A stretch of DNA of 39,375 nucleotides from Candidatus Terraquivivens tikiterensis (GCA_003056285.1 NDWU01000016.1:1-39375), one strand, 5' to 3'; counted from the first letter of the stretch, positions 1 to 39,375 are shown. Notes: generated from the sequence alone by a model not told the origin. Numbers and translations are program-made.

Positions 1-893
1 GAAGCTCCAGAAGTTGTTTATCATGGCGTTTGCTTTATTGCTATGGTTACTTTCTCTTATTCCCTTAAGCTTTCCAAGCACTATCTCTGATACGCTAAGC
101 GCATATGCGTCTTCAATTATGGTTTTTATCATAGCGTTTATTGCATGCCTGAAGCGCCTCTGCCTAATCCTGTACAGCTTCCTAAGATTTTTTGATGTCT
201 TGGCTCTGTTTACCCTCGCGAGCCTGCTCTGCTCTTTTGCTATCCGCTTAGTCCAGTACCACCAGTCCGCCAGAACCGCTTTACCCGAGAAGGCTATGGG
301 CTGCTTCAACCCTTCAAACCACACCATTGCTAAGTTTATTACGCCTAAGTCAATATAGAGGGGCTTATCGCCTCCACGCTTGGGAGGCTCCTCGACCTTA
401 ACGGCCATAAAGCCCCTCCACACTTCATCCACATCATCATAGATTATTTCAAGCCTTCCCTGTTTTCCATACCATTTCAAGCTTCCCTTATACTTCACTC
501 TAAGCCCATTTGGAAGGTATAGATACTCGCCGTCAACTCTGTAGCAGTCGTTCCTGACAACTATCCTCAGCTCCCTTTTGCCGTTCCTCTTCCAGTATCT
601 CGGCATCGAGATTTTTGCTATGTGTTTTGGAAGTCTTCCTTTAGCCTCAAGCCTCTTCAACGCTAAGAAGCTTTTCCATGCCTCGTTGTTCTTGTTTATT
701 ATCTGCTGGGCTGTCGCCGAACCTACTAGTGGAGCATACTTCCTGTACAGGTGTTTGGGATACCATGGGAACTTCCTGTAGTGTATGTATGCCTGCGTTC
801 AAAGTTCAGCTCATTATACAACCTAGCGCAGTTGTCAGCCAGCATCCAAAGGGTTGGATTATTCTCGACTACGAAGACGTTCGTTCTTTCCAA
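1..893 (-). pseudogene. tnpB: TnpB, RNA-guided transposon nuclease, frameshifted and cut by window edge
   Basis: Reading the minus strand from a TTG near 893 gives a TnpB N-terminus (ADNCARLYNELNFERR), then near 785-792 the frame shifts and continues as HYRKFPWYPKHLYRKY. The RuvC-I motif is present as LYIDLGVINLAM with its Asp. At the RuvC-II position the protein reads VLGKLKGIR, so the usual catalytic Glu is a Gly. The zinc ribbon and RuvC-III lie beyond the left edge. TnpB is an RNA-guided DNA nuclease that uses an omega-RNA made from the element's right end. The single frameshift makes this copy probably inactive unless it is recoded. The start overlaps the end of the small upstream gene. 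Confidence 0.85.
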
Positions 894-1006
894 ACCTTAA
901 TCAGCCTCCGGATAACATCATCGTACGGCTCTCTAGGATGCACCTTCAGCCTCTTAAGCTCCTCTAAAGTATCCTTGCCTATCTTTACGGAGACCTTTTC
1001 TACCAT
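869..1006 (-). CDS. Small RHH/VapB-like protein upstream of tnpB
   Basis: This 45-residue frame begins MVEKVSVKIGKDTLEELKRL and ends KVWKERTSS. The pattern (short beta strand, an alternating basic and acidic helix, then YDDVIRRLI) resembles ribbon-helix-helix antitoxins of the VapB/DUF7557 kind. It lies inside the TnpB element between the left-end hairpin and tnpB, and its stop overlaps the likely tnpB start by about 25 bases, so translation is probably coupled. A role as DNA-binding regulator of the element is inferred from fold resemblance only. It is intact although the adjacent tnpB is frameshifted. Confidence 0.65.
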   Translation of the reverse strand: MVEKVSVKIGKDTLEELKRLKVHPREPYDDVIRRLIKVWKERTSS

Positions 1007-1025
1007 CAACCACCACAGTAGCATT

Positions 1026-1093
1026 AGGTGGTATTTAAACTTATCGACAATTCATCCCACGGTTAAAACCGTAGGCTTTCTTGTCGAGTTTCT
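1026..1093 (-). repeat. Left end (LE) of TnpB element, two-stem hairpin
   Basis: On the minus strand an outer stem CGACAA/TTGTCG encloses an inner 8-bp hairpin, CCTACGGT-TTTA-ACCGTGGG, followed by ATGAA. The same layout occurs at 3403-3439 and 38474-38515, and in degraded form at 21454-21492. Such subterminal hairpins are what TnpA-type transposases bind in IS200/IS605 elements. Confidence 0.75.
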
Positions 1094-1387
1094 GTAAAGC
1101 AGGTATCTCCAAGGACGATAGTTGTCGGGTTTAAGGCAGAGTATGGCGTCGATGACGTTACGTTGGTTGAGAGCGCTAAGGAATATCTAGAGTTTGCAGA
1201 TGTCGTTTACGCTAACGACGTGGGAAGGGAGGGTGTGGGCTTTGGCTCAGATACTACGGCCGGCATACTCCTAAAAAAGGATGGAAAGATTGATGAGATA
1301 AAGTTGATGAGGAAGATTGAGGCCGCGGAGCTCATACTCGACGCGGCCACTTCAATGCTTGGAAGCGACAGGTCCGCTATCCGATGA
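1094..1387 (+). pseudogene. coaBC: CoaBC (phosphopantothenate-cysteine ligase domain), C-terminal remnant
   Basis: From the element junction the plus strand is open and reads TIVVGFKAEYGVDD, then ADVVYANDVGREGVGFGSD and KLMRKIEAAELILDA. This matches the end of the CoaB domain of bifunctional CoaBC: the GFxAE motif, the NDV-GFGSD region and the final KxxxAxxIL helix. CoaB joins phosphopantothenate to cysteine in coenzyme A synthesis. No start codon or upstream domain remains, because the TnpB element begins immediately before it; the N-terminal part is presumably left of the window beyond the element. The gene ends at 1387 and overlaps the convergent SIMPL gene by 11 bases. CoaBC is normally needed for CoA synthesis, so either a second copy exists or the insertion is recent or not fixed. 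Confidence 0.85.
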
Positions 1388-2132
1388 CGTACGTCACCTG
1401 AACGCTGACCGACACGCTCGTCATACCAGGAAGTACCGGCGTCGCCGCGGCCAGAGAGACCTCCCCCTTATAAAGGGGTACCGGCTCGTAACCCTCGACT
1501 ATGGAGGCCGTCTTTACCCTTAAGATCCTAAGACCGAGCGGCCTGAGAAGCGCATCGGCCTTGGCCCTAGCATCCTCCAGCGCGGCATCCACGAGTTCAA
1601 GCCTTAGCTGCTTTGCCCTCTCCTCAGAGAGGTAAAAGTTCAGACCGTATATTCGATTGGACCCGGCCTTGACGGATTCATCGACGATTTTCCCAGCCAT
1701 ATCTAATTTGTCTGTTTTTATGGTCAGCATGTTTACCACCCTGAAGCCGATTATCTCCTTACCGGCCTCGTCGTATACAGGGTATATGGTGTACATCGAG
1801 GTTGAGACCTCCTTATCCGTTAAGCCCAGAGACTTTAGCGCAGATAATATTCCGTTCGTTGCCCTAGCGTTCTCCGTGGCAGCATCGGTGACCGTTTTTG
1901 CCGTCGTCTCGACACCAAGCGTGGCCGCGAACGTGTTCGGCATGACGTAGGTCCTAGCAGAGCCCATGACCGTTATGGTCTCCTCCTCTTTCTTCTGGAC
2001 AGGTACCCCTTCACCAACCGTTATGGCGAGCACTTCCGTCACTATGGCGATGACCGCGACGGCTGCCAGCAGACCTAGGACGACATAAACTGCAACGCCC
2101 CGCGCATCGGTTTTTTCACCCATTCCCTCCAC
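1377..2132 (-). CDS. SIMPL-domain (DUF541) protein, membrane-anchored
   Basis: This 251-residue protein has a short charged N-terminus, one hydrophobic helix (about residues 14-36, a signal anchor), then a SIMPL/DUF541 domain starting TITVMGSARTYVMPN. The family signature of a ~200-residue domain with a repeated VxG...A-x-v and a long AxxDAxxxAxAL helix (here VDAALEDARAKADALLRPLG) is clear. SIMPL proteins (YggE, BP26) are extracytoplasmic and are linked to oxidative-stress tolerance or channel-like oligomers; the biochemical role is not settled. The GTG start at 2132 was chosen because a TATA-like AAATAAATA lies about 28 bases upstream; an ATG at 2123 is possible. It converges on the broken coaBC gene. 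Confidence 0.85.
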   Translation of the reverse strand: MEGMGEKTDARGVAVYVVLGLLAAVAVIAIVTEVLAITVGEGVPVQKKEEETITVMGSARTYVMPNTFAATLGVETTAKTVTDAATENARATNGILSALKSLGLTDKEVSTSMYTIYPVYDEAGKEIIGFRVVNMLTIKTDKLDMAGKIVDESVKAGSNRIYGLNFYLSEERAKQLRLELVDAALEDARAKADALLRPLGLRILRVKTASIVEGYEPVPLYKGEVSLAAATPVLPGMTSVSVSVQVTYVIG

Positions 2133-2173
2133 CTCAACCCCATCACATCAGGGAGGTATTTATTTCTATAAAT

Positions 2174-2827
2174 TCAGAACATCTCCCGTCCTAAAGCCTC
2201 CTTATCCCTTACTCTCTCGCTGGGCAGGTTTCTTCTTATAACATCCTCGTTAGAAACGATCTTCATAAGCTCCTCGATGGTTCTGGAAATTCCAAACCTC
2301 GGAAGCATACTTGGCGCTAGCTTCCTGACGAGCTCGTTGGTTCCCCAGGGATAGACTATCCAAGCGTCAACGTTTTCGACGTAGAAGTCAGGAATGAAGG
2401 ATGTATGAGGTTTGATGTGTAGCGTGGCCGTCTTAACGCTTCTCGGGTAGAGCCCCTCAAAGTATTTGACGATGCACTTCATCGTCTCGCCCGTATCGGC
2501 TACGTCGTCAACTACGAGGACGTCTCTATCCCATAGGGAGCTCGAGGAGAGAGGTTGGTATATGATGACGCCCTCCCTCTCCTCGACTCCTGTGTAGGAC
2601 CTACACCCTATCGTGTAGACTTCGCGCATATCCAGGACGTCAGAGAGCAGGCTGGCCACTATCGCTCCCCCTCTTAGGATCCCAACCAGCATGTTTGGCT
2701 CATACCTGGAGGAGATGCGCTCTGCCAAACTTTTGACAAGCATCTCTACGTCTGACCAGCTTAGAGACAGGTATCGACGGCCATCGACTACCTTTAAATC
2801 CATACCGGAACTTACTCGGTCTTGCAT
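2174..2827 (-). CDS. Phosphoribosyltransferase (COG2236-like)
   Basis: This 217-residue protein has the type I PRTase layout: a PPi-loop region VGILRGGAIVA (about residues 48-58) and the PRPP-binding motif DVLVVDDVADTGETM (about residues 100-114). It resembles archaeal COG2236 hypoxanthine/xanthine-type phosphoribosyltransferases, which transfer the phosphoribosyl group of PRPP to a purine base. The C-terminal part (WGTNELVRKLAP) contains the aromatic WxT segment seen in this group. The base specificity cannot be read from the sequence. A TATA-like AAATTTATTA about 35 bases upstream supports the ATG at 2827; an ATG eight codons later is possible. Confidence 0.85.
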   Translation of the reverse strand: MQDRVSSGMDLKVVDGRRYLSLSWSDVEMLVKSLAERISSRYEPNMLVGILRGGAIVASLLSDVLDMREVYTIGCRSYTGVEEREGVIIYQPLSSSSLWDRDVLVVDDVADTGETMKCIVKYFEGLYPRSVKTATLHIKPHTSFIPDFYVENVDAWIVYPWGTNELVRKLAPSMLPRFGISRTIEELMKIVSNEDVIRRNLPSERVRDKEALGREMF

Positions 2828-3126
2828 GTAAACGTATCGTTGGACTTTAGGGTTCCGTAATAAATTTTTGCCGTTGTCGGCGTTTCAAGGATAGATGGGC
2901 TTAAATGGACATGGGGCCGTGGTGTTGTGAAAAGCGGCCCTGTCCGGCACCCGGTGCCCATGGATGATCCTGGCTTCAGGCGTGGAGGTTTTCTTGTACA
3001 GATGGCCTCTGCTGGAAACGGCTAATCATAATACGTCCATACTTGGCTCGCAGCACTTGGTCAACGAACACCAAAAATCCAAGAGTAAAGAAAAGAAGAT
3101 AAGCACCATCTAGTAGAAAAAACACT
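2828..3126. other. Intergenic stretch, no convincing gene
   Basis: No recognised coding region. It holds the upstream TATA-like region of the phosphoribosyltransferase gene and a GC-rich hairpin near 2915-2941 (GGGCCG pairing with CGGCCC). A 31-codon open frame starting GTG at 2928 has no recognisable family features. Confidence 0.4.
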
Positions 3127-3402
3127 ATGAAAAGATTGCTTGACGAACCGGAGTATACTAGATGAATGAGGATGGCGAAAGAAACGATAAAATCTGCTAA
3201 AGGAGACCTTGAAAGAAAAGATTACAGCTGGGCATGCTTCAAGGCTCAACAATCGGGCGAGTTTGCAATAAAAGCCCTTCTAAGGGGGCTAGAGGCCTAT
3301 GGCCACAGCAGCTCAAAGCTGCTGCTAAAAATATCAGAAAAACTGGATACCTTGAGTATAATGGATGAGGCCAAGACTCTAGATAAATATTATACGAATG
3401 GG

Positions 3403-3439
3403 TGCCCAGAAAAACCTAGAGCTTTAGCTCTGGGATGAA
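3403..3439 (+). repeat. Left-end hairpin of the TnpB element
   Basis: A 6-bp outer stem and an 8-bp inner stem with a TTTA loop, with conserved GGGATGAA after the inner stem. Stem bases differ from the edge elements but compensate, which supports a conserved structure. Confidence 0.7.
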
Positions 3440-3533
3440 TGGGCAAAAGTTTAAAAATGTAGCTTGAATAGATTTAGCTAAGATGTTCCCTTGCAGAAGG
3501 AAGTTCAGGTGACGGTCGTAGGGAAAGGTTTTC

Positions 3534-4761
3534 AGGCCTAATAGGCTGAAGGTTCTAGCGTTAAATAGGACGCTCTGCGAATACTTTAGGCTTGTAAAGT
3601 GGTATCTTGGCTTCAGCTCAAAATCTAAGACGTTTCTCCATGAAAACGGTTATGAAAAATGCCAAGCGACTCTTCAACCTGAACACCGCTTTAATTCAGA
3701 CAGCAAGGGACAAGGCTGTTGAGATACTGAAAAGCTTTGAGGAAAACCGAAAGGAGAACAACATTTTGAGGCTTAAGCGTATATCCATACGCTTTGACAA
3801 GAGGTGCTACAGCTTCTCAAAGACGACGAACGTCCTAACACCATACTGGCTAACTTTAAGCCTAAACAGAAGGGAAAGGGTTAGCCTGCCAATAATCTTT
3901 GGAGAGAAGCAGAAACAGAGGATTGAAGAAACCTTCAGAGGAGAATGGAAGTTCACAACTGTTGAGATGGTCAAGCGGAACGGAGAGTGGTACGCCCATT
4001 TTGTCCTATCGAAGACCGTTGAACTACCAGACGAGCCTGAAACAGTAATAGCAATAGACAGAGGAGAGCATAACTTAGCCGTAGCAGTCGCCATCTCAAA
4101 GCGAAATCCAGAAAAGCCATTGAAGGGACAGTTCTGGAGGGGCTCTGAGATTAAAAGGATTAGAGGCTTGTACAGCCATATTAGGCGAAAGCTCCAAGAA
4201 AAGAAGCTTCTGAAAAAGGTTAAAGAGCTTAGCGGTAAAGAAAGGCGGAAGGTGAATCAGCAACTACACATCATCGCAAACCAGATTGTTGAATACGCTA
4301 AGAACTTCCCAAAACCGACAATAGTCATGGAAGACTTGAATGGGATAAGAAAGAACTTTAAGAAATCTAAGAACCTTAACAGGAGGTTCCACAGCCTTCC
4401 GTTCAGAAAGCTTCAGGCAATCGTAGAATACAAGGCAAACTTGGAGGGAATAGATGTCAGCTACCTCCCAAAGAAGGAGGTAAAGGACACATCGAAAACC
4501 TGCCACAGATGTGGGCATGTTGCCCAAGTTAAAGGAAGAGTATATAAGTGCACAAACTGCGGAATGGAATACGACCGAGACCTAAACGCGTGCATAAATA
4601 TAGCCCATAGGGTAATGAGCTCTATGGGATGGCGGAGCCGTGAGCCCCGCGAACCAGCAGATAAGGAGATAGGCGTAAAGCCTACTCTAAACGCTGGAAG
4701 CTCCCGACTTCAGTCGTGGAGTAGCTCACATACCTACCCGCTATCCAAACGCTTGGGCTGA
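3534..4761 (+). pseudogene. tnpB: TnpB, RNA-guided nuclease, catalytic core intact but 5' end frameshifted
   Basis: The core is well preserved: RuvC-I ETVIAIDRGEHNLAVAVA, RuvC-II TIVMEDLNGIRKNF with the catalytic Glu, a zinc ribbon CHRCGHV...CTNCGMEY, and RuvC-III DRDLNACINIA with the catalytic Asp. The N-terminus is in another frame: LNRTLCEYFRLVKWYLGFSS continues to HENGYE, and the frame changes in a run of five A at 3655-3659, where four would restore NAKRLFNLNTALIQ. The segment before 3540 seems to need a further shift. The frame also has no stop inside the element and ends in HEPN sequence at 4761. A start at TTG 3607 or ATG 3637 would give a protein lacking the N-terminal strand. Confidence 0.85.
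4600..4731 (+). ncRNA. Candidate omega-RNA / right end of TnpB element
   Basis: In TnpB elements the guide RNA scaffold comes from the 3' end of tnpB plus the right end, with the guide taken from flanking DNA. Here this region overlaps the tnpB 3' end and finishes in the hairpin CTCC-c-GACT-tc-AGTC-gt-GGAG at 4709-4729. Bases after 4731 (HEPN gene, ACCTACCCGCTATCC) would form the guide. This is inferred from family architecture. Confidence 0.5.
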
Positions 4762-4848
4762 AGGTATACCCCCGGAATACTACACAGAAAAAGATGCAGA
4801 GTGCGCGGTAAGAAGTGCTGAAAAGATTATTGAATGGGTAGAGGGTTC

Positions 4849-5214
4849 ATGGAGATTATTGAGCGGAGAAAAAAGGAAAGAACAAGAATAATAGAAGAGG
4901 CTAGAGAGTGGGTCTCAACACTAGGCTTCAGGTTGACCGTGATACTAATAGGCTCATATGCTAGAGGAGACTTTAACCTCTGGAGCGACGTAGACATACT
5001 TTTAGTCTCAGACGTATTCCAAGGAAACCCTCTGAATAGGTTAAAAATGGTTAACCCGCCCCCTGGTTACGAGGTAATACCAGTAAACACGTACGAATTC
5101 TTAGAAAATATGAGAAAAAAGAACGTTCTTATCCAAGAAGCTTCCAAGCATGGAATAATCTTAAGAGATGACCTAAACTTAGCAAAACATCTCAAGAAAA
5201 CAGAAGAACAGTGA
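4849..5214 (+). CDS. MNT-type nucleotidyltransferase antitoxin
   Basis: This 121-residue protein has the minimal nucleotidyltransferase signature GSYARGDFNLWSDVDILLV (GSx10DxD) at about residues 30-48. MNT proteins pair with HEPN toxins and neutralise them, in studied cases by modifying the toxin with nucleotides. The ATG at 4849 has a GAGG Shine-Dalgarno about five bases upstream; an ATG at 4834 in frame is possible. The gene overlaps the 3' end of the HEPN reading frame (to 4891), the usual arrangement of a co-translated pair. As the HEPN gene is broken, this is probably an antitoxin left without its toxin. Confidence 0.88.
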   Translation: MEIIERRKKERTRIIEEAREWVSTLGFRLTVILIGSYARGDFNLWSDVDILLVSDVFQGNPLNRLKMVNPPPGYEVIPVNTYEFLENMRKKNVLIQEASKHGIILRDDLNLAKHLKKTEEQ

Positions 5215-5435
5215 AACGCTTGGAACATCCTCGAGATCTCCCGTCGAGGCCTTCTCGAAGACCTTTGAGGCCACATCTTTCATGGTCTCAGCAACCCATA
5301 ATCGTGAGGGCATCATTTTGTAGCAAAATTATGATAGAATCGCCGATCGAAGTTAGTCAGAATCTAAAAGCTCTCGTCCTGGAAAAGAATATACTAATAA
5401 TTTTAAGTCAAATGAAAAGGGATGGACGCGTGGAT
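5215..5435. other. Short intergenic region with possible gene fragment
   Basis: The minus strand reads MMPSRLWVAETMKDVASKVF and on to EKASTGDLEDVPSV before running into the antisense of the MNT gene. This could be the truncated start of an unrelated gene but no family is recognised. An AT-rich ATACTAATAATTTT at 5393-5406 may be the promoter of the DNA glycosylase gene. Confidence 0.3.
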
Positions 5436-6041
5436 ATGAAGATACTTCCCAGAGAGTTCTATGAGAGAGATCCCGCAGAAGTTGCTAGGGAGCTGCTTGG
5501 AAAAGTATTGGTTAGGAGGCTTGATGGCGTTTTTCTGAAAGGCATGATCGTAGAGACTGAAGCGTATTATGGTCTCGAAGACCCTGCATCCAAAGCGTAT
5601 AGGGGTATAAAGAAATTTAATGAATTGATGTTCAGAGATGTTGGAAAAACATTCATCTACATGGTTCACGGTAACTGGCTCCTAAACATAGTGGCCCATC
5701 CAAGGGGCGGTGTAGGAGCAGTCTTGATAAGAGCTATTGAACCATTAGAAGGAATAGAGGTCATGATGAAGAATAGAAATGTTAGGGACATCCACTCGTT
5801 AACGAATGGGCCAGGAAAACTTACAAAGGCTTTAGCTATAACCAAAGAGCTAAACGGCGTTTACGTCACAGAGAGAGTTAGCAAGATACAGATAGCAGAA
5901 ACCGTGAGCGAAAAATTCGAAATTCAAGAGTCTTATAGGATCGGTGTAAAGAAGGACCTTCCAGTTAAACTGAGGTTTTTCATTCAAGGTAACAGGTTTG
6001 TTTCAAGACACAAAATCCAAAACAAAAAGCTTAGATCTTGA
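5436..6041 (+). CDS. DNA-3-methyladenine glycosylase (Aag/Mpg family)
   Basis: This 201-residue protein begins MKILPREFYERDPAEVAREL and contains the Aag hallmarks: LLGKVLVRR, the catalytic segment GMIVETEAYYGLEDPASKAY with the active-site Glu and Tyr, the FIYMVHGNWLLNIVA strand, AVLIRAIEPLEG, and NGPGKLTKALAI near the end. Aag enzymes remove alkylated and deaminated purines (3-methyladenine, hypoxanthine) and start base-excision repair. The length fits the family. The ATG at 5436 was chosen because family members start with a PREFY-like motif right after the initiator; an in-frame ATG at 5412 is possible. It stands alone between accessory modules. Confidence 0.92.
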   Translation: MKILPREFYERDPAEVARELLGKVLVRRLDGVFLKGMIVETEAYYGLEDPASKAYRGIKKFNELMFRDVGKTFIYMVHGNWLLNIVAHPRGGVGAVLIRAIEPLEGIEVMMKNRNVRDIHSLTNGPGKLTKALAITKELNGVYVTERVSKIQIAETVSEKFEIQESYRIGVKKDLPVKLRFFIQGNRFVSRHKIQNKKLRS

Positions 6042-6457
6042 GGCTTCGATGTTCGGTATGTGCTTTTAACATCGGTTAATGGGCTGAATTTTTGGAGCCA
6101 GACCGCGACGCTTACGAGCCGTAAGAATTGTCGGAATAGATGAGGTGGAGGAGATACAGTACTCCCAGCTAAGTTCTAAAACGATTGCTTACTGAAAAGT
6201 GGGCCGAAAGTTAAGATTTGTCTCTTCGCTCGTTCATCTTCGTGTGGAGTAGAGGCTGTTAAACATATCCGTAAGCTAATCTAGATGGTTTCAACACTAT
6301 ACAAATAGGGTTAGGATAGGAAACAGGTCGAACTATCTAAAGACAAAATGGTTGCGAACTTCTTTAAGAACGCGGTAATAAGTAACCCGATAGTTAAGTG
6401 ACCCATGAAAAGGTCGAAACTAACGTTTCACACCATATAGTAATTTATCCATGATGC
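6042..6457. other. Gene-poor 415-bp stretch
   Basis: Nothing convincing. A short open segment at 6121-6195 on the plus strand reads RIVGIDEVEEIQYSQLSS but is not assignable. Base composition turns AT-rich toward the right. Confidence 0.35.
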
Positions 6458-6556
6458 TCAAGTTTTCTCTTTTGACATGCATTTATCACAAACCCTTTTC
6501 CCTTTGACGTAGTAGAGTTTATCCGTCTTTCTACCGCATGCTTGACATTTTGGCAT
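6458..6556 (-). CDS. 32-residue zinc-ribbon microprotein
   Basis: The frame encodes a 32-residue protein beginning MPKCQACGRKTDKLYYVKGK and ending RVCDKCMSKEKT. Two CxxC knuckles (Cys4/Cys7 and Cys23/Cys26), 15 residues apart, form a zinc-ribbon pattern, and the rest is strongly basic, so nucleic-acid or ribosome binding is plausible. A purine-rich GGGGATG lies just upstream of the start, and a TATA-like TTATATAAATAAA is on the same strand about 50 bases upstream. Very small zinc ribbons are common in archaea and often unannotated. No specific family is claimed. Confidence 0.6.
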   Translation of the reverse strand: MPKCQACGRKTDKLYYVKGKRVCDKCMSKEKT

Positions 6557-6596
6557 TCACATCCCCAAAAGTAATTGTTAAAGCTCGGAAATTAAG

Positions 6597-6612
6597 ATTT
6601 ATTTATATAAGA
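6597..6612 (-). promoter_or_regulatory. TATA-like promoter of zinc-ribbon microprotein
   Basis: TTATATAAATAAA on the minus strand in a locally AT-rich block, about 50 bases before the start codon at 6556. Confidence 0.35.
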
Positions 6613-6746
6613 TAAAAATAGGAATAAAAACTATCGGCAACAACGCATGAGGTTTAACAAGACGATGGATATATACACGAAACCGGTTATCTCCGCACCA
6701 TACTCCAATCGAATAAGAATAACCTTAACATCGTGGGCGGAAAATC

Positions 6747-6771
6747 TCATGAGCTTCAGCCGTGGGTAGCT
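6747..6771 (+). repeat. Right-end-like relic of a TnpB element
   Basis: GAGCTTCAGCCGTGGGTAG resembles the right half of the right-end hairpin at 4709-4729 and 8139-8160 (a GCT-stem, a two-base loop, then AGCC or AGTC followed by the unpaired GT and a G-rich arm). The 5' arm is degraded. No tnpB sequence is seen beside it. Confidence 0.4.
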
Positions 6772-6836
6772 CGAGCTTTATTAAGTAAGGAAAGCTAGTA
6801 AAAATAAATAACAGTTTTAGAAAGCCCAATCTGAAG

Positions 6837-7895
6837 ATGGAGCTTATACTGAAAACCCCAATAGGTTTGGAAAAGATTGCTGCGGACCGCTTAATTGAAA
6901 TGGATAGAGAGATCTCCTTATCTGTTAAACCGCATGGTCTTGAAGGATTGATCGTGGTAGAGAGATGTTCTGACAAACAGGCTTTAGTAAATTATATCTT
7001 GAAGAATGTTCCGGAAGTTGAGTCGCTCGTTAACGTTGAAGTAGAGACAGAAGCCAACCTCAAATCTATCGTAGATGCCGCCAGGAAGGTCTCACGTGGA
7101 AAGATCTCTGAGAAGGAGAGCTTTGCTGTTAGAACGGTCAGAAGGGGGAGGCACGATTTCAAGAGCATAGATGTGAATGTAGCCGCTGGAGCGGCAGTGC
7201 AAGAGGAGACGGGGGCTTATGTTAACTTAGACCATCCGGACAAGATAGTACAGATAGAGATAATACATGATAGAGCTGGGATTTCTGTAACGAATGGGTT
7301 TAGATGGAAGAAGATGAGCCCGGATAAGAAGCCTGCTCTGAATTTCTTTAATAAGATATCGATAGTGCAGATGCCTTATCTTGGGTCTCTGGAGGGCGCG
7401 AAAGAGGTGGGTGCGAGAATCGGTAGAGCGGTCCAAGCTTACGAGGTCAGAGAACTTGTGATAGCTCCGAATAAGCCTGTCGATGCATACGAGCTCAACA
7501 AGTTTATCGATGGGGTAATAGAAGGCATTGAGAGTAGATTTAGGATACAATGTAAAAGCTACGATAGAAAAGTGGAGAAGGTAAGAGTCTCCGTACAGGA
7601 CTTGTACCAGCTTGTGAGGGATAGAAGCGGAGAACCAATGATAGTTTTCGAACCAGAAGGGATACAGCTGATAGAGGCAGCTACAAAGCTAAGAAAAATC
7701 TTTGAAGAGGCTGATAGGGTAAACTATCTGTTCGGTTCAAGAGAGGGAATACCCAAAGGGGTCTATAGGGTAGCAAGCATGGTCATAGATCTAGCTCCAG
7801 GTATAACGTTACCAACAGAGTTGGCGGCACCAACAGCTCTTGCATCAACGTACACGGTAATATCGATGATAGAACAAAATATTGAGGATAATTGA
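6837..7895 (+). CDS. THUMP-domain RNA-modification protein (COG1818, SPOUT-like C-terminus)
   Basis: This 352-residue protein has an N-terminal ferredoxin-like plus THUMP region: about residues 90-170 hold SFAVRTVRRGRHDFKSIDVN, VQEETGAYVNLDHPDK and IIHDRAGISVTNG, all typical of THUMP domains that bind the tRNA acceptor end. The C-terminal half resembles a SPOUT-type Rossmann-knot methyltransferase fold, with FGSREGIPKGVYRVA and DLAPGITLPTELAAPTALAS where such enzymes bind S-adenosylmethionine. The pairing matches COG1818, an archaeal family of probable tRNA methyltransferases. The modified base is not deducible from sequence. The ATG at 6837 follows an AT-rich leader. Confidence 0.8.
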   Translation: MELILKTPIGLEKIAADRLIEMDREISLSVKPHGLEGLIVVERCSDKQALVNYILKNVPEVESLVNVEVETEANLKSIVDAARKVSRGKISEKESFAVRTVRRGRHDFKSIDVNVAAGAAVQEETGAYVNLDHPDKIVQIEIIHDRAGISVTNGFRWKKMSPDKKPALNFFNKISIVQMPYLGSLEGAKEVGARIGRAVQAYEVRELVIAPNKPVDAYELNKFIDGVIEGIESRFRIQCKSYDRKVEKVRVSVQDLYQLVRDRSGEPMIVFEPEGIQLIEAATKLRKIFEEADRVNYLFGSREGIPKGVYRVASMVIDLAPGITLPTELAAPTALASTYTVISMIEQNIEDN

Positions 7896-7896
7896 C

Positions 7897-7922
7897 GCTT
7901 CCCCGCTAAAGCCGGGAGGTTC
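7897..7922 (+). repeat. Right-end-like hairpin just after THUMP gene
   Basis: TTCCCCGCTAAAGCCGGGAGG forms a CCC-c-GCT-aa-AGC-c-GGG hairpin beginning two bases after the THUMP stop codon. It has the fold of the TnpB right-end hairpins and could also act as a transcription terminator for the gene. Confidence 0.4.
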
Positions 7923-8053
7923 TCGCACGCAGCGCATTCAGCGCTCTGAAGCGCATCATGCGGTAAAATTTCTCCAGTGGAACATCGGAGGGGCTAAGTT
8001 ATGAGAATCCCTGTATTGGCTGGATCTCTACACGTAAAATTATAATAAGAAGA

Positions 8054-8165
8054 TAGGGCGGCCCTGATACGCCTGCTTAGGCGGAGCCCCTACTGGTAGA
8101 GATGCCGGCACATAGGCCAGCAGGGCTCCATCTTTAAAGCCCGCTGGCTTAAGCCGTGGGTGGTT
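8054..8165 (+). ncRNA. Candidate orphan omega-RNA / right end without tnpB
   Basis: A GC-rich block holds a 7-bp stem GGAGCCC (8083-8089) with GGGCTCC (8123-8129) enclosing a CTGG/CCAG hairpin, then CCCGCTGGCTTAAGCCGTGGG (8140-8160), the same CCC-GGCT-loop-AGCC-gt-GGG shape as the right end of the TnpB element at 4709-4729. No tnpB frame is present upstream. It may be a solo relic or a stand-alone guide RNA; the adjacent downstream bases would be the 3' end of an MNT gene. Confidence 0.4.
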
Positions 8166-8599
8166 CATGGGTACCTCTTGGTTATTCTCCATCCATTGCT
8201 TTCAGGCCTAACTATGCCTTCCCTCTTAAACTCATCCAGCATTCGTTTAGCATCTTTGAAGAAACCATCGTCTACGATTAACGTTCCATACTCCACTATA
8301 TCGAGTACTAGCCCGTTCAGGTTTTTCAGGAACTGCATGAACTCCTCTGGATAGAATCCTATCGCCATTATTCCCTCGCATGGAAGCAGCGATGATAAAG
8401 AACGACGTTGGATTTCATCCTGCGGAAGGTTTTCGGCTACCACGCATAAGTCTACATCGCTCCCCTCGGTAAAATTCCCTTTAGAGTATGAACCAAATAG
8501 GATAACTGACCGTATGATGAGGCCAGCATTAACTAGACATTCAATATACTCCTTTACTCTCTGAAGAGCCTTCTTTTTCAAAAGTTCTTTATAGGACAT
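8165..8599 (-). CDS. MNT-type nucleotidyltransferase antitoxin
   Basis: This 144-residue protein starts MSYKELLKKKALQRVKEYIE and has the GSYSKGNFTEGSDVDLCVV motif (GSx10DxD) at about residues 38-56. It lies directly downstream of a HEPN gene and overlaps it by 11 bases, so the two are co-translated. The ATG at 8599 was chosen over upstream in-frame ATGs because these would read through the HEPN gene in another frame. This looks like an intact HEPN/MNT toxin-antitoxin module in which the MNT protein neutralises the HEPN RNase. Its 3' end abuts an omega-RNA-like block. Confidence 0.88.
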   Translation of the reverse strand: MSYKELLKKKALQRVKEYIECLVNAGLIIRSVILFGSYSKGNFTEGSDVDLCVVAENLPQDEIQRRSLSSLLPCEGIMAIGFYPEEFMQFLKNLNGLVLDIVEYGTLIVDDGFFKDAKRMLDEFKREGIVRPESNGWRITKRYP

Positions 8600-8975
8600 G
8601 TCTCCTTGCCCACTCGAGTATTTTCGTAGCCCTTTCAATGGCGTCTTTTGCTTGCTGCTCCGTATACTTATCCTTGGCAGGACCTGATGCAAACGCGTTC
8701 GCATATCTTGTAGGAATGTAGTATTGGTCGAGGATTTTGACATCATCTACGAAATTGCCGGCTTCCTCCATATGCTTGAGCAACTCAGCCAAGAGGTCAA
8801 CCAGGGAGTGAGTACGTCTTTCCATACCCAATTTCTGCAACACGGCCTTAAGGGCCAGCTCTGCTGCTTGCTGAGCGTTAAAGCAGACTTTGCTCCACCT
8901 TCCCCTCTCAAAAAGATCTTTCGCAGCTCCCAAAAAGTCTTCGGCATCCATCAACAAATCACGGGATCTATCCAT
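8589..8975 (-). CDS. HEPN-domain toxin
   Basis: This 128-residue protein starts MDRSRDLLMDAEDFLGAAKD and shows the HEPN four-helix pattern: RGRWSKVCFNAQQAAELALK, a THSLVDLL helix, and QYYIPTRYANAF near the C-terminus, followed by IERATKILEWARRH. These are the conserved blocks of the pfam05168-type HEPN partner of MNT proteins. The ATG at 8975 was preferred to one eight codons upstream because it fits family length. The YYIPTRY motif is the one interrupted in the paralogue at 3127-4891, which helps place the insertion there. Confidence 0.9.
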   Translation of the reverse strand: MDRSRDLLMDAEDFLGAAKDLFERGRWSKVCFNAQQAAELALKAVLQKLGMERRTHSLVDLLAELLKHMEEAGNFVDDVKILDQYYIPTRYANAFASGPAKDKYTEQQAKDAIERATKILEWARRHVL

Positions 8976-9094
8976 AGAAGATAGAATAAAGATTAGCAAT
9001 ATTAAAGCGGTACGCTATGTTGTTGGGTTTTATGCTATGCTGTTTTAAATACCGTTGGGGAATCGCTGGCATCCAGTCCTGCGCTAGGAACTCA

Positions 9095-9240
9095 TCGAGG
9101 GGTTTCAAAGGGCTCTATGCTGACGGCTCCCCGCCATGAATGACGAGGGTTCTCTCCCTAGGGCTTCCATCACCTCTCTAGAGCCCCTCACAGGGAGTGC
9201 ATCATCTTTCAGCTCCCACCGCCAGCTTTGGGAGAATGTA
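9095..9240 (-). repeat. Degraded TnpB C-terminal tail and right end
   Basis: The minus strand reads REVMEALGREPSSFMAGSRQ, which resembles the low-complexity tail found after the zinc ribbon of archaeal IS1341-type TnpB proteins. The DNA below it forms the CCCTCGTC...GGCGGGGAG type of right-end hairpin. No RuvC or zinc-ribbon coding remains. The identification rests on resemblance and is tentative. Confidence 0.35.
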
Positions 9241-9341
9241 GATTTCATCCCATGCTACGCAAAGTAGAAAGGGGCGCAAAAGGGTTCATTAAGTGGGGCC
9301 GCTGGGATTCGAACCCAGGATTTCCAGCGCCCCAGGCTGGA

Positions 9342-9370
9342 GTGTTCTACCCCGCAGCGTTTACTGCGAG
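9342..9370 (-). other. tRNA intron near position 25/26
   Basis: A 29-base insert between the D-arm and the anticodon stem with a 7-bp hairpin. Exon bases TCTA can also pair with intron bases TAGA, as expected for a bulge-helix-bulge type fold. A 13-base part of it (9347-9359) recurs with one mismatch at 16616-16628. Confidence 0.65.
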
Positions 9371-9375
9371 GTCAT

Positions 9376-9396
9376 AGACCATGCTAGACCACGGCC
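9376..9396 (-). repeat. Left copy of 21-bp tRNA-Pro direct repeat (att-like)
   Basis: These 21 bases of the tRNA 5' half recur exactly and in the same orientation at 16670-16690. The two copies border the accessory region between them. Confidence 0.6.
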
Positions 9397-9568
9397 CCAA
9401 ATTTTGTAGACCGTATAAGCAGGGACTGTGCCGTTGCATGGGGAAGGCTAGCGTGTCCACGGTAACGAGATAGATGACGAGGGTATAAATAAACATTCAG
9501 TAAGGCTCCCTTCAAAATTTCTATAACTCTATGAGGGCTTGGGGAATGTAGGGAGGAGGGGTTTAATC

Positions 9569-9847
9569 TTGTCCGATTCAGATAAAGCATCTGTTATAGG
9601 AGACCAAGGATATTGGATTTTGTCAGAGGAAACGTTTAAACCATTGCTAGAGCCTACGTATCCCTCCGGGACCCCTCAGACTCAAAGATTGGATACCGTT
9701 ACTGGATTTTTTGCTCTCAGTGTTCAAAAGGATGCGAAAGCAATCGATGAAACGGAGGGAATTCTATCTGCATTTGCATCAAAATTAGCCGAACAAAATA
9801 TCGAACCTGCTGAATTGGTTAAGAAGGTATGGAAAACTAGTGAATAA
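9569..9847 (+). CDS. Putative antitoxin partner of a PIN toxin
   Basis: This 92-residue acidic protein begins with SDSDKASVIGDQGYWILSEE after a TTG start and continues with a TFKPLLEPTYPSGTPQTQRL segment and a C-terminal helical part. It is not a recognisable AbrB, RHH or Phd antitoxin. A strong purine-rich GGGAGGAGGGG lies about nine bases before the TTG at 9569, which decides this start. It overlaps the next gene, a PIN-domain protein, by eight bases; this arrangement is characteristic of VapBC-like pairs. The function is inferred only from position and size. Confidence 0.65.
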   Translation: MSDSDKASVIGDQGYWILSEETFKPLLEPTYPSGTPQTQRLDTVTGFFALSVQKDAKAIDETEGILSAFASKLAEQNIEPAELVKKVWKTSE

Positions 9848-10289
9848 TATGAGGTCGGTGCCTCGACTTAGGTTATATTTAGATACAAATATATTTTTAG
9901 ATTTAGATCACTTATTGGGAAGGAAAGGTAAATCCTCCCAGTTAATTAGAGAGATAGCCAATGGACGGTTTGAAGGGTTCACTTCTCATTTTATATTATC
10001 TGAGCTAGCTGGTGTTCTAAAAGAGTTGGGTGTTCCTCGAGAATACATAAATAAAATTTTAGTGTGCGTTCAAAAGTTTCCAAATGTTCAGATAGTCTTT
10101 CACGAGTACATAATGTTTCTTGATATGCCCGAAAATATTCTTAATACATGTGTTCAGTGCAGAGACGCACTCCATTTTGTGGTAGCAAAATATTTGGCAG
10201 TGGACAAAATCGTAACAAGAGATAAAGGATTCAAGAACACTGTTGACCACGTTATCCCATATGTTACACCCGAGCAACTTATACCTTGA
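9840..10289 (+). CDS. PIN-domain nuclease (VapC-like toxin)
   Basis: This 149-residue protein has the four acidic PIN positions: Asp in RLYLDTNIFLDLD (about residues 11-23), Glu in FILSELAGVL, Asp in QCRDALHFVVA, and Asp in KIVTRDKGFKN. PIN toxins are Mg-dependent RNases that cleave tRNA or other RNA. The GTG at 9840 overlaps the stop of the upstream gene; an ATG at 9849 is an alternative. The length and motif spacing are those of a free-standing VapC-like protein. The region is richer in A+T than the surrounding core genes, consistent with transfer. Confidence 0.85.
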   Translation: MNNMRSVPRLRLYLDTNIFLDLDHLLGRKGKSSQLIREIANGRFEGFTSHFILSELAGVLKELGVPREYINKILVCVQKFPNVQIVFHEYIMFLDMPENILNTCVQCRDALHFVVAKYLAVDKIVTRDKGFKNTVDHVIPYVTPEQLIP

Positions 10290-10703
10290 AAGTTTAGAAT
10301 GTTATTTTATATCCCTGTACGAGGACGGAATCTTTCGACGAAGAGAGCATAAAAGCGATTGCGCTGGCCCCTTTGGCGGCTACTTATAAAGTTTTCATCA
10401 TAAAGCAGTAACAGATAGGGGTTCTGGCCTACGTCATCATAAGTAGGCCTTGGTCATCATCAGGCCTTGTCCTCCTCTTGGCTCATGGGAGGCCCGGCAT
10501 CGCCCTCCAACCCTTTCGGGTCGAACCCGCCCCGTACGTCTTCTCCCAGGCCCTTTCGAGCCAGGGGTCATCCGTACAGGGAAAGTCCCCACATCTGAAG
10601 GTTCGCATCATCCGTTTTTGTCCGCGCTTTTACGACAATTCGCTCAAGACCTTATGCCTATTTATGTCTTTCTATTCTGAAGCTGTTTCCTACGGCGTGA
10701 TGG
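10290..10703. other. GC-rich non-coding or relic stretch
   Basis: Contains several inverted and direct short repeats (two ATGATGA-containing units at 10434-10466 on the minus strand) and a GC-rich block at 10480-10610. The minus strand of that block can read RCGDFPCTDDPWLERAWEKT, which is not assignable. It may be the tail of a decayed transposon or a structured RNA. No feature is firm. Confidence 0.35.
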
Positions 10704-10889
10704 ATGGCTGGTACTGGCTGGTTTGGTAATATTGCAAAAAGGCTAGGTGCACTATCATCCTATCTTAAGGATCTCCTTAAGAATACTTTTGAAGAAGCAG
10801 TGAATCGATATATTGATCGGTTTCAAGAAATAATTTCTCAACTTCCTGCCGAAGAGTGTATCCAGATGCGATCATTAATAAACTATTAA
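10704..10889 (+). CDS. Short hypothetical protein, possibly a remnant
   Basis: A 61-residue frame starting ATGGCTGGTACT that reads MAGTGWFGNIAKRLGALSSY and continues as an amphipathic helical peptide to SLINY. No family is recognised. Codon use is unremarkable, but the surrounding sequence is littered with gene fragments, so this may be the remains of a longer gene. Confidence 0.3.
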   Translation: MAGTGWFGNIAKRLGALSSYLKDLLKNTFEEAVNRYIDRFQEIISQLPAEECIQMRSLINY

Positions 10890-11024
10890 ATGTAAACGTG
10901 GAGAAAGAATACTCGAAGGATGTATAAGAAAAAGTTCTTCATTGGTGATGAGGTTTCATGGGTAGAAAGATAGAAGCTCTTGAAGATTATATCGAATTCG
11001 ATGTGGAAAGAGGATTGGGGATTG

Positions 11025-11447
11025 TTAAAACTCGACCAATAGGTCAATATCACTTTTCTTTTTCTGCTCGCCTCTAACAAAAGAGCCAAAGACTCCTATC
11101 CTTTTAACCTTATATTTTTGCCTCAACTCTTCCAGGAGAAGCTCTATGTAGGCTGCGGCATGCATCTCATAGGTGACCCCCAGGGCTGACCTCAGCTCGC
11201 TGAACCGAGAGACCATGTACCTCCTCATCCTCTCCTGCTCAACCCTCAAAGCTTTAACCTCCTCCCACAGCCTATTCTGTCCCTCTCTAAGAGACTTAAC
11301 ATCTTCCCATAGTTTATTCTGACCTTCTTCCAGCTTGTCTAACCTTTTGAGTATCTATGATAGCCCTAGGTAACCGGCCACAGTGTAGCGGAACTCTACA
11401 TCCCACTCAAGCAAGTCTATGAACTCTCTCTTCAGCTTCTCAGCCAT
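11025..11447 (-). pseudogene. DUF3782 N-terminus joined to an MNT fragment
   Basis: The minus strand starts at ATG 11447 with MAEKLKREFIDLLEWDVEFR and YTVAGYLGLS, hits TAG at 11355-11357, then continues in frame as ILKRLDKLEEGQNKLWEDV and repeated QNRLWEEV coiled coil. This is the N-terminal part of archaeal DUF3782 proteins, which carry a coiled coil before a nuclease-like domain. After ALGVTYEMHAAAYIELLLEE it passes into an MNT signature, GVFGSFVRGEQKKKSDIDLL, and ends in a TAA right after VEF. Neither half is complete, and the junction looks like a recombination scar. The nuclease domain of DUF3782 and the C-terminal half of the MNT domain are missing. Confidence 0.6.
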
Positions 11448-11596
11448 ACACTTACCATCCTAAAGCACTAGAAGACCCATAGTTATTTAAGCATTAGTCA
11501 TCCCCTAATGGCTTTTCTACATCACTTTTCCTGCTTCGCTGGTGATTGTAGACAACTGCTTTATTAAAGTGTCAGCTCTTCATAGCAATATGTATC
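11448..11596. other. Short spacer between relics
   Basis: About 150 bases with no supported gene, AT-rich near the DUF3782 start where its promoter is expected. Confidence 0.3.
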
Positions 11597-12360
11597 TTAG
11601 ACTATGTTGTTAGTCTTGTCTGATATTCCTCTGTGTTTTGCCAGACATGGCCTTAGTATTGATGCCCCGTTCTCGCAGTTGTTTATATGTACATCTCCCT
11701 TAGCATACTCCCTCTCAGAATGTTTGACTGTTTCATGGATGTATCCAAGGCTCTCCAGTACACCATAGCTCTTAAACCCATCAGTCATTATTACAGAGCC
11801 CCTAGATATCCTGCTGATTACTACCTCCTCTATCTTACTGCTATCCATAGAAATCATCAATATATATTCCTCATCTCCATCCATAGGAACAATAACCATG
11901 ACGGGTACCTTATCACTCTCATACCTACCCCTGCCCCTCCTCTTCAAACCCCTCCTCCTAGCATTAAGCCCCCTCCTACCCTTAAGACCAGCACTAACAT
12001 AAACCCCATAAACCTCAACAACACCATCAAAAGAACCAAAACTATTAGACAGCCTCCAGGGCTTAGGATCAACCCTATCGTATAATTCCTTGAAGGCCTT
12101 AGAATCATGCGTGTTTTAGGGCTTAGAGTTAAGGCTATGGGCCTTGAACCCTCATCGACAGCCACATGGACCATAAGTACCCTTCCTATGCTTAAACCGT
12201 CATATCCGATCATCTCACCTCCTTTAGCCTCTATAGTCGTACTATCGACAGCGACGCTTCCCGAACCCCTTGAACCAGCTAAGAAGCTTAAAATCCTATC
12301 CAATACACCTGCCTCCTGAAGCTTCCTAAGCATCCCCCAAGCAGTAACATAAGACCCTAT
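11597..12360 (-). pseudogene. Chimeric transposase relic (IS5-like N-part, IS1595-like C-part)
   Basis: The upstream part reads QLLIGSYVTAWGMLRKLQEA and SGSVAVDSTTIEAKGGEMIG, a DDE transposase of the IS4/IS5 type, and after a frameshift near 12100 continues HDSKAFKELYDRVDPKPWRL. The frame then passes into GVVEVYGVYVSAGLKGRRG and RRGRGRYESDKVPVMVIVPM, then SVIMTDGFKSYGVLESLGY and HINNCENGASILRPCLAKH, which look like an IS1595/ISC-type transposase where the first catalytic Asp (normally VVEVDE) is now VVEVYG. It is therefore dead and may be two transposons fused by deletion or nested insertion. The start lies where another broken transposase begins on the other strand. Confidence 0.65.
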
Positions 12361-12362
12361 GA

Positions 12363-12593
12363 GAAGCTGTTGTCTGTATTTGTTTTTTGGCTGGTCTCAG
12401 CTTTCGATGGATATCTGAGAGGCTCTCTATAACGTATGCTTCTAGGGAGTCTGTAAGGCTTTGGAGAGATAAATTCTCTAAGCTGTATAATCCAGTCAAG
12501 AGGATTATGAGGAGGGAGGTGGTTCAGAAAGCTAAAGGAGAGGACGAAAAGATTCTACAACAACATAACCACCCGAAAAAAGAGGGGGCGTAA
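12363..12593 (+). pseudogene. Transposase N-terminal fragment
   Basis: The open frame reads VCICFLAGLSFRWISERLSI, then TYASRESVRLWRDKFSKLYN and PVKRIMRREVV before losing homology. This is the helix-turn-helix start of an archaeal DDE transposase (LSYRxIs...s..sVrxW pattern). The catalytic domain is missing. It abuts, head to head, the chimeric relic on the minus strand. Confidence 0.5.
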
Positions 12594-12718
12594 TACTAAC
12601 GTGAAAGTATCTACGAATACCCTAGACATTTACATAAAAGGTGGGAAGGCCAGGTACATAACATAATACTTATCACGGGTTGCTGCTACGATGTTCTTTG
12701 GATGGTGAGGTGGTTGGG

Positions 12719-13198
12719 ATGACGTTTGATGAGTTAACGCTAGAAGAGGTTGTTAGGCGGTTACAGGAGGCTTCAAATGACCTTAAACAGACATTTGGGG
12801 ATGTCTTCGCCAGTTTGCTGCTCTTTGGGAGCTTTCCTAGGGGTGAGGCATCGAAGGAGAGCGACGTAGATGTGTTAGTTGTGCTAAGGGGCTTAGGAGA
12901 TTTGAGAGTTAGAGTAGAGATTTATAGCATCCTAGCGAGACACATTGGGAGGCCCCTTACCTTAATACTTGCTGACCTAGCCGACCTCATCAAGGAGGAC
13001 TTAGAGATAACCCCCTTACTGCTTAACTCACTATACGATGGAATTGTGATATATGATGAGAGTGGAGTACTTCAGAGATTGAAGACGAAGGTCGATATGC
13101 TAGTTAAGAAAGCCAACCTAGTAAGATATAGGACCCCTGATGGAAAATATGGCTGGAAGAGAGCTGATGGTAAACCCATTGAGGCCGTGGAAGTTTGA
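12719..13198 (+). CDS. MNT-type nucleotidyltransferase antitoxin
   Basis: This 159-residue protein starts MTFDELTLEEVVRRLQEASN and carries FGSFPRGEASKESDVDVLVV (GSx10DxD) near residues 34-53. The C-terminal part (YGWKRADGKPIEAVEV) is longer than in the two other MNT proteins here. It precedes a HEPN gene and overlaps it by four bases, so the gene order (MNT first) is the reverse of the other two pairs. The ATG at 12719 was chosen because the preceding TTG-GTG frame lacks family features. Likely the antitoxin of an intact pair. Confidence 0.87.
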   Translation: MTFDELTLEEVVRRLQEASNDLKQTFGDVFASLLLFGSFPRGEASKESDVDVLVVLRGLGDLRVRVEIYSILARHIGRPLTLILADLADLIKEDLEITPLLLNSLYDGIVIYDESGVLQRLKTKVDMLVKKANLVRYRTPDGKYGWKRADGKPIEAVEV

Positions 13199-13635
13199 GG
13201 CTCAACCCAAGTAATGAAGTATCATACAAAGCTAGACTCGCAGCGCAATATCTAATGGAGGCCCAAGAAGCTTTTAAGTGGGGGAACCATAGATTAGCGG
13301 TGGCCTCATCACAGCTCAGCGTCGAGAACTCAGCAAAAGCGGTCATCGCATTATTCAGAGCACCCAGCTGGAGCCATGACCCATCCCACGAGCTCTTAGA
13401 AGTCTCGTCGACACTGCCGCCTGACCTGAAGAAATTAGCCGAGGAGCTCGCAGACATAACAAGACAACTGGCAGCAGAGCATGGAAGAGCAACATACGGA
13501 GAGCCCTTCAGAGGCCTCACACCATGGGACTTATACGATGAGAGAAGCGCTTTTGAGACGCTTTCAAAAGCCAGAAGAGCAAAAGAGGTAATGAACCTGA
13601 TTCTCAGGAAGTTAGGTGTGTCATTGCAAGAATGA
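13195..13635 (+). CDS. HEPN-domain protein
   Basis: This 146-residue protein starts at a TTG within the stop codon of the MNT gene (TTGA overlap). It reads ARLAAQYLMEAQEAFKWGNH, then VASSQLSVENSAKAVIALFR, which matches the first two helices of HEPN domains, and RATYGEPFRGLTPWDLYDER toward the end. The C-terminal helix FETLSKARRAKEVMNLILR is also usual. It belongs to a HEPN subgroup different from the YYIPTRY type at 8589 and 3127. Translation is probably coupled to the MNT gene. Confidence 0.85.
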   Translation: MRLNPSNEVSYKARLAAQYLMEAQEAFKWGNHRLAVASSQLSVENSAKAVIALFRAPSWSHDPSHELLEVSSTLPPDLKKLAEELADITRQLAAEHGRATYGEPFRGLTPWDLYDERSAFETLSKARRAKEVMNLILRKLGVSLQE

Positions 13636-13968
13636 GACACTTCTTTACACGGACTTCACATCTCCGTATAGACCACTGAAGAGCTGTTAAGTGAAATTTC
13701 TCTCGATTCTTGTATTAAAAATAAATTTTTGTGATTTTAGCCAATTCTACGAATTCAATATTTATCTTCTCGATGCCATTAACTACAGCTATTTCGTGAA
13801 TTAGGGCGTCAAAAAAGGAGTTGACCCACACGCCATGGAGGGGCCGTCTCCCATGGCGTGTGGGGACCCAATTTCGCCCCCTAAAATGAGGCGGGCAATA
13901 CGGTGAGTGAAGCTTATAGGACCCATAGAAATCGGATTGAAGACGAAGAGCGATATTATTCGAGTAAT
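13636..13968. other. Intergenic region with strong hairpin
   Basis: AT-rich to about 13800, then a GC-rich perfect inverted repeat (listed separately). No coding region seen. Confidence 0.4.
13825..13864. repeat. Perfect 14-bp inverted repeat
   Basis: CCCACACGCCATGG at 13825-13838 and CCATGGCGTGTGGG at 13851-13864, with a 12-base loop. There is no T-run after it on either strand, so it is not a simple terminator. It could be a transposon end, a protein-binding cruciform site or the stem of a small RNA. Confidence 0.75.
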
Positions 13969-14301
13969 CTATTCAGGCTCTATTGTTACCGCTGTTCCAT
14001 AGACGGCTACAAGCACTACTGATTCAAAGACCTCTGTTGTCTCGAAGTCAACTCCTACTACTGCGCTGGCACCGATTTCTCTGGCCTGCTCCATTAGACG
14101 TTTTAATGCTTCATCCTTGGCTTTATCAATCTCCTTGGTAAACGCCGAGACCTCTCCGCCTACAATGCTCTGAAGACCACCAACAATCTTCCCACCCAAA
14201 CCCCTAGTCCTAGCGGTCAACCCATGAACAATACCATGCACCTTAACTATCCTGTATCCTGGAACAGTCTGAGTAGTTACAGCGATAACATCAGACCTCA
14301 T
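13969..14301 (-). CDS. YbjQ/UPF0145 family protein
   Basis: This 110-residue protein reads MRSDVIAVTTQTVPGYRIVK, GLTARTRGLGGKIVGGLQSI, and EQAREIGASAVVGVDFETTE, the full set of YbjQ-like (COG0393, UPF0145) motifs. The family forms pentameric, dodecin-like beta assemblies; a metal-binding role has been proposed but not settled. Its length matches the family exactly. It appears intact although its neighbours on both sides are decaying. Confidence 0.9.
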   Translation of the reverse strand: MRSDVIAVTTQTVPGYRIVKVHGIVHGLTARTRGLGGKIVGGLQSIVGGEVSAFTKEIDKAKDEALKRLMEQAREIGASAVVGVDFETTEVFESVVLVAVYGTAVTIEPE

Positions 14302-14739
14302 ACCACAACGAACTCAATAAGACAGCTTCCTCAAAGTGTGTAAACTGGTTATCAAGTTTTATGTGTAGGTGTGCTATCTCTATTTAAGCAGTTCGTGCCT
14401 CTTCCTAGTAATATTACACCTTGCTAACCCACCACTACCCCAAATATCTAAACATAGTCTTCCTAGGATTAGCCAAAAAAATCAACACCAACATTACTCA
14501 AAACTCTACATACAGGATAGATATCATAGCAACCAGAGAAACATCCATGCCAGAAAGGAAGGATAACAGCTAATCCCTGGAAACCCTCCTAGAAGCAACG
14601 ACGTTGCCGAACCAGTCAATGACAGTAGCCTCACACCAACCCCTATGCACATCCAAACCACAAACCAAACCACCCATAACATGCCCTGAACACTGTCTAA
14701 AATTAAAACTAACCCCACATGACATCAGTATCGAGCGAT
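14302..14739. other. Decayed region with IS110 fragment
   Basis: Apart from the IS110 N-terminal fragment listed separately, no coding region is supported. Confidence 0.4.
14522..14677 (-). pseudogene. IS110-type transposase, N-terminal fragment
   Basis: The minus strand from ATG 14677 reads MGGLVCGLDVHRGWCEATVI, then DWFGNVVASRRVSRD, a TAG, and LLSFLSGMDVSLVAM. The GLDVH(R/K) start is the first catalytic Asp region of DEDD transposases of IS110 elements. The remaining catalytic residues and the C-terminal Tnp_20 domain are absent. A single in-frame stop and truncation make it a dead relic. Confidence 0.65.
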
Positions 14740-16411
14740 TCAGCCAATAACCTCAAATTTCGGACTTAGATACAACATCACCTCACGATCAAACGACAAT
14801 GGGATATCTAGTTTAACGATGGATATAATGATAACTTCTTGCATACCTTGATTTATAAACTGTAACTGAAACTCTTTGTCAACTAGGCTTACTCTAACGT
14901 CAGGTAGACCAAAGGTTGTGGGGAATGGTAGCCATTCTTTAGTATATACAAATAGGTTTGGATTGACGGCCTCAGCTAGTTTTTCGATAAGCTCTTGGGG
15001 ATCTGTTGAGATAATTTGCATGGCCTGCAACATACCTAACAAACTTTTGCTCATTATCGAGATATATTTTCCAATAACTGGGATCAAGTCAATTATTATA
15101 GTTGCGCCGTGCAACACAATATTCCATATCTGATAGTTTTTATAGATGGTCAATAAATTTTCTAACACCTCCTCCGTTACTCCACTTAACCCTGGATGAA
15201 TAGTCGGCCAAACTAAAAACGATTGCCCTAGAATCCAGGTTGTTCCAGGAAAATAGTCAGGACCCCGGCGTCTATCGAACGCTATCATGTGATTCCATTC
15301 CTTGATCTTGATACCAGTTATTTCTTGTTCCTCGTATCCGACGACCCTTCCATCCATATACTGAACGTACACGATTGATTTTAGGAATATTCGAGAATTA
15401 ACGCTAACTTTCGCAGGGTATTCTGTAACATCCTCTCGGAAAAGGGCAAGAGTGAGTGCCCTGCCGTCCCTACCTATGTCAATAGTTGTTCTATCGACTA
15501 ACGTGTCTATATCTATTGTAAGTAGATAGTTTACTTGACCCCGTCCCTTTTCATAGAGCTTAATGCAATATGTTCCTTTCTCTACAACTCGATAGAGGCC
15601 TGGTTTATTTCTCTCATTCCATCGGTCATCGTTCTGGGCAACTATTTTTAAGTCGCCGTTTATTATCTGATATAATTGGAGTGCTACATCACCTTCACCA
15701 GACCCATCAATGTTGATCCATACACCCGATGTGGCTGGGATTGAAAACTGGTACCATTTCTCACCTCCTCTGATTGAGTCCTCTATTTACCCTATACCAA
15801 AATAATTGAGACCCACCACGATAGCTGTTGGACAAATCTGTGGACCTAAGTGAGACGGTATCCATGCTATTGCTTCTTGGAAGTCTCTTATTTCTGGGTG
15901 GTCCTGTGATTCGTATACCTGTCCTTGATATATTATTTTGAAGTATTCTATTCGCCCCGTGTCTTCTCCGGCCTCGTCCCTGACCTTAAGGTACCATCTC
16001 TTATTCTCGGATGGTGGTAGGTCGTTTTGGGTGAAGCCCAGTTGGAAGAGGTCAAATTCCCTGAATATGTCGTCTGCGCTTCCACCCTCACGGTTCCATA
16101 TTAGAACCTCTCGTCCTCCCTGCACGCCAAATCCATATTCTAAGGTCTCCTATGTAAGTATGCCTGATACCTATTTGGGCTTTAGCTGTTGCTGTACGTT
16201 TATTGTTCCCTGTATCTCGACGGGTTCTGTGTTTGAGCCGCTGACCCTTATCCTGTAGCTGAACTGCCCGCTTGTCCCAGAGGGTGATGATGCTGTGACC
16301 GTGAATGTCCTAGAGGTAGTTGTTTTCCTGTCCAAAACTTAGTGGAATAAATATTATAGAATTCGCAAAGAGCATAATGACTAGAAGGACTGTTATAACT
16401 AGCCTATTCAT
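14740..16411 (-). pseudogene. Secreted P-domain plus PPC-domain protein, multiply broken
   Basis: From ATG 16411 the minus strand encodes a signal peptide, MNRLVITVLLVIMLFANSII, ending near PLSFGQ. The frame then changes; a beta-rich segment SPSGTSGQFSYRIRVSGSNT follows, with a TAG near 16165. After another shift, HTYIGDLRIWI and VQGGREVLIWNREGGSADDI match a proprotein-convertase P-domain. A TAA at 15787-15789 interrupts the same frame, which then continues as GGEKWYQFSIPATSGVWINI and KGTYCIKLYEKGRGQVNYLL, a PPC-like domain, and ends with a 200-residue part of unknown fold. At least four lesions are needed to explain it, so it is clearly decaying. No protease domain is visible. Confidence 0.65.
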
Positions 16412-16669
16412 CTTAATTATTGTTATATACCTGAAAAAATTGTTACTAAATATTGGTTATGGCACTCTCTTAAAAGGGAGGCATACCGGCCTATACTAGA
16501 GCCAACAGAATAGCGTGCTCTTTGATCTTATTCTGCGACACTCATAGTCATCAACTGGAGTACGTTAAGGTAACGTCACAAATCTCTCTAAGGGAAAAAT
16601 TAACCAAAATAGTAACTATCCCGCAGCGCCTACAATACTCATGATCTTAACACGCTATATACATTTTGA
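16412..16669. other. Non-coding, holds part of duplicated tRNA intron
   Basis: No gene seen. Bases 16616-16628 match 9347-9359 (3' part of the tRNA-Pro intron) at 12 of 13 positions. Confidence 0.4.
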
Positions 16670-16690
16670 AGACCATGCTAGACCACGGCC
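16670..16690 (-). repeat. Right copy of tRNA-Pro 5' segment (att-like)
   Basis: Identical over 21 bases to 9376-9396, tRNA-Pro(GGG) positions 3-23, in the same orientation. No anticodon stem, T-arm or 3' acceptor follows, so it is not a full tRNA. With the intron-like bases at 16616-16628 it appears to be a duplicated 5' exon plus part of the intron. Confidence 0.65.
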
Positions 16691-16707
16691 TCCACGGGAT
16701 AGTCTCT

Positions 16708-16880
16708 TCAGCCGTATTCCAATTTGATCAAGCGTTCTATAGCCGCTCGTCCCATTTCAACCCTTAAGTCTTCCTGCGTGGCCTCAGGGCAGCGGGAGCT
16801 CTTCCGTTCCATGACCGACCGCATACTTCGCAACCGTCAGCACGTACAAGCTCAGGCTCGCTATACGATGGGATGCCCAT
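16708..16880 (-). pseudogene. C-terminal fragment of an unidentified gene
   Basis: Two overlapping frames give SHRIASLSLYVLTVAKYAVG and, after a shift near 16790, CPEATQEDLRVEMGRAAIER ending LIKLEYG. Together they look like the end of one alpha-helical protein with one frameshift. The family is not recognised. It lies between the tRNA fragment and the ROK kinase gene and may be what the island border truncated. Confidence 0.35.
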
Positions 16881-16898
16881 GGAACTCTGCGCATGAAG

Positions 16899-17885
16899 CT
16901 AGCGAGCCCTAAAGATAGATTTAGGCGGCGGCTCGATGGCCGCCAGCACAGCCCCCAACAGGGGTGCGTCGTGGCCCAGCGGCGTGGAAACTATCTGGGG
17001 GACCCTGTTGACCGCATATTTTTCCACGAAAGGCTTAAGCCTCTCCACGACGAGGTCGACGTTGTTCAGGGCCACGCTGCCTCCGATTGATACCACGGAC
17101 GGGTCGTAAGCGTCAACGACGTTTGCTACGCCTATTCCGTTTATCTCCGCAACCGTTTCGACGAACGTTATGGCGAAGCTGTCACCGGCCCTCGCATAAT
17201 CGAATATATCCTTGGCTGAGATTGTGTGCATGCCTTCCCTCAGCTTACGGGCGAGCGTAGAATCCGCATGCTTGAATTTTTCCTCTGAAAGGAACCTGGC
17301 GAACCTGGGCATAGAGTTTCCGCCACAGTATGCCTCCCAATGCCCCTTCTTTCCGCAGCCGCACACCATACCCATTCCCATGTCCACGACCATGTGTCCT
17401 ATCTCGGCAGCGTTCCCGTCCTTCCCCAAAAGCAGCCTCCCGTCGAGCACCACGCCGCCTCCGATCCCGGAGCTTATGGTTATGTAGACTATGTCGTCAA
17501 CATCCTTTCCGGCCCCTATGCTCTTCTCGGCTATCGCGGCTGCATTACAGTCGTTCAGTAGGATGAACGTAGCATCAAAATAACCACAAAGAACGTCCAT
17601 TATCGGGACCGTATCGTAGGGCATGTTTGCCGGCCGGATTATCGCCCCCCTTTTCATATCCAAAGGCCCTATGGCGGCGATGGATACCTTCGATATAGAG
17701 CGCCTACCGCCGTACTTGGCAGATATGGCATCGCCGAGCTCTACGACCTTCATGGGTACCGCCCTAGCGTCGGGTGCCCTTGGAACTAGCGTGCTTGCCT
17801 TCTCGAGTATCCGGCCTTTTGTGTCGGCGACCGCCACCCTTATCATCGTACCGCCTATGTCCGCTGCCAGGATGAGCCCCTCCAT
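16899..17885 (-). CDS. ROK-family sugar kinase
   Basis: This 328-residue protein has the ROK hallmarks: phosphate-binding DIGGTMIRVAVAD at the N-terminus, NDCNAAAIAEKSIGAG, ISSGIGGGVVLDGRLLLG, the substrate-binding EIGHMVVD, and the ROK zinc/CGCG motif VCGCGKKGHWEAYCGG. ROK kinases phosphorylate glucose, N-acetylmannosamine or related sugars using ATP; the substrate cannot be fixed. It follows the cyclo-ligase-like gene with one base between stop and start (TGAGATG), so the pair forms an operon. The sequence lacks a helix-turn-helix domain, so it is an enzyme and not a NagC-like repressor. Confidence 0.93.
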   Translation of the reverse strand: MEGLILAADIGGTMIRVAVADTKGRILEKASTLVPRAPDARAVPMKVVELGDAISAKYGGRRSISKVSIAAIGPLDMKRGAIIRPANMPYDTVPIMDVLCGYFDATFILLNDCNAAAIAEKSIGAGKDVDDIVYITISSGIGGGVVLDGRLLLGKDGNAAEIGHMVVDMGMGMVCGCGKKGHWEAYCGGNSMPRFARFLSEEKFKHADSTLARKLREGMHTISAKDIFDYARAGDSFAITFVETVAEINGIGVANVVDAYDPSVVSIGGSVALNNVDLVVERLKPFVEKYAVNRVPQIVSTPLGHDAPLLGAVLAAIEPPPKSIFRAR

Positions 17886-17886
17886 C

Positions 17887-18612
17887 TCAACGCCCCCTGC
17901 TATCCAAAAGTTGCTGAAGGATGGGTATTTTATTTAATTTCTCGAGGGGCAAATCCTCCCAGTATATGCCGCTAGGCTTTGGCTTACGGGGCTTGACCTC
18001 ATAAAATTTTTCCCTAGTTACTATGTAATCGACGGGCACGTCGTAGCGGTCGTGAGGTACGCACTCGACGATCTGGAGCTCATGAACTGTCGTCGCGATC
18101 GAAACTCTCTCATCAACCTTCCCCAGCTCCCTCAATATTGCGTATTCTATCTCGCCGTACCCCTCGCCCTTACCCAGCCTCCAGCCTTCTCGGGATACCG
18201 CCACAGAGCCGAGGACTATTAGGTCCACGCCGGGAACCTCTGACGGCCGTAAGGGCTTTCCAAACTTGAAGCTACCCCTTATGGTAGCAGCCCATTCTAC
18301 GCTACCGCTAGGTATCTTCTTCGGGTCGAGCAACAGGAAGCCTGAGCTTAACCTTGGCGTCGGCATTAAGAGCATCTTCCCATCCATCAACGTCCTACGC
18401 CTAACCTCGAGCTGGGGCGAGTCCGGGTTAACCTTTACGACCTCGGCTTTTCTGTAGATGGACGTTCGGCATAGCCTACTTGCGGCCTCCTCTGCGCCCA
18501 CGAAGTTCGGTATCCTACCGAATATGGGCCTCGGGAACCTAGCTACGCCCTTTTCCTCCAGTAACCTCCACACCGTTTTTCTTATCTCATCCTTGGACGC
18601 GCCCTTAGACAT
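17887..18612 (-). CDS. 5-formyltetrahydrofolate cyclo-ligase-like protein
   Basis: This 241-residue protein fits COG0212: KDEIRKTVWRLLEEKGVARF at the start, EVVKVNPDSPQLEVRRRTL, and a GKGEGYGEIEY motif that corresponds to the GRGGGYYD nucleotide-binding loop of the enzyme. 5-FTHF cyclo-ligases convert 5-formyl-THF to methenyl-THF using ATP. Archaeal and plant COG0212 members often have other or unknown activities, and the loop here differs from the canonical one, so the reaction is uncertain. It is the first gene of a two-gene operon with the ROK kinase. Confidence 0.8.
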   Translation of the reverse strand: MSKGASKDEIRKTVWRLLEEKGVARFPRPIFGRIPNFVGAEEAASRLCRTSIYRKAEVVKVNPDSPQLEVRRRTLMDGKMLLMPTPRLSSGFLLLDPKKIPSGSVEWAATIRGSFKFGKPLRPSEVPGVDLIVLGSVAVSREGWRLGKGEGYGEIEYAILRELGKVDERVSIATTVHELQIVECVPHDRYDVPVDYIVTREKFYEVKPRKPKPSGIYWEDLPLEKLNKIPILQQLLDSRGR

Positions 18613-18655
18613 TTGACGCTATCAACGCTTTGACTTCAAGGTAGGAGAAAAGCGT

Positions 18656-20911
18656 TTACTTCGGAGCACCGTAGTACCTTCCTTCCTGCACTGGTTTTTT
18701 CGGCCTGTATCGTAGGTACACTATTACGACCATGACGGCTAAGACCGCTGCAACGCCTGCGAGGGCCATCGCCTGCATCTGAATGGATCCTAAGGATCCC
18801 TTTACCGCATCGAGCTCTTCTTTTACACTGCTCAGCTCCTTCTGTGCCGCAGCCAGAGCTTCCTTGGTGGACTTCAGCTCCTCTTGCGTCTTGGTAAGCG
18901 AGTCTTCCGCATCCCTTAACTTAGACTCTAGAACAGAGTTCAACTTTTGCGCGTCAGCCAATTCGCTCCGTAGCCTATCCGCATCCTCCTCCAGCTTACT
19001 GACCTGCTGCTCCAGCTGAGCTATGGTCTTAGCGTCTATATTCTTGCTGGCTATAAAACCGTCAACGAAATCCGATAGGACGCTTACGGTGTAGAAGGCC
19101 TCCCAGGCATAATCGAAGGCTGAGACGAGCTGGGCTCCCAAGCCGGTGAATGAAAACCTATCAAAGTAGTTGTGCCTCTTGAACTCATCGACGGCTTTCG
19201 ATGCCATGCTATCGGCCCTGTCCAGGAGCGACCTTATGCCTTCAACGCCGTAAGGGTCGATGCCTGCCTTTTCCAATTTGTCGACGATCTCTGCACGGGT
19301 ATTGGCGTAGTATGAGAGAATCATCGCGACGACTGCCCTGTCGAGTGCATCCAAGTCGAAAGTGCTGAAGTAAGTCTTCATCGGATACATACCTACGAAC
19401 AGGCTCCTATCCTCCATTACAGGGAAGACGTTCGCGTATGCCATGACGGTATCGGTCCACGAGTATATCCACCTCGTCACGACCTCCATCCTGACCTTGC
19501 CGGGACCGACTATCCTAATATTCGTCTCGTCTATGTCGTCATGCGGATGGGCAAGGCCAAGCGTATGTCCAACCTCGTGCGTGACCGTAAACGTTAACCC
19601 TTCCTCCTTCACGGCCTCAAAAGATAGCCCAACGACAACCCCCCTCGGCTTTCCAGGGTCATCTTTCATGGGTATCGCCCTTCCAATAACGTACCTCTTG
19701 TCTACGTACATGCTCTTCTCTCCGACGAATACAAGAACTGGTATGTGCACGACGCCCTCTGGTGCCTTCTCTATCAGGTTAAGCTTCTCGGCTAACGTGA
19801 ACGCCTTATCAGAGTCGACGGTTATGTATTCGCCCCAATCGAATAGGGCCGTTCTAAGCTGTGGCGCGTCCCTCTTCATCCAGTAGTAGAAGTATCGGAA
19901 GGTGTAGAAGTTGTATGGCGCGAGCTTCCTGAGCGCATCCTCCATAAGCTCGACGGAAAGGTATCCCCTCACGACGTCCGAGCCTATTCCCCAGTCGGTC
20001 GCGTCCACCACGATCACGTCTATCAACGTGTTTACCCTGTACGTTGGGACGTACAGGAGGCTTTTAACAAACAAGGTATCGATAACCTCGTCAACGTACC
20101 TTGCCAGAAGCATGCGCTGCTGGGCAGCATCCTTGTATACCCAAACGGGCGGATAATCGTACGGCGGGTTCTTGAGCCCCACGTAGTTTCCGTAGGGGTT
20201 TGGTATGGCGCATATGTCTATTACCACTTGCCTGCCGGTCCACATGCCGCCGTACATATTCATCCCAACAATCCCTAGCAAGTTGTGCTGCTCCGGGGTC
20301 CTACCGTACAGGTAGTAGATGGGGATGTATCCGTCGGTGAACCTGTTCCCGCACATGAAGTATATGTTATACCCATTAGAAATTTCGGGCATGTACCGCT
20401 CCGTATAGTAAGCAAGCTGTTGGAGCACGTAATCTATTCTGGTTAGGCCTTGATACAAATTGTACACAAAATCCGCTCCAAACACTTCTGCAACGTATTG
20501 CTTATACCTCTGTAGGCTGCGTCCGAGCTCGCCAGGTATATATCCGGCCGGCGTTGTGAATGAACGGAGGTAGTCATCGACAAAACTTGAGGTCATCCTT
20601 GCAGGAGCCGTCACGACAGAGAGCTTTACGTCAAACTTTGCGACGGGGATGGGCTCGTCTAGGTATATGCCAGCATAGGACGTTGCCTCCTTCCTAACGA
20701 GGCCGGCGAGTATGCTGGCCAGCTCGTTTTCCGATCCGACCCCAAAGTCGCTCGGCTGGATTCCGACCAATACTACGTTAACGTCCAGTTGTGCTGAAAG
20801 CGGAAGCTGCACGGCGTCGGCCTTCTGCTCCGCCCGAGCCGCCAAGAACAACGAGGGTGTGACGAGTAGGGCCAAGCAGAGCAATACGACGTACAGATTC
20901 GAACGCTTCAT
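18656..20911 (-). CDS. Surface-anchored metzincin-type metalloprotease
   Basis: This 751-residue protein has an N-terminal signal peptide (LYVVLLCLALLVTPSLFLAA), an extended N-terminal region, and the zinc motif THEVGHTLGLAHPHDD at about residues 444-459, which is the HExxHxxGxxH of metzincins. A Met-turn (DTVMAY) follows 30 residues later. A long heptad-rich coiled coil (about residues 630-712) leads to a C-terminal membrane helix, MALAGVAAVLAVMVVIVYLR, and a short basic tail. The protease therefore sits outside the cell on a stalk. A TATA-like AGTTTAAATAC is centred about 28 bases upstream of ATG 20911. The family is unusual and not confidently assigned to a MEROPS group. Confidence 0.85.
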   Translation of the reverse strand: MKRSNLYVVLLCLALLVTPSLFLAARAEQKADAVQLPLSAQLDVNVVLVGIQPSDFGVGSENELASILAGLVRKEATSYAGIYLDEPIPVAKFDVKLSVVTAPARMTSSFVDDYLRSFTTPAGYIPGELGRSLQRYKQYVAEVFGADFVYNLYQGLTRIDYVLQQLAYYTERYMPEISNGYNIYFMCGNRFTDGYIPIYYLYGRTPEQHNLLGIVGMNMYGGMWTGRQVVIDICAIPNPYGNYVGLKNPPYDYPPVWVYKDAAQQRMLLARYVDEVIDTLFVKSLLYVPTYRVNTLIDVIVVDATDWGIGSDVVRGYLSVELMEDALRKLAPYNFYTFRYFYYWMKRDAPQLRTALFDWGEYITVDSDKAFTLAEKLNLIEKAPEGVVHIPVLVFVGEKSMYVDKRYVIGRAIPMKDDPGKPRGVVVGLSFEAVKEEGLTFTVTHEVGHTLGLAHPHDDIDETNIRIVGPGKVRMEVVTRWIYSWTDTVMAYANVFPVMEDRSLFVGMYPMKTYFSTFDLDALDRAVVAMILSYYANTRAEIVDKLEKAGIDPYGVEGIRSLLDRADSMASKAVDEFKRHNYFDRFSFTGLGAQLVSAFDYAWEAFYTVSVLSDFVDGFIASKNIDAKTIAQLEQQVSKLEEDADRLRSELADAQKLNSVLESKLRDAEDSLTKTQEELKSTKEALAAAQKELSSVKEELDAVKGSLGSIQMQAMALAGVAAVLAVMVVIVYLRYRPKKPVQEGRYYGAPK

Positions 20912-20933
20912 GGCTATACGCTATCCCGATAAT

Positions 20934-20944
20934 GTATTTAAACT
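20934..20944 (-). promoter_or_regulatory. TATA-like box of metzincin gene
   Basis: AGTTTAAATAC, centre about 28 bases from ATG 20911, consistent with a leaderless transcript. Confidence 0.5.
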
Positions 20945-21041
20945 TATTCCATGCAGTAACTGTCATATTGATGACGATAAAGCGTAACGGTGTGCCTTAA
21001 TCGTCAAAAGCCTTTTCTCAACGTTTGCGAGGCATTAAACC

Positions 21042-21407
21042 TTACTCCAAATTAACCGTCTTGACCGTCTCGCGCTTGGGTATGACGCATATGAATTCCG
21101 CATCCTCGGGTCCGGGGTTCGAGTACCAGTGCGGCGTACCCGGCGGTATGAATATGACGTCGCCGGGTTTAACCCTATAAGTTACTTCGCCTATGCCCAC
21201 CAAATAGTCCCCCTTCAGGACGTATTGTTCGTGCTCCATGTCTGGGTGCATATGCTTGGGCAAGCGCCCTCCGGCCCTTATTACAAACTTCCTCATCTCG
21301 AAGTTCTGGGCACCGTCGTGCCTGCTTATCAGCCGCTTCATCTCAGCCTTCACGGCGTCGGGTACGTTCTCCCATCCTATACTATCGCTGCTCTTGACAG
21401 ACATCAC
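21042..21407 (-). CDS. Small cupin-domain protein
   Basis: This 121-residue protein is a single cupin barrel: GRLPKHMHPDMEHEQYVLKG carries the first motif (G(x)5HxH(x)3,4E(x)6G type, with two His and Glu), and GDVIFIPPGTPHWYSNPGPE the second. Cupins of this size may be isomerases, dioxygenases or metal-dependent regulators; the substrate is not predictable. A TATA-like TTTATTAA lies about 29 bases upstream of ATG 21407. It sits next to a deleted TnpB element. Confidence 0.9.
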   Translation of the reverse strand: MMSVKSSDSIGWENVPDAVKAEMKRLISRHDGAQNFEMRKFVIRAGGRLPKHMHPDMEHEQYVLKGDYLVGIGEVTYRVKPGDVIFIPPGTPHWYSNPGPEDAEFICVIPKRETVKTVNLE

Positions 21408-21453
21408 AGGGTTTTATAATGGTGCGGTTAATAAACGTTGTTTTTAATATGAG

Positions 21454-21744
21454 GCTCGACGGGAAAGCCTACGGTTCTAACCTTAGGATGAGTCGCCGAC
21501 AGGAGTTAAATGCGGTCTGGTAACGAAGGCCTTGAGCGTATCGCCGGATGCGGCCTGGACGTCCAAAGGCCGAATAAGGCTCCGGGCAAGCATAGGGCTT
21601 CTCCATACGGAGAGGTAGTTAAAGGGTGGCGCACCCATTGCTCCTAGGGCGAATAGGATGAGGCGGTAGCCTAGAATGGCCATGAGCGGCCAACCGATCA
21701 AATGCTTAGGGGCAGGAATCTCCAGGCTTTAGCCGTTGAGGGTG
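21454..21744 (+). mobile_element. Miniature TnpB-type element, internally deleted
   Basis: The left end CGACGGGAAAGCCTACGGTT followed by CTAACCTTAGGATGAGTCG matches the left ends of the full elements: the outer CGAC/GTCG stem, the AAAGCCTACGGTT inner arm and GGATGA. The right end CTCCAGGCTTTAGCCGTTGAG (21719-21739) has the right-end hairpin shape. Only about 220 bases lie between, with no TnpB core. The internal part may retain omega-RNA sequence. The 3' end of the COG2112 kinase gene begins at its right border. Confidence 0.6.
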
Positions 21745-22428
21745 TTAAAGGCCAAGGCCCCTCATCAGATTGTTGAAGTTTTCTTCTGAAACGCATTGCT
21801 TATATGCCCTCACGATACCCATATCCTGATACCTTACGTCCAGAATCCTTTTAATGCTCTTTGCAACCTTTCCGTGCATTATGTAGTTGAGGAAGGACGT
21901 CACGTTCGATACCTTTCTAACGGTGCTGGCATTGCTGAAGTCAACTATAACGGGCCTTAGGCCCTTGTCAACGATCACGTGCCTCGACGCGTCGGAAAGC
22001 TCGCCATGGTCTAGACCTATGCTGTCAAGCCTAAAGCAGTCTTCGAAGCACATCCTAAGAACTTTCCTTAATTCTTCGGAGCGTTCTGCACCTAGGGATG
22101 AAACCCACGAGATTATATCCGAGCCCTGGATGTACTCCATAACTATGATGTCGTGCGTATAGGAAAGGATGCGTGGTCCCACGTTAACGCTATTGGCAAT
22201 CTTAAGCATCCTCGCCTCATGCTCCATGGACTTAACGGGCGAATCGCTCCTAAGCACTTTTATGGCTACGAGGCCTTCCCCGGATCTTCCGACGAATACG
22301 ACACTCCTGAAGCCCTTTCCTGCAAGCAGTAGCCCATCCTTGGTTGCCATAACAGAATCTATACCTAAGGATTCCAGCTCCCTAACCCTTCGTATGCCCT
22401 CCTCCAGGTTGCATGAAGGGTAGTGCAA
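21745..22428 (-). CDS. COG2112-type predicted serine/threonine kinase
   Basis: This 227-residue protein has a compact kinase fold: a glycine-rich VFVGRSGEGLVAIKVLRSD with the ATP-binding Lys, EHEARMLKIAN with the helix-C Glu, HDIIVMEYIQGSDI as hinge, a catalytic-loop equivalent DHGELSDASRHVIVD and PVIVDFSNAST in place of DFG. These are the signatures of archaeal COG2112 proteins, distant relatives of Rio/Bud32-type kinases. Substrates are unknown. It is about half the length of a typical Hanks kinase, as usual for this group. Confidence 0.8.
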   Translation of the reverse strand: MHYPSCNLEEGIRRVRELESLGIDSVMATKDGLLLAGKGFRSVVFVGRSGEGLVAIKVLRSDSPVKSMEHEARMLKIANSVNVGPRILSYTHDIIVMEYIQGSDIISWVSSLGAERSEELRKVLRMCFEDCFRLDSIGLDHGELSDASRHVIVDKGLRPVIVDFSNASTVRKVSNVTSFLNYIMHGKVAKSIKRILDVRYQDMGIVRAYKQCVSEENFNNLMRGLGL

Positions 22429-22472
22429 AATGGACGCTAGCTGCGTACGCTCCTGAAGCAGCTGCTTCAGGG

Positions 22473-23894
22473 TTATTGGCCTTGCCTGCTCAAGAATGGC
22501 GGCCTCGCCTCCAAGAAATCAAAAAGAAACTGACGGAAGCTTACGTTCCTTGAGGCAAGCTTAGCAAGCTCCTCGCCGGATTTGTATATCCTCGCCTTCT
22601 TGATGGCATCCATGAGACCTGCCGAGACGCTCACGTCGCCCCTCGTAAGCCTAATCCTAAGTATGTCCACCACAGACGTCTTTGACCTTGACTTTAGCAC
22701 ATAAAGCCTTGACCCGCTAACCCATGGACCAGCAACAGTATCCTGCGCCTCGACGTGCTTCTTGACGAAGTCAAAGGCATTGTCTAAGTATACCGGTGGG
22801 CCGCAGTGGAGGTAGTATGGCGGTAGGTTCAGCCCTTGGAGCTCAAACAGCATGACGCACGTATCATCCTCTGACCAAGCATCGTACCTGAACGTCCTAA
22901 AACCCTCGTGCTCTAGGGCTCTACGTATTCCCATCAACGTGTGCTTTATCTCGCCCCAAAGAACGTCTGGCGGCTTCTGCTGAACCCTTAACCTTAAGCC
23001 AAGTATGCACCTGCCCCTTAGAGCCCTCCTAACTTCTGTCATCGTCCTGCATTTACTAACGCGCTCGGGTATGTAGAAGAACCTCTCGCTCGGTGAGTTT
23101 AGAAAAAGTCTTGAGGCAAGTATGAACTCCGACAGCTTTGTCTCGGTCACGGCCGCAGCGACGTTCCTTTTCTTGTCAACAGGATCTACAACGACGATGT
23201 GGGGCCTACCGAAGGCCTCCAGGGCCTCCTTCTTGCTGGCGTAATGCCCCTCGATGTCTATGCATACGGGAGGCCTCCAGCTTGAGGCCGCCTCCACCAT
23301 CTTAAGGAAGCCGCCATAGTTTAAAGTGAGGAGCTCGGCAAGGTAGCCGCTAAAGCCGCCGACCCTTATCTCGGCACCGTATACGCCGCACCCAAGCATA
23401 AATGCCTTCGTCAGCCTTATCTCGTCAGCGAGCGCTCCAGCGAGCCTTGACTTGACGTACTCGGTATGGTATGGTGTCCTATCGACTGCGCTCAGCCACA
23501 TCCCTGGCTCAACCCTGTAGCAGGCCACGACGTTTACCCTTATGCCGTTCAGCATGCCCTCTACGTACGGGTGCTCGGCGTACCTAAGCCTCGTCTTCCC
23601 GCCGAACTTCTTAATGACGACGTTGCCGATCTCCAGGATGGCCTTCTCAAGCCTATCCTTCCCTAACTCCCTCGAGAATTGAACGAACACGTCTACCTCT
23701 TCCCTGCCCCTTATCCATGTACCCTTTGCCACGGAGCCCTCTAGCCTTGCATCGAGCACTCCCTCGTAATTTCTTGAGGCATCCTTAACGGCTTCTAGAA
23801 GCCTGTCGGCAAGCCGCATGAGCTTCTCTGATTCTACGAGCGAGGGCCTTACCTTTTGTAAAACTTGCGCCGTAACCTCCTCTACGGTATTCAA
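22473..23894 (-). CDS. cca: CCA-adding enzyme, archaeal class I
   Basis: This 473-residue protein builds or repairs the CCA end of tRNAs from CTP and ATP. The nucleotidyltransferase motif reads ARLEGSVAKGTWIRGREEVD, followed by VFVQF with the catalytic acidic pair, then GIRVNVVACYRVEPG. The central and tail domains (AEIRVGGFSGYLAELLTLNY, GPPVYLDNAFDFVKKHVEA) match archaeal Cca. The TTG start directly follows the thpR stop (TAAATTTG), and an upstream frame that would extend into thpR lacks homology. Length is close to other archaeal Cca enzymes. It is the last gene of a tmk-thpR-cca cluster. Confidence 0.93.
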   Translation of the reverse strand: MNTVEEVTAQVLQKVRPSLVESEKLMRLADRLLEAVKDASRNYEGVLDARLEGSVAKGTWIRGREEVDVFVQFSRELGKDRLEKAILEIGNVVIKKFGGKTRLRYAEHPYVEGMLNGIRVNVVACYRVEPGMWLSAVDRTPYHTEYVKSRLAGALADEIRLTKAFMLGCGVYGAEIRVGGFSGYLAELLTLNYGGFLKMVEAASSWRPPVCIDIEGHYASKKEALEAFGRPHIVVVDPVDKKRNVAAAVTETKLSEFILASRLFLNSPSERFFYIPERVSKCRTMTEVRRALRGRCILGLRLRVQQKPPDVLWGEIKHTLMGIRRALEHEGFRTFRYDAWSEDDTCVMLFELQGLNLPPYYLHCGPPVYLDNAFDFVKKHVEAQDTVAGPWVSGSRLYVLKSRSKTSVVDILRIRLTRGDVSVSAGLMDAIKKARIYKSGEELAKLASRNVSFRQFLFDFLEARPPFLSRQGQ

Positions 23895-23896
23895 AT

Positions 23897-24469
23897 TTAC
23901 TCGCCCTCGACCACGAAAAGGTTGCTGTATATGGGGCCTTTCGGGGTTAAGACGCTCCTCTTGAGGTACAGTTTCTCTACCGGCTGCGACCCGAACTCCA
24001 TGCTTTCTACATCCTTTATAGTCGATACGAGCCTTGACTTGTCCCTTACGGACTTGACCCTGCATATCGTGAGGTGTGGCGTAAACTCCCTATCCTCTGG
24101 CTTGAAGCCAATCGGCTCCAGAAGCCTAACGAGCTGCGAGTGTATGGACTTCAGCGAGCCGCTCGGGTCCTCGACGCCTATCCATATCACGTTAATCCTT
24201 CCGCCCCCTGGAAAGTACCCTATGCCCCTTAAGTTGATGCTAAACTTGTTGAACCTCACCTTCCTCATAGCTTCCATAACCTGTCGGAGCCTTGGCTCCG
24301 CTATCTCCCCCAGAAACCAAAGCGTCAAGTGCAGGTTGTCGTGCTCGACAAGCTTAATGTCCGCACCGGTTGATTCGAGCCTTGACTGAACGGCCGATAC
24401 CTTCTCGACTATCGAAGGCTCGGAGACCTCGACGGCTATGAAGCACCTAATCAGGTTTTGCGGTCCCAT
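23897..24469 (-). CDS. thpR: RNA 2',3'-cyclic phosphodiesterase (2'-5' RNA ligase family)
   Basis: This 190-residue protein has both HxTx motifs of the 2H phosphoesterase superfamily, NLHLTLWFLGE (about residue 46) and FTPHLTICRV (about residue 133), and the FPGGGRINVIWIGVEDP connecting segment. ThpR (LigT) hydrolyses 2',3'-cyclic phosphates and can act as 2'-5' RNA ligase; in archaea it may serve tRNA splicing or RNA repair. Its pairing with cca fits tRNA 3'-end or splice-product metabolism. It lies ten bases downstream of tmk and two bases upstream of cca. Confidence 0.93.
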   Translation of the reverse strand: MGPQNLIRCFIAVEVSEPSIVEKVSAVQSRLESTGADIKLVEHDNLHLTLWFLGEIAEPRLRQVMEAMRKVRFNKFSINLRGIGYFPGGGRINVIWIGVEDPSGSLKSIHSQLVRLLEPIGFKPEDREFTPHLTICRVKSVRDKSRLVSTIKDVESMEFGSQPVEKLYLKRSVLTPKGPIYSNLFVVEGE

Positions 24470-24478
24470 GCATATACC

Positions 24479-25192
24479 TCACAGCATGCTCTGGCGCAGC
24501 TCCACGAGCCTGTCTGCTAAAGATACGGCGTTCTCATTAAGTTTATTTTCAACGTTATCGACCCAGATTGCCCTAATGGACCCTCTTTCCATCAGTAGGC
24601 TATAAAGCCTCCTTACCTCTTCCTGCAGGCGGGAGTCGAGCTCGTACGATAAATCGGCTGAGCCCGTTTTGCTAGATTTTGACCTGGCACGTCTTAGTCT
24701 AACGTTTTCCTCTACGTCTACGATGACATAGACGTCTGGCTTAACGAGGACGTCCTGTCCTAACTTTTCGAGCGCTCCGATAAGGTTTTCGACGTCCTCT
24801 ACGTTCGCAGCGTTGCCGTGCCTGGTTTTCAGGATTGCTATCCCGTATACTATCGAGCACAGGTAGTATCTGTCTATGAACTCGAAGTCCGGCCTCGAAC
24901 GCTCTATCTGCGTACGTATGAGCTTGGAGTCGTCGACAGTGTTTGCGGCAAATAGAAGCATCCTCGTCAGCCCGTCAACTCCTTGCATGTTTCCGTACTC
25001 CAAGGCGAACCTGCCCGTCTGCGTGTCCCCAGGTGTCTTGTATGTCCCAACACGGTAGCCCTTTCCAGAAAGCAAATCCTTCACGCACTGCATCAAAGTC
25101 GTCTTTCCAGAACCGTCCGTCCCTTCCCAAACCACGATCAAGGTTTCGTAGAGCAAACCTTGTCCCACCGTCGAACTGGAACTTTTCGCCAA
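24479..25192 (-). CDS. tmk: Thymidylate kinase-like protein
   Basis: This 237-residue protein carries the P-loop WEGTDGSGKTTLMQCVKDLL, a DR-type motif FIDRYYLCSIVYGIA and a lid segment with several Arg residues (RLRRARSKSSKTG). These match dTMP kinase, which converts dTMP to dTDP for DNA synthesis. The central part (TPGDTQTGRFALEYGN) diverges from canonical Tmk, where an EPG-type motif is usual, so the nucleotide specificity is not fully certain. It heads a cluster with thpR and cca and is followed by a short gap of nine bases. Confidence 0.85.
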   Translation of the reverse strand: MAKSSSSTVGQGLLYETLIVVWEGTDGSGKTTLMQCVKDLLSGKGYRVGTYKTPGDTQTGRFALEYGNMQGVDGLTRMLLFAANTVDDSKLIRTQIERSRPDFEFIDRYYLCSIVYGIAILKTRHGNAANVEDVENLIGALEKLGQDVLVKPDVYVIVDVEENVRLRRARSKSSKTGSADLSYELDSRLQEEVRRLYSLLMERGSIRAIWVDNVENKLNENAVSLADRLVELRQSML

Positions 25193-25339
25193 CCCCCATG
25201 CGTCCTATAAATAAGCATGCCTTAGCATAAAAAGGCTTAGCATAGCAAGCGTGAAACCCAGCCTGCTCCAGCGCTGTTAGCTCACCAAAATAGAAACGTT
25301 TATCGAGAACCTCCTGCCAAAACTCTGAGGGGATAAAAC

Positions 25340-25531
25340 GTGTCAGAGCAACGCATACTTTACGAATGCGTCTGGTGTAGGAGGATATTCGAGAAGGACA
25401 AGCTTTCGAAGGTCTCTGAGACGAGGTGCCCATACTGCGGATTCAACGTAATCAGGAAGTCGAAGGCAGGTAGGACGAAGCTCATAGAGACATCGAAGAT
25501 AGACATGGAAAGCAAGGGCCTCATCGGTTAG
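25340..25531 (+). CDS. rpoP: DNA-directed RNA polymerase subunit P (Rpo12)
   Basis: This 63-residue protein is a zinc ribbon with CVWCRRIF and RCPYCGFNVI knuckles, followed by a basic K(S)KAGR tail and a C-terminal extension. The layout is that of archaeal Rpo12, the equivalent of eukaryotic Rpb12, which stabilises the RpoD-RpoL assembly platform. The GTG start at 25340 follows a GGGGAT sequence. The C-terminal extension after LIETSKI is somewhat longer than usual. It is convergent with, and overlaps by four bases, the unknown gene on the other strand. Confidence 0.85.
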   Translation: MSEQRILYECVWCRRIFEKDKLSKVSETRCPYCGFNVIRKSKAGRTKLIETSKIDMESKGLIG

Positions 25532-26211
25532 CTTATGAGCGGGTAAACTTCCTCGAATATACACTGCACAAAGTCTTCCTCCGGCATCTTGGTGAACGAT
25601 GTAACAACGCAATTCCGGGTTAAACCCATGACGGCTCCCCTCCTCCTGCTCGTGAAGACTATGTACCATATCTTTCCATGCATCAGGTACTCCTCGTACA
25701 ACGGTGAACCCTTAAGCGCGTCGCCGTAAAGCGCAAGCTTGCTCACGGAAGGTATGTCGATGTTGTCAAAGTATATGACCTTAGTCCCCTCCGGGTTCCT
25801 TTCGTGGAACTCCTGAAGGGTCTCGGGCTTGATGTTTGCCTCCACGATCGCCTTGTAGGAGAGGAAGAGCAGTTGGCTGAGCATGGATGCTACTGCGTTC
25901 GCAAAGTGCTTCTCCTGAACTACCGTGAGCAGAAGCTTATCCTTGAGCCTACTGAATATTATCCTTGCCTCTACGGTCTTCAACACTGGCCTCAGCTTGC
26001 CGCGCTGGTTGACAAAGATCAGCTTGTCCCTGCTCATTATGCCCGATAAGTGCTCGCCCTCTATGCGGAGGTCCCTTACCTCCACGACGAGCTCAAACTC
26101 TTCCTCGCCCTCCTTCTGGACCTCAACTGACCTATAATCCCTCAGCTTGTCAGCCAGCTCCTCCAAAGACGTCTCGGCCCTAACCCTGAATATCTTAGCC
26201 GCCAGGGGCAT
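25528..26211 (-). CDS. Conserved archaeal hypothetical protein
   Basis: This 227-residue soluble protein starts MPLAAKIFRVRAETSLEELA. It has a beta-rich N-terminal half (FELVVEVRDLRIEGEHLSGI, then VLKTVEARIIFSRLKDKLLL) and an alpha/beta C-terminal half with VIYFDNIDIPSVSKLALYGD and GKIWYIVFTSRRRGAVMGLT. No catalytic motif or known domain is recognised. It is convergent with rpoP. The protein is well formed, with even codon use and no lesions, so it is a real gene of unknown role. Confidence 0.8.
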   Translation of the reverse strand: MPLAAKIFRVRAETSLEELADKLRDYRSVEVQKEGEEEFELVVEVRDLRIEGEHLSGIMSRDKLIFVNQRGKLRPVLKTVEARIIFSRLKDKLLLTVVQEKHFANAVASMLSQLLFLSYKAIVEANIKPETLQEFHERNPEGTKVIYFDNIDIPSVSKLALYGDALKGSPLYEEYLMHGKIWYIVFTSRRRGAVMGLTRNCVVTSFTKMPEEDFVQCIFEEVYPLIS

Positions 26212-26536
26212 ACTAGACGACCGGAGGTTCCTATCATTTTTAGCCTATTTTACCTTTAACACCTTAGCTGGAAATCCCGCATGCCTAAGCATAAAGGGCA
26301 AAACATTATCTCTTAACGGCAGTGAGGAGCTTCCCATTCACCGGAGGACCTTTGCGGATAGGATAAAGATGGGGTAGCAAGATTCGCCTGATAAAAGGGA
26401 GCCTTTGCTGGCCTATGCGCCGGCAGGCTCCACCCTCAGCAGGCTGGCTTATAGATACGATAGCCTACCGCCTAACCGATGGCATCCTTTGCCCAGGCGG
26501 CTACGTAAAGGAGAGCCCAGAACTTAACGGATAAGC
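26212..26536. other. Intergenic, with a strong hairpin
   Basis: No gene is supported. A hairpin at 26398-26431 pairs GGAGCC..TGCTGGC with GCCGGCA.GGCTCC (13 bp with a two-base TT bulge). There is no T-run after it. A small RNA or relic hairpin is possible. Confidence 0.4.
26398..26431. repeat. Imperfect 13-bp hairpin
   Basis: GGAGCC-TT-TGCTGGC opposite GCCGGCA-GGCTCC, loop about six bases; sits in a 325-bp gap between unrelated genes. Confidence 0.6.
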
Positions 26537-26803
26537 TTAAGGTGCGGTATACTCTACTAACTTGGCCTCCTTAAGCTTACCGATTAATTCTGAGAGCGCC
26601 TCCTTTACTTCCCCTGCGTCCCGGTTTACGGCCTCCGCGATCTCTTTGGTAAGCTCGTCGAGCGTCTTGCCATCGCACGCGTTCCAGATGTACACGACCA
26701 TTTCGCTAGCGATGTAGGCCTCGTTGTCCTCGTTGACCAGCAAGAGCTTTCCTTCCTCGTCCCTTACCACGCCGCCCTTTCGGGCTATCCTGACCTCTTC
26801 CAT
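26537..26803 (-). CDS. PqqD-like peptide-binding protein
   Basis: This 88-residue protein has the PqqD fold pattern: RKGGVVRDEEGKLLLVNEDN, an AYIASEMVVYIWNACDGKTL helix-turn region and a final helical part, SELIGKLKEAKLVEY. PqqD-type domains bind precursor peptides for RiPP maturases, but free-standing archaeal versions next to no radical-SAM gene, as here, often have unknown roles. A TATA-like CTTTAAATAG lies about 26 bases upstream of ATG 26803. No partner maturase or peptide is visible within 5 kb. Confidence 0.75.
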   Translation of the reverse strand: MEEVRIARKGGVVRDEEGKLLLVNEDNEAYIASEMVVYIWNACDGKTLDELTKEIAEAVNRDAGEVKEALSELIGKLKEAKLVEYTAP

Positions 26804-26846
26804 GACTTTTCTGAAAATTTATACTATTTAAAGCATTCCTTAACTT

Positions 26847-27470
26847 TTAAACATGAGAAACGGGTTGGGCCTCGCTCCTCCTTTGAACGATTTTCTTAAA
26901 GAATCTGTAGGACAGGTAGACAGCAACGATCACACCAGCCACAGCCAGCGTAAGGTTTGTGAAAGATTGCGTTACAAAATCCAGGACCATTTCGCCGTAC
27001 TGCATGATAAGCACGGCCACAAGCATGAACCTGCCTCCCCTTCCAACCAAGGATACCAAGAAGAACCTCGGCAGGTTTCGCAGCCGAAATACGCCCGATG
27101 CTATCGTAAAGACTTTGTAAGGGATCGGCGTGAACGCCGATATGCCGACGGCCCAGAGCCCGTATTTGTCAAAGTAACCCTCGACCGCCGCAACCTTCTC
27201 CTTTGATACCAGGCGGAGTAGAAGCGGCCTACCTCCCTTCATCCCTATCCAGTACCCAAACAGCGCGCCCAGGGCTGAGCTGAGCGTCGTGAGGAGGCCG
27301 TACACCAAGCTCATCCTAGGGTTCGAGAGGCACATGGGTATCAGGAGGACATCCGGGGGTATTGGGAAGAACGAGGCCTCCATGAAGGAAAGCACGACAA
27401 GGGCGATCGGGCCGTATTGGCCTAAGATGCCGTTAACCCAATCCAAAAGCGCCTCTAGCATCCAAGCCAC
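26847..27470 (-). CDS. DedA/YqaA-family membrane protein
   Basis: This 207-residue protein has four to five predicted membrane segments. It reads FMEASFFPIPPDVLLIPMCL, a DedA-like N-terminal motif, GALFGYWIGMKGGRPLLLRL, and FTPIPYKVFTIASGVFRLRN, the signature loop of VTT/SNARE-associated Golgi proteins. YqaA/DedA proteins work in membrane phospholipid handling, and some are undecaprenyl- or polyprenyl-phosphate flippases. In archaea the lipid substrate would differ. It lies downstream of the PqqD-like gene in the same direction with about 40 bases separating this gene's stop from the next start. Confidence 0.88.
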   Translation of the reverse strand: MAWMLEALLDWVNGILGQYGPIALVVLSFMEASFFPIPPDVLLIPMCLSNPRMSLVYGLLTTLSSALGALFGYWIGMKGGRPLLLRLVSKEKVAAVEGYFDKYGLWAVGISAFTPIPYKVFTIASGVFRLRNLPRFFLVSLVGRGGRFMLVAVLIMQYGEMVLDFVTQSFTNLTLAVAGVIVAVYLSYRFFKKIVQRRSEAQPVSHV

Positions 27471-27688
27471 CGGAGCTTATACGTTTTGGAGCGCTCGTAA
27501 CGGGCATTAAACCTTTCTGACCGCCGCATAGGGTCCGTGGAGGTGTCCTGGCTTACCGCATTCATACGTCTAATTGACGAAAAAAATAAAATTTATAATC
27601 AAAAAATCGACAAAATGATGCAATTTTTGTATAAATGCTTAATAATAACCTAATTTATTGGCATATCAACTAGCGGGGTAAAGATGCC
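27471..27688. other. AT-rich promoter region
   Basis: An AT-rich tract at 27575-27660 contains CTAATTTATTGG about 30 bases before the asparagine synthetase start. No gene. Confidence 0.45.
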
Positions 27689-28669
27689 ATGGAGGTCCTG
27701 GTCCCTGCGGGGCTGGAGAAATCTTACCTCTTCGTGAGGACCCAAAGGATGAAGAACGTGCTAAAGGTACAGGCCGAGATCTTCAAGGGGATAAGGGATT
27801 ACTTGGACTCTGAGGGCTTCACGGAGCTCTTGCCGCCGATAATAGGGCCTGTTACGGACCCGGGTATAAGGGGTGCCAAACAGGCTAAGATAGATTTCTA
27901 CGGCATGGAGTACAAAGTCATGAGCAGCGCGATACTCTACAAACAGATGATGGCGACGGCCTTGGGAAAAGTATACTTCTTCTCGCCCAACGTCAGGCTA
28001 GAGCCGCTCGAGACGGCCTACACCGGTAGGCATCTTGTAGAGTTCGTTCAGGTAGACATAGAAGAGGCATACGTGGACTACCGCGGCGCAATGAGGACCG
28101 CTGAGGAGTTGGTGGCGCACACGCTCGGCTACGTCAAGGACAACTGTTCGAGGCAGCTGGAAGAGCTTGGTAGGGAGTTGAAGGTATACAAGCCGCCCTA
28201 CCCTAAGATGACCTACGCCGAGGCTTTGGACATGCTTGCAAAAAATGGACACCCGATCAAGTACGGCACCGAGATACCTTGGGAAGAGGAGGAGCTGATA
28301 TCGAGGCTGATGCCAGAGCCCTTCTTCATAATGGACTACCCGAAGTGCTCGAGGGGCTTCTACGACATGGAAGACCCAGATAGGCCTGGGATACTCAAGG
28401 ACTTTGACATGCTTTATCCAGAGGGTTACGGCGAGGCCCTTTCTGGGGCCGAGCGTGAGTACACCTACGAGAAGGTAGTAGAAAGGATGCGCGAGAGCGG
28501 CGAGGACCCTGCTAAGTATGGCTGGTACCTAGAAATGCTCCGGGAGGGCATATCGCCCTCATCCGGCTTCGGGATAGGCGTGGAGAGGCTTACCAGGTTT
28601 GTATGCGGCTTGAAGGCCGTTTGGGAGGCAAGGCCTTATCCAAAGGTTGCAGGGATGTACTCTCCGTGA
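27689..28669 (+). CDS. Archaeal asparagine synthetase related to AsnRS (AS-AR)
   Basis: This 326-residue protein is a class II aminoacyl-tRNA-synthetase-like core without an anticodon-binding domain. Motif 2 appears around FFSPNVRLEPLETAYTGRHL and motif 3 as GFGIGVERLTRFVCGL; FYGMEYKVMSSAILYKQMMA lies between. This layout matches archaeal asparagine synthetases derived from asparaginyl-tRNA synthetase, which use ATP and ammonia to amidate aspartate. The start ATG at 27689 is preceded by GGGGTAAAG. NadE follows in the same direction. It could alternatively act on another acidic substrate, but the family match is good. Confidence 0.88.
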   Translation: MEVLVPAGLEKSYLFVRTQRMKNVLKVQAEIFKGIRDYLDSEGFTELLPPIIGPVTDPGIRGAKQAKIDFYGMEYKVMSSAILYKQMMATALGKVYFFSPNVRLEPLETAYTGRHLVEFVQVDIEEAYVDYRGAMRTAEELVAHTLGYVKDNCSRQLEELGRELKVYKPPYPKMTYAEALDMLAKNGHPIKYGTEIPWEEEELISRLMPEPFFIMDYPKCSRGFYDMEDPDRPGILKDFDMLYPEGYGEALSGAEREYTYEKVVERMRESGEDPAKYGWYLEMLREGISPSSGFGIGVERLTRFVCGLKAVWEARPYPKVAGMYSP

Positions 28670-28690
28670 GCGTTTCGAGAGCTACCCAAA

Positions 28691-28704
28691 AACTATATTT
28701 ATAC
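28691..28704 (+). promoter_or_regulatory. TATA-like box of nadE
   Basis: AACTATATTTATAC centred about 28 bases before ATG 28727, consistent with a leaderless transcript independent of the upstream gene. Confidence 0.6.
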
Positions 28705-28726
28705 CGTAACCCCGCAGGCTGTTGGA

Positions 28727-29542
28727 ATGGTATCTGCTGCCGAAATATTGAAAATCGACGCCAGCGAAACCGAGGAATCGATCCTCGATTTTTTGAGGGG
28801 CCTACTCGAGGAGTCTAAGGCAGACGGTTACGTTCTTGGTCTGAGCGGAGGCTTAGATTCGTCGGTCGTTGCGAAGCTTTGCGTCGAGGCAGTCGGACGG
28901 GAAAACGTACTGGGTCTTATCATGCCATCCGATACAACACCCCAGGAGGATGTTTTGGATGCTGAGCGTATCGCTTCGACGCTTGGCATAGAGTACGAGA
29001 TCATAGATATCACGGGTATCTCAAACTCTCTTGCCAGCATATGCGGGCACGGATCAGAAGCATCTGTCCTGGCCAAGGGCAACATAAAGCCCAGGGTCAG
29101 GATGGTCATACTGTACTACCATGCGAACATATTGAACAGGCTTGTAGCGGGAACGGGGAATAGGAGCGAAATCTTAATCGGATACTACACGAAGTACGGA
29201 GATGGCGGCGTTGATTGCCTGCCCATCGGTAACCTGTACAAGACGCAGGTGAGACAGCTGGCGGAGCATCTTGGAATACCGTCGAGCATAATCTGGAAGA
29301 CGCCGACGGCCGGGCTTTGGAAGGGTCAGACAGATGAGGGGGAGATAGGCTTGAAGTACGAGCAGCTCGATTTGCTTCTATACTACCTGTGCGATCTGGG
29401 CATCGACGTTAAAACTGCCTCGAAGTTGGTCGGTATAAGCGTGGAGCTCGCGGAGAACGTACTCATGAGGATGAAAAGGAACGAGCACAAAAGGCGGCCT
29501 ATACCGATGCCGCCCATCCCTGCTGGGCCCACGCGGGGATAA
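28727..29542 (+). CDS. nadE: NH3-dependent NAD+ synthetase
   Basis: This 271-residue protein has the ATP pyrophosphatase P-loop GLSGGLDSSVVAKL, LIMPSDTTPQEDVLDAERIA, the deamido-NAD-binding AGTGNRSEILIGYYTKYGDG, and the KTPTAGLWKGQTDEGEIGL motif. There is no glutaminase domain, so it uses free ammonia to amidate nicotinate adenine dinucleotide. The length is standard for the short archaeal and bacterial form. It follows the ammonia-using asparagine synthetase. A TATA-like box supports its own promoter. Confidence 0.96.
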   Translation: MVSAAEILKIDASETEESILDFLRGLLEESKADGYVLGLSGGLDSSVVAKLCVEAVGRENVLGLIMPSDTTPQEDVLDAERIASTLGIEYEIIDITGISNSLASICGHGSEASVLAKGNIKPRVRMVILYYHANILNRLVAGTGNRSEILIGYYTKYGDGGVDCLPIGNLYKTQVRQLAEHLGIPSSIIWKTPTAGLWKGQTDEGEIGLKYEQLDLLLYYLCDLGIDVKTASKLVGISVELAENVLMRMKRNEHKRRPIPMPPIPAGPTRG

Positions 29543-29899
29543 GATGCCCAGGACCGTCTACCGATTTTGTTTTGCCAACGTTCGGAAACGTTGAGGGCTT
29601 ACAAAATTGAGCGAAGAGGCCAAAGGCAAGAGGTTTCAAGTAGCCTTTCTTCATGCCCTTGTTTCTGGTAGAGCCTGGGCTTGTGGCTCAGCTGAATTTC
29701 TGCACCTCTCGACCAGCCTTTTTACGAGTCGTAAGGCCCTCTTTTAGCTATTCTAAGCCTTTTTAACCCATCCCTTTTGCACGATTATCGTTGTCGCCCG
29801 CTCACAACGATGTACATAAACCTCTTCGCCCCAATTCCGCACATAAAGGGTCAGGATCTCCAGCCCACGGTGTTAAAAATGCGTAAGAATTTTGTCCCG
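29543..29899. other. Intergenic between convergent nadE and glmS
   Basis: No gene is supported. A hairpin-forming sequence AACGTTCGGAAACGTT lies just after nadE (29578-29593) and may be a terminator. GTCAGGATCTCCAGCCCACG near 29849 resembles the right end of the miniature element at 21710, but the match is short. Confidence 0.4.
29578..29593. terminator. Candidate terminator hairpin after nadE
   Basis: AACGTT-CGGA-AACGTT, a perfect 6-bp stem 36 bases after the nadE stop. Confidence 0.4.
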
Positions 29900-31720
29900 T
29901 CATAATACCGTAACGGACTTTGCTAGGTTCCTAGGTTTGTCTGGGTCTAAACCTTTCTCAACAGCCAGGTAGTATGCCAAAAGCTGGAACGGTAGCACGT
30001 AGACGATCGGGCTCAACAACTCATGAACGTCCGGCATCCCGATATAGTCGTCCGAGATTTCCATCAATTCCTCGTCGTCCTTGCTGCCCACTGTTATTAT
30101 CCTTGCGCCCCTAGCCTTCATCTCCTCGATATTTCCAAGTATGGCTTTCCTGGTACTGTCATTTGGGCAGACGAAGAATGCCGGCGTGCCCTCCTCCACG
30201 AGGCTTATTGGCCCATGCTTGCTCTCGCCCGCGGCGTATGCTATGCATGGTATGTAGGAGAGCTCCATGACCTTCAACCTTCCCTCGAACGCCGTCGCGG
30301 TGCTTATCCCCCTCCCAAGGAACATGAAAAACTTTTCTCCAGCATACTTCTTCGCCAAACCCTGTACGGGAACCTTGACCTCATCAAGAACACGCGAGAC
30401 TATGTCTGGTATTTCGTACAGCCTATCCCTGAACTCGTCCATCTCGTACTGTGCTACCTTTCCCCTTTTCTTAGCTAACCTAAGGGCAAGCTGGGCGAGG
30501 ACGATGAGCTGGGACGTGAACGTCTTTGTGGCAGCCACGCCGATCTCTGGTCCTGCGTTCTGGAGTAGATAAGCCCTAGAGACCCTCGTCAAAGTCGACC
30601 CGACGACGTTCGTTATTCCAAGTATCGTCGCTGCCCTTAGCCGAGCAAACTCGAGGGCGCTCAAAACATCGGCCGTCTCGCCCGATTGGCTCACTGCTAG
30701 GATGACCGTGTCTATATCTATAGAGTGGCCATAGTTGTCGACGAACTCTGAGGCCACGACCGGGAACGTCGTAAGCCTAGCCAGCTTAGAGAACATGTAA
30801 GAGGCGGCGAGGCATGCATGGTAGGAGGTTCCGGCTGCGAGCAGGAAGATCCTCTCGCCCCTGTCCAGGAACTCCGTCAAGAGGTCGACGTAAGCATCCT
30901 GTAATCTAAGGGCGCTCTTTAGCGTCAATGGCTGCTCAAATATTTCTTTTAGGGTGTAGTGGGGGAAGCCCTGCTTTTCGGCCATCTCCACAGTCCAGTC
31001 AAGGACTATAGGGCTTCTCGCAACCTTCGTGCCGTCTTTAACGCGGTAGATATCGTAGGATTTTGCTGTTATGACGGCAACCTCGCCGTTCTGGAGGACG
31101 ACCGCTCTGTTCGTCTCCTCTATGAATGCAGCGGCGTCGGAGGCGACGAACATGCTTCCATCGCCAACGCCTATAAGAATCGGCATGTCTTGCCTTGCGA
31201 CCAATATCTTGTCGGGCTCTTTGACGTATACCGCAGCCAGGGCATAGGATCCATCTAACCTCTTGATAGCGTTGATGAACGCTGATAAAAAGTCCCCTCC
31301 CCTCTTCAAATTTTCTTCTAAAAGGTGAGCGACTACCTCCGTATCGGTCTTCGAGACGAATCTGTGATTCAGGTCGAGTAGCTCTCTTTTAAGCTCCATA
31401 AAGTTCTCTATCACGCCGTTGTGAACGACTGCCAGCATGCCGCTACAGTCTACGTGAGGGTGGGCGTTAACTTTTGACGGAGCGCCGTGCGTTGCCCACC
31501 TTGTGTGCGCTATGCCTATGCTACCGGGCATTTCGTTAAAATTTAAGCGCTCGTTTACCTCGTCTATTTTCCCCTGGTCCTTTTTCACATAAAGCTTTCC
31601 GTTAGATATCGTGGCCATCCCGGCCGAGTCGTACCCCCTGTACTCTAGGCGCTTAAGCGACCTGTAAAGTATCCCGGCAACTGCCCTGCCCTCTGTTATG
31701 CAGCCCGATATGCCGCACAT
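29900..31720 (-). CDS. glmS: Glutamine-fructose-6-phosphate aminotransferase
   Basis: This 606-residue protein starts MCGISGCITEGRAVAGILYR, with Cys2 as the glutaminase nucleophile, and has RLEYRGYDSAGMA and GIAHTRWATHGAPSKVNAHP. Two SIS domains follow (LLAAGTSYHACLAASYMFSK, AVSQSGETADVLSALEFARL, and FFMFLGRGISTATAFEGRLK), and it ends with NLAKSVTVL. GlmS makes glucosamine-6-phosphate from fructose-6-phosphate and glutamine, feeding UDP-GlcNAc for glycans. The ATG at 31720 was chosen because the initiator must be followed by Cys; an upstream extension has no homology. Confidence 0.97.
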   Translation of the reverse strand: MCGISGCITEGRAVAGILYRSLKRLEYRGYDSAGMATISNGKLYVKKDQGKIDEVNERLNFNEMPGSIGIAHTRWATHGAPSKVNAHPHVDCSGMLAVVHNGVIENFMELKRELLDLNHRFVSKTDTEVVAHLLEENLKRGGDFLSAFINAIKRLDGSYALAAVYVKEPDKILVARQDMPILIGVGDGSMFVASDAAAFIEETNRAVVLQNGEVAVITAKSYDIYRVKDGTKVARSPIVLDWTVEMAEKQGFPHYTLKEIFEQPLTLKSALRLQDAYVDLLTEFLDRGERIFLLAAGTSYHACLAASYMFSKLARLTTFPVVASEFVDNYGHSIDIDTVILAVSQSGETADVLSALEFARLRAATILGITNVVGSTLTRVSRAYLLQNAGPEIGVAATKTFTSQLIVLAQLALRLAKKRGKVAQYEMDEFRDRLYEIPDIVSRVLDEVKVPVQGLAKKYAGEKFFMFLGRGISTATAFEGRLKVMELSYIPCIAYAAGESKHGPISLVEEGTPAFFVCPNDSTRKAILGNIEEMKARGARIITVGSKDDEELMEISDDYIGMPDVHELLSPIVYVLPFQLLAYYLAVEKGLDPDKPRNLAKSVTVL

Positions 31721-32184
31721 ACCTTCGTCTATCGTGTTTTTATGGTCTGATAAGCTTACCCTTATCCAATCCTTTAGAACCAAGGGCCAAAAGTTCCAAG
31801 CGGTTTGCACGCCCCGTTCGATACACTAGAAAAACCCTTCCTTGACGTTTAAATGGTAGGTTCGCTTCCCTCCGAGGGGCTGGGATCCGATTAAGCTGGA
31901 GCGTAAGCTCGGACGGAATGGTGTGGCCCGACCTATGGGCACACGCTCCTTCGGGCATGGGTAAGCGATTAAACCCTATCGATAAGCCTTTGGCACCCAG
32001 CAAGGAAGGCTGGGGATGCTACGTCTACTTCGGATTATGGAGGGGTAGGGGCTCCAAGCCCACGGAATCGCTCATGGGATGATAGCTGACGATAATATTG
32101 TGGTATAACGTGCGAACTATGCTATGGCAAGGCCGATGAAAAGGTATTAGTCCTTGCCGAAACCACCCTCCTGGGACGTAGGAT
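31721..32184. other. Intergenic between glmS and cdvB, GC-rich structured part
   Basis: No conserved gene. The minus strand can be read as an open frame (31740-32003), MPEGACAHRSGHTIPSELTL, which may be a decayed TnpB tail. The DNA at 31890-31990 has several short stems. AT-rich segments for the two divergent promoters are weak. Confidence 0.35.
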
Positions 32185-32964
32185 TTGGGGAGGTTTTCCT
32201 TAAGGCGTATTCAGGAGGTGTTCGCTCCGAAGCCAGAGATCCAGGATAGGGTAGACGCTCAAAGTTACGAGGCTCTGGTGCAGAAGATCGAGGATTCCCT
32301 AACAAGCCTATCAGTTCAGGTTGACAAGCTACGGGTTAGGTATCAGAACATGTTATCGAGGGGTAAAGAGTATTTCGAGAGGTGCATAGAAGCCTTGGTC
32401 GCTAGAGACGGCGAAAGGGCCAAAATGTACGCGGTCGAGATAGCGGAGATAAAAAGGCTGGCCGACATAGTCATCAGGTGCTGCCTCGTCCTTGAGCAGA
32501 TAAAGGTTAGGCTGGAGACCATATTGGAGTTGAAAGAGGTAATGGGTTTGATGGTCCCCTTAACCTCGATCATAGGGGCGGTCGAGAAGGAGGTATCGCT
32601 CGTCGTTCCGGAGGCATCAAAGAGCCTCAGGGAGCTCGTGGAGAGCATAGAGGATTTCACGTCGTCCTCAGCATACGTCGAGACTTTGCAGACGGGTAGC
32701 GTCGAGGTTAACAAGGATGCGGAGAGCATCCTAGAGGAGGCAAGAAGGATGGCCGCGGAGCAGGTTAGGAAGAGCTTCCCGGAGGTACCGGTCCTAACAG
32801 AGGAGGAGCGCATGGTTTATTCTTACATCATGAAGTGCGGAGAAGAATTGGACGTAGCAAGGTGCGCATCAGAGCTAGGGCTCGACGTATCGCAAGTAAA
32901 GGCTACTATAAAAAACCTTCAGGAAAAGGGGCTGATAGAGGTACTCAAGGCAGAGGCGACTTAA
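32185..32964 (+). CDS. cdvB: ESCRT-III-like division protein CdvB
   Basis: This 259-residue protein has the Snf7-type long helical hairpin (about residues 24-160, with KIEDSLTSLSVQVDKLRVRY and ERAKMYAVEIAEIKRLADIV), then a linker carrying FPEVPVL at residues 198-204, a proline-containing MIM2-like motif expected to bind the MIT domain of CdvC, and a winged-helix C-terminus (VARCASELGLDVSQVKATIK). ESCRT-III proteins assemble into filaments that constrict membranes in archaeal cell division. The TTG start at 32185 follows GGGACGTAGGAT. It converges on cdvC with only four bases between the stops. No cdvA is in the window. Confidence 0.88.
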   Translation: MGRFSLRRIQEVFAPKPEIQDRVDAQSYEALVQKIEDSLTSLSVQVDKLRVRYQNMLSRGKEYFERCIEALVARDGERAKMYAVEIAEIKRLADIVIRCCLVLEQIKVRLETILELKEVMGLMVPLTSIIGAVEKEVSLVVPEASKSLRELVESIEDFTSSSAYVETLQTGSVEVNKDAESILEEARRMAAEQVRKSFPEVPVLTEEERMVYSYIMKCGEELDVARCASELGLDVSQVKATIKNLQEKGLIEVLKAEAT

Positions 32965-32968
32965 CCTT

Positions 32969-34096
32969 TCATGTTGCGTACCTGGCCGCCCACTCCTCTA
33001 ACTTCTTTAGGTTCTCCAGAATTATCGATGACTTCCTCTTGCTAATAACCTCTAGGAAATCTTGCATTTCTATCATCCTGGGCTCGGTCTTTTCAGGACC
33101 CCCCTCCTCGAAGAACTCCCTGGCAACCTTTAGCTGAACCTCCATGCAGATGTCGTGGATGTCGGCTGCCGAATACCCCTCTGTCATCGTTGCAAGCTGC
33201 CATGTATCGACTGACTGGCCGAGCCTAAGGTCTTTGGTGTAGTAGGAAAACAAGGCGGCCCTTGCGTTAAGGTTCGGCAGCGGAACGTATATCCTCTTCT
33301 GGAAGCGTCTTATGAAGGGCTCGTCAAGCATCCAAGGTTTGTTCGTCGCTCCTATCACGTAAAGGTACTCTCTCCTGCCCTTCTCTGTCAGGCTGTCCAT
33401 CTCCTTCAGTAGCTGGTTCCTAGCCCTGGCCTCGCCACCCACCTCAACGTACCTAACGGAAGTCAGCGAATCTATCTCGTCGATAAAGATTATGGCAGAC
33501 CCCTGTTTTTTGCATGCGGCCCTAGCTACCGCGAAGAGTTGGGCTATGTTCTTCTCAGACTCCCCCAACCACTTAGACATGACTGTGGCTGCATCCACGT
33601 AGAAGAATGCGGCATCTATCTCGTTGGCGACGGCAGCTCCTATGAGCGTCTTGCCGCAGCCAGGCGGGCCAAACAACAGTATGCCGGTAGGCCAGCCCAA
33701 CGGGAATAGCTCCGGCCTCATCTTCGGGTACACTATGCTTTCCCTTATAGCCCTTTTTGCCTCCTCTATCCCTATTATATCCTCCCAGTTGACCCTGGGC
33801 CTCTCCCTGAGTATCCACTCTCCACCCTCTTCGGCACCAGCCTTAGCATCGCCCTCAGAAACCATGACCCTCTTTGCATCTATTAATTGGATCCTTCTTT
33901 GGTATTCACGGACCTTCTCAAGGTAAACGGAGCGTATCGCCTCGTCGTCAGCCATGAGGTAAAGCTTCGTTAGGATATCTATAGCCTCCTTGTACTTTAC
34001 GTAAGCCTTCTCCTTTGCGCCTATCCTATCCAGGTAGACTGCCTCTTTGGCCTTCTCGGCCGCCATCCTTTCGAGCTCGTTGAACATGCCGAGCAT
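32969..34096 (-). CDS. cdvC: CdvC / Vps4-like AAA ATPase with MIT domain
   Basis: This 375-residue protein has an N-terminal MIT three-helix domain (residues 5-70, AEKAKEAVYLDRIGAKEKAY) and a Vps4-type AAA module: Walker A GPPGCGKT at 143-150, Walker B IIFIDEID, the ATNKP sensor region and an Arg finger in FIRRFQKRIYVP. CdvC remodels ESCRT-III filaments during division, docking through its MIT domain onto the MIM2 motif of CdvB. The ATG at 34096 was chosen because residues upstream lack MIT homology; ATG 34087 is equally possible. A TATA box near 34213 gives a leader of about 90 bases. Confidence 0.92.
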   Translation of the reverse strand: MLGMFNELERMAAEKAKEAVYLDRIGAKEKAYVKYKEAIDILTKLYLMADDEAIRSVYLEKVREYQRRIQLIDAKRVMVSEGDAKAGAEEGGEWILRERPRVNWEDIIGIEEAKRAIRESIVYPKMRPELFPLGWPTGILLFGPPGCGKTLIGAAVANEIDAAFFYVDAATVMSKWLGESEKNIAQLFAVARAACKKQGSAIIFIDEIDSLTSVRYVEVGGEARARNQLLKEMDSLTEKGRREYLYVIGATNKPWMLDEPFIRRFQKRIYVPLPNLNARAALFSYYTKDLRLGQSVDTWQLATMTEGYSAADIHDICMEVQLKVAREFFEEGGPEKTEPRMIEMQDFLEVISKRKSSIILENLKKLEEWAARYAT

Positions 34097-34205
34097 AAAG
34101 CCCAGAGGGTTGCTAATATAATCTTCTACGAATTGTGTGGTTGGCAACTCTAAGAATAACTCGCATGTAATACATACGTAAAACCGTTGTCGCATAACTC
34201 TTGTG

Positions 34206-34220
34206 CAATTTATATATGGT
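34206..34220. promoter_or_regulatory. Bidirectional TATA box between cdvC and its divergent neighbour
   Basis: ATTTATATATGG is close to palindromic. On the plus strand its centre is about 29 bases from GTG 34242, giving a leaderless transcript; on the minus strand it would place the cdvC transcript start near 34187. Confidence 0.6.
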
Positions 34221-34241
34221 TTTTGATAAGACGGTATCACC

Positions 34242-35582
34242 GTGGTAGTAGAGCAATACAGATTAATCAAACGCCGGCTTAAGCTCAGGCGTAGCCCGGT
34301 ACGTAAGGGACGTGCGGCCCCAGGCTTTGAAAAGAAGTACCAAAAAGAAGGCCTAAATTTCCTGTACAAGCTCTCTGCTCTGGCCTTCCTGCTCAGCTTT
34401 AACAAGTACCCCTCGCTCAGGGTAAAGAATACAGCACCGGCGCTCTCGAACCTATTGAGGGTTTACGAGGGCATGCTACGAACCCTATCCAGCCGTCCCT
34501 TTTGCCTAGATTACGAGAGGCTTCTTGGGCTTGGCTACATGAAACGGAAGCACTGGGTATACGCTGCATACATAAGCCTCATAAGCTCCCTACCAGTCCT
34601 TCACAAGATCAGCTCCTCCAGCAAGGTGATGCGCTCGGCTATAGCGAAGACATCTTTCGGAACAAGCGTAAAGCTACTCGACAACCTAAACGACAACGTC
34701 CACGACCTGGATGCAGCCCTCGCATCCTTAAGGAACCTGCTATCCGCATACACGACGGGCGTATACGAGCCTAACTTGGACTGTGAGTATGAGAGCGTAG
34801 CCAAGGCTGAGAACTCTGCGCTGGAGATCGGGGCTTGGATATACAGGATGCTCAGCATGGGCGGGAGCGGGCCTAACCGTATGTTTGAGCTGTACGTTAA
34901 AGACGTCAGGAAGCTGATAATGGGGCAAGTAGATTCCTTATCGCACAAGGACGAAAAGAGGGACGGACCCCCCACGATGGCCGATTACATGCAGTACGTA
35001 CTGGAGAAGAACATAGGGGACGTTTGGTTTGATATAGACCTATGCTTCTTTGAGAAAGGGTTAGGTAGCCTAACGCCCGACGACGTCCGGTCCCTCATGC
35101 TGGTTAAGCAAGGCGTCTCGCTCGTGTTCAAGGCTGCAGGCATGTACGACGACGTCGTGGACGCTTACGAGGACATAATGTCGAACTCTATAAACAGCAC
35201 AATACTCCTAGCCATAGAAAGGGGCCTCTTACCGTACGATAGCCTTCGTAGAGTTAAACCGGCGGAGACCTTTAGGACTCTCTCAAAGCTTGGGATTTTT
35301 GACGATATAATCAAGCTGGGCGACGCGATGCACGTAACTGGCTTGAGCATGATAAGGAGTGGTCTGAAAGGTAGGATCGGTCAGCTTGTGGACGGCGACG
35401 CTCTCCTGAGCGTATGCAACTTCATCAGGCTCTTCTCGATAAGGAAGTACCTTATAAGGGAAAAGAGGCTCCGTCAATCGCTGGCATTCATAAGACCGCC
35501 CAACCCATCAGTTAATTTGCCGGAAGACCTAGAGCTGTTGTGGAATGAGCTGAGGGGGCAGATCGTAAAAGGATACTGCTAG
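34242..35582 (+). CDS. Unknown protein with isoprenoid-synthase-like Asp-rich motifs
   Basis: This 446-residue, mostly helical protein starts at GTG 34242. The central part reads LLDNLNDNVHDLDAALASLR and, later, FKAAGMYDDVVDAYEDIMSN followed by SINSTILLAIERG, spaced about 160 residues apart. Two Asp-rich helices with a TMADYMQYVLEKNIGDVWFD helix between recall class I isoprenoid synthases (prenyl or terpene synthase fold), where Asp residues bind Mg and diphosphate. The match is by eye and weak; the N-terminal 90 residues look unrelated and basic. It diverges from cdvC through a shared TATA element and is followed by a V4R-like gene. Confidence 0.7.
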   Translation: MVVEQYRLIKRRLKLRRSPVRKGRAAPGFEKKYQKEGLNFLYKLSALAFLLSFNKYPSLRVKNTAPALSNLLRVYEGMLRTLSSRPFCLDYERLLGLGYMKRKHWVYAAYISLISSLPVLHKISSSSKVMRSAIAKTSFGTSVKLLDNLNDNVHDLDAALASLRNLLSAYTTGVYEPNLDCEYESVAKAENSALEIGAWIYRMLSMGGSGPNRMFELYVKDVRKLIMGQVDSLSHKDEKRDGPPTMADYMQYVLEKNIGDVWFDIDLCFFEKGLGSLTPDDVRSLMLVKQGVSLVFKAAGMYDDVVDAYEDIMSNSINSTILLAIERGLLPYDSLRRVKPAETFRTLSKLGIFDDIIKLGDAMHVTGLSMIRSGLKGRIGQLVDGDALLSVCNFIRLFSIRKYLIREKRLRQSLAFIRPPNPSVNLPEDLELLWNELRGQIVKGYC

Positions 35583-35648
35583 AAAACCGTTTATACACGA
35601 TTCTTATAAAAGGAATAAATCCTACCGAACCCCTTTATTTTTTTAGAA

Positions 35649-37091
35649 ATGAAAAAATTTTTGACAGGGCACGAAGTATTTGACGAGATAGCTGACATTT
35701 ACTACGGCTCCGCGCTGCTCGTCTTGGATAGCGGGTACGGCGAGGCGCTACGCTTCCTCATGAACCTGATGAAAAGACAGGGAGCCGTGAGGCTGGTGCT
35801 CGGGGAGGGGCCTTCGTCGAGGGAGGGCCTCATTTTTATAAAGCCGTCGACACTGAATGACATAAGCATAGCCGTTAACGACCTCAGGAGGAGGAACCAA
35901 CGGAGCGTACTGATCCATGAATACCTACCAGACCTTTTGATAAAGTACGAGCACGACCCCATCATGAAGTTGCTGGAAACATGGAAGCATGAGATACGTA
36001 ACAACATGACCGTAGAGTTTTACCTGCTTCCGAAGGGTGCATTTCCTGAGATGGAGAAGAAGATTTTAGCGATTTTTGACGGAGGCCTGGAGGTCAGATT
36101 GTCGCAATCAAAAAGGTTAACCTTTTACGATTTCATACCAATCAGGTGCTGCCGTCCAGAGTGGAACCTAAGGCCCGTGAGATACGAGTACAGGGATGAC
36201 AGGATCCTGATGGAATGGCAAGGCGAGATGACTGATAGGTTGATGCTGCCCTTGCCTTGGTTGGTGGACGAAAGAATAAGGTATTACATGGAGAATCTTG
36301 CGCGCTTAAAATTAAGAGTAAATCGTAAGGATCTGACGGAGCACTTTACGGAGTACTTGTGGTTTTTCTCCTATTTCAACGATAAGACCCTTCTGGATGT
36401 GAGGCTGCTCTTTCCTGAGATATTCGAAGATTTGTTGAAGAAGATAGCCATATGGGAATCGCAAGGATACGTAAGCGTCTCCGAGGTCGAGGAGAAACCG
36501 GTTAAGTACGTCGAACCCGTAAAGAAGGGGCGGTTGAGCTTTAAGACGAGGCTTGCCTTGGGCATGCCCCCAAGGCTTTTCTTCAACTTTCTGGGCATAA
36601 AGGAGGGCGCAAGGGTTCCGGGTAGCGTCTACAACATAGAAAGGAATGCAATGTTCGAGCTCATAAACATCCTGGTAGGCGGCGCGGAGACGGAGCGCAG
36701 GGAGGTGGTTGAGAGGTTGCTTAGGATCAGGGAGGATTTCCACCAGCTGATTGGTAGGCAAAGGGCTTTGGAGGCGATTCGAGAAATAGGCGAGAACCCT
36801 CTTGAGAGGCTCGACATGAAATACCTGCCGAAAATAATGGCGCTAACGCTCTACTTCGGGTTTAGGTTGAAATGCACCGTGGAAACCGTCAGCGGCAACG
36901 TTTTCAGGATAAGGGTTCCGGACTGCTTCCTTTGCATGGATACTGTATCCGAAATTCCCATATGCGCCCCAATTACTGGAGCCCTTTCTGGGACCGCATC
37001 CGTCGTGTTCAAGGAGCCAGTACGCACGAAGGAGATAAAGTGCAAAGCTACTGGGCATGATGAGTGCGTATTCGAGCTCAAGGTCGGTTAA
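35649..37091 (+). CDS. V4R-domain protein with RecA/KaiC-like N-terminus
   Basis: This 480-residue protein has an N-terminal part (residues 1-150) that resembles a degenerate RecA/KaiC-like fold (SALLVLDSGYGEALRFLMNL, SVLIHEYLPDLLIKYEHDPI, NNMTVEFYLLPKGAFP) without a visible Walker A. A winged-helix-like middle follows (SYFNDKTLLDVRLLFPEIFE). The C-terminus is V4R-like, with CFLCMDTV, PICAPITGAL and CKATGHDECVFELKV, the Cys-containing pattern that in V4R/XylR-type domains senses ligands or metals. It may be a regulator. It follows the previous gene by 66 bases, including a TTATAAAA box, and overlaps the convergent HAD gene by 14 bases. Confidence 0.65.
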   Translation: MKKFLTGHEVFDEIADIYYGSALLVLDSGYGEALRFLMNLMKRQGAVRLVLGEGPSSREGLIFIKPSTLNDISIAVNDLRRRNQRSVLIHEYLPDLLIKYEHDPIMKLLETWKHEIRNNMTVEFYLLPKGAFPEMEKKILAIFDGGLEVRLSQSKRLTFYDFIPIRCCRPEWNLRPVRYEYRDDRILMEWQGEMTDRLMLPLPWLVDERIRYYMENLARLKLRVNRKDLTEHFTEYLWFFSYFNDKTLLDVRLLFPEIFEDLLKKIAIWESQGYVSVSEVEEKPVKYVEPVKKGRLSFKTRLALGMPPRLFFNFLGIKEGARVPGSVYNIERNAMFELINILVGGAETERREVVERLLRIREDFHQLIGRQRALEAIREIGENPLERLDMKYLPKIMALTLYFGFRLKCTVETVSGNVFRIRVPDCFLCMDTVSEIPICAPITGALSGTASVVFKEPVRTKEIKCKATGHDECVFELKVG

Positions 37092-37842
37092 TGCCGATAA
37101 CGTTTAGGACGTCCATAAGGTTCTTTGACTTGACGACGTACAGGGCGTTATTCCTCACGTACCTTTTTGCAAGCCAAAGCCTCAGGCGTAGTTTTGCTTT
37201 TTCAAAAGCTCCCAACCTCATCCTAAGGAGCTCTCTTTCCAAGCATCCCGAATCAAACATTATGCTCGTACCGACGAGTTTGAAGAGAGGTACGTTGGAA
37301 GCGTCATCGCCGACGGCGGCACACTCGCTAAGCCGGATGCCGTAGCTCGATGCTATCTCGGATAGGATCCTGCCCTTGTTCTCAAGGTCTACTATGGGCT
37401 GCTCTATGTTAACGAAAACCCCGTTCTCGATCCTCACACGCGTCCCAACAAAAAAATCCAGCCCGATCCTCTCCCCCAGGATGTCAAGAAAATACTGGGA
37501 TGCACCGGTGCTTATCGTTCCCACGATTAAGCCATTGCTCTTCATAGACCTTACTGCCTCCTCTGCACCCTGCATCAAAGGAACTTGCATGAGCAACTCC
37601 CTAATCTCTCCCTCCTTTGTACCTAGGAATAGCCTTAGCGCTCTATCCATAGCCTGCCTAAAGCTAATCGCCGAGGTCAATAGGTCTTTGTATACCGATC
37701 TAAGCTCTTCACCAAAGCCAAGACGTTCTGCAACGAATATGGATGTGTAGCCGTCAACCAAAACGCCGTCACAATCCAGGACGACGAGCTTAGGCGAGCC
37801 CCTTCTTGACATGGTGTTCACGTCCGCATAGGTTCGTAGCAT
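37078..37842 (-). CDS. HAD-family phosphatase (PSPase-like)
   Basis: This 254-residue protein has the HAD nucleophile motif VVLDCDGVLVDGYTS near residue 19, a cap region (MDRALRLFLGTKEGEIRELL), the second motif VGTISTGASQYFLD and the acidic motif AAVGDDASNVPLFKLVG. It resembles phosphoserine-phosphatase-like HAD enzymes of archaea; the substrate is not deducible. The ATG at 37842 is directly preceded by the TGA of the VanZ-like gene (TGAATG), so the two are translationally coupled. Its 3' end overlaps the convergent V4R-like gene. Confidence 0.87.
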   Translation of the reverse strand: MLRTYADVNTMSRRGSPKLVVLDCDGVLVDGYTSIFVAERLGFGEELRSVYKDLLTSAISFRQAMDRALRLFLGTKEGEIRELLMQVPLMQGAEEAVRSMKSNGLIVGTISTGASQYFLDILGERIGLDFFVGTRVRIENGVFVNIEQPIVDLENKGRILSEIASSYGIRLSECAAVGDDASNVPLFKLVGTSIMFDSGCLERELLRMRLGAFEKAKLRLRLWLAKRYVRNNALYVVKSKNLMDVLNVIGINRP

Positions 37843-38211
37843 TCAACTAATACGGGATAGAATTATTCTTTTTACAGGAGATAGAGCTACGTATCCAGTA
37901 AGGCATCCGGCGAGGTTCCATAATTCGTCCATTAGGCTGAAGCTCCTCCAAGGTAGAGCCAGCTGAACCGACTCGAGCAGAATCCCCGTTAGAATCGCGA
38001 CGAGCAGGGACTTGCGAGAATCCTTAATGTTAAAAAACCAGATAACGAAGAGCGCGAGCATGGCAAAGTAGTGTACGATGCCGCCCTCGAGGGGCTTACC
38101 TACGTCTATAAGGAGCCAGCCCATCGGCGCCCTCTCAACGAGCTCAGAAGGAACTATGTAGAAATAGAATAGCGCTGCGTTGTAGCAAAAGAGGAGGAGC
38201 CTCAGCAGCAT
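37843..38211 (-). CDS. VanZ-like membrane protein
   Basis: This 122-residue protein has about four membrane helices and the VanZ signature LESVQLALPWRSFSLMDELW followed by NLAGCLTGYVAL. VanZ-like proteins have unclear functions in membrane or envelope properties; the resistance role is limited to a few bacteria. The ATG at 38211 has a GAGG sequence upstream; an ATG at 38229 is also possible. It is coupled to the HAD phosphatase gene, which suggests a shared task such as dephosphorylation of a membrane-associated or envelope precursor. Confidence 0.8.
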   Translation of the reverse strand: MLLRLLLFCYNAALFYFYIVPSELVERAPMGWLLIDVGKPLEGGIVHYFAMLALFVIWFFNIKDSRKSLLVAILTGILLESVQLALPWRSFSLMDELWNLAGCLTGYVALSPVKRIILSRIS

Positions 38212-38352
38212 CACGCCCTCTACGTACAAGCGTAGCTTTTATACTTTCCAAGCTCTAGGGGCAAAGTGTGCAACAGGGTCCGTGAGTCCTTTGTGCATTC
38301 GCCTTTTTCCAGAATAGGCTCGTTCCCAAAAATTTCATGCCCTCTATTGGTA

Positions 38353-38427
38353 TGGGGCCGCTGGGATTCGAACCCAGGACCTCCTGGGCCCAAGCCAGGT
38401 GTCATAACCATGCTAGACTACGGCCCC
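38353..38427 (-). tRNA. tRNA-Pro(TGG)
   Basis: A full cloverleaf on the minus strand: acceptor GGGGCCG/CGGCCCC, D-arm GTC...GAC, anticodon arm CCTGG-CTTGGGC-CCAGG giving anticodon TGG, T-arm CTGGG-TTCGAAT-CCCAG, discriminator A. It has no intron, unlike the tRNA-Pro(GGG) at 9294-9398. CCA is not encoded, in keeping with the presence of cca. Confidence 0.96.
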
Positions 38428-38461
38428 GACTTTCTTGAACCTAAGCGGCTTTATTAATCCT

Positions 38462-38530
38462 TTTACAGAAACTCGACAAGAAAGCCTAACAGTTTTAACC
38501 GTGGGATGAATTGTCAATAAGTTCAAATAT
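38462..38530 (+). repeat. TnpB element left end with TTTAC flank
   Basis: Bases 38462-38466 are TTTAC, then the left end AGAAACTCGACAAGAAAGCC and the inner hairpin follow. It is nearly identical, in inverse orientation, to 1026-1098; differences are a one-base insertion and a few substitutions that slightly weaken the inner stem. Confidence 0.8.
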
Positions 38531-39375
38531 ACGTTTGGCGATAAAAGTTTTGAGCGGGTCGCTCATGAAAGCAAAGAAAACAATTAAGGCTAAGATTCTT
38601 GAACTTAGAAAGGAAAAGAAGAGCTTCTGAAGCGAGAATACGAGAATTTTCAACGATATTTGCATGGAGATAAGTCTGCTCCGCTTTATTCTGCTACTCG
38701 ACAGCAAGCCGATAGACTTCTTAAAAGGCTTGGAAACAGATTTAATCCGAACAAGGAGTATCCGTTAATTCTTAGAAGGAATGTCTATAGGGCGAATACT
38801 AAGCTGACGCCTTATTAGCTTAAGATACCGGTTTATGGCGTTAGAGATGGAATCAACGTTCCCATTAAGACACATGAGCCCATAACCGATGACATGGTTT
38901 GCAGGGAAGCTAAAATCGTAAGGAAAGGCGACGAATGGTTCGTATACATAACCGTCGAGAAAGAGGTTAAGGAAAGAGACCCTAAATCAGTTTTAGCCGT
39001 AGATTTAGGCATCCGATGGATAGCTACAACGGTCAACTCAAACAACCCCAAACCAAAATTCTACGGAAAAGAGCTTAGAAGGGTTAAAGGACACTACTTC
39101 TGGCTTAGGAGAACCTTAGCTCTCAAGAAAGCCTACAAAGCCATCAAAAAGATTGGGTGCAAAGAGACGGATAATAAACGATATACTACACAAGATAAGC
39201 AAGGCAATAGTTAAGGAAGCTCTAGAGAAAGACTCCGTGATAGTCCTTGGAAACCTTAAGGGAATACGAAGAAACGGCAGGGGCAGAGCCTTCAATAGAA
39301 AGCTCAACAACGGATTCCCATACCATAGGCTAAGCCAGTTCATAGAATACAAGGCGAGGTGGCATGGAATAAAAG
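38467..39375 (+). mobile_element. TnpB element, runs off right edge
   Basis: Defined by the left end at 38467 and the decayed tnpB. The right end is outside the window. The element starts about 40 bases upstream of tRNA-Pro(TGG) and, as far as visible, has interrupted no gene. Confidence 0.75.
38565..39375 (+). pseudogene. tnpB: TnpB, decayed by frameshifts and a stop
   Basis: The plus strand reads MKAKKTIKAKILELRKEKKS to a TGA (38628), with the true frame continuing one frame over as LLKREYENFQRYLHGDKSAP. A TAG interrupts it at 38816-38818, after which LKIPVYGVRDGINVPIKTHE continues to RuvC-I SVLAVDLGIRWIATTV. A third lesion near 39165-39171 is followed by NDILHKISKAIVKEALEKDS and VLGNLKGIRRNGRG, where the catalytic Glu of RuvC-II is Gly. 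At least three lesions make this copy dead as a single polypeptide. It shares the VLGxLKGIR form with the left-edge tnpB. Confidence 0.85.

Follow-up and report, generated by a model that had tools for sequence, protein, structure and literature searches.

Genes and promoters between cdvC and P1

The window analysed here, 39,375 nucleotides in length, is an entire contig (C9) from a 1.54 Mb archaeal genome that is 97% complete. It belongs to Candidatus Terraquivivens, a hot-spring archaeon that corresponds to the genus AigG7; the family has been described together with Wolframiiraptor, within the Caldarchaeales (PMC9246946). The paper on Terraquivivens that a literature search yielded mentions neither terpenes, isoprenoids and quinones nor Cdv. 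We studied two plus-strand open reading frames, termed P1 and P2, that are divergent from cdvC. The genes and promoter elements of this region are as follows (window coordinates):

32969-34087, minus strand: cdvC, encoding a Vps4-like AAA ATPase of 372 aa (corrected start); a neighbour outside the P1-P2 module
34121-34112, minus strand: TTATATTAGC, a TATA-like box that precedes the cdvC ATG (34087) by about 29 nt and is conserved in six species
34209-34219, plus strand: TATA box of P1, TTTATATATGG, 28 nt before the GTG of P1 and kept in the closest species alone
34242-35582, plus strand: P1, 446 aa with a GTG start, a class I isoprenoid/terpenoid synthase-like protein according to an AlphaFold2 model and Foldseek
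35649-37091, plus strand: P2, 480 aa, a protein with a pseudo-KaiC domain, a probable winged helix and a V4R domain
37078-37842, minus strand: SerB-like HAD-IB phosphatase (Pfam/NCBIfam), a conserved neighbour of P1-P2

cdvB is convergent with cdvC and lies on the side of cdvC that faces away from P1. P1 and P2 are conserved genes and not chance open reading frames, since their homologues share invariant residues (24 alignment columns in 27 P1 sequences, 14 residues in 22 P2 sequences). Both frames had been proposed in an earlier sequence-only reading of this DNA, and they proved to be real at these coordinates, as did the divergent orientation of P1 and cdvC.

The best NCBIfam match of the cdvC product is CdvC (1e-141), which remains under the equivalog cut-off. 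In five relatives in-frame stop codons precede a conserved methionine, and all six CdvC sequences align from that residue. We therefore place the cdvC start at the ATG at 34087 and not upstream of it; the sequence-only reading seems to have set it too far upstream. That reading had also proposed that a single near-palindromic TATA box drives both cdvC and P1. An alignment of the intergenic region of six Terraquivivens species revealed that the P1 box is common only to G002, a species with 73% identity, and is absent in the other four, whereas the box near the cdvC ATG is conserved throughout. Hence, as judged from these alignments, P1 and cdvC are probably driven from separate promoters, and the shared bidirectional TATA box was dropped. 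A leaderless P1 transcript, suggested in the same reading, is consistent with the spacing between the P1 box and the GTG. A bacterial promoter scan of the region was uninformative, the host being an archaeon.

Elsewhere in the window, judging from the sequence alone, we observed three putative pairs of nucleotidyltransferase (MNT)/HEPN-like frames resembling archaeal toxin-antitoxin modules (4834-5214, 8165-8999 and 12680-13635), a TnpB/OrfB-like transposon nuclease frame (3607-4761) with a second fragment close to the contig end (38894-39214), and a minus-strand frame of 751 aa (18656-20911). The latter, which resembles a secreted metalloprotease with an HExxH-type motif, contains a long coiled coil and has a membrane helix at its C-terminus.

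The P1-P2 pair and cell division genes

The pair had been suggested to form a new kind of Cdv accessory system. Gene-neighbourhood conservation next to cdvC was looked for, and none was found outside Terraquivivens. Within this genus, and in this genus only, P1-P2 lie divergent beside cdvC in six of six genomes. The adjacency of cdvB and cdvC is widespread in the order, whereas Terraquivivens alone has P1-P2 next to it. The cdvC gene of G024 (1.367 Mb) is separated from P1 (0.175 Mb) by about 1.2 Mb, and in G027, G031 and G037 the pair and cdvC are on different contigs. In Caldarchaeum and HR01, P1-P2 are either on a contig other than that of cdvC or some 1.2 Mb away from it. Sister genera possess cdvBC without P1-P2 and carry different genes upstream of cdvC. 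With respect to the Cdv (archaeal ESCRT) division system, the pair is thus a chromosomal neighbour in Terraquivivens, and conserved linkage was absent outside the genus.

If P1-P2 were a Cdv accessory system whose expression is coupled to that of cdvC through a common promoter, the divergent arrangement in all six Terraquivivens genomes would be accounted for, and a CdvB-like gene some 5 kb from the pair in one other genus would fit as well. Nevertheless, we regard this explanation as highly improbable. The pair lies away from cdvC in all other lineages, cdvBC occurs without the pair in sister genera, and cdvC has a conserved promoter-like box of its own while the proposed shared TATA box is not conserved. 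A Cdv accessory role for P1-P2 was rejected on this gene-order evidence. We conclude that the cdvC neighbourhood is a genus-specific arrangement, and we find no evidence here for a new cell division system. This removes a misleading lead, and the interest of the locus lies in archaeal lipid biology. Of the two points on which the proposal had been made to depend, proximity of homologues to cdv genes did not hold outside the genus, whereas an isoprenoid synthase fold of P1 was supported (see below).

The CdvB-like gene mentioned above belongs to genus g65 and was found on two contigs (L133:4192-4815, minus strand; L135:15385-16008, plus strand), with 31% identity and an E-value of 4e-25; it had no Pfam match. 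Its position near P1 is probably a chance linkage in a single lineage. Next to a Bathyarchaeal P1, a minus-strand gene (L075:8140-9711) encodes a PSII_BNR (YCF48) domain and shows a below-cut-off match to the CdvA coiled coil, probably also by chance and in this lineage alone.

Predicted fold and active-site landmarks of P1

Sequence searches with P1 against Pfam and NCBIfam, and with P1 and its profile against the PDB sequences, yielded no significant match, be it to an isoprenoid synthase family or to any other. Weak matches that agree with an isoprenoid synthase came from single members, namely to Terpene_syn_C_2 (E 0.0096) and polyprenyl_synt (E 0.061) in Pfam and to a hexaprenyl-diphosphate synthase (0.016) in NCBIfam; further weak hits were to unrelated families. 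The value of 0.061 is the best that any P1 member achieved for the polyprenyl synthetase family PF00348, and the cut-off of this family was reached by none. P1 contains an LDN-x-x-D motif that we take to resemble the one in YtpB, a tetraprenyl-beta-curcumene synthase of the DUF2600 family (PF10776). This motif is the only likeness. No P1 member matches the profile, PF10776 was absent in 21 relatives, and membership in DUF2600 was rejected. Viral relatives of P1 were not found.

An AlphaFold2 model of P1, built from 27 homologues, is all-helical and of high confidence (pLDDT 85.3, pTM 0.86); the first ~35 residues are poorly conserved and predicted to be disordered. When the model was compared with the PDB using Foldseek, the top 50 matches were all class I terpene synthases or their close kin, among them a small number of class I prenyl synthase-like entries. 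The best match was 7e4n (E 6.3e-5, probability 1.00), with a TM score of 0.65 when normalised to the length of the target and 0.45 when normalised to that of the query. Since the PDB library contains helical proteins of all kinds, this search is an independent check on the fold. In its predicted structure P1 thus has the all-alpha class I isoprenoid synthase fold and resembles bacterial class I terpene synthases such as Sat1646 (7e4n), tolypothrichol synthase (9kgb) and selinadiene synthase (4okm).

In type I terpene synthases, helix D ends with a DDXX(X)D motif and helix H with an NSE triad, ND(L,I,V)XSXX(K,R)E (PMC8450962). A pyrophosphate sensor arginine lies about 46 residues upstream of the NSE triad at the helix-G break, and a conserved proline precedes DDXX(X)D by 21 residues (PMC8450962). 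We compared these landmarks with the P1 alignment and with the helices of the model, in which helix letters were assigned by order along the chain (all features on the plus strand):

34680-34694: Asp-rich motif 1, D147-N148-x-N150-D151, at the C-terminal end of predicted helix D (residues 126-152)
34923-34928: G228-Q229, aligned to the polyprenyl synthase GQ motif (hhalign, not significant overall)
35007-35018: K256..G259, candidate pyrophosphate sensor at the predicted helix-G break (helices 246-256 and 259-274)
35148-35174: Asp-rich motif 2, D303-D304-V-x-D307-xxx-D311, at the C-terminal end of predicted helix H (residues 279-306), with the spacing of an NSE triad
35427-35447: R396-x-F398-xx-R401-K402 in a late helix (residues 385-407), with R396, F398 and R401 conserved in 27/27 sequences

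The paired Asp-rich helices that the sequence-only reading had pointed out were recovered. Motif 1 is a DNxND variant of DDxx(X)D at the expected end of helix D, with D147, N148 and D151 present in all 27 sequences and N150 in 25 of them. Motif 2 follows the pattern DD(V/I/A)xDxxxD; D303, D304, D307 and D311 are invariant (27/27), and the NSE spacing is kept, but an Asp occupies the position of the NSE serine. Position 256 is a lysine in 25 and an arginine in two of the 27 sequences, followed by an invariant G259. In 22 of the 27 members this basic residue precedes D303 by 46-48 residues, exactly at the helix-G break. Asn318/Ser319, a further landmark, lie 7-8 residues past D311, compared to 8-9 residues in the literature. 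Within the GQ pair, Q229 is invariant (27/27) and G228 is found in 26 members.

In variant form, P1 appears to have counterparts of three landmarks of the bacterial enzymes, namely an Asp-rich end of predicted helix D, an acidic, NSE-spaced end of predicted helix H and, 46-48 residues upstream of the latter motif in most members, a basic residue at the predicted helix-G break. It shows no significant sequence similarity to these enzymes and carries the DNxND and DDxxDxxxD variants. It also differs in the spacing of the proline, the invariant P118 lying 29 residues before motif 1 (28 in one member) and not 21. Its candidate sensor is a lysine instead of an arginine, and it is an archaeal protein with a V4R/KaiC partner. 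In trans-polyprenyl diphosphate synthases (PF00348), the two Asp-rich motifs, the GQ motif and the lysine are colinear with those of P1, although the hhalign alignment is not significant (probability 1.9%).

P2, recurrent gene neighbours and the proposed pathway

The domains of P2, all on the plus strand, are:

35649-36248: N-terminal KaiC/RecA-like domain without Walker A motif (Foldseek to KaiC)
36339-36485: probable winged helix, residues 231-279, with three helices and a strand, based on secondary structure only
36906-37082: V4R domain (Pfam PF02830, E 1.1e-14) with invariant cysteines C426, C429, C439, C465 and C473

P2 had been read as a V4R-type protein with a RecA-like N-terminus, and this description was right. 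Roughly the first 200-plus residues match KaiC in the Foldseek search (E 2.6e-8, probability 1.00), and a Walker A motif (GK[ST] loop) was found in none of the 22 homologues. P2 thus shares the N-terminal fold of KaiC/RecA-family ATPases, in what is, on the structure comparison, a pseudo-ATPase-like domain. Residues 231-279 gave no family match, and their predicted secondary structure indicates a probable winged helix. The V4R domain scored 54.7 bits against a cut-off of 31, and PF02830 was detected in 21 of 22 P2 homologues. Its nearest solved relatives are MJ1460 (2osd) and, weakly, the phenol sensor MopR. With the V4R sensors MJ1460, MsvR and MopR, P2 has in common a C-terminal V4R domain with conserved cysteines. 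Compared to these, it adds the KaiC-like pseudo-ATPase and the probable winged helix, and its match to MsvR is far under the cut-off. In its domain make-up P2 thus resembles a receptor or regulator.

The set of genomes with P1 and the set with full-length P2 are identical, comprising 16 of the 398 genomes of the phylum and 7 genera. The chance of drawing identical sets is about 2e-12 even at the genus level, a figure that ignores tree structure. In these 16 genomes the two genes are always adjacent or one gene apart, in tandem or convergent. Homologues of P1 span Nitrososphaeria, Bathyarchaeia and Theionarchaea; some of this wider set of loci lie on contigs too short for an assessment of the pairing. 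The Theionarchaeal loci carry P1 followed by a MenA-like UbiA, with no P2 nearby.

Several neighbours recur. The HAD phosphatase adjoins P2 in other Terraquivivens and in the Nitrososphaeria bins L060-L065 (48-77% identical), and a HAD phosphatase also accompanies P1-P2 in Hecatella, genus g65 and Bathyarchaeia (different HAD subfamily). A UbiA prenyltransferase gene separates P1 from P2 in Caldarchaeum and HR01, where P2 also has a UbiE-like methyltransferase next to it; in L071 and L131 the gene between P1 and P2 encodes a geranylgeranyl reductase. In Terraquivivens the pair is adjoined by cdvC and the HAD gene, and UbiA, UbiE and the reductase are not alongside. KaiC-family ATPases also recur adjoining the pair (L049:8333-9127, with similar genes in L050-L052, L077, L078 and L133-L135), and these might form an assembly with P2 through its pseudo-KaiC domain. 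The recurrence of isoprenoid partners in separate lineages is the second main line of evidence and is independent of the P1 fold. Together with the structure prediction and the fold search, the UbiA, UbiE and geranylgeranyl reductase neighbours seen in several further lineages of archaea support the resemblance of P1 to class I isoprenoid synthases that had been noted from the sequence.

The identity of the genes, the fold prediction, the conserved residues, the joint occurrence and the neighbourhoods were computed here, and at the level of predicted fold and context the isoprenoid assignment of P1 is well supported. We consider it probable that P1 represents a divergent archaeal family of class I isoprenoid/terpenoid synthases and P2 its ligand-sensing partner; from here on we infer catalysis, substrate, product and the roles of P2 and the HAD phosphatase. 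P1 would bind a prenyl diphosphate, probably of geranylgeranyl chain length or above, supplied by one of the two ordinary polyprenyl synthases of the genome. DNxND in helix D and DDxxDxxxD in helix H would hold the metal cluster and K256 would contact the diphosphate; ionisation of the substrate would then lead to an isoprenoid that is cyclised, condensed or rearranged in some other way. P2 may sense or carry the hydrophobic product or precursor via its Cys-rich V4R pocket and thereby regulate or assemble the pathway. Further conversion to a lipid or a quinone-like compound would fall to the HAD phosphatase at most loci and, in some lineages, to UbiA, the UbiE-like methyltransferase or geranylgeranyl reductase. 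Points against this explanation are the lack of a significant sequence match, the variant motifs, the proline spacing, the two canonical polyprenyl synthases already present and, in Terraquivivens itself, a neighbourhood of cdvC and HAD that has no UbiA, UbiE or reductase gene.

P1 might instead be a chain-elongating or head-to-head synthase of the polyprenyl or squalene/phytoene type that feeds the neighbouring UbiA, and not a cyclase. The GQ motif and the lysine that align with polyprenyl synthases would fit this, as would the UbiA neighbours, which require a prenyl diphosphate, and the fact that the SQS_PSY family is missing from all six Terraquivivens genomes (0/6). However, the top fold matches are terpene cyclases and not prenyltransferases, the genome has two canonical polyprenyl synthases besides P1, and Caldarchaeum carries both P1 and SQS_PSY; we therefore consider this alternative unlikely. 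P1 as a substitute for a missing squalene/phytoene synthase was likewise rejected, since Caldarchaeum has both and no clear complementarity was seen.

We also weighed whether P1 has kept the class I fold without an enzymatic role and, together with P2, senses prenyl diphosphates or lipids to control membrane genes or membrane state. The constant partner is indeed regulator-like in its three domains, the motifs of P1 are variants of the canonical ones, and cdvC is the neighbour of the pair in each of the six Terraquivivens genomes, where the previously suggested link between lipids and division would need such a sensor. Still, the acidic and basic positions of the predicted active site are kept without exception in the Nitrososphaeria, Bathyarchaeia and Theionarchaea, a pattern more in line with catalysis than with binding alone, and the Theionarchaeal loci combine P1 with UbiA in the absence of a nearby P2. 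A purely sensory P1 is thus rather improbable. As for a link between lipid or membrane state and division, a role in membranes or lipids is possible from the isoprenoid context, whereas a connection to division specifically is unsupported.

Returning to P1 as a synthase with P2 as its partner, a more far-reaching version can be put forward only tentatively as a whole. P1 and P2 would found a terpene cyclase pathway confined to archaea, in which the pseudo-KaiC/V4R receptor reads the hydrophobic product of its own pathway and switches or scaffolds the cyclase, and in which, depending on the lineage, UbiA, methyltransferase, reductase or phosphatase would lead to an undescribed membrane isoprenoid or quinone. 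Archaeal membranes are built of isoprenoids. A family such as P1, whose active-site residues are conserved and whose sensor-like partner is constant, would indicate that a lipid, quinone or terpenoid product has so far gone unrecognised, and the pair gives the V4R domain in archaea a testable role. In a literature search we found no described class I terpene synthase or cyclase family for these archaeal lineages.

Paralogues of P2 were observed in the Caldarchaeum group (L053:8551-9957, L054:8682-10019 and L055:8036-9514). They are 22-26% identical to the P2 of the window and have no P1 nearby, suggesting that the pseudo-KaiC/V4R architecture may serve further partners.
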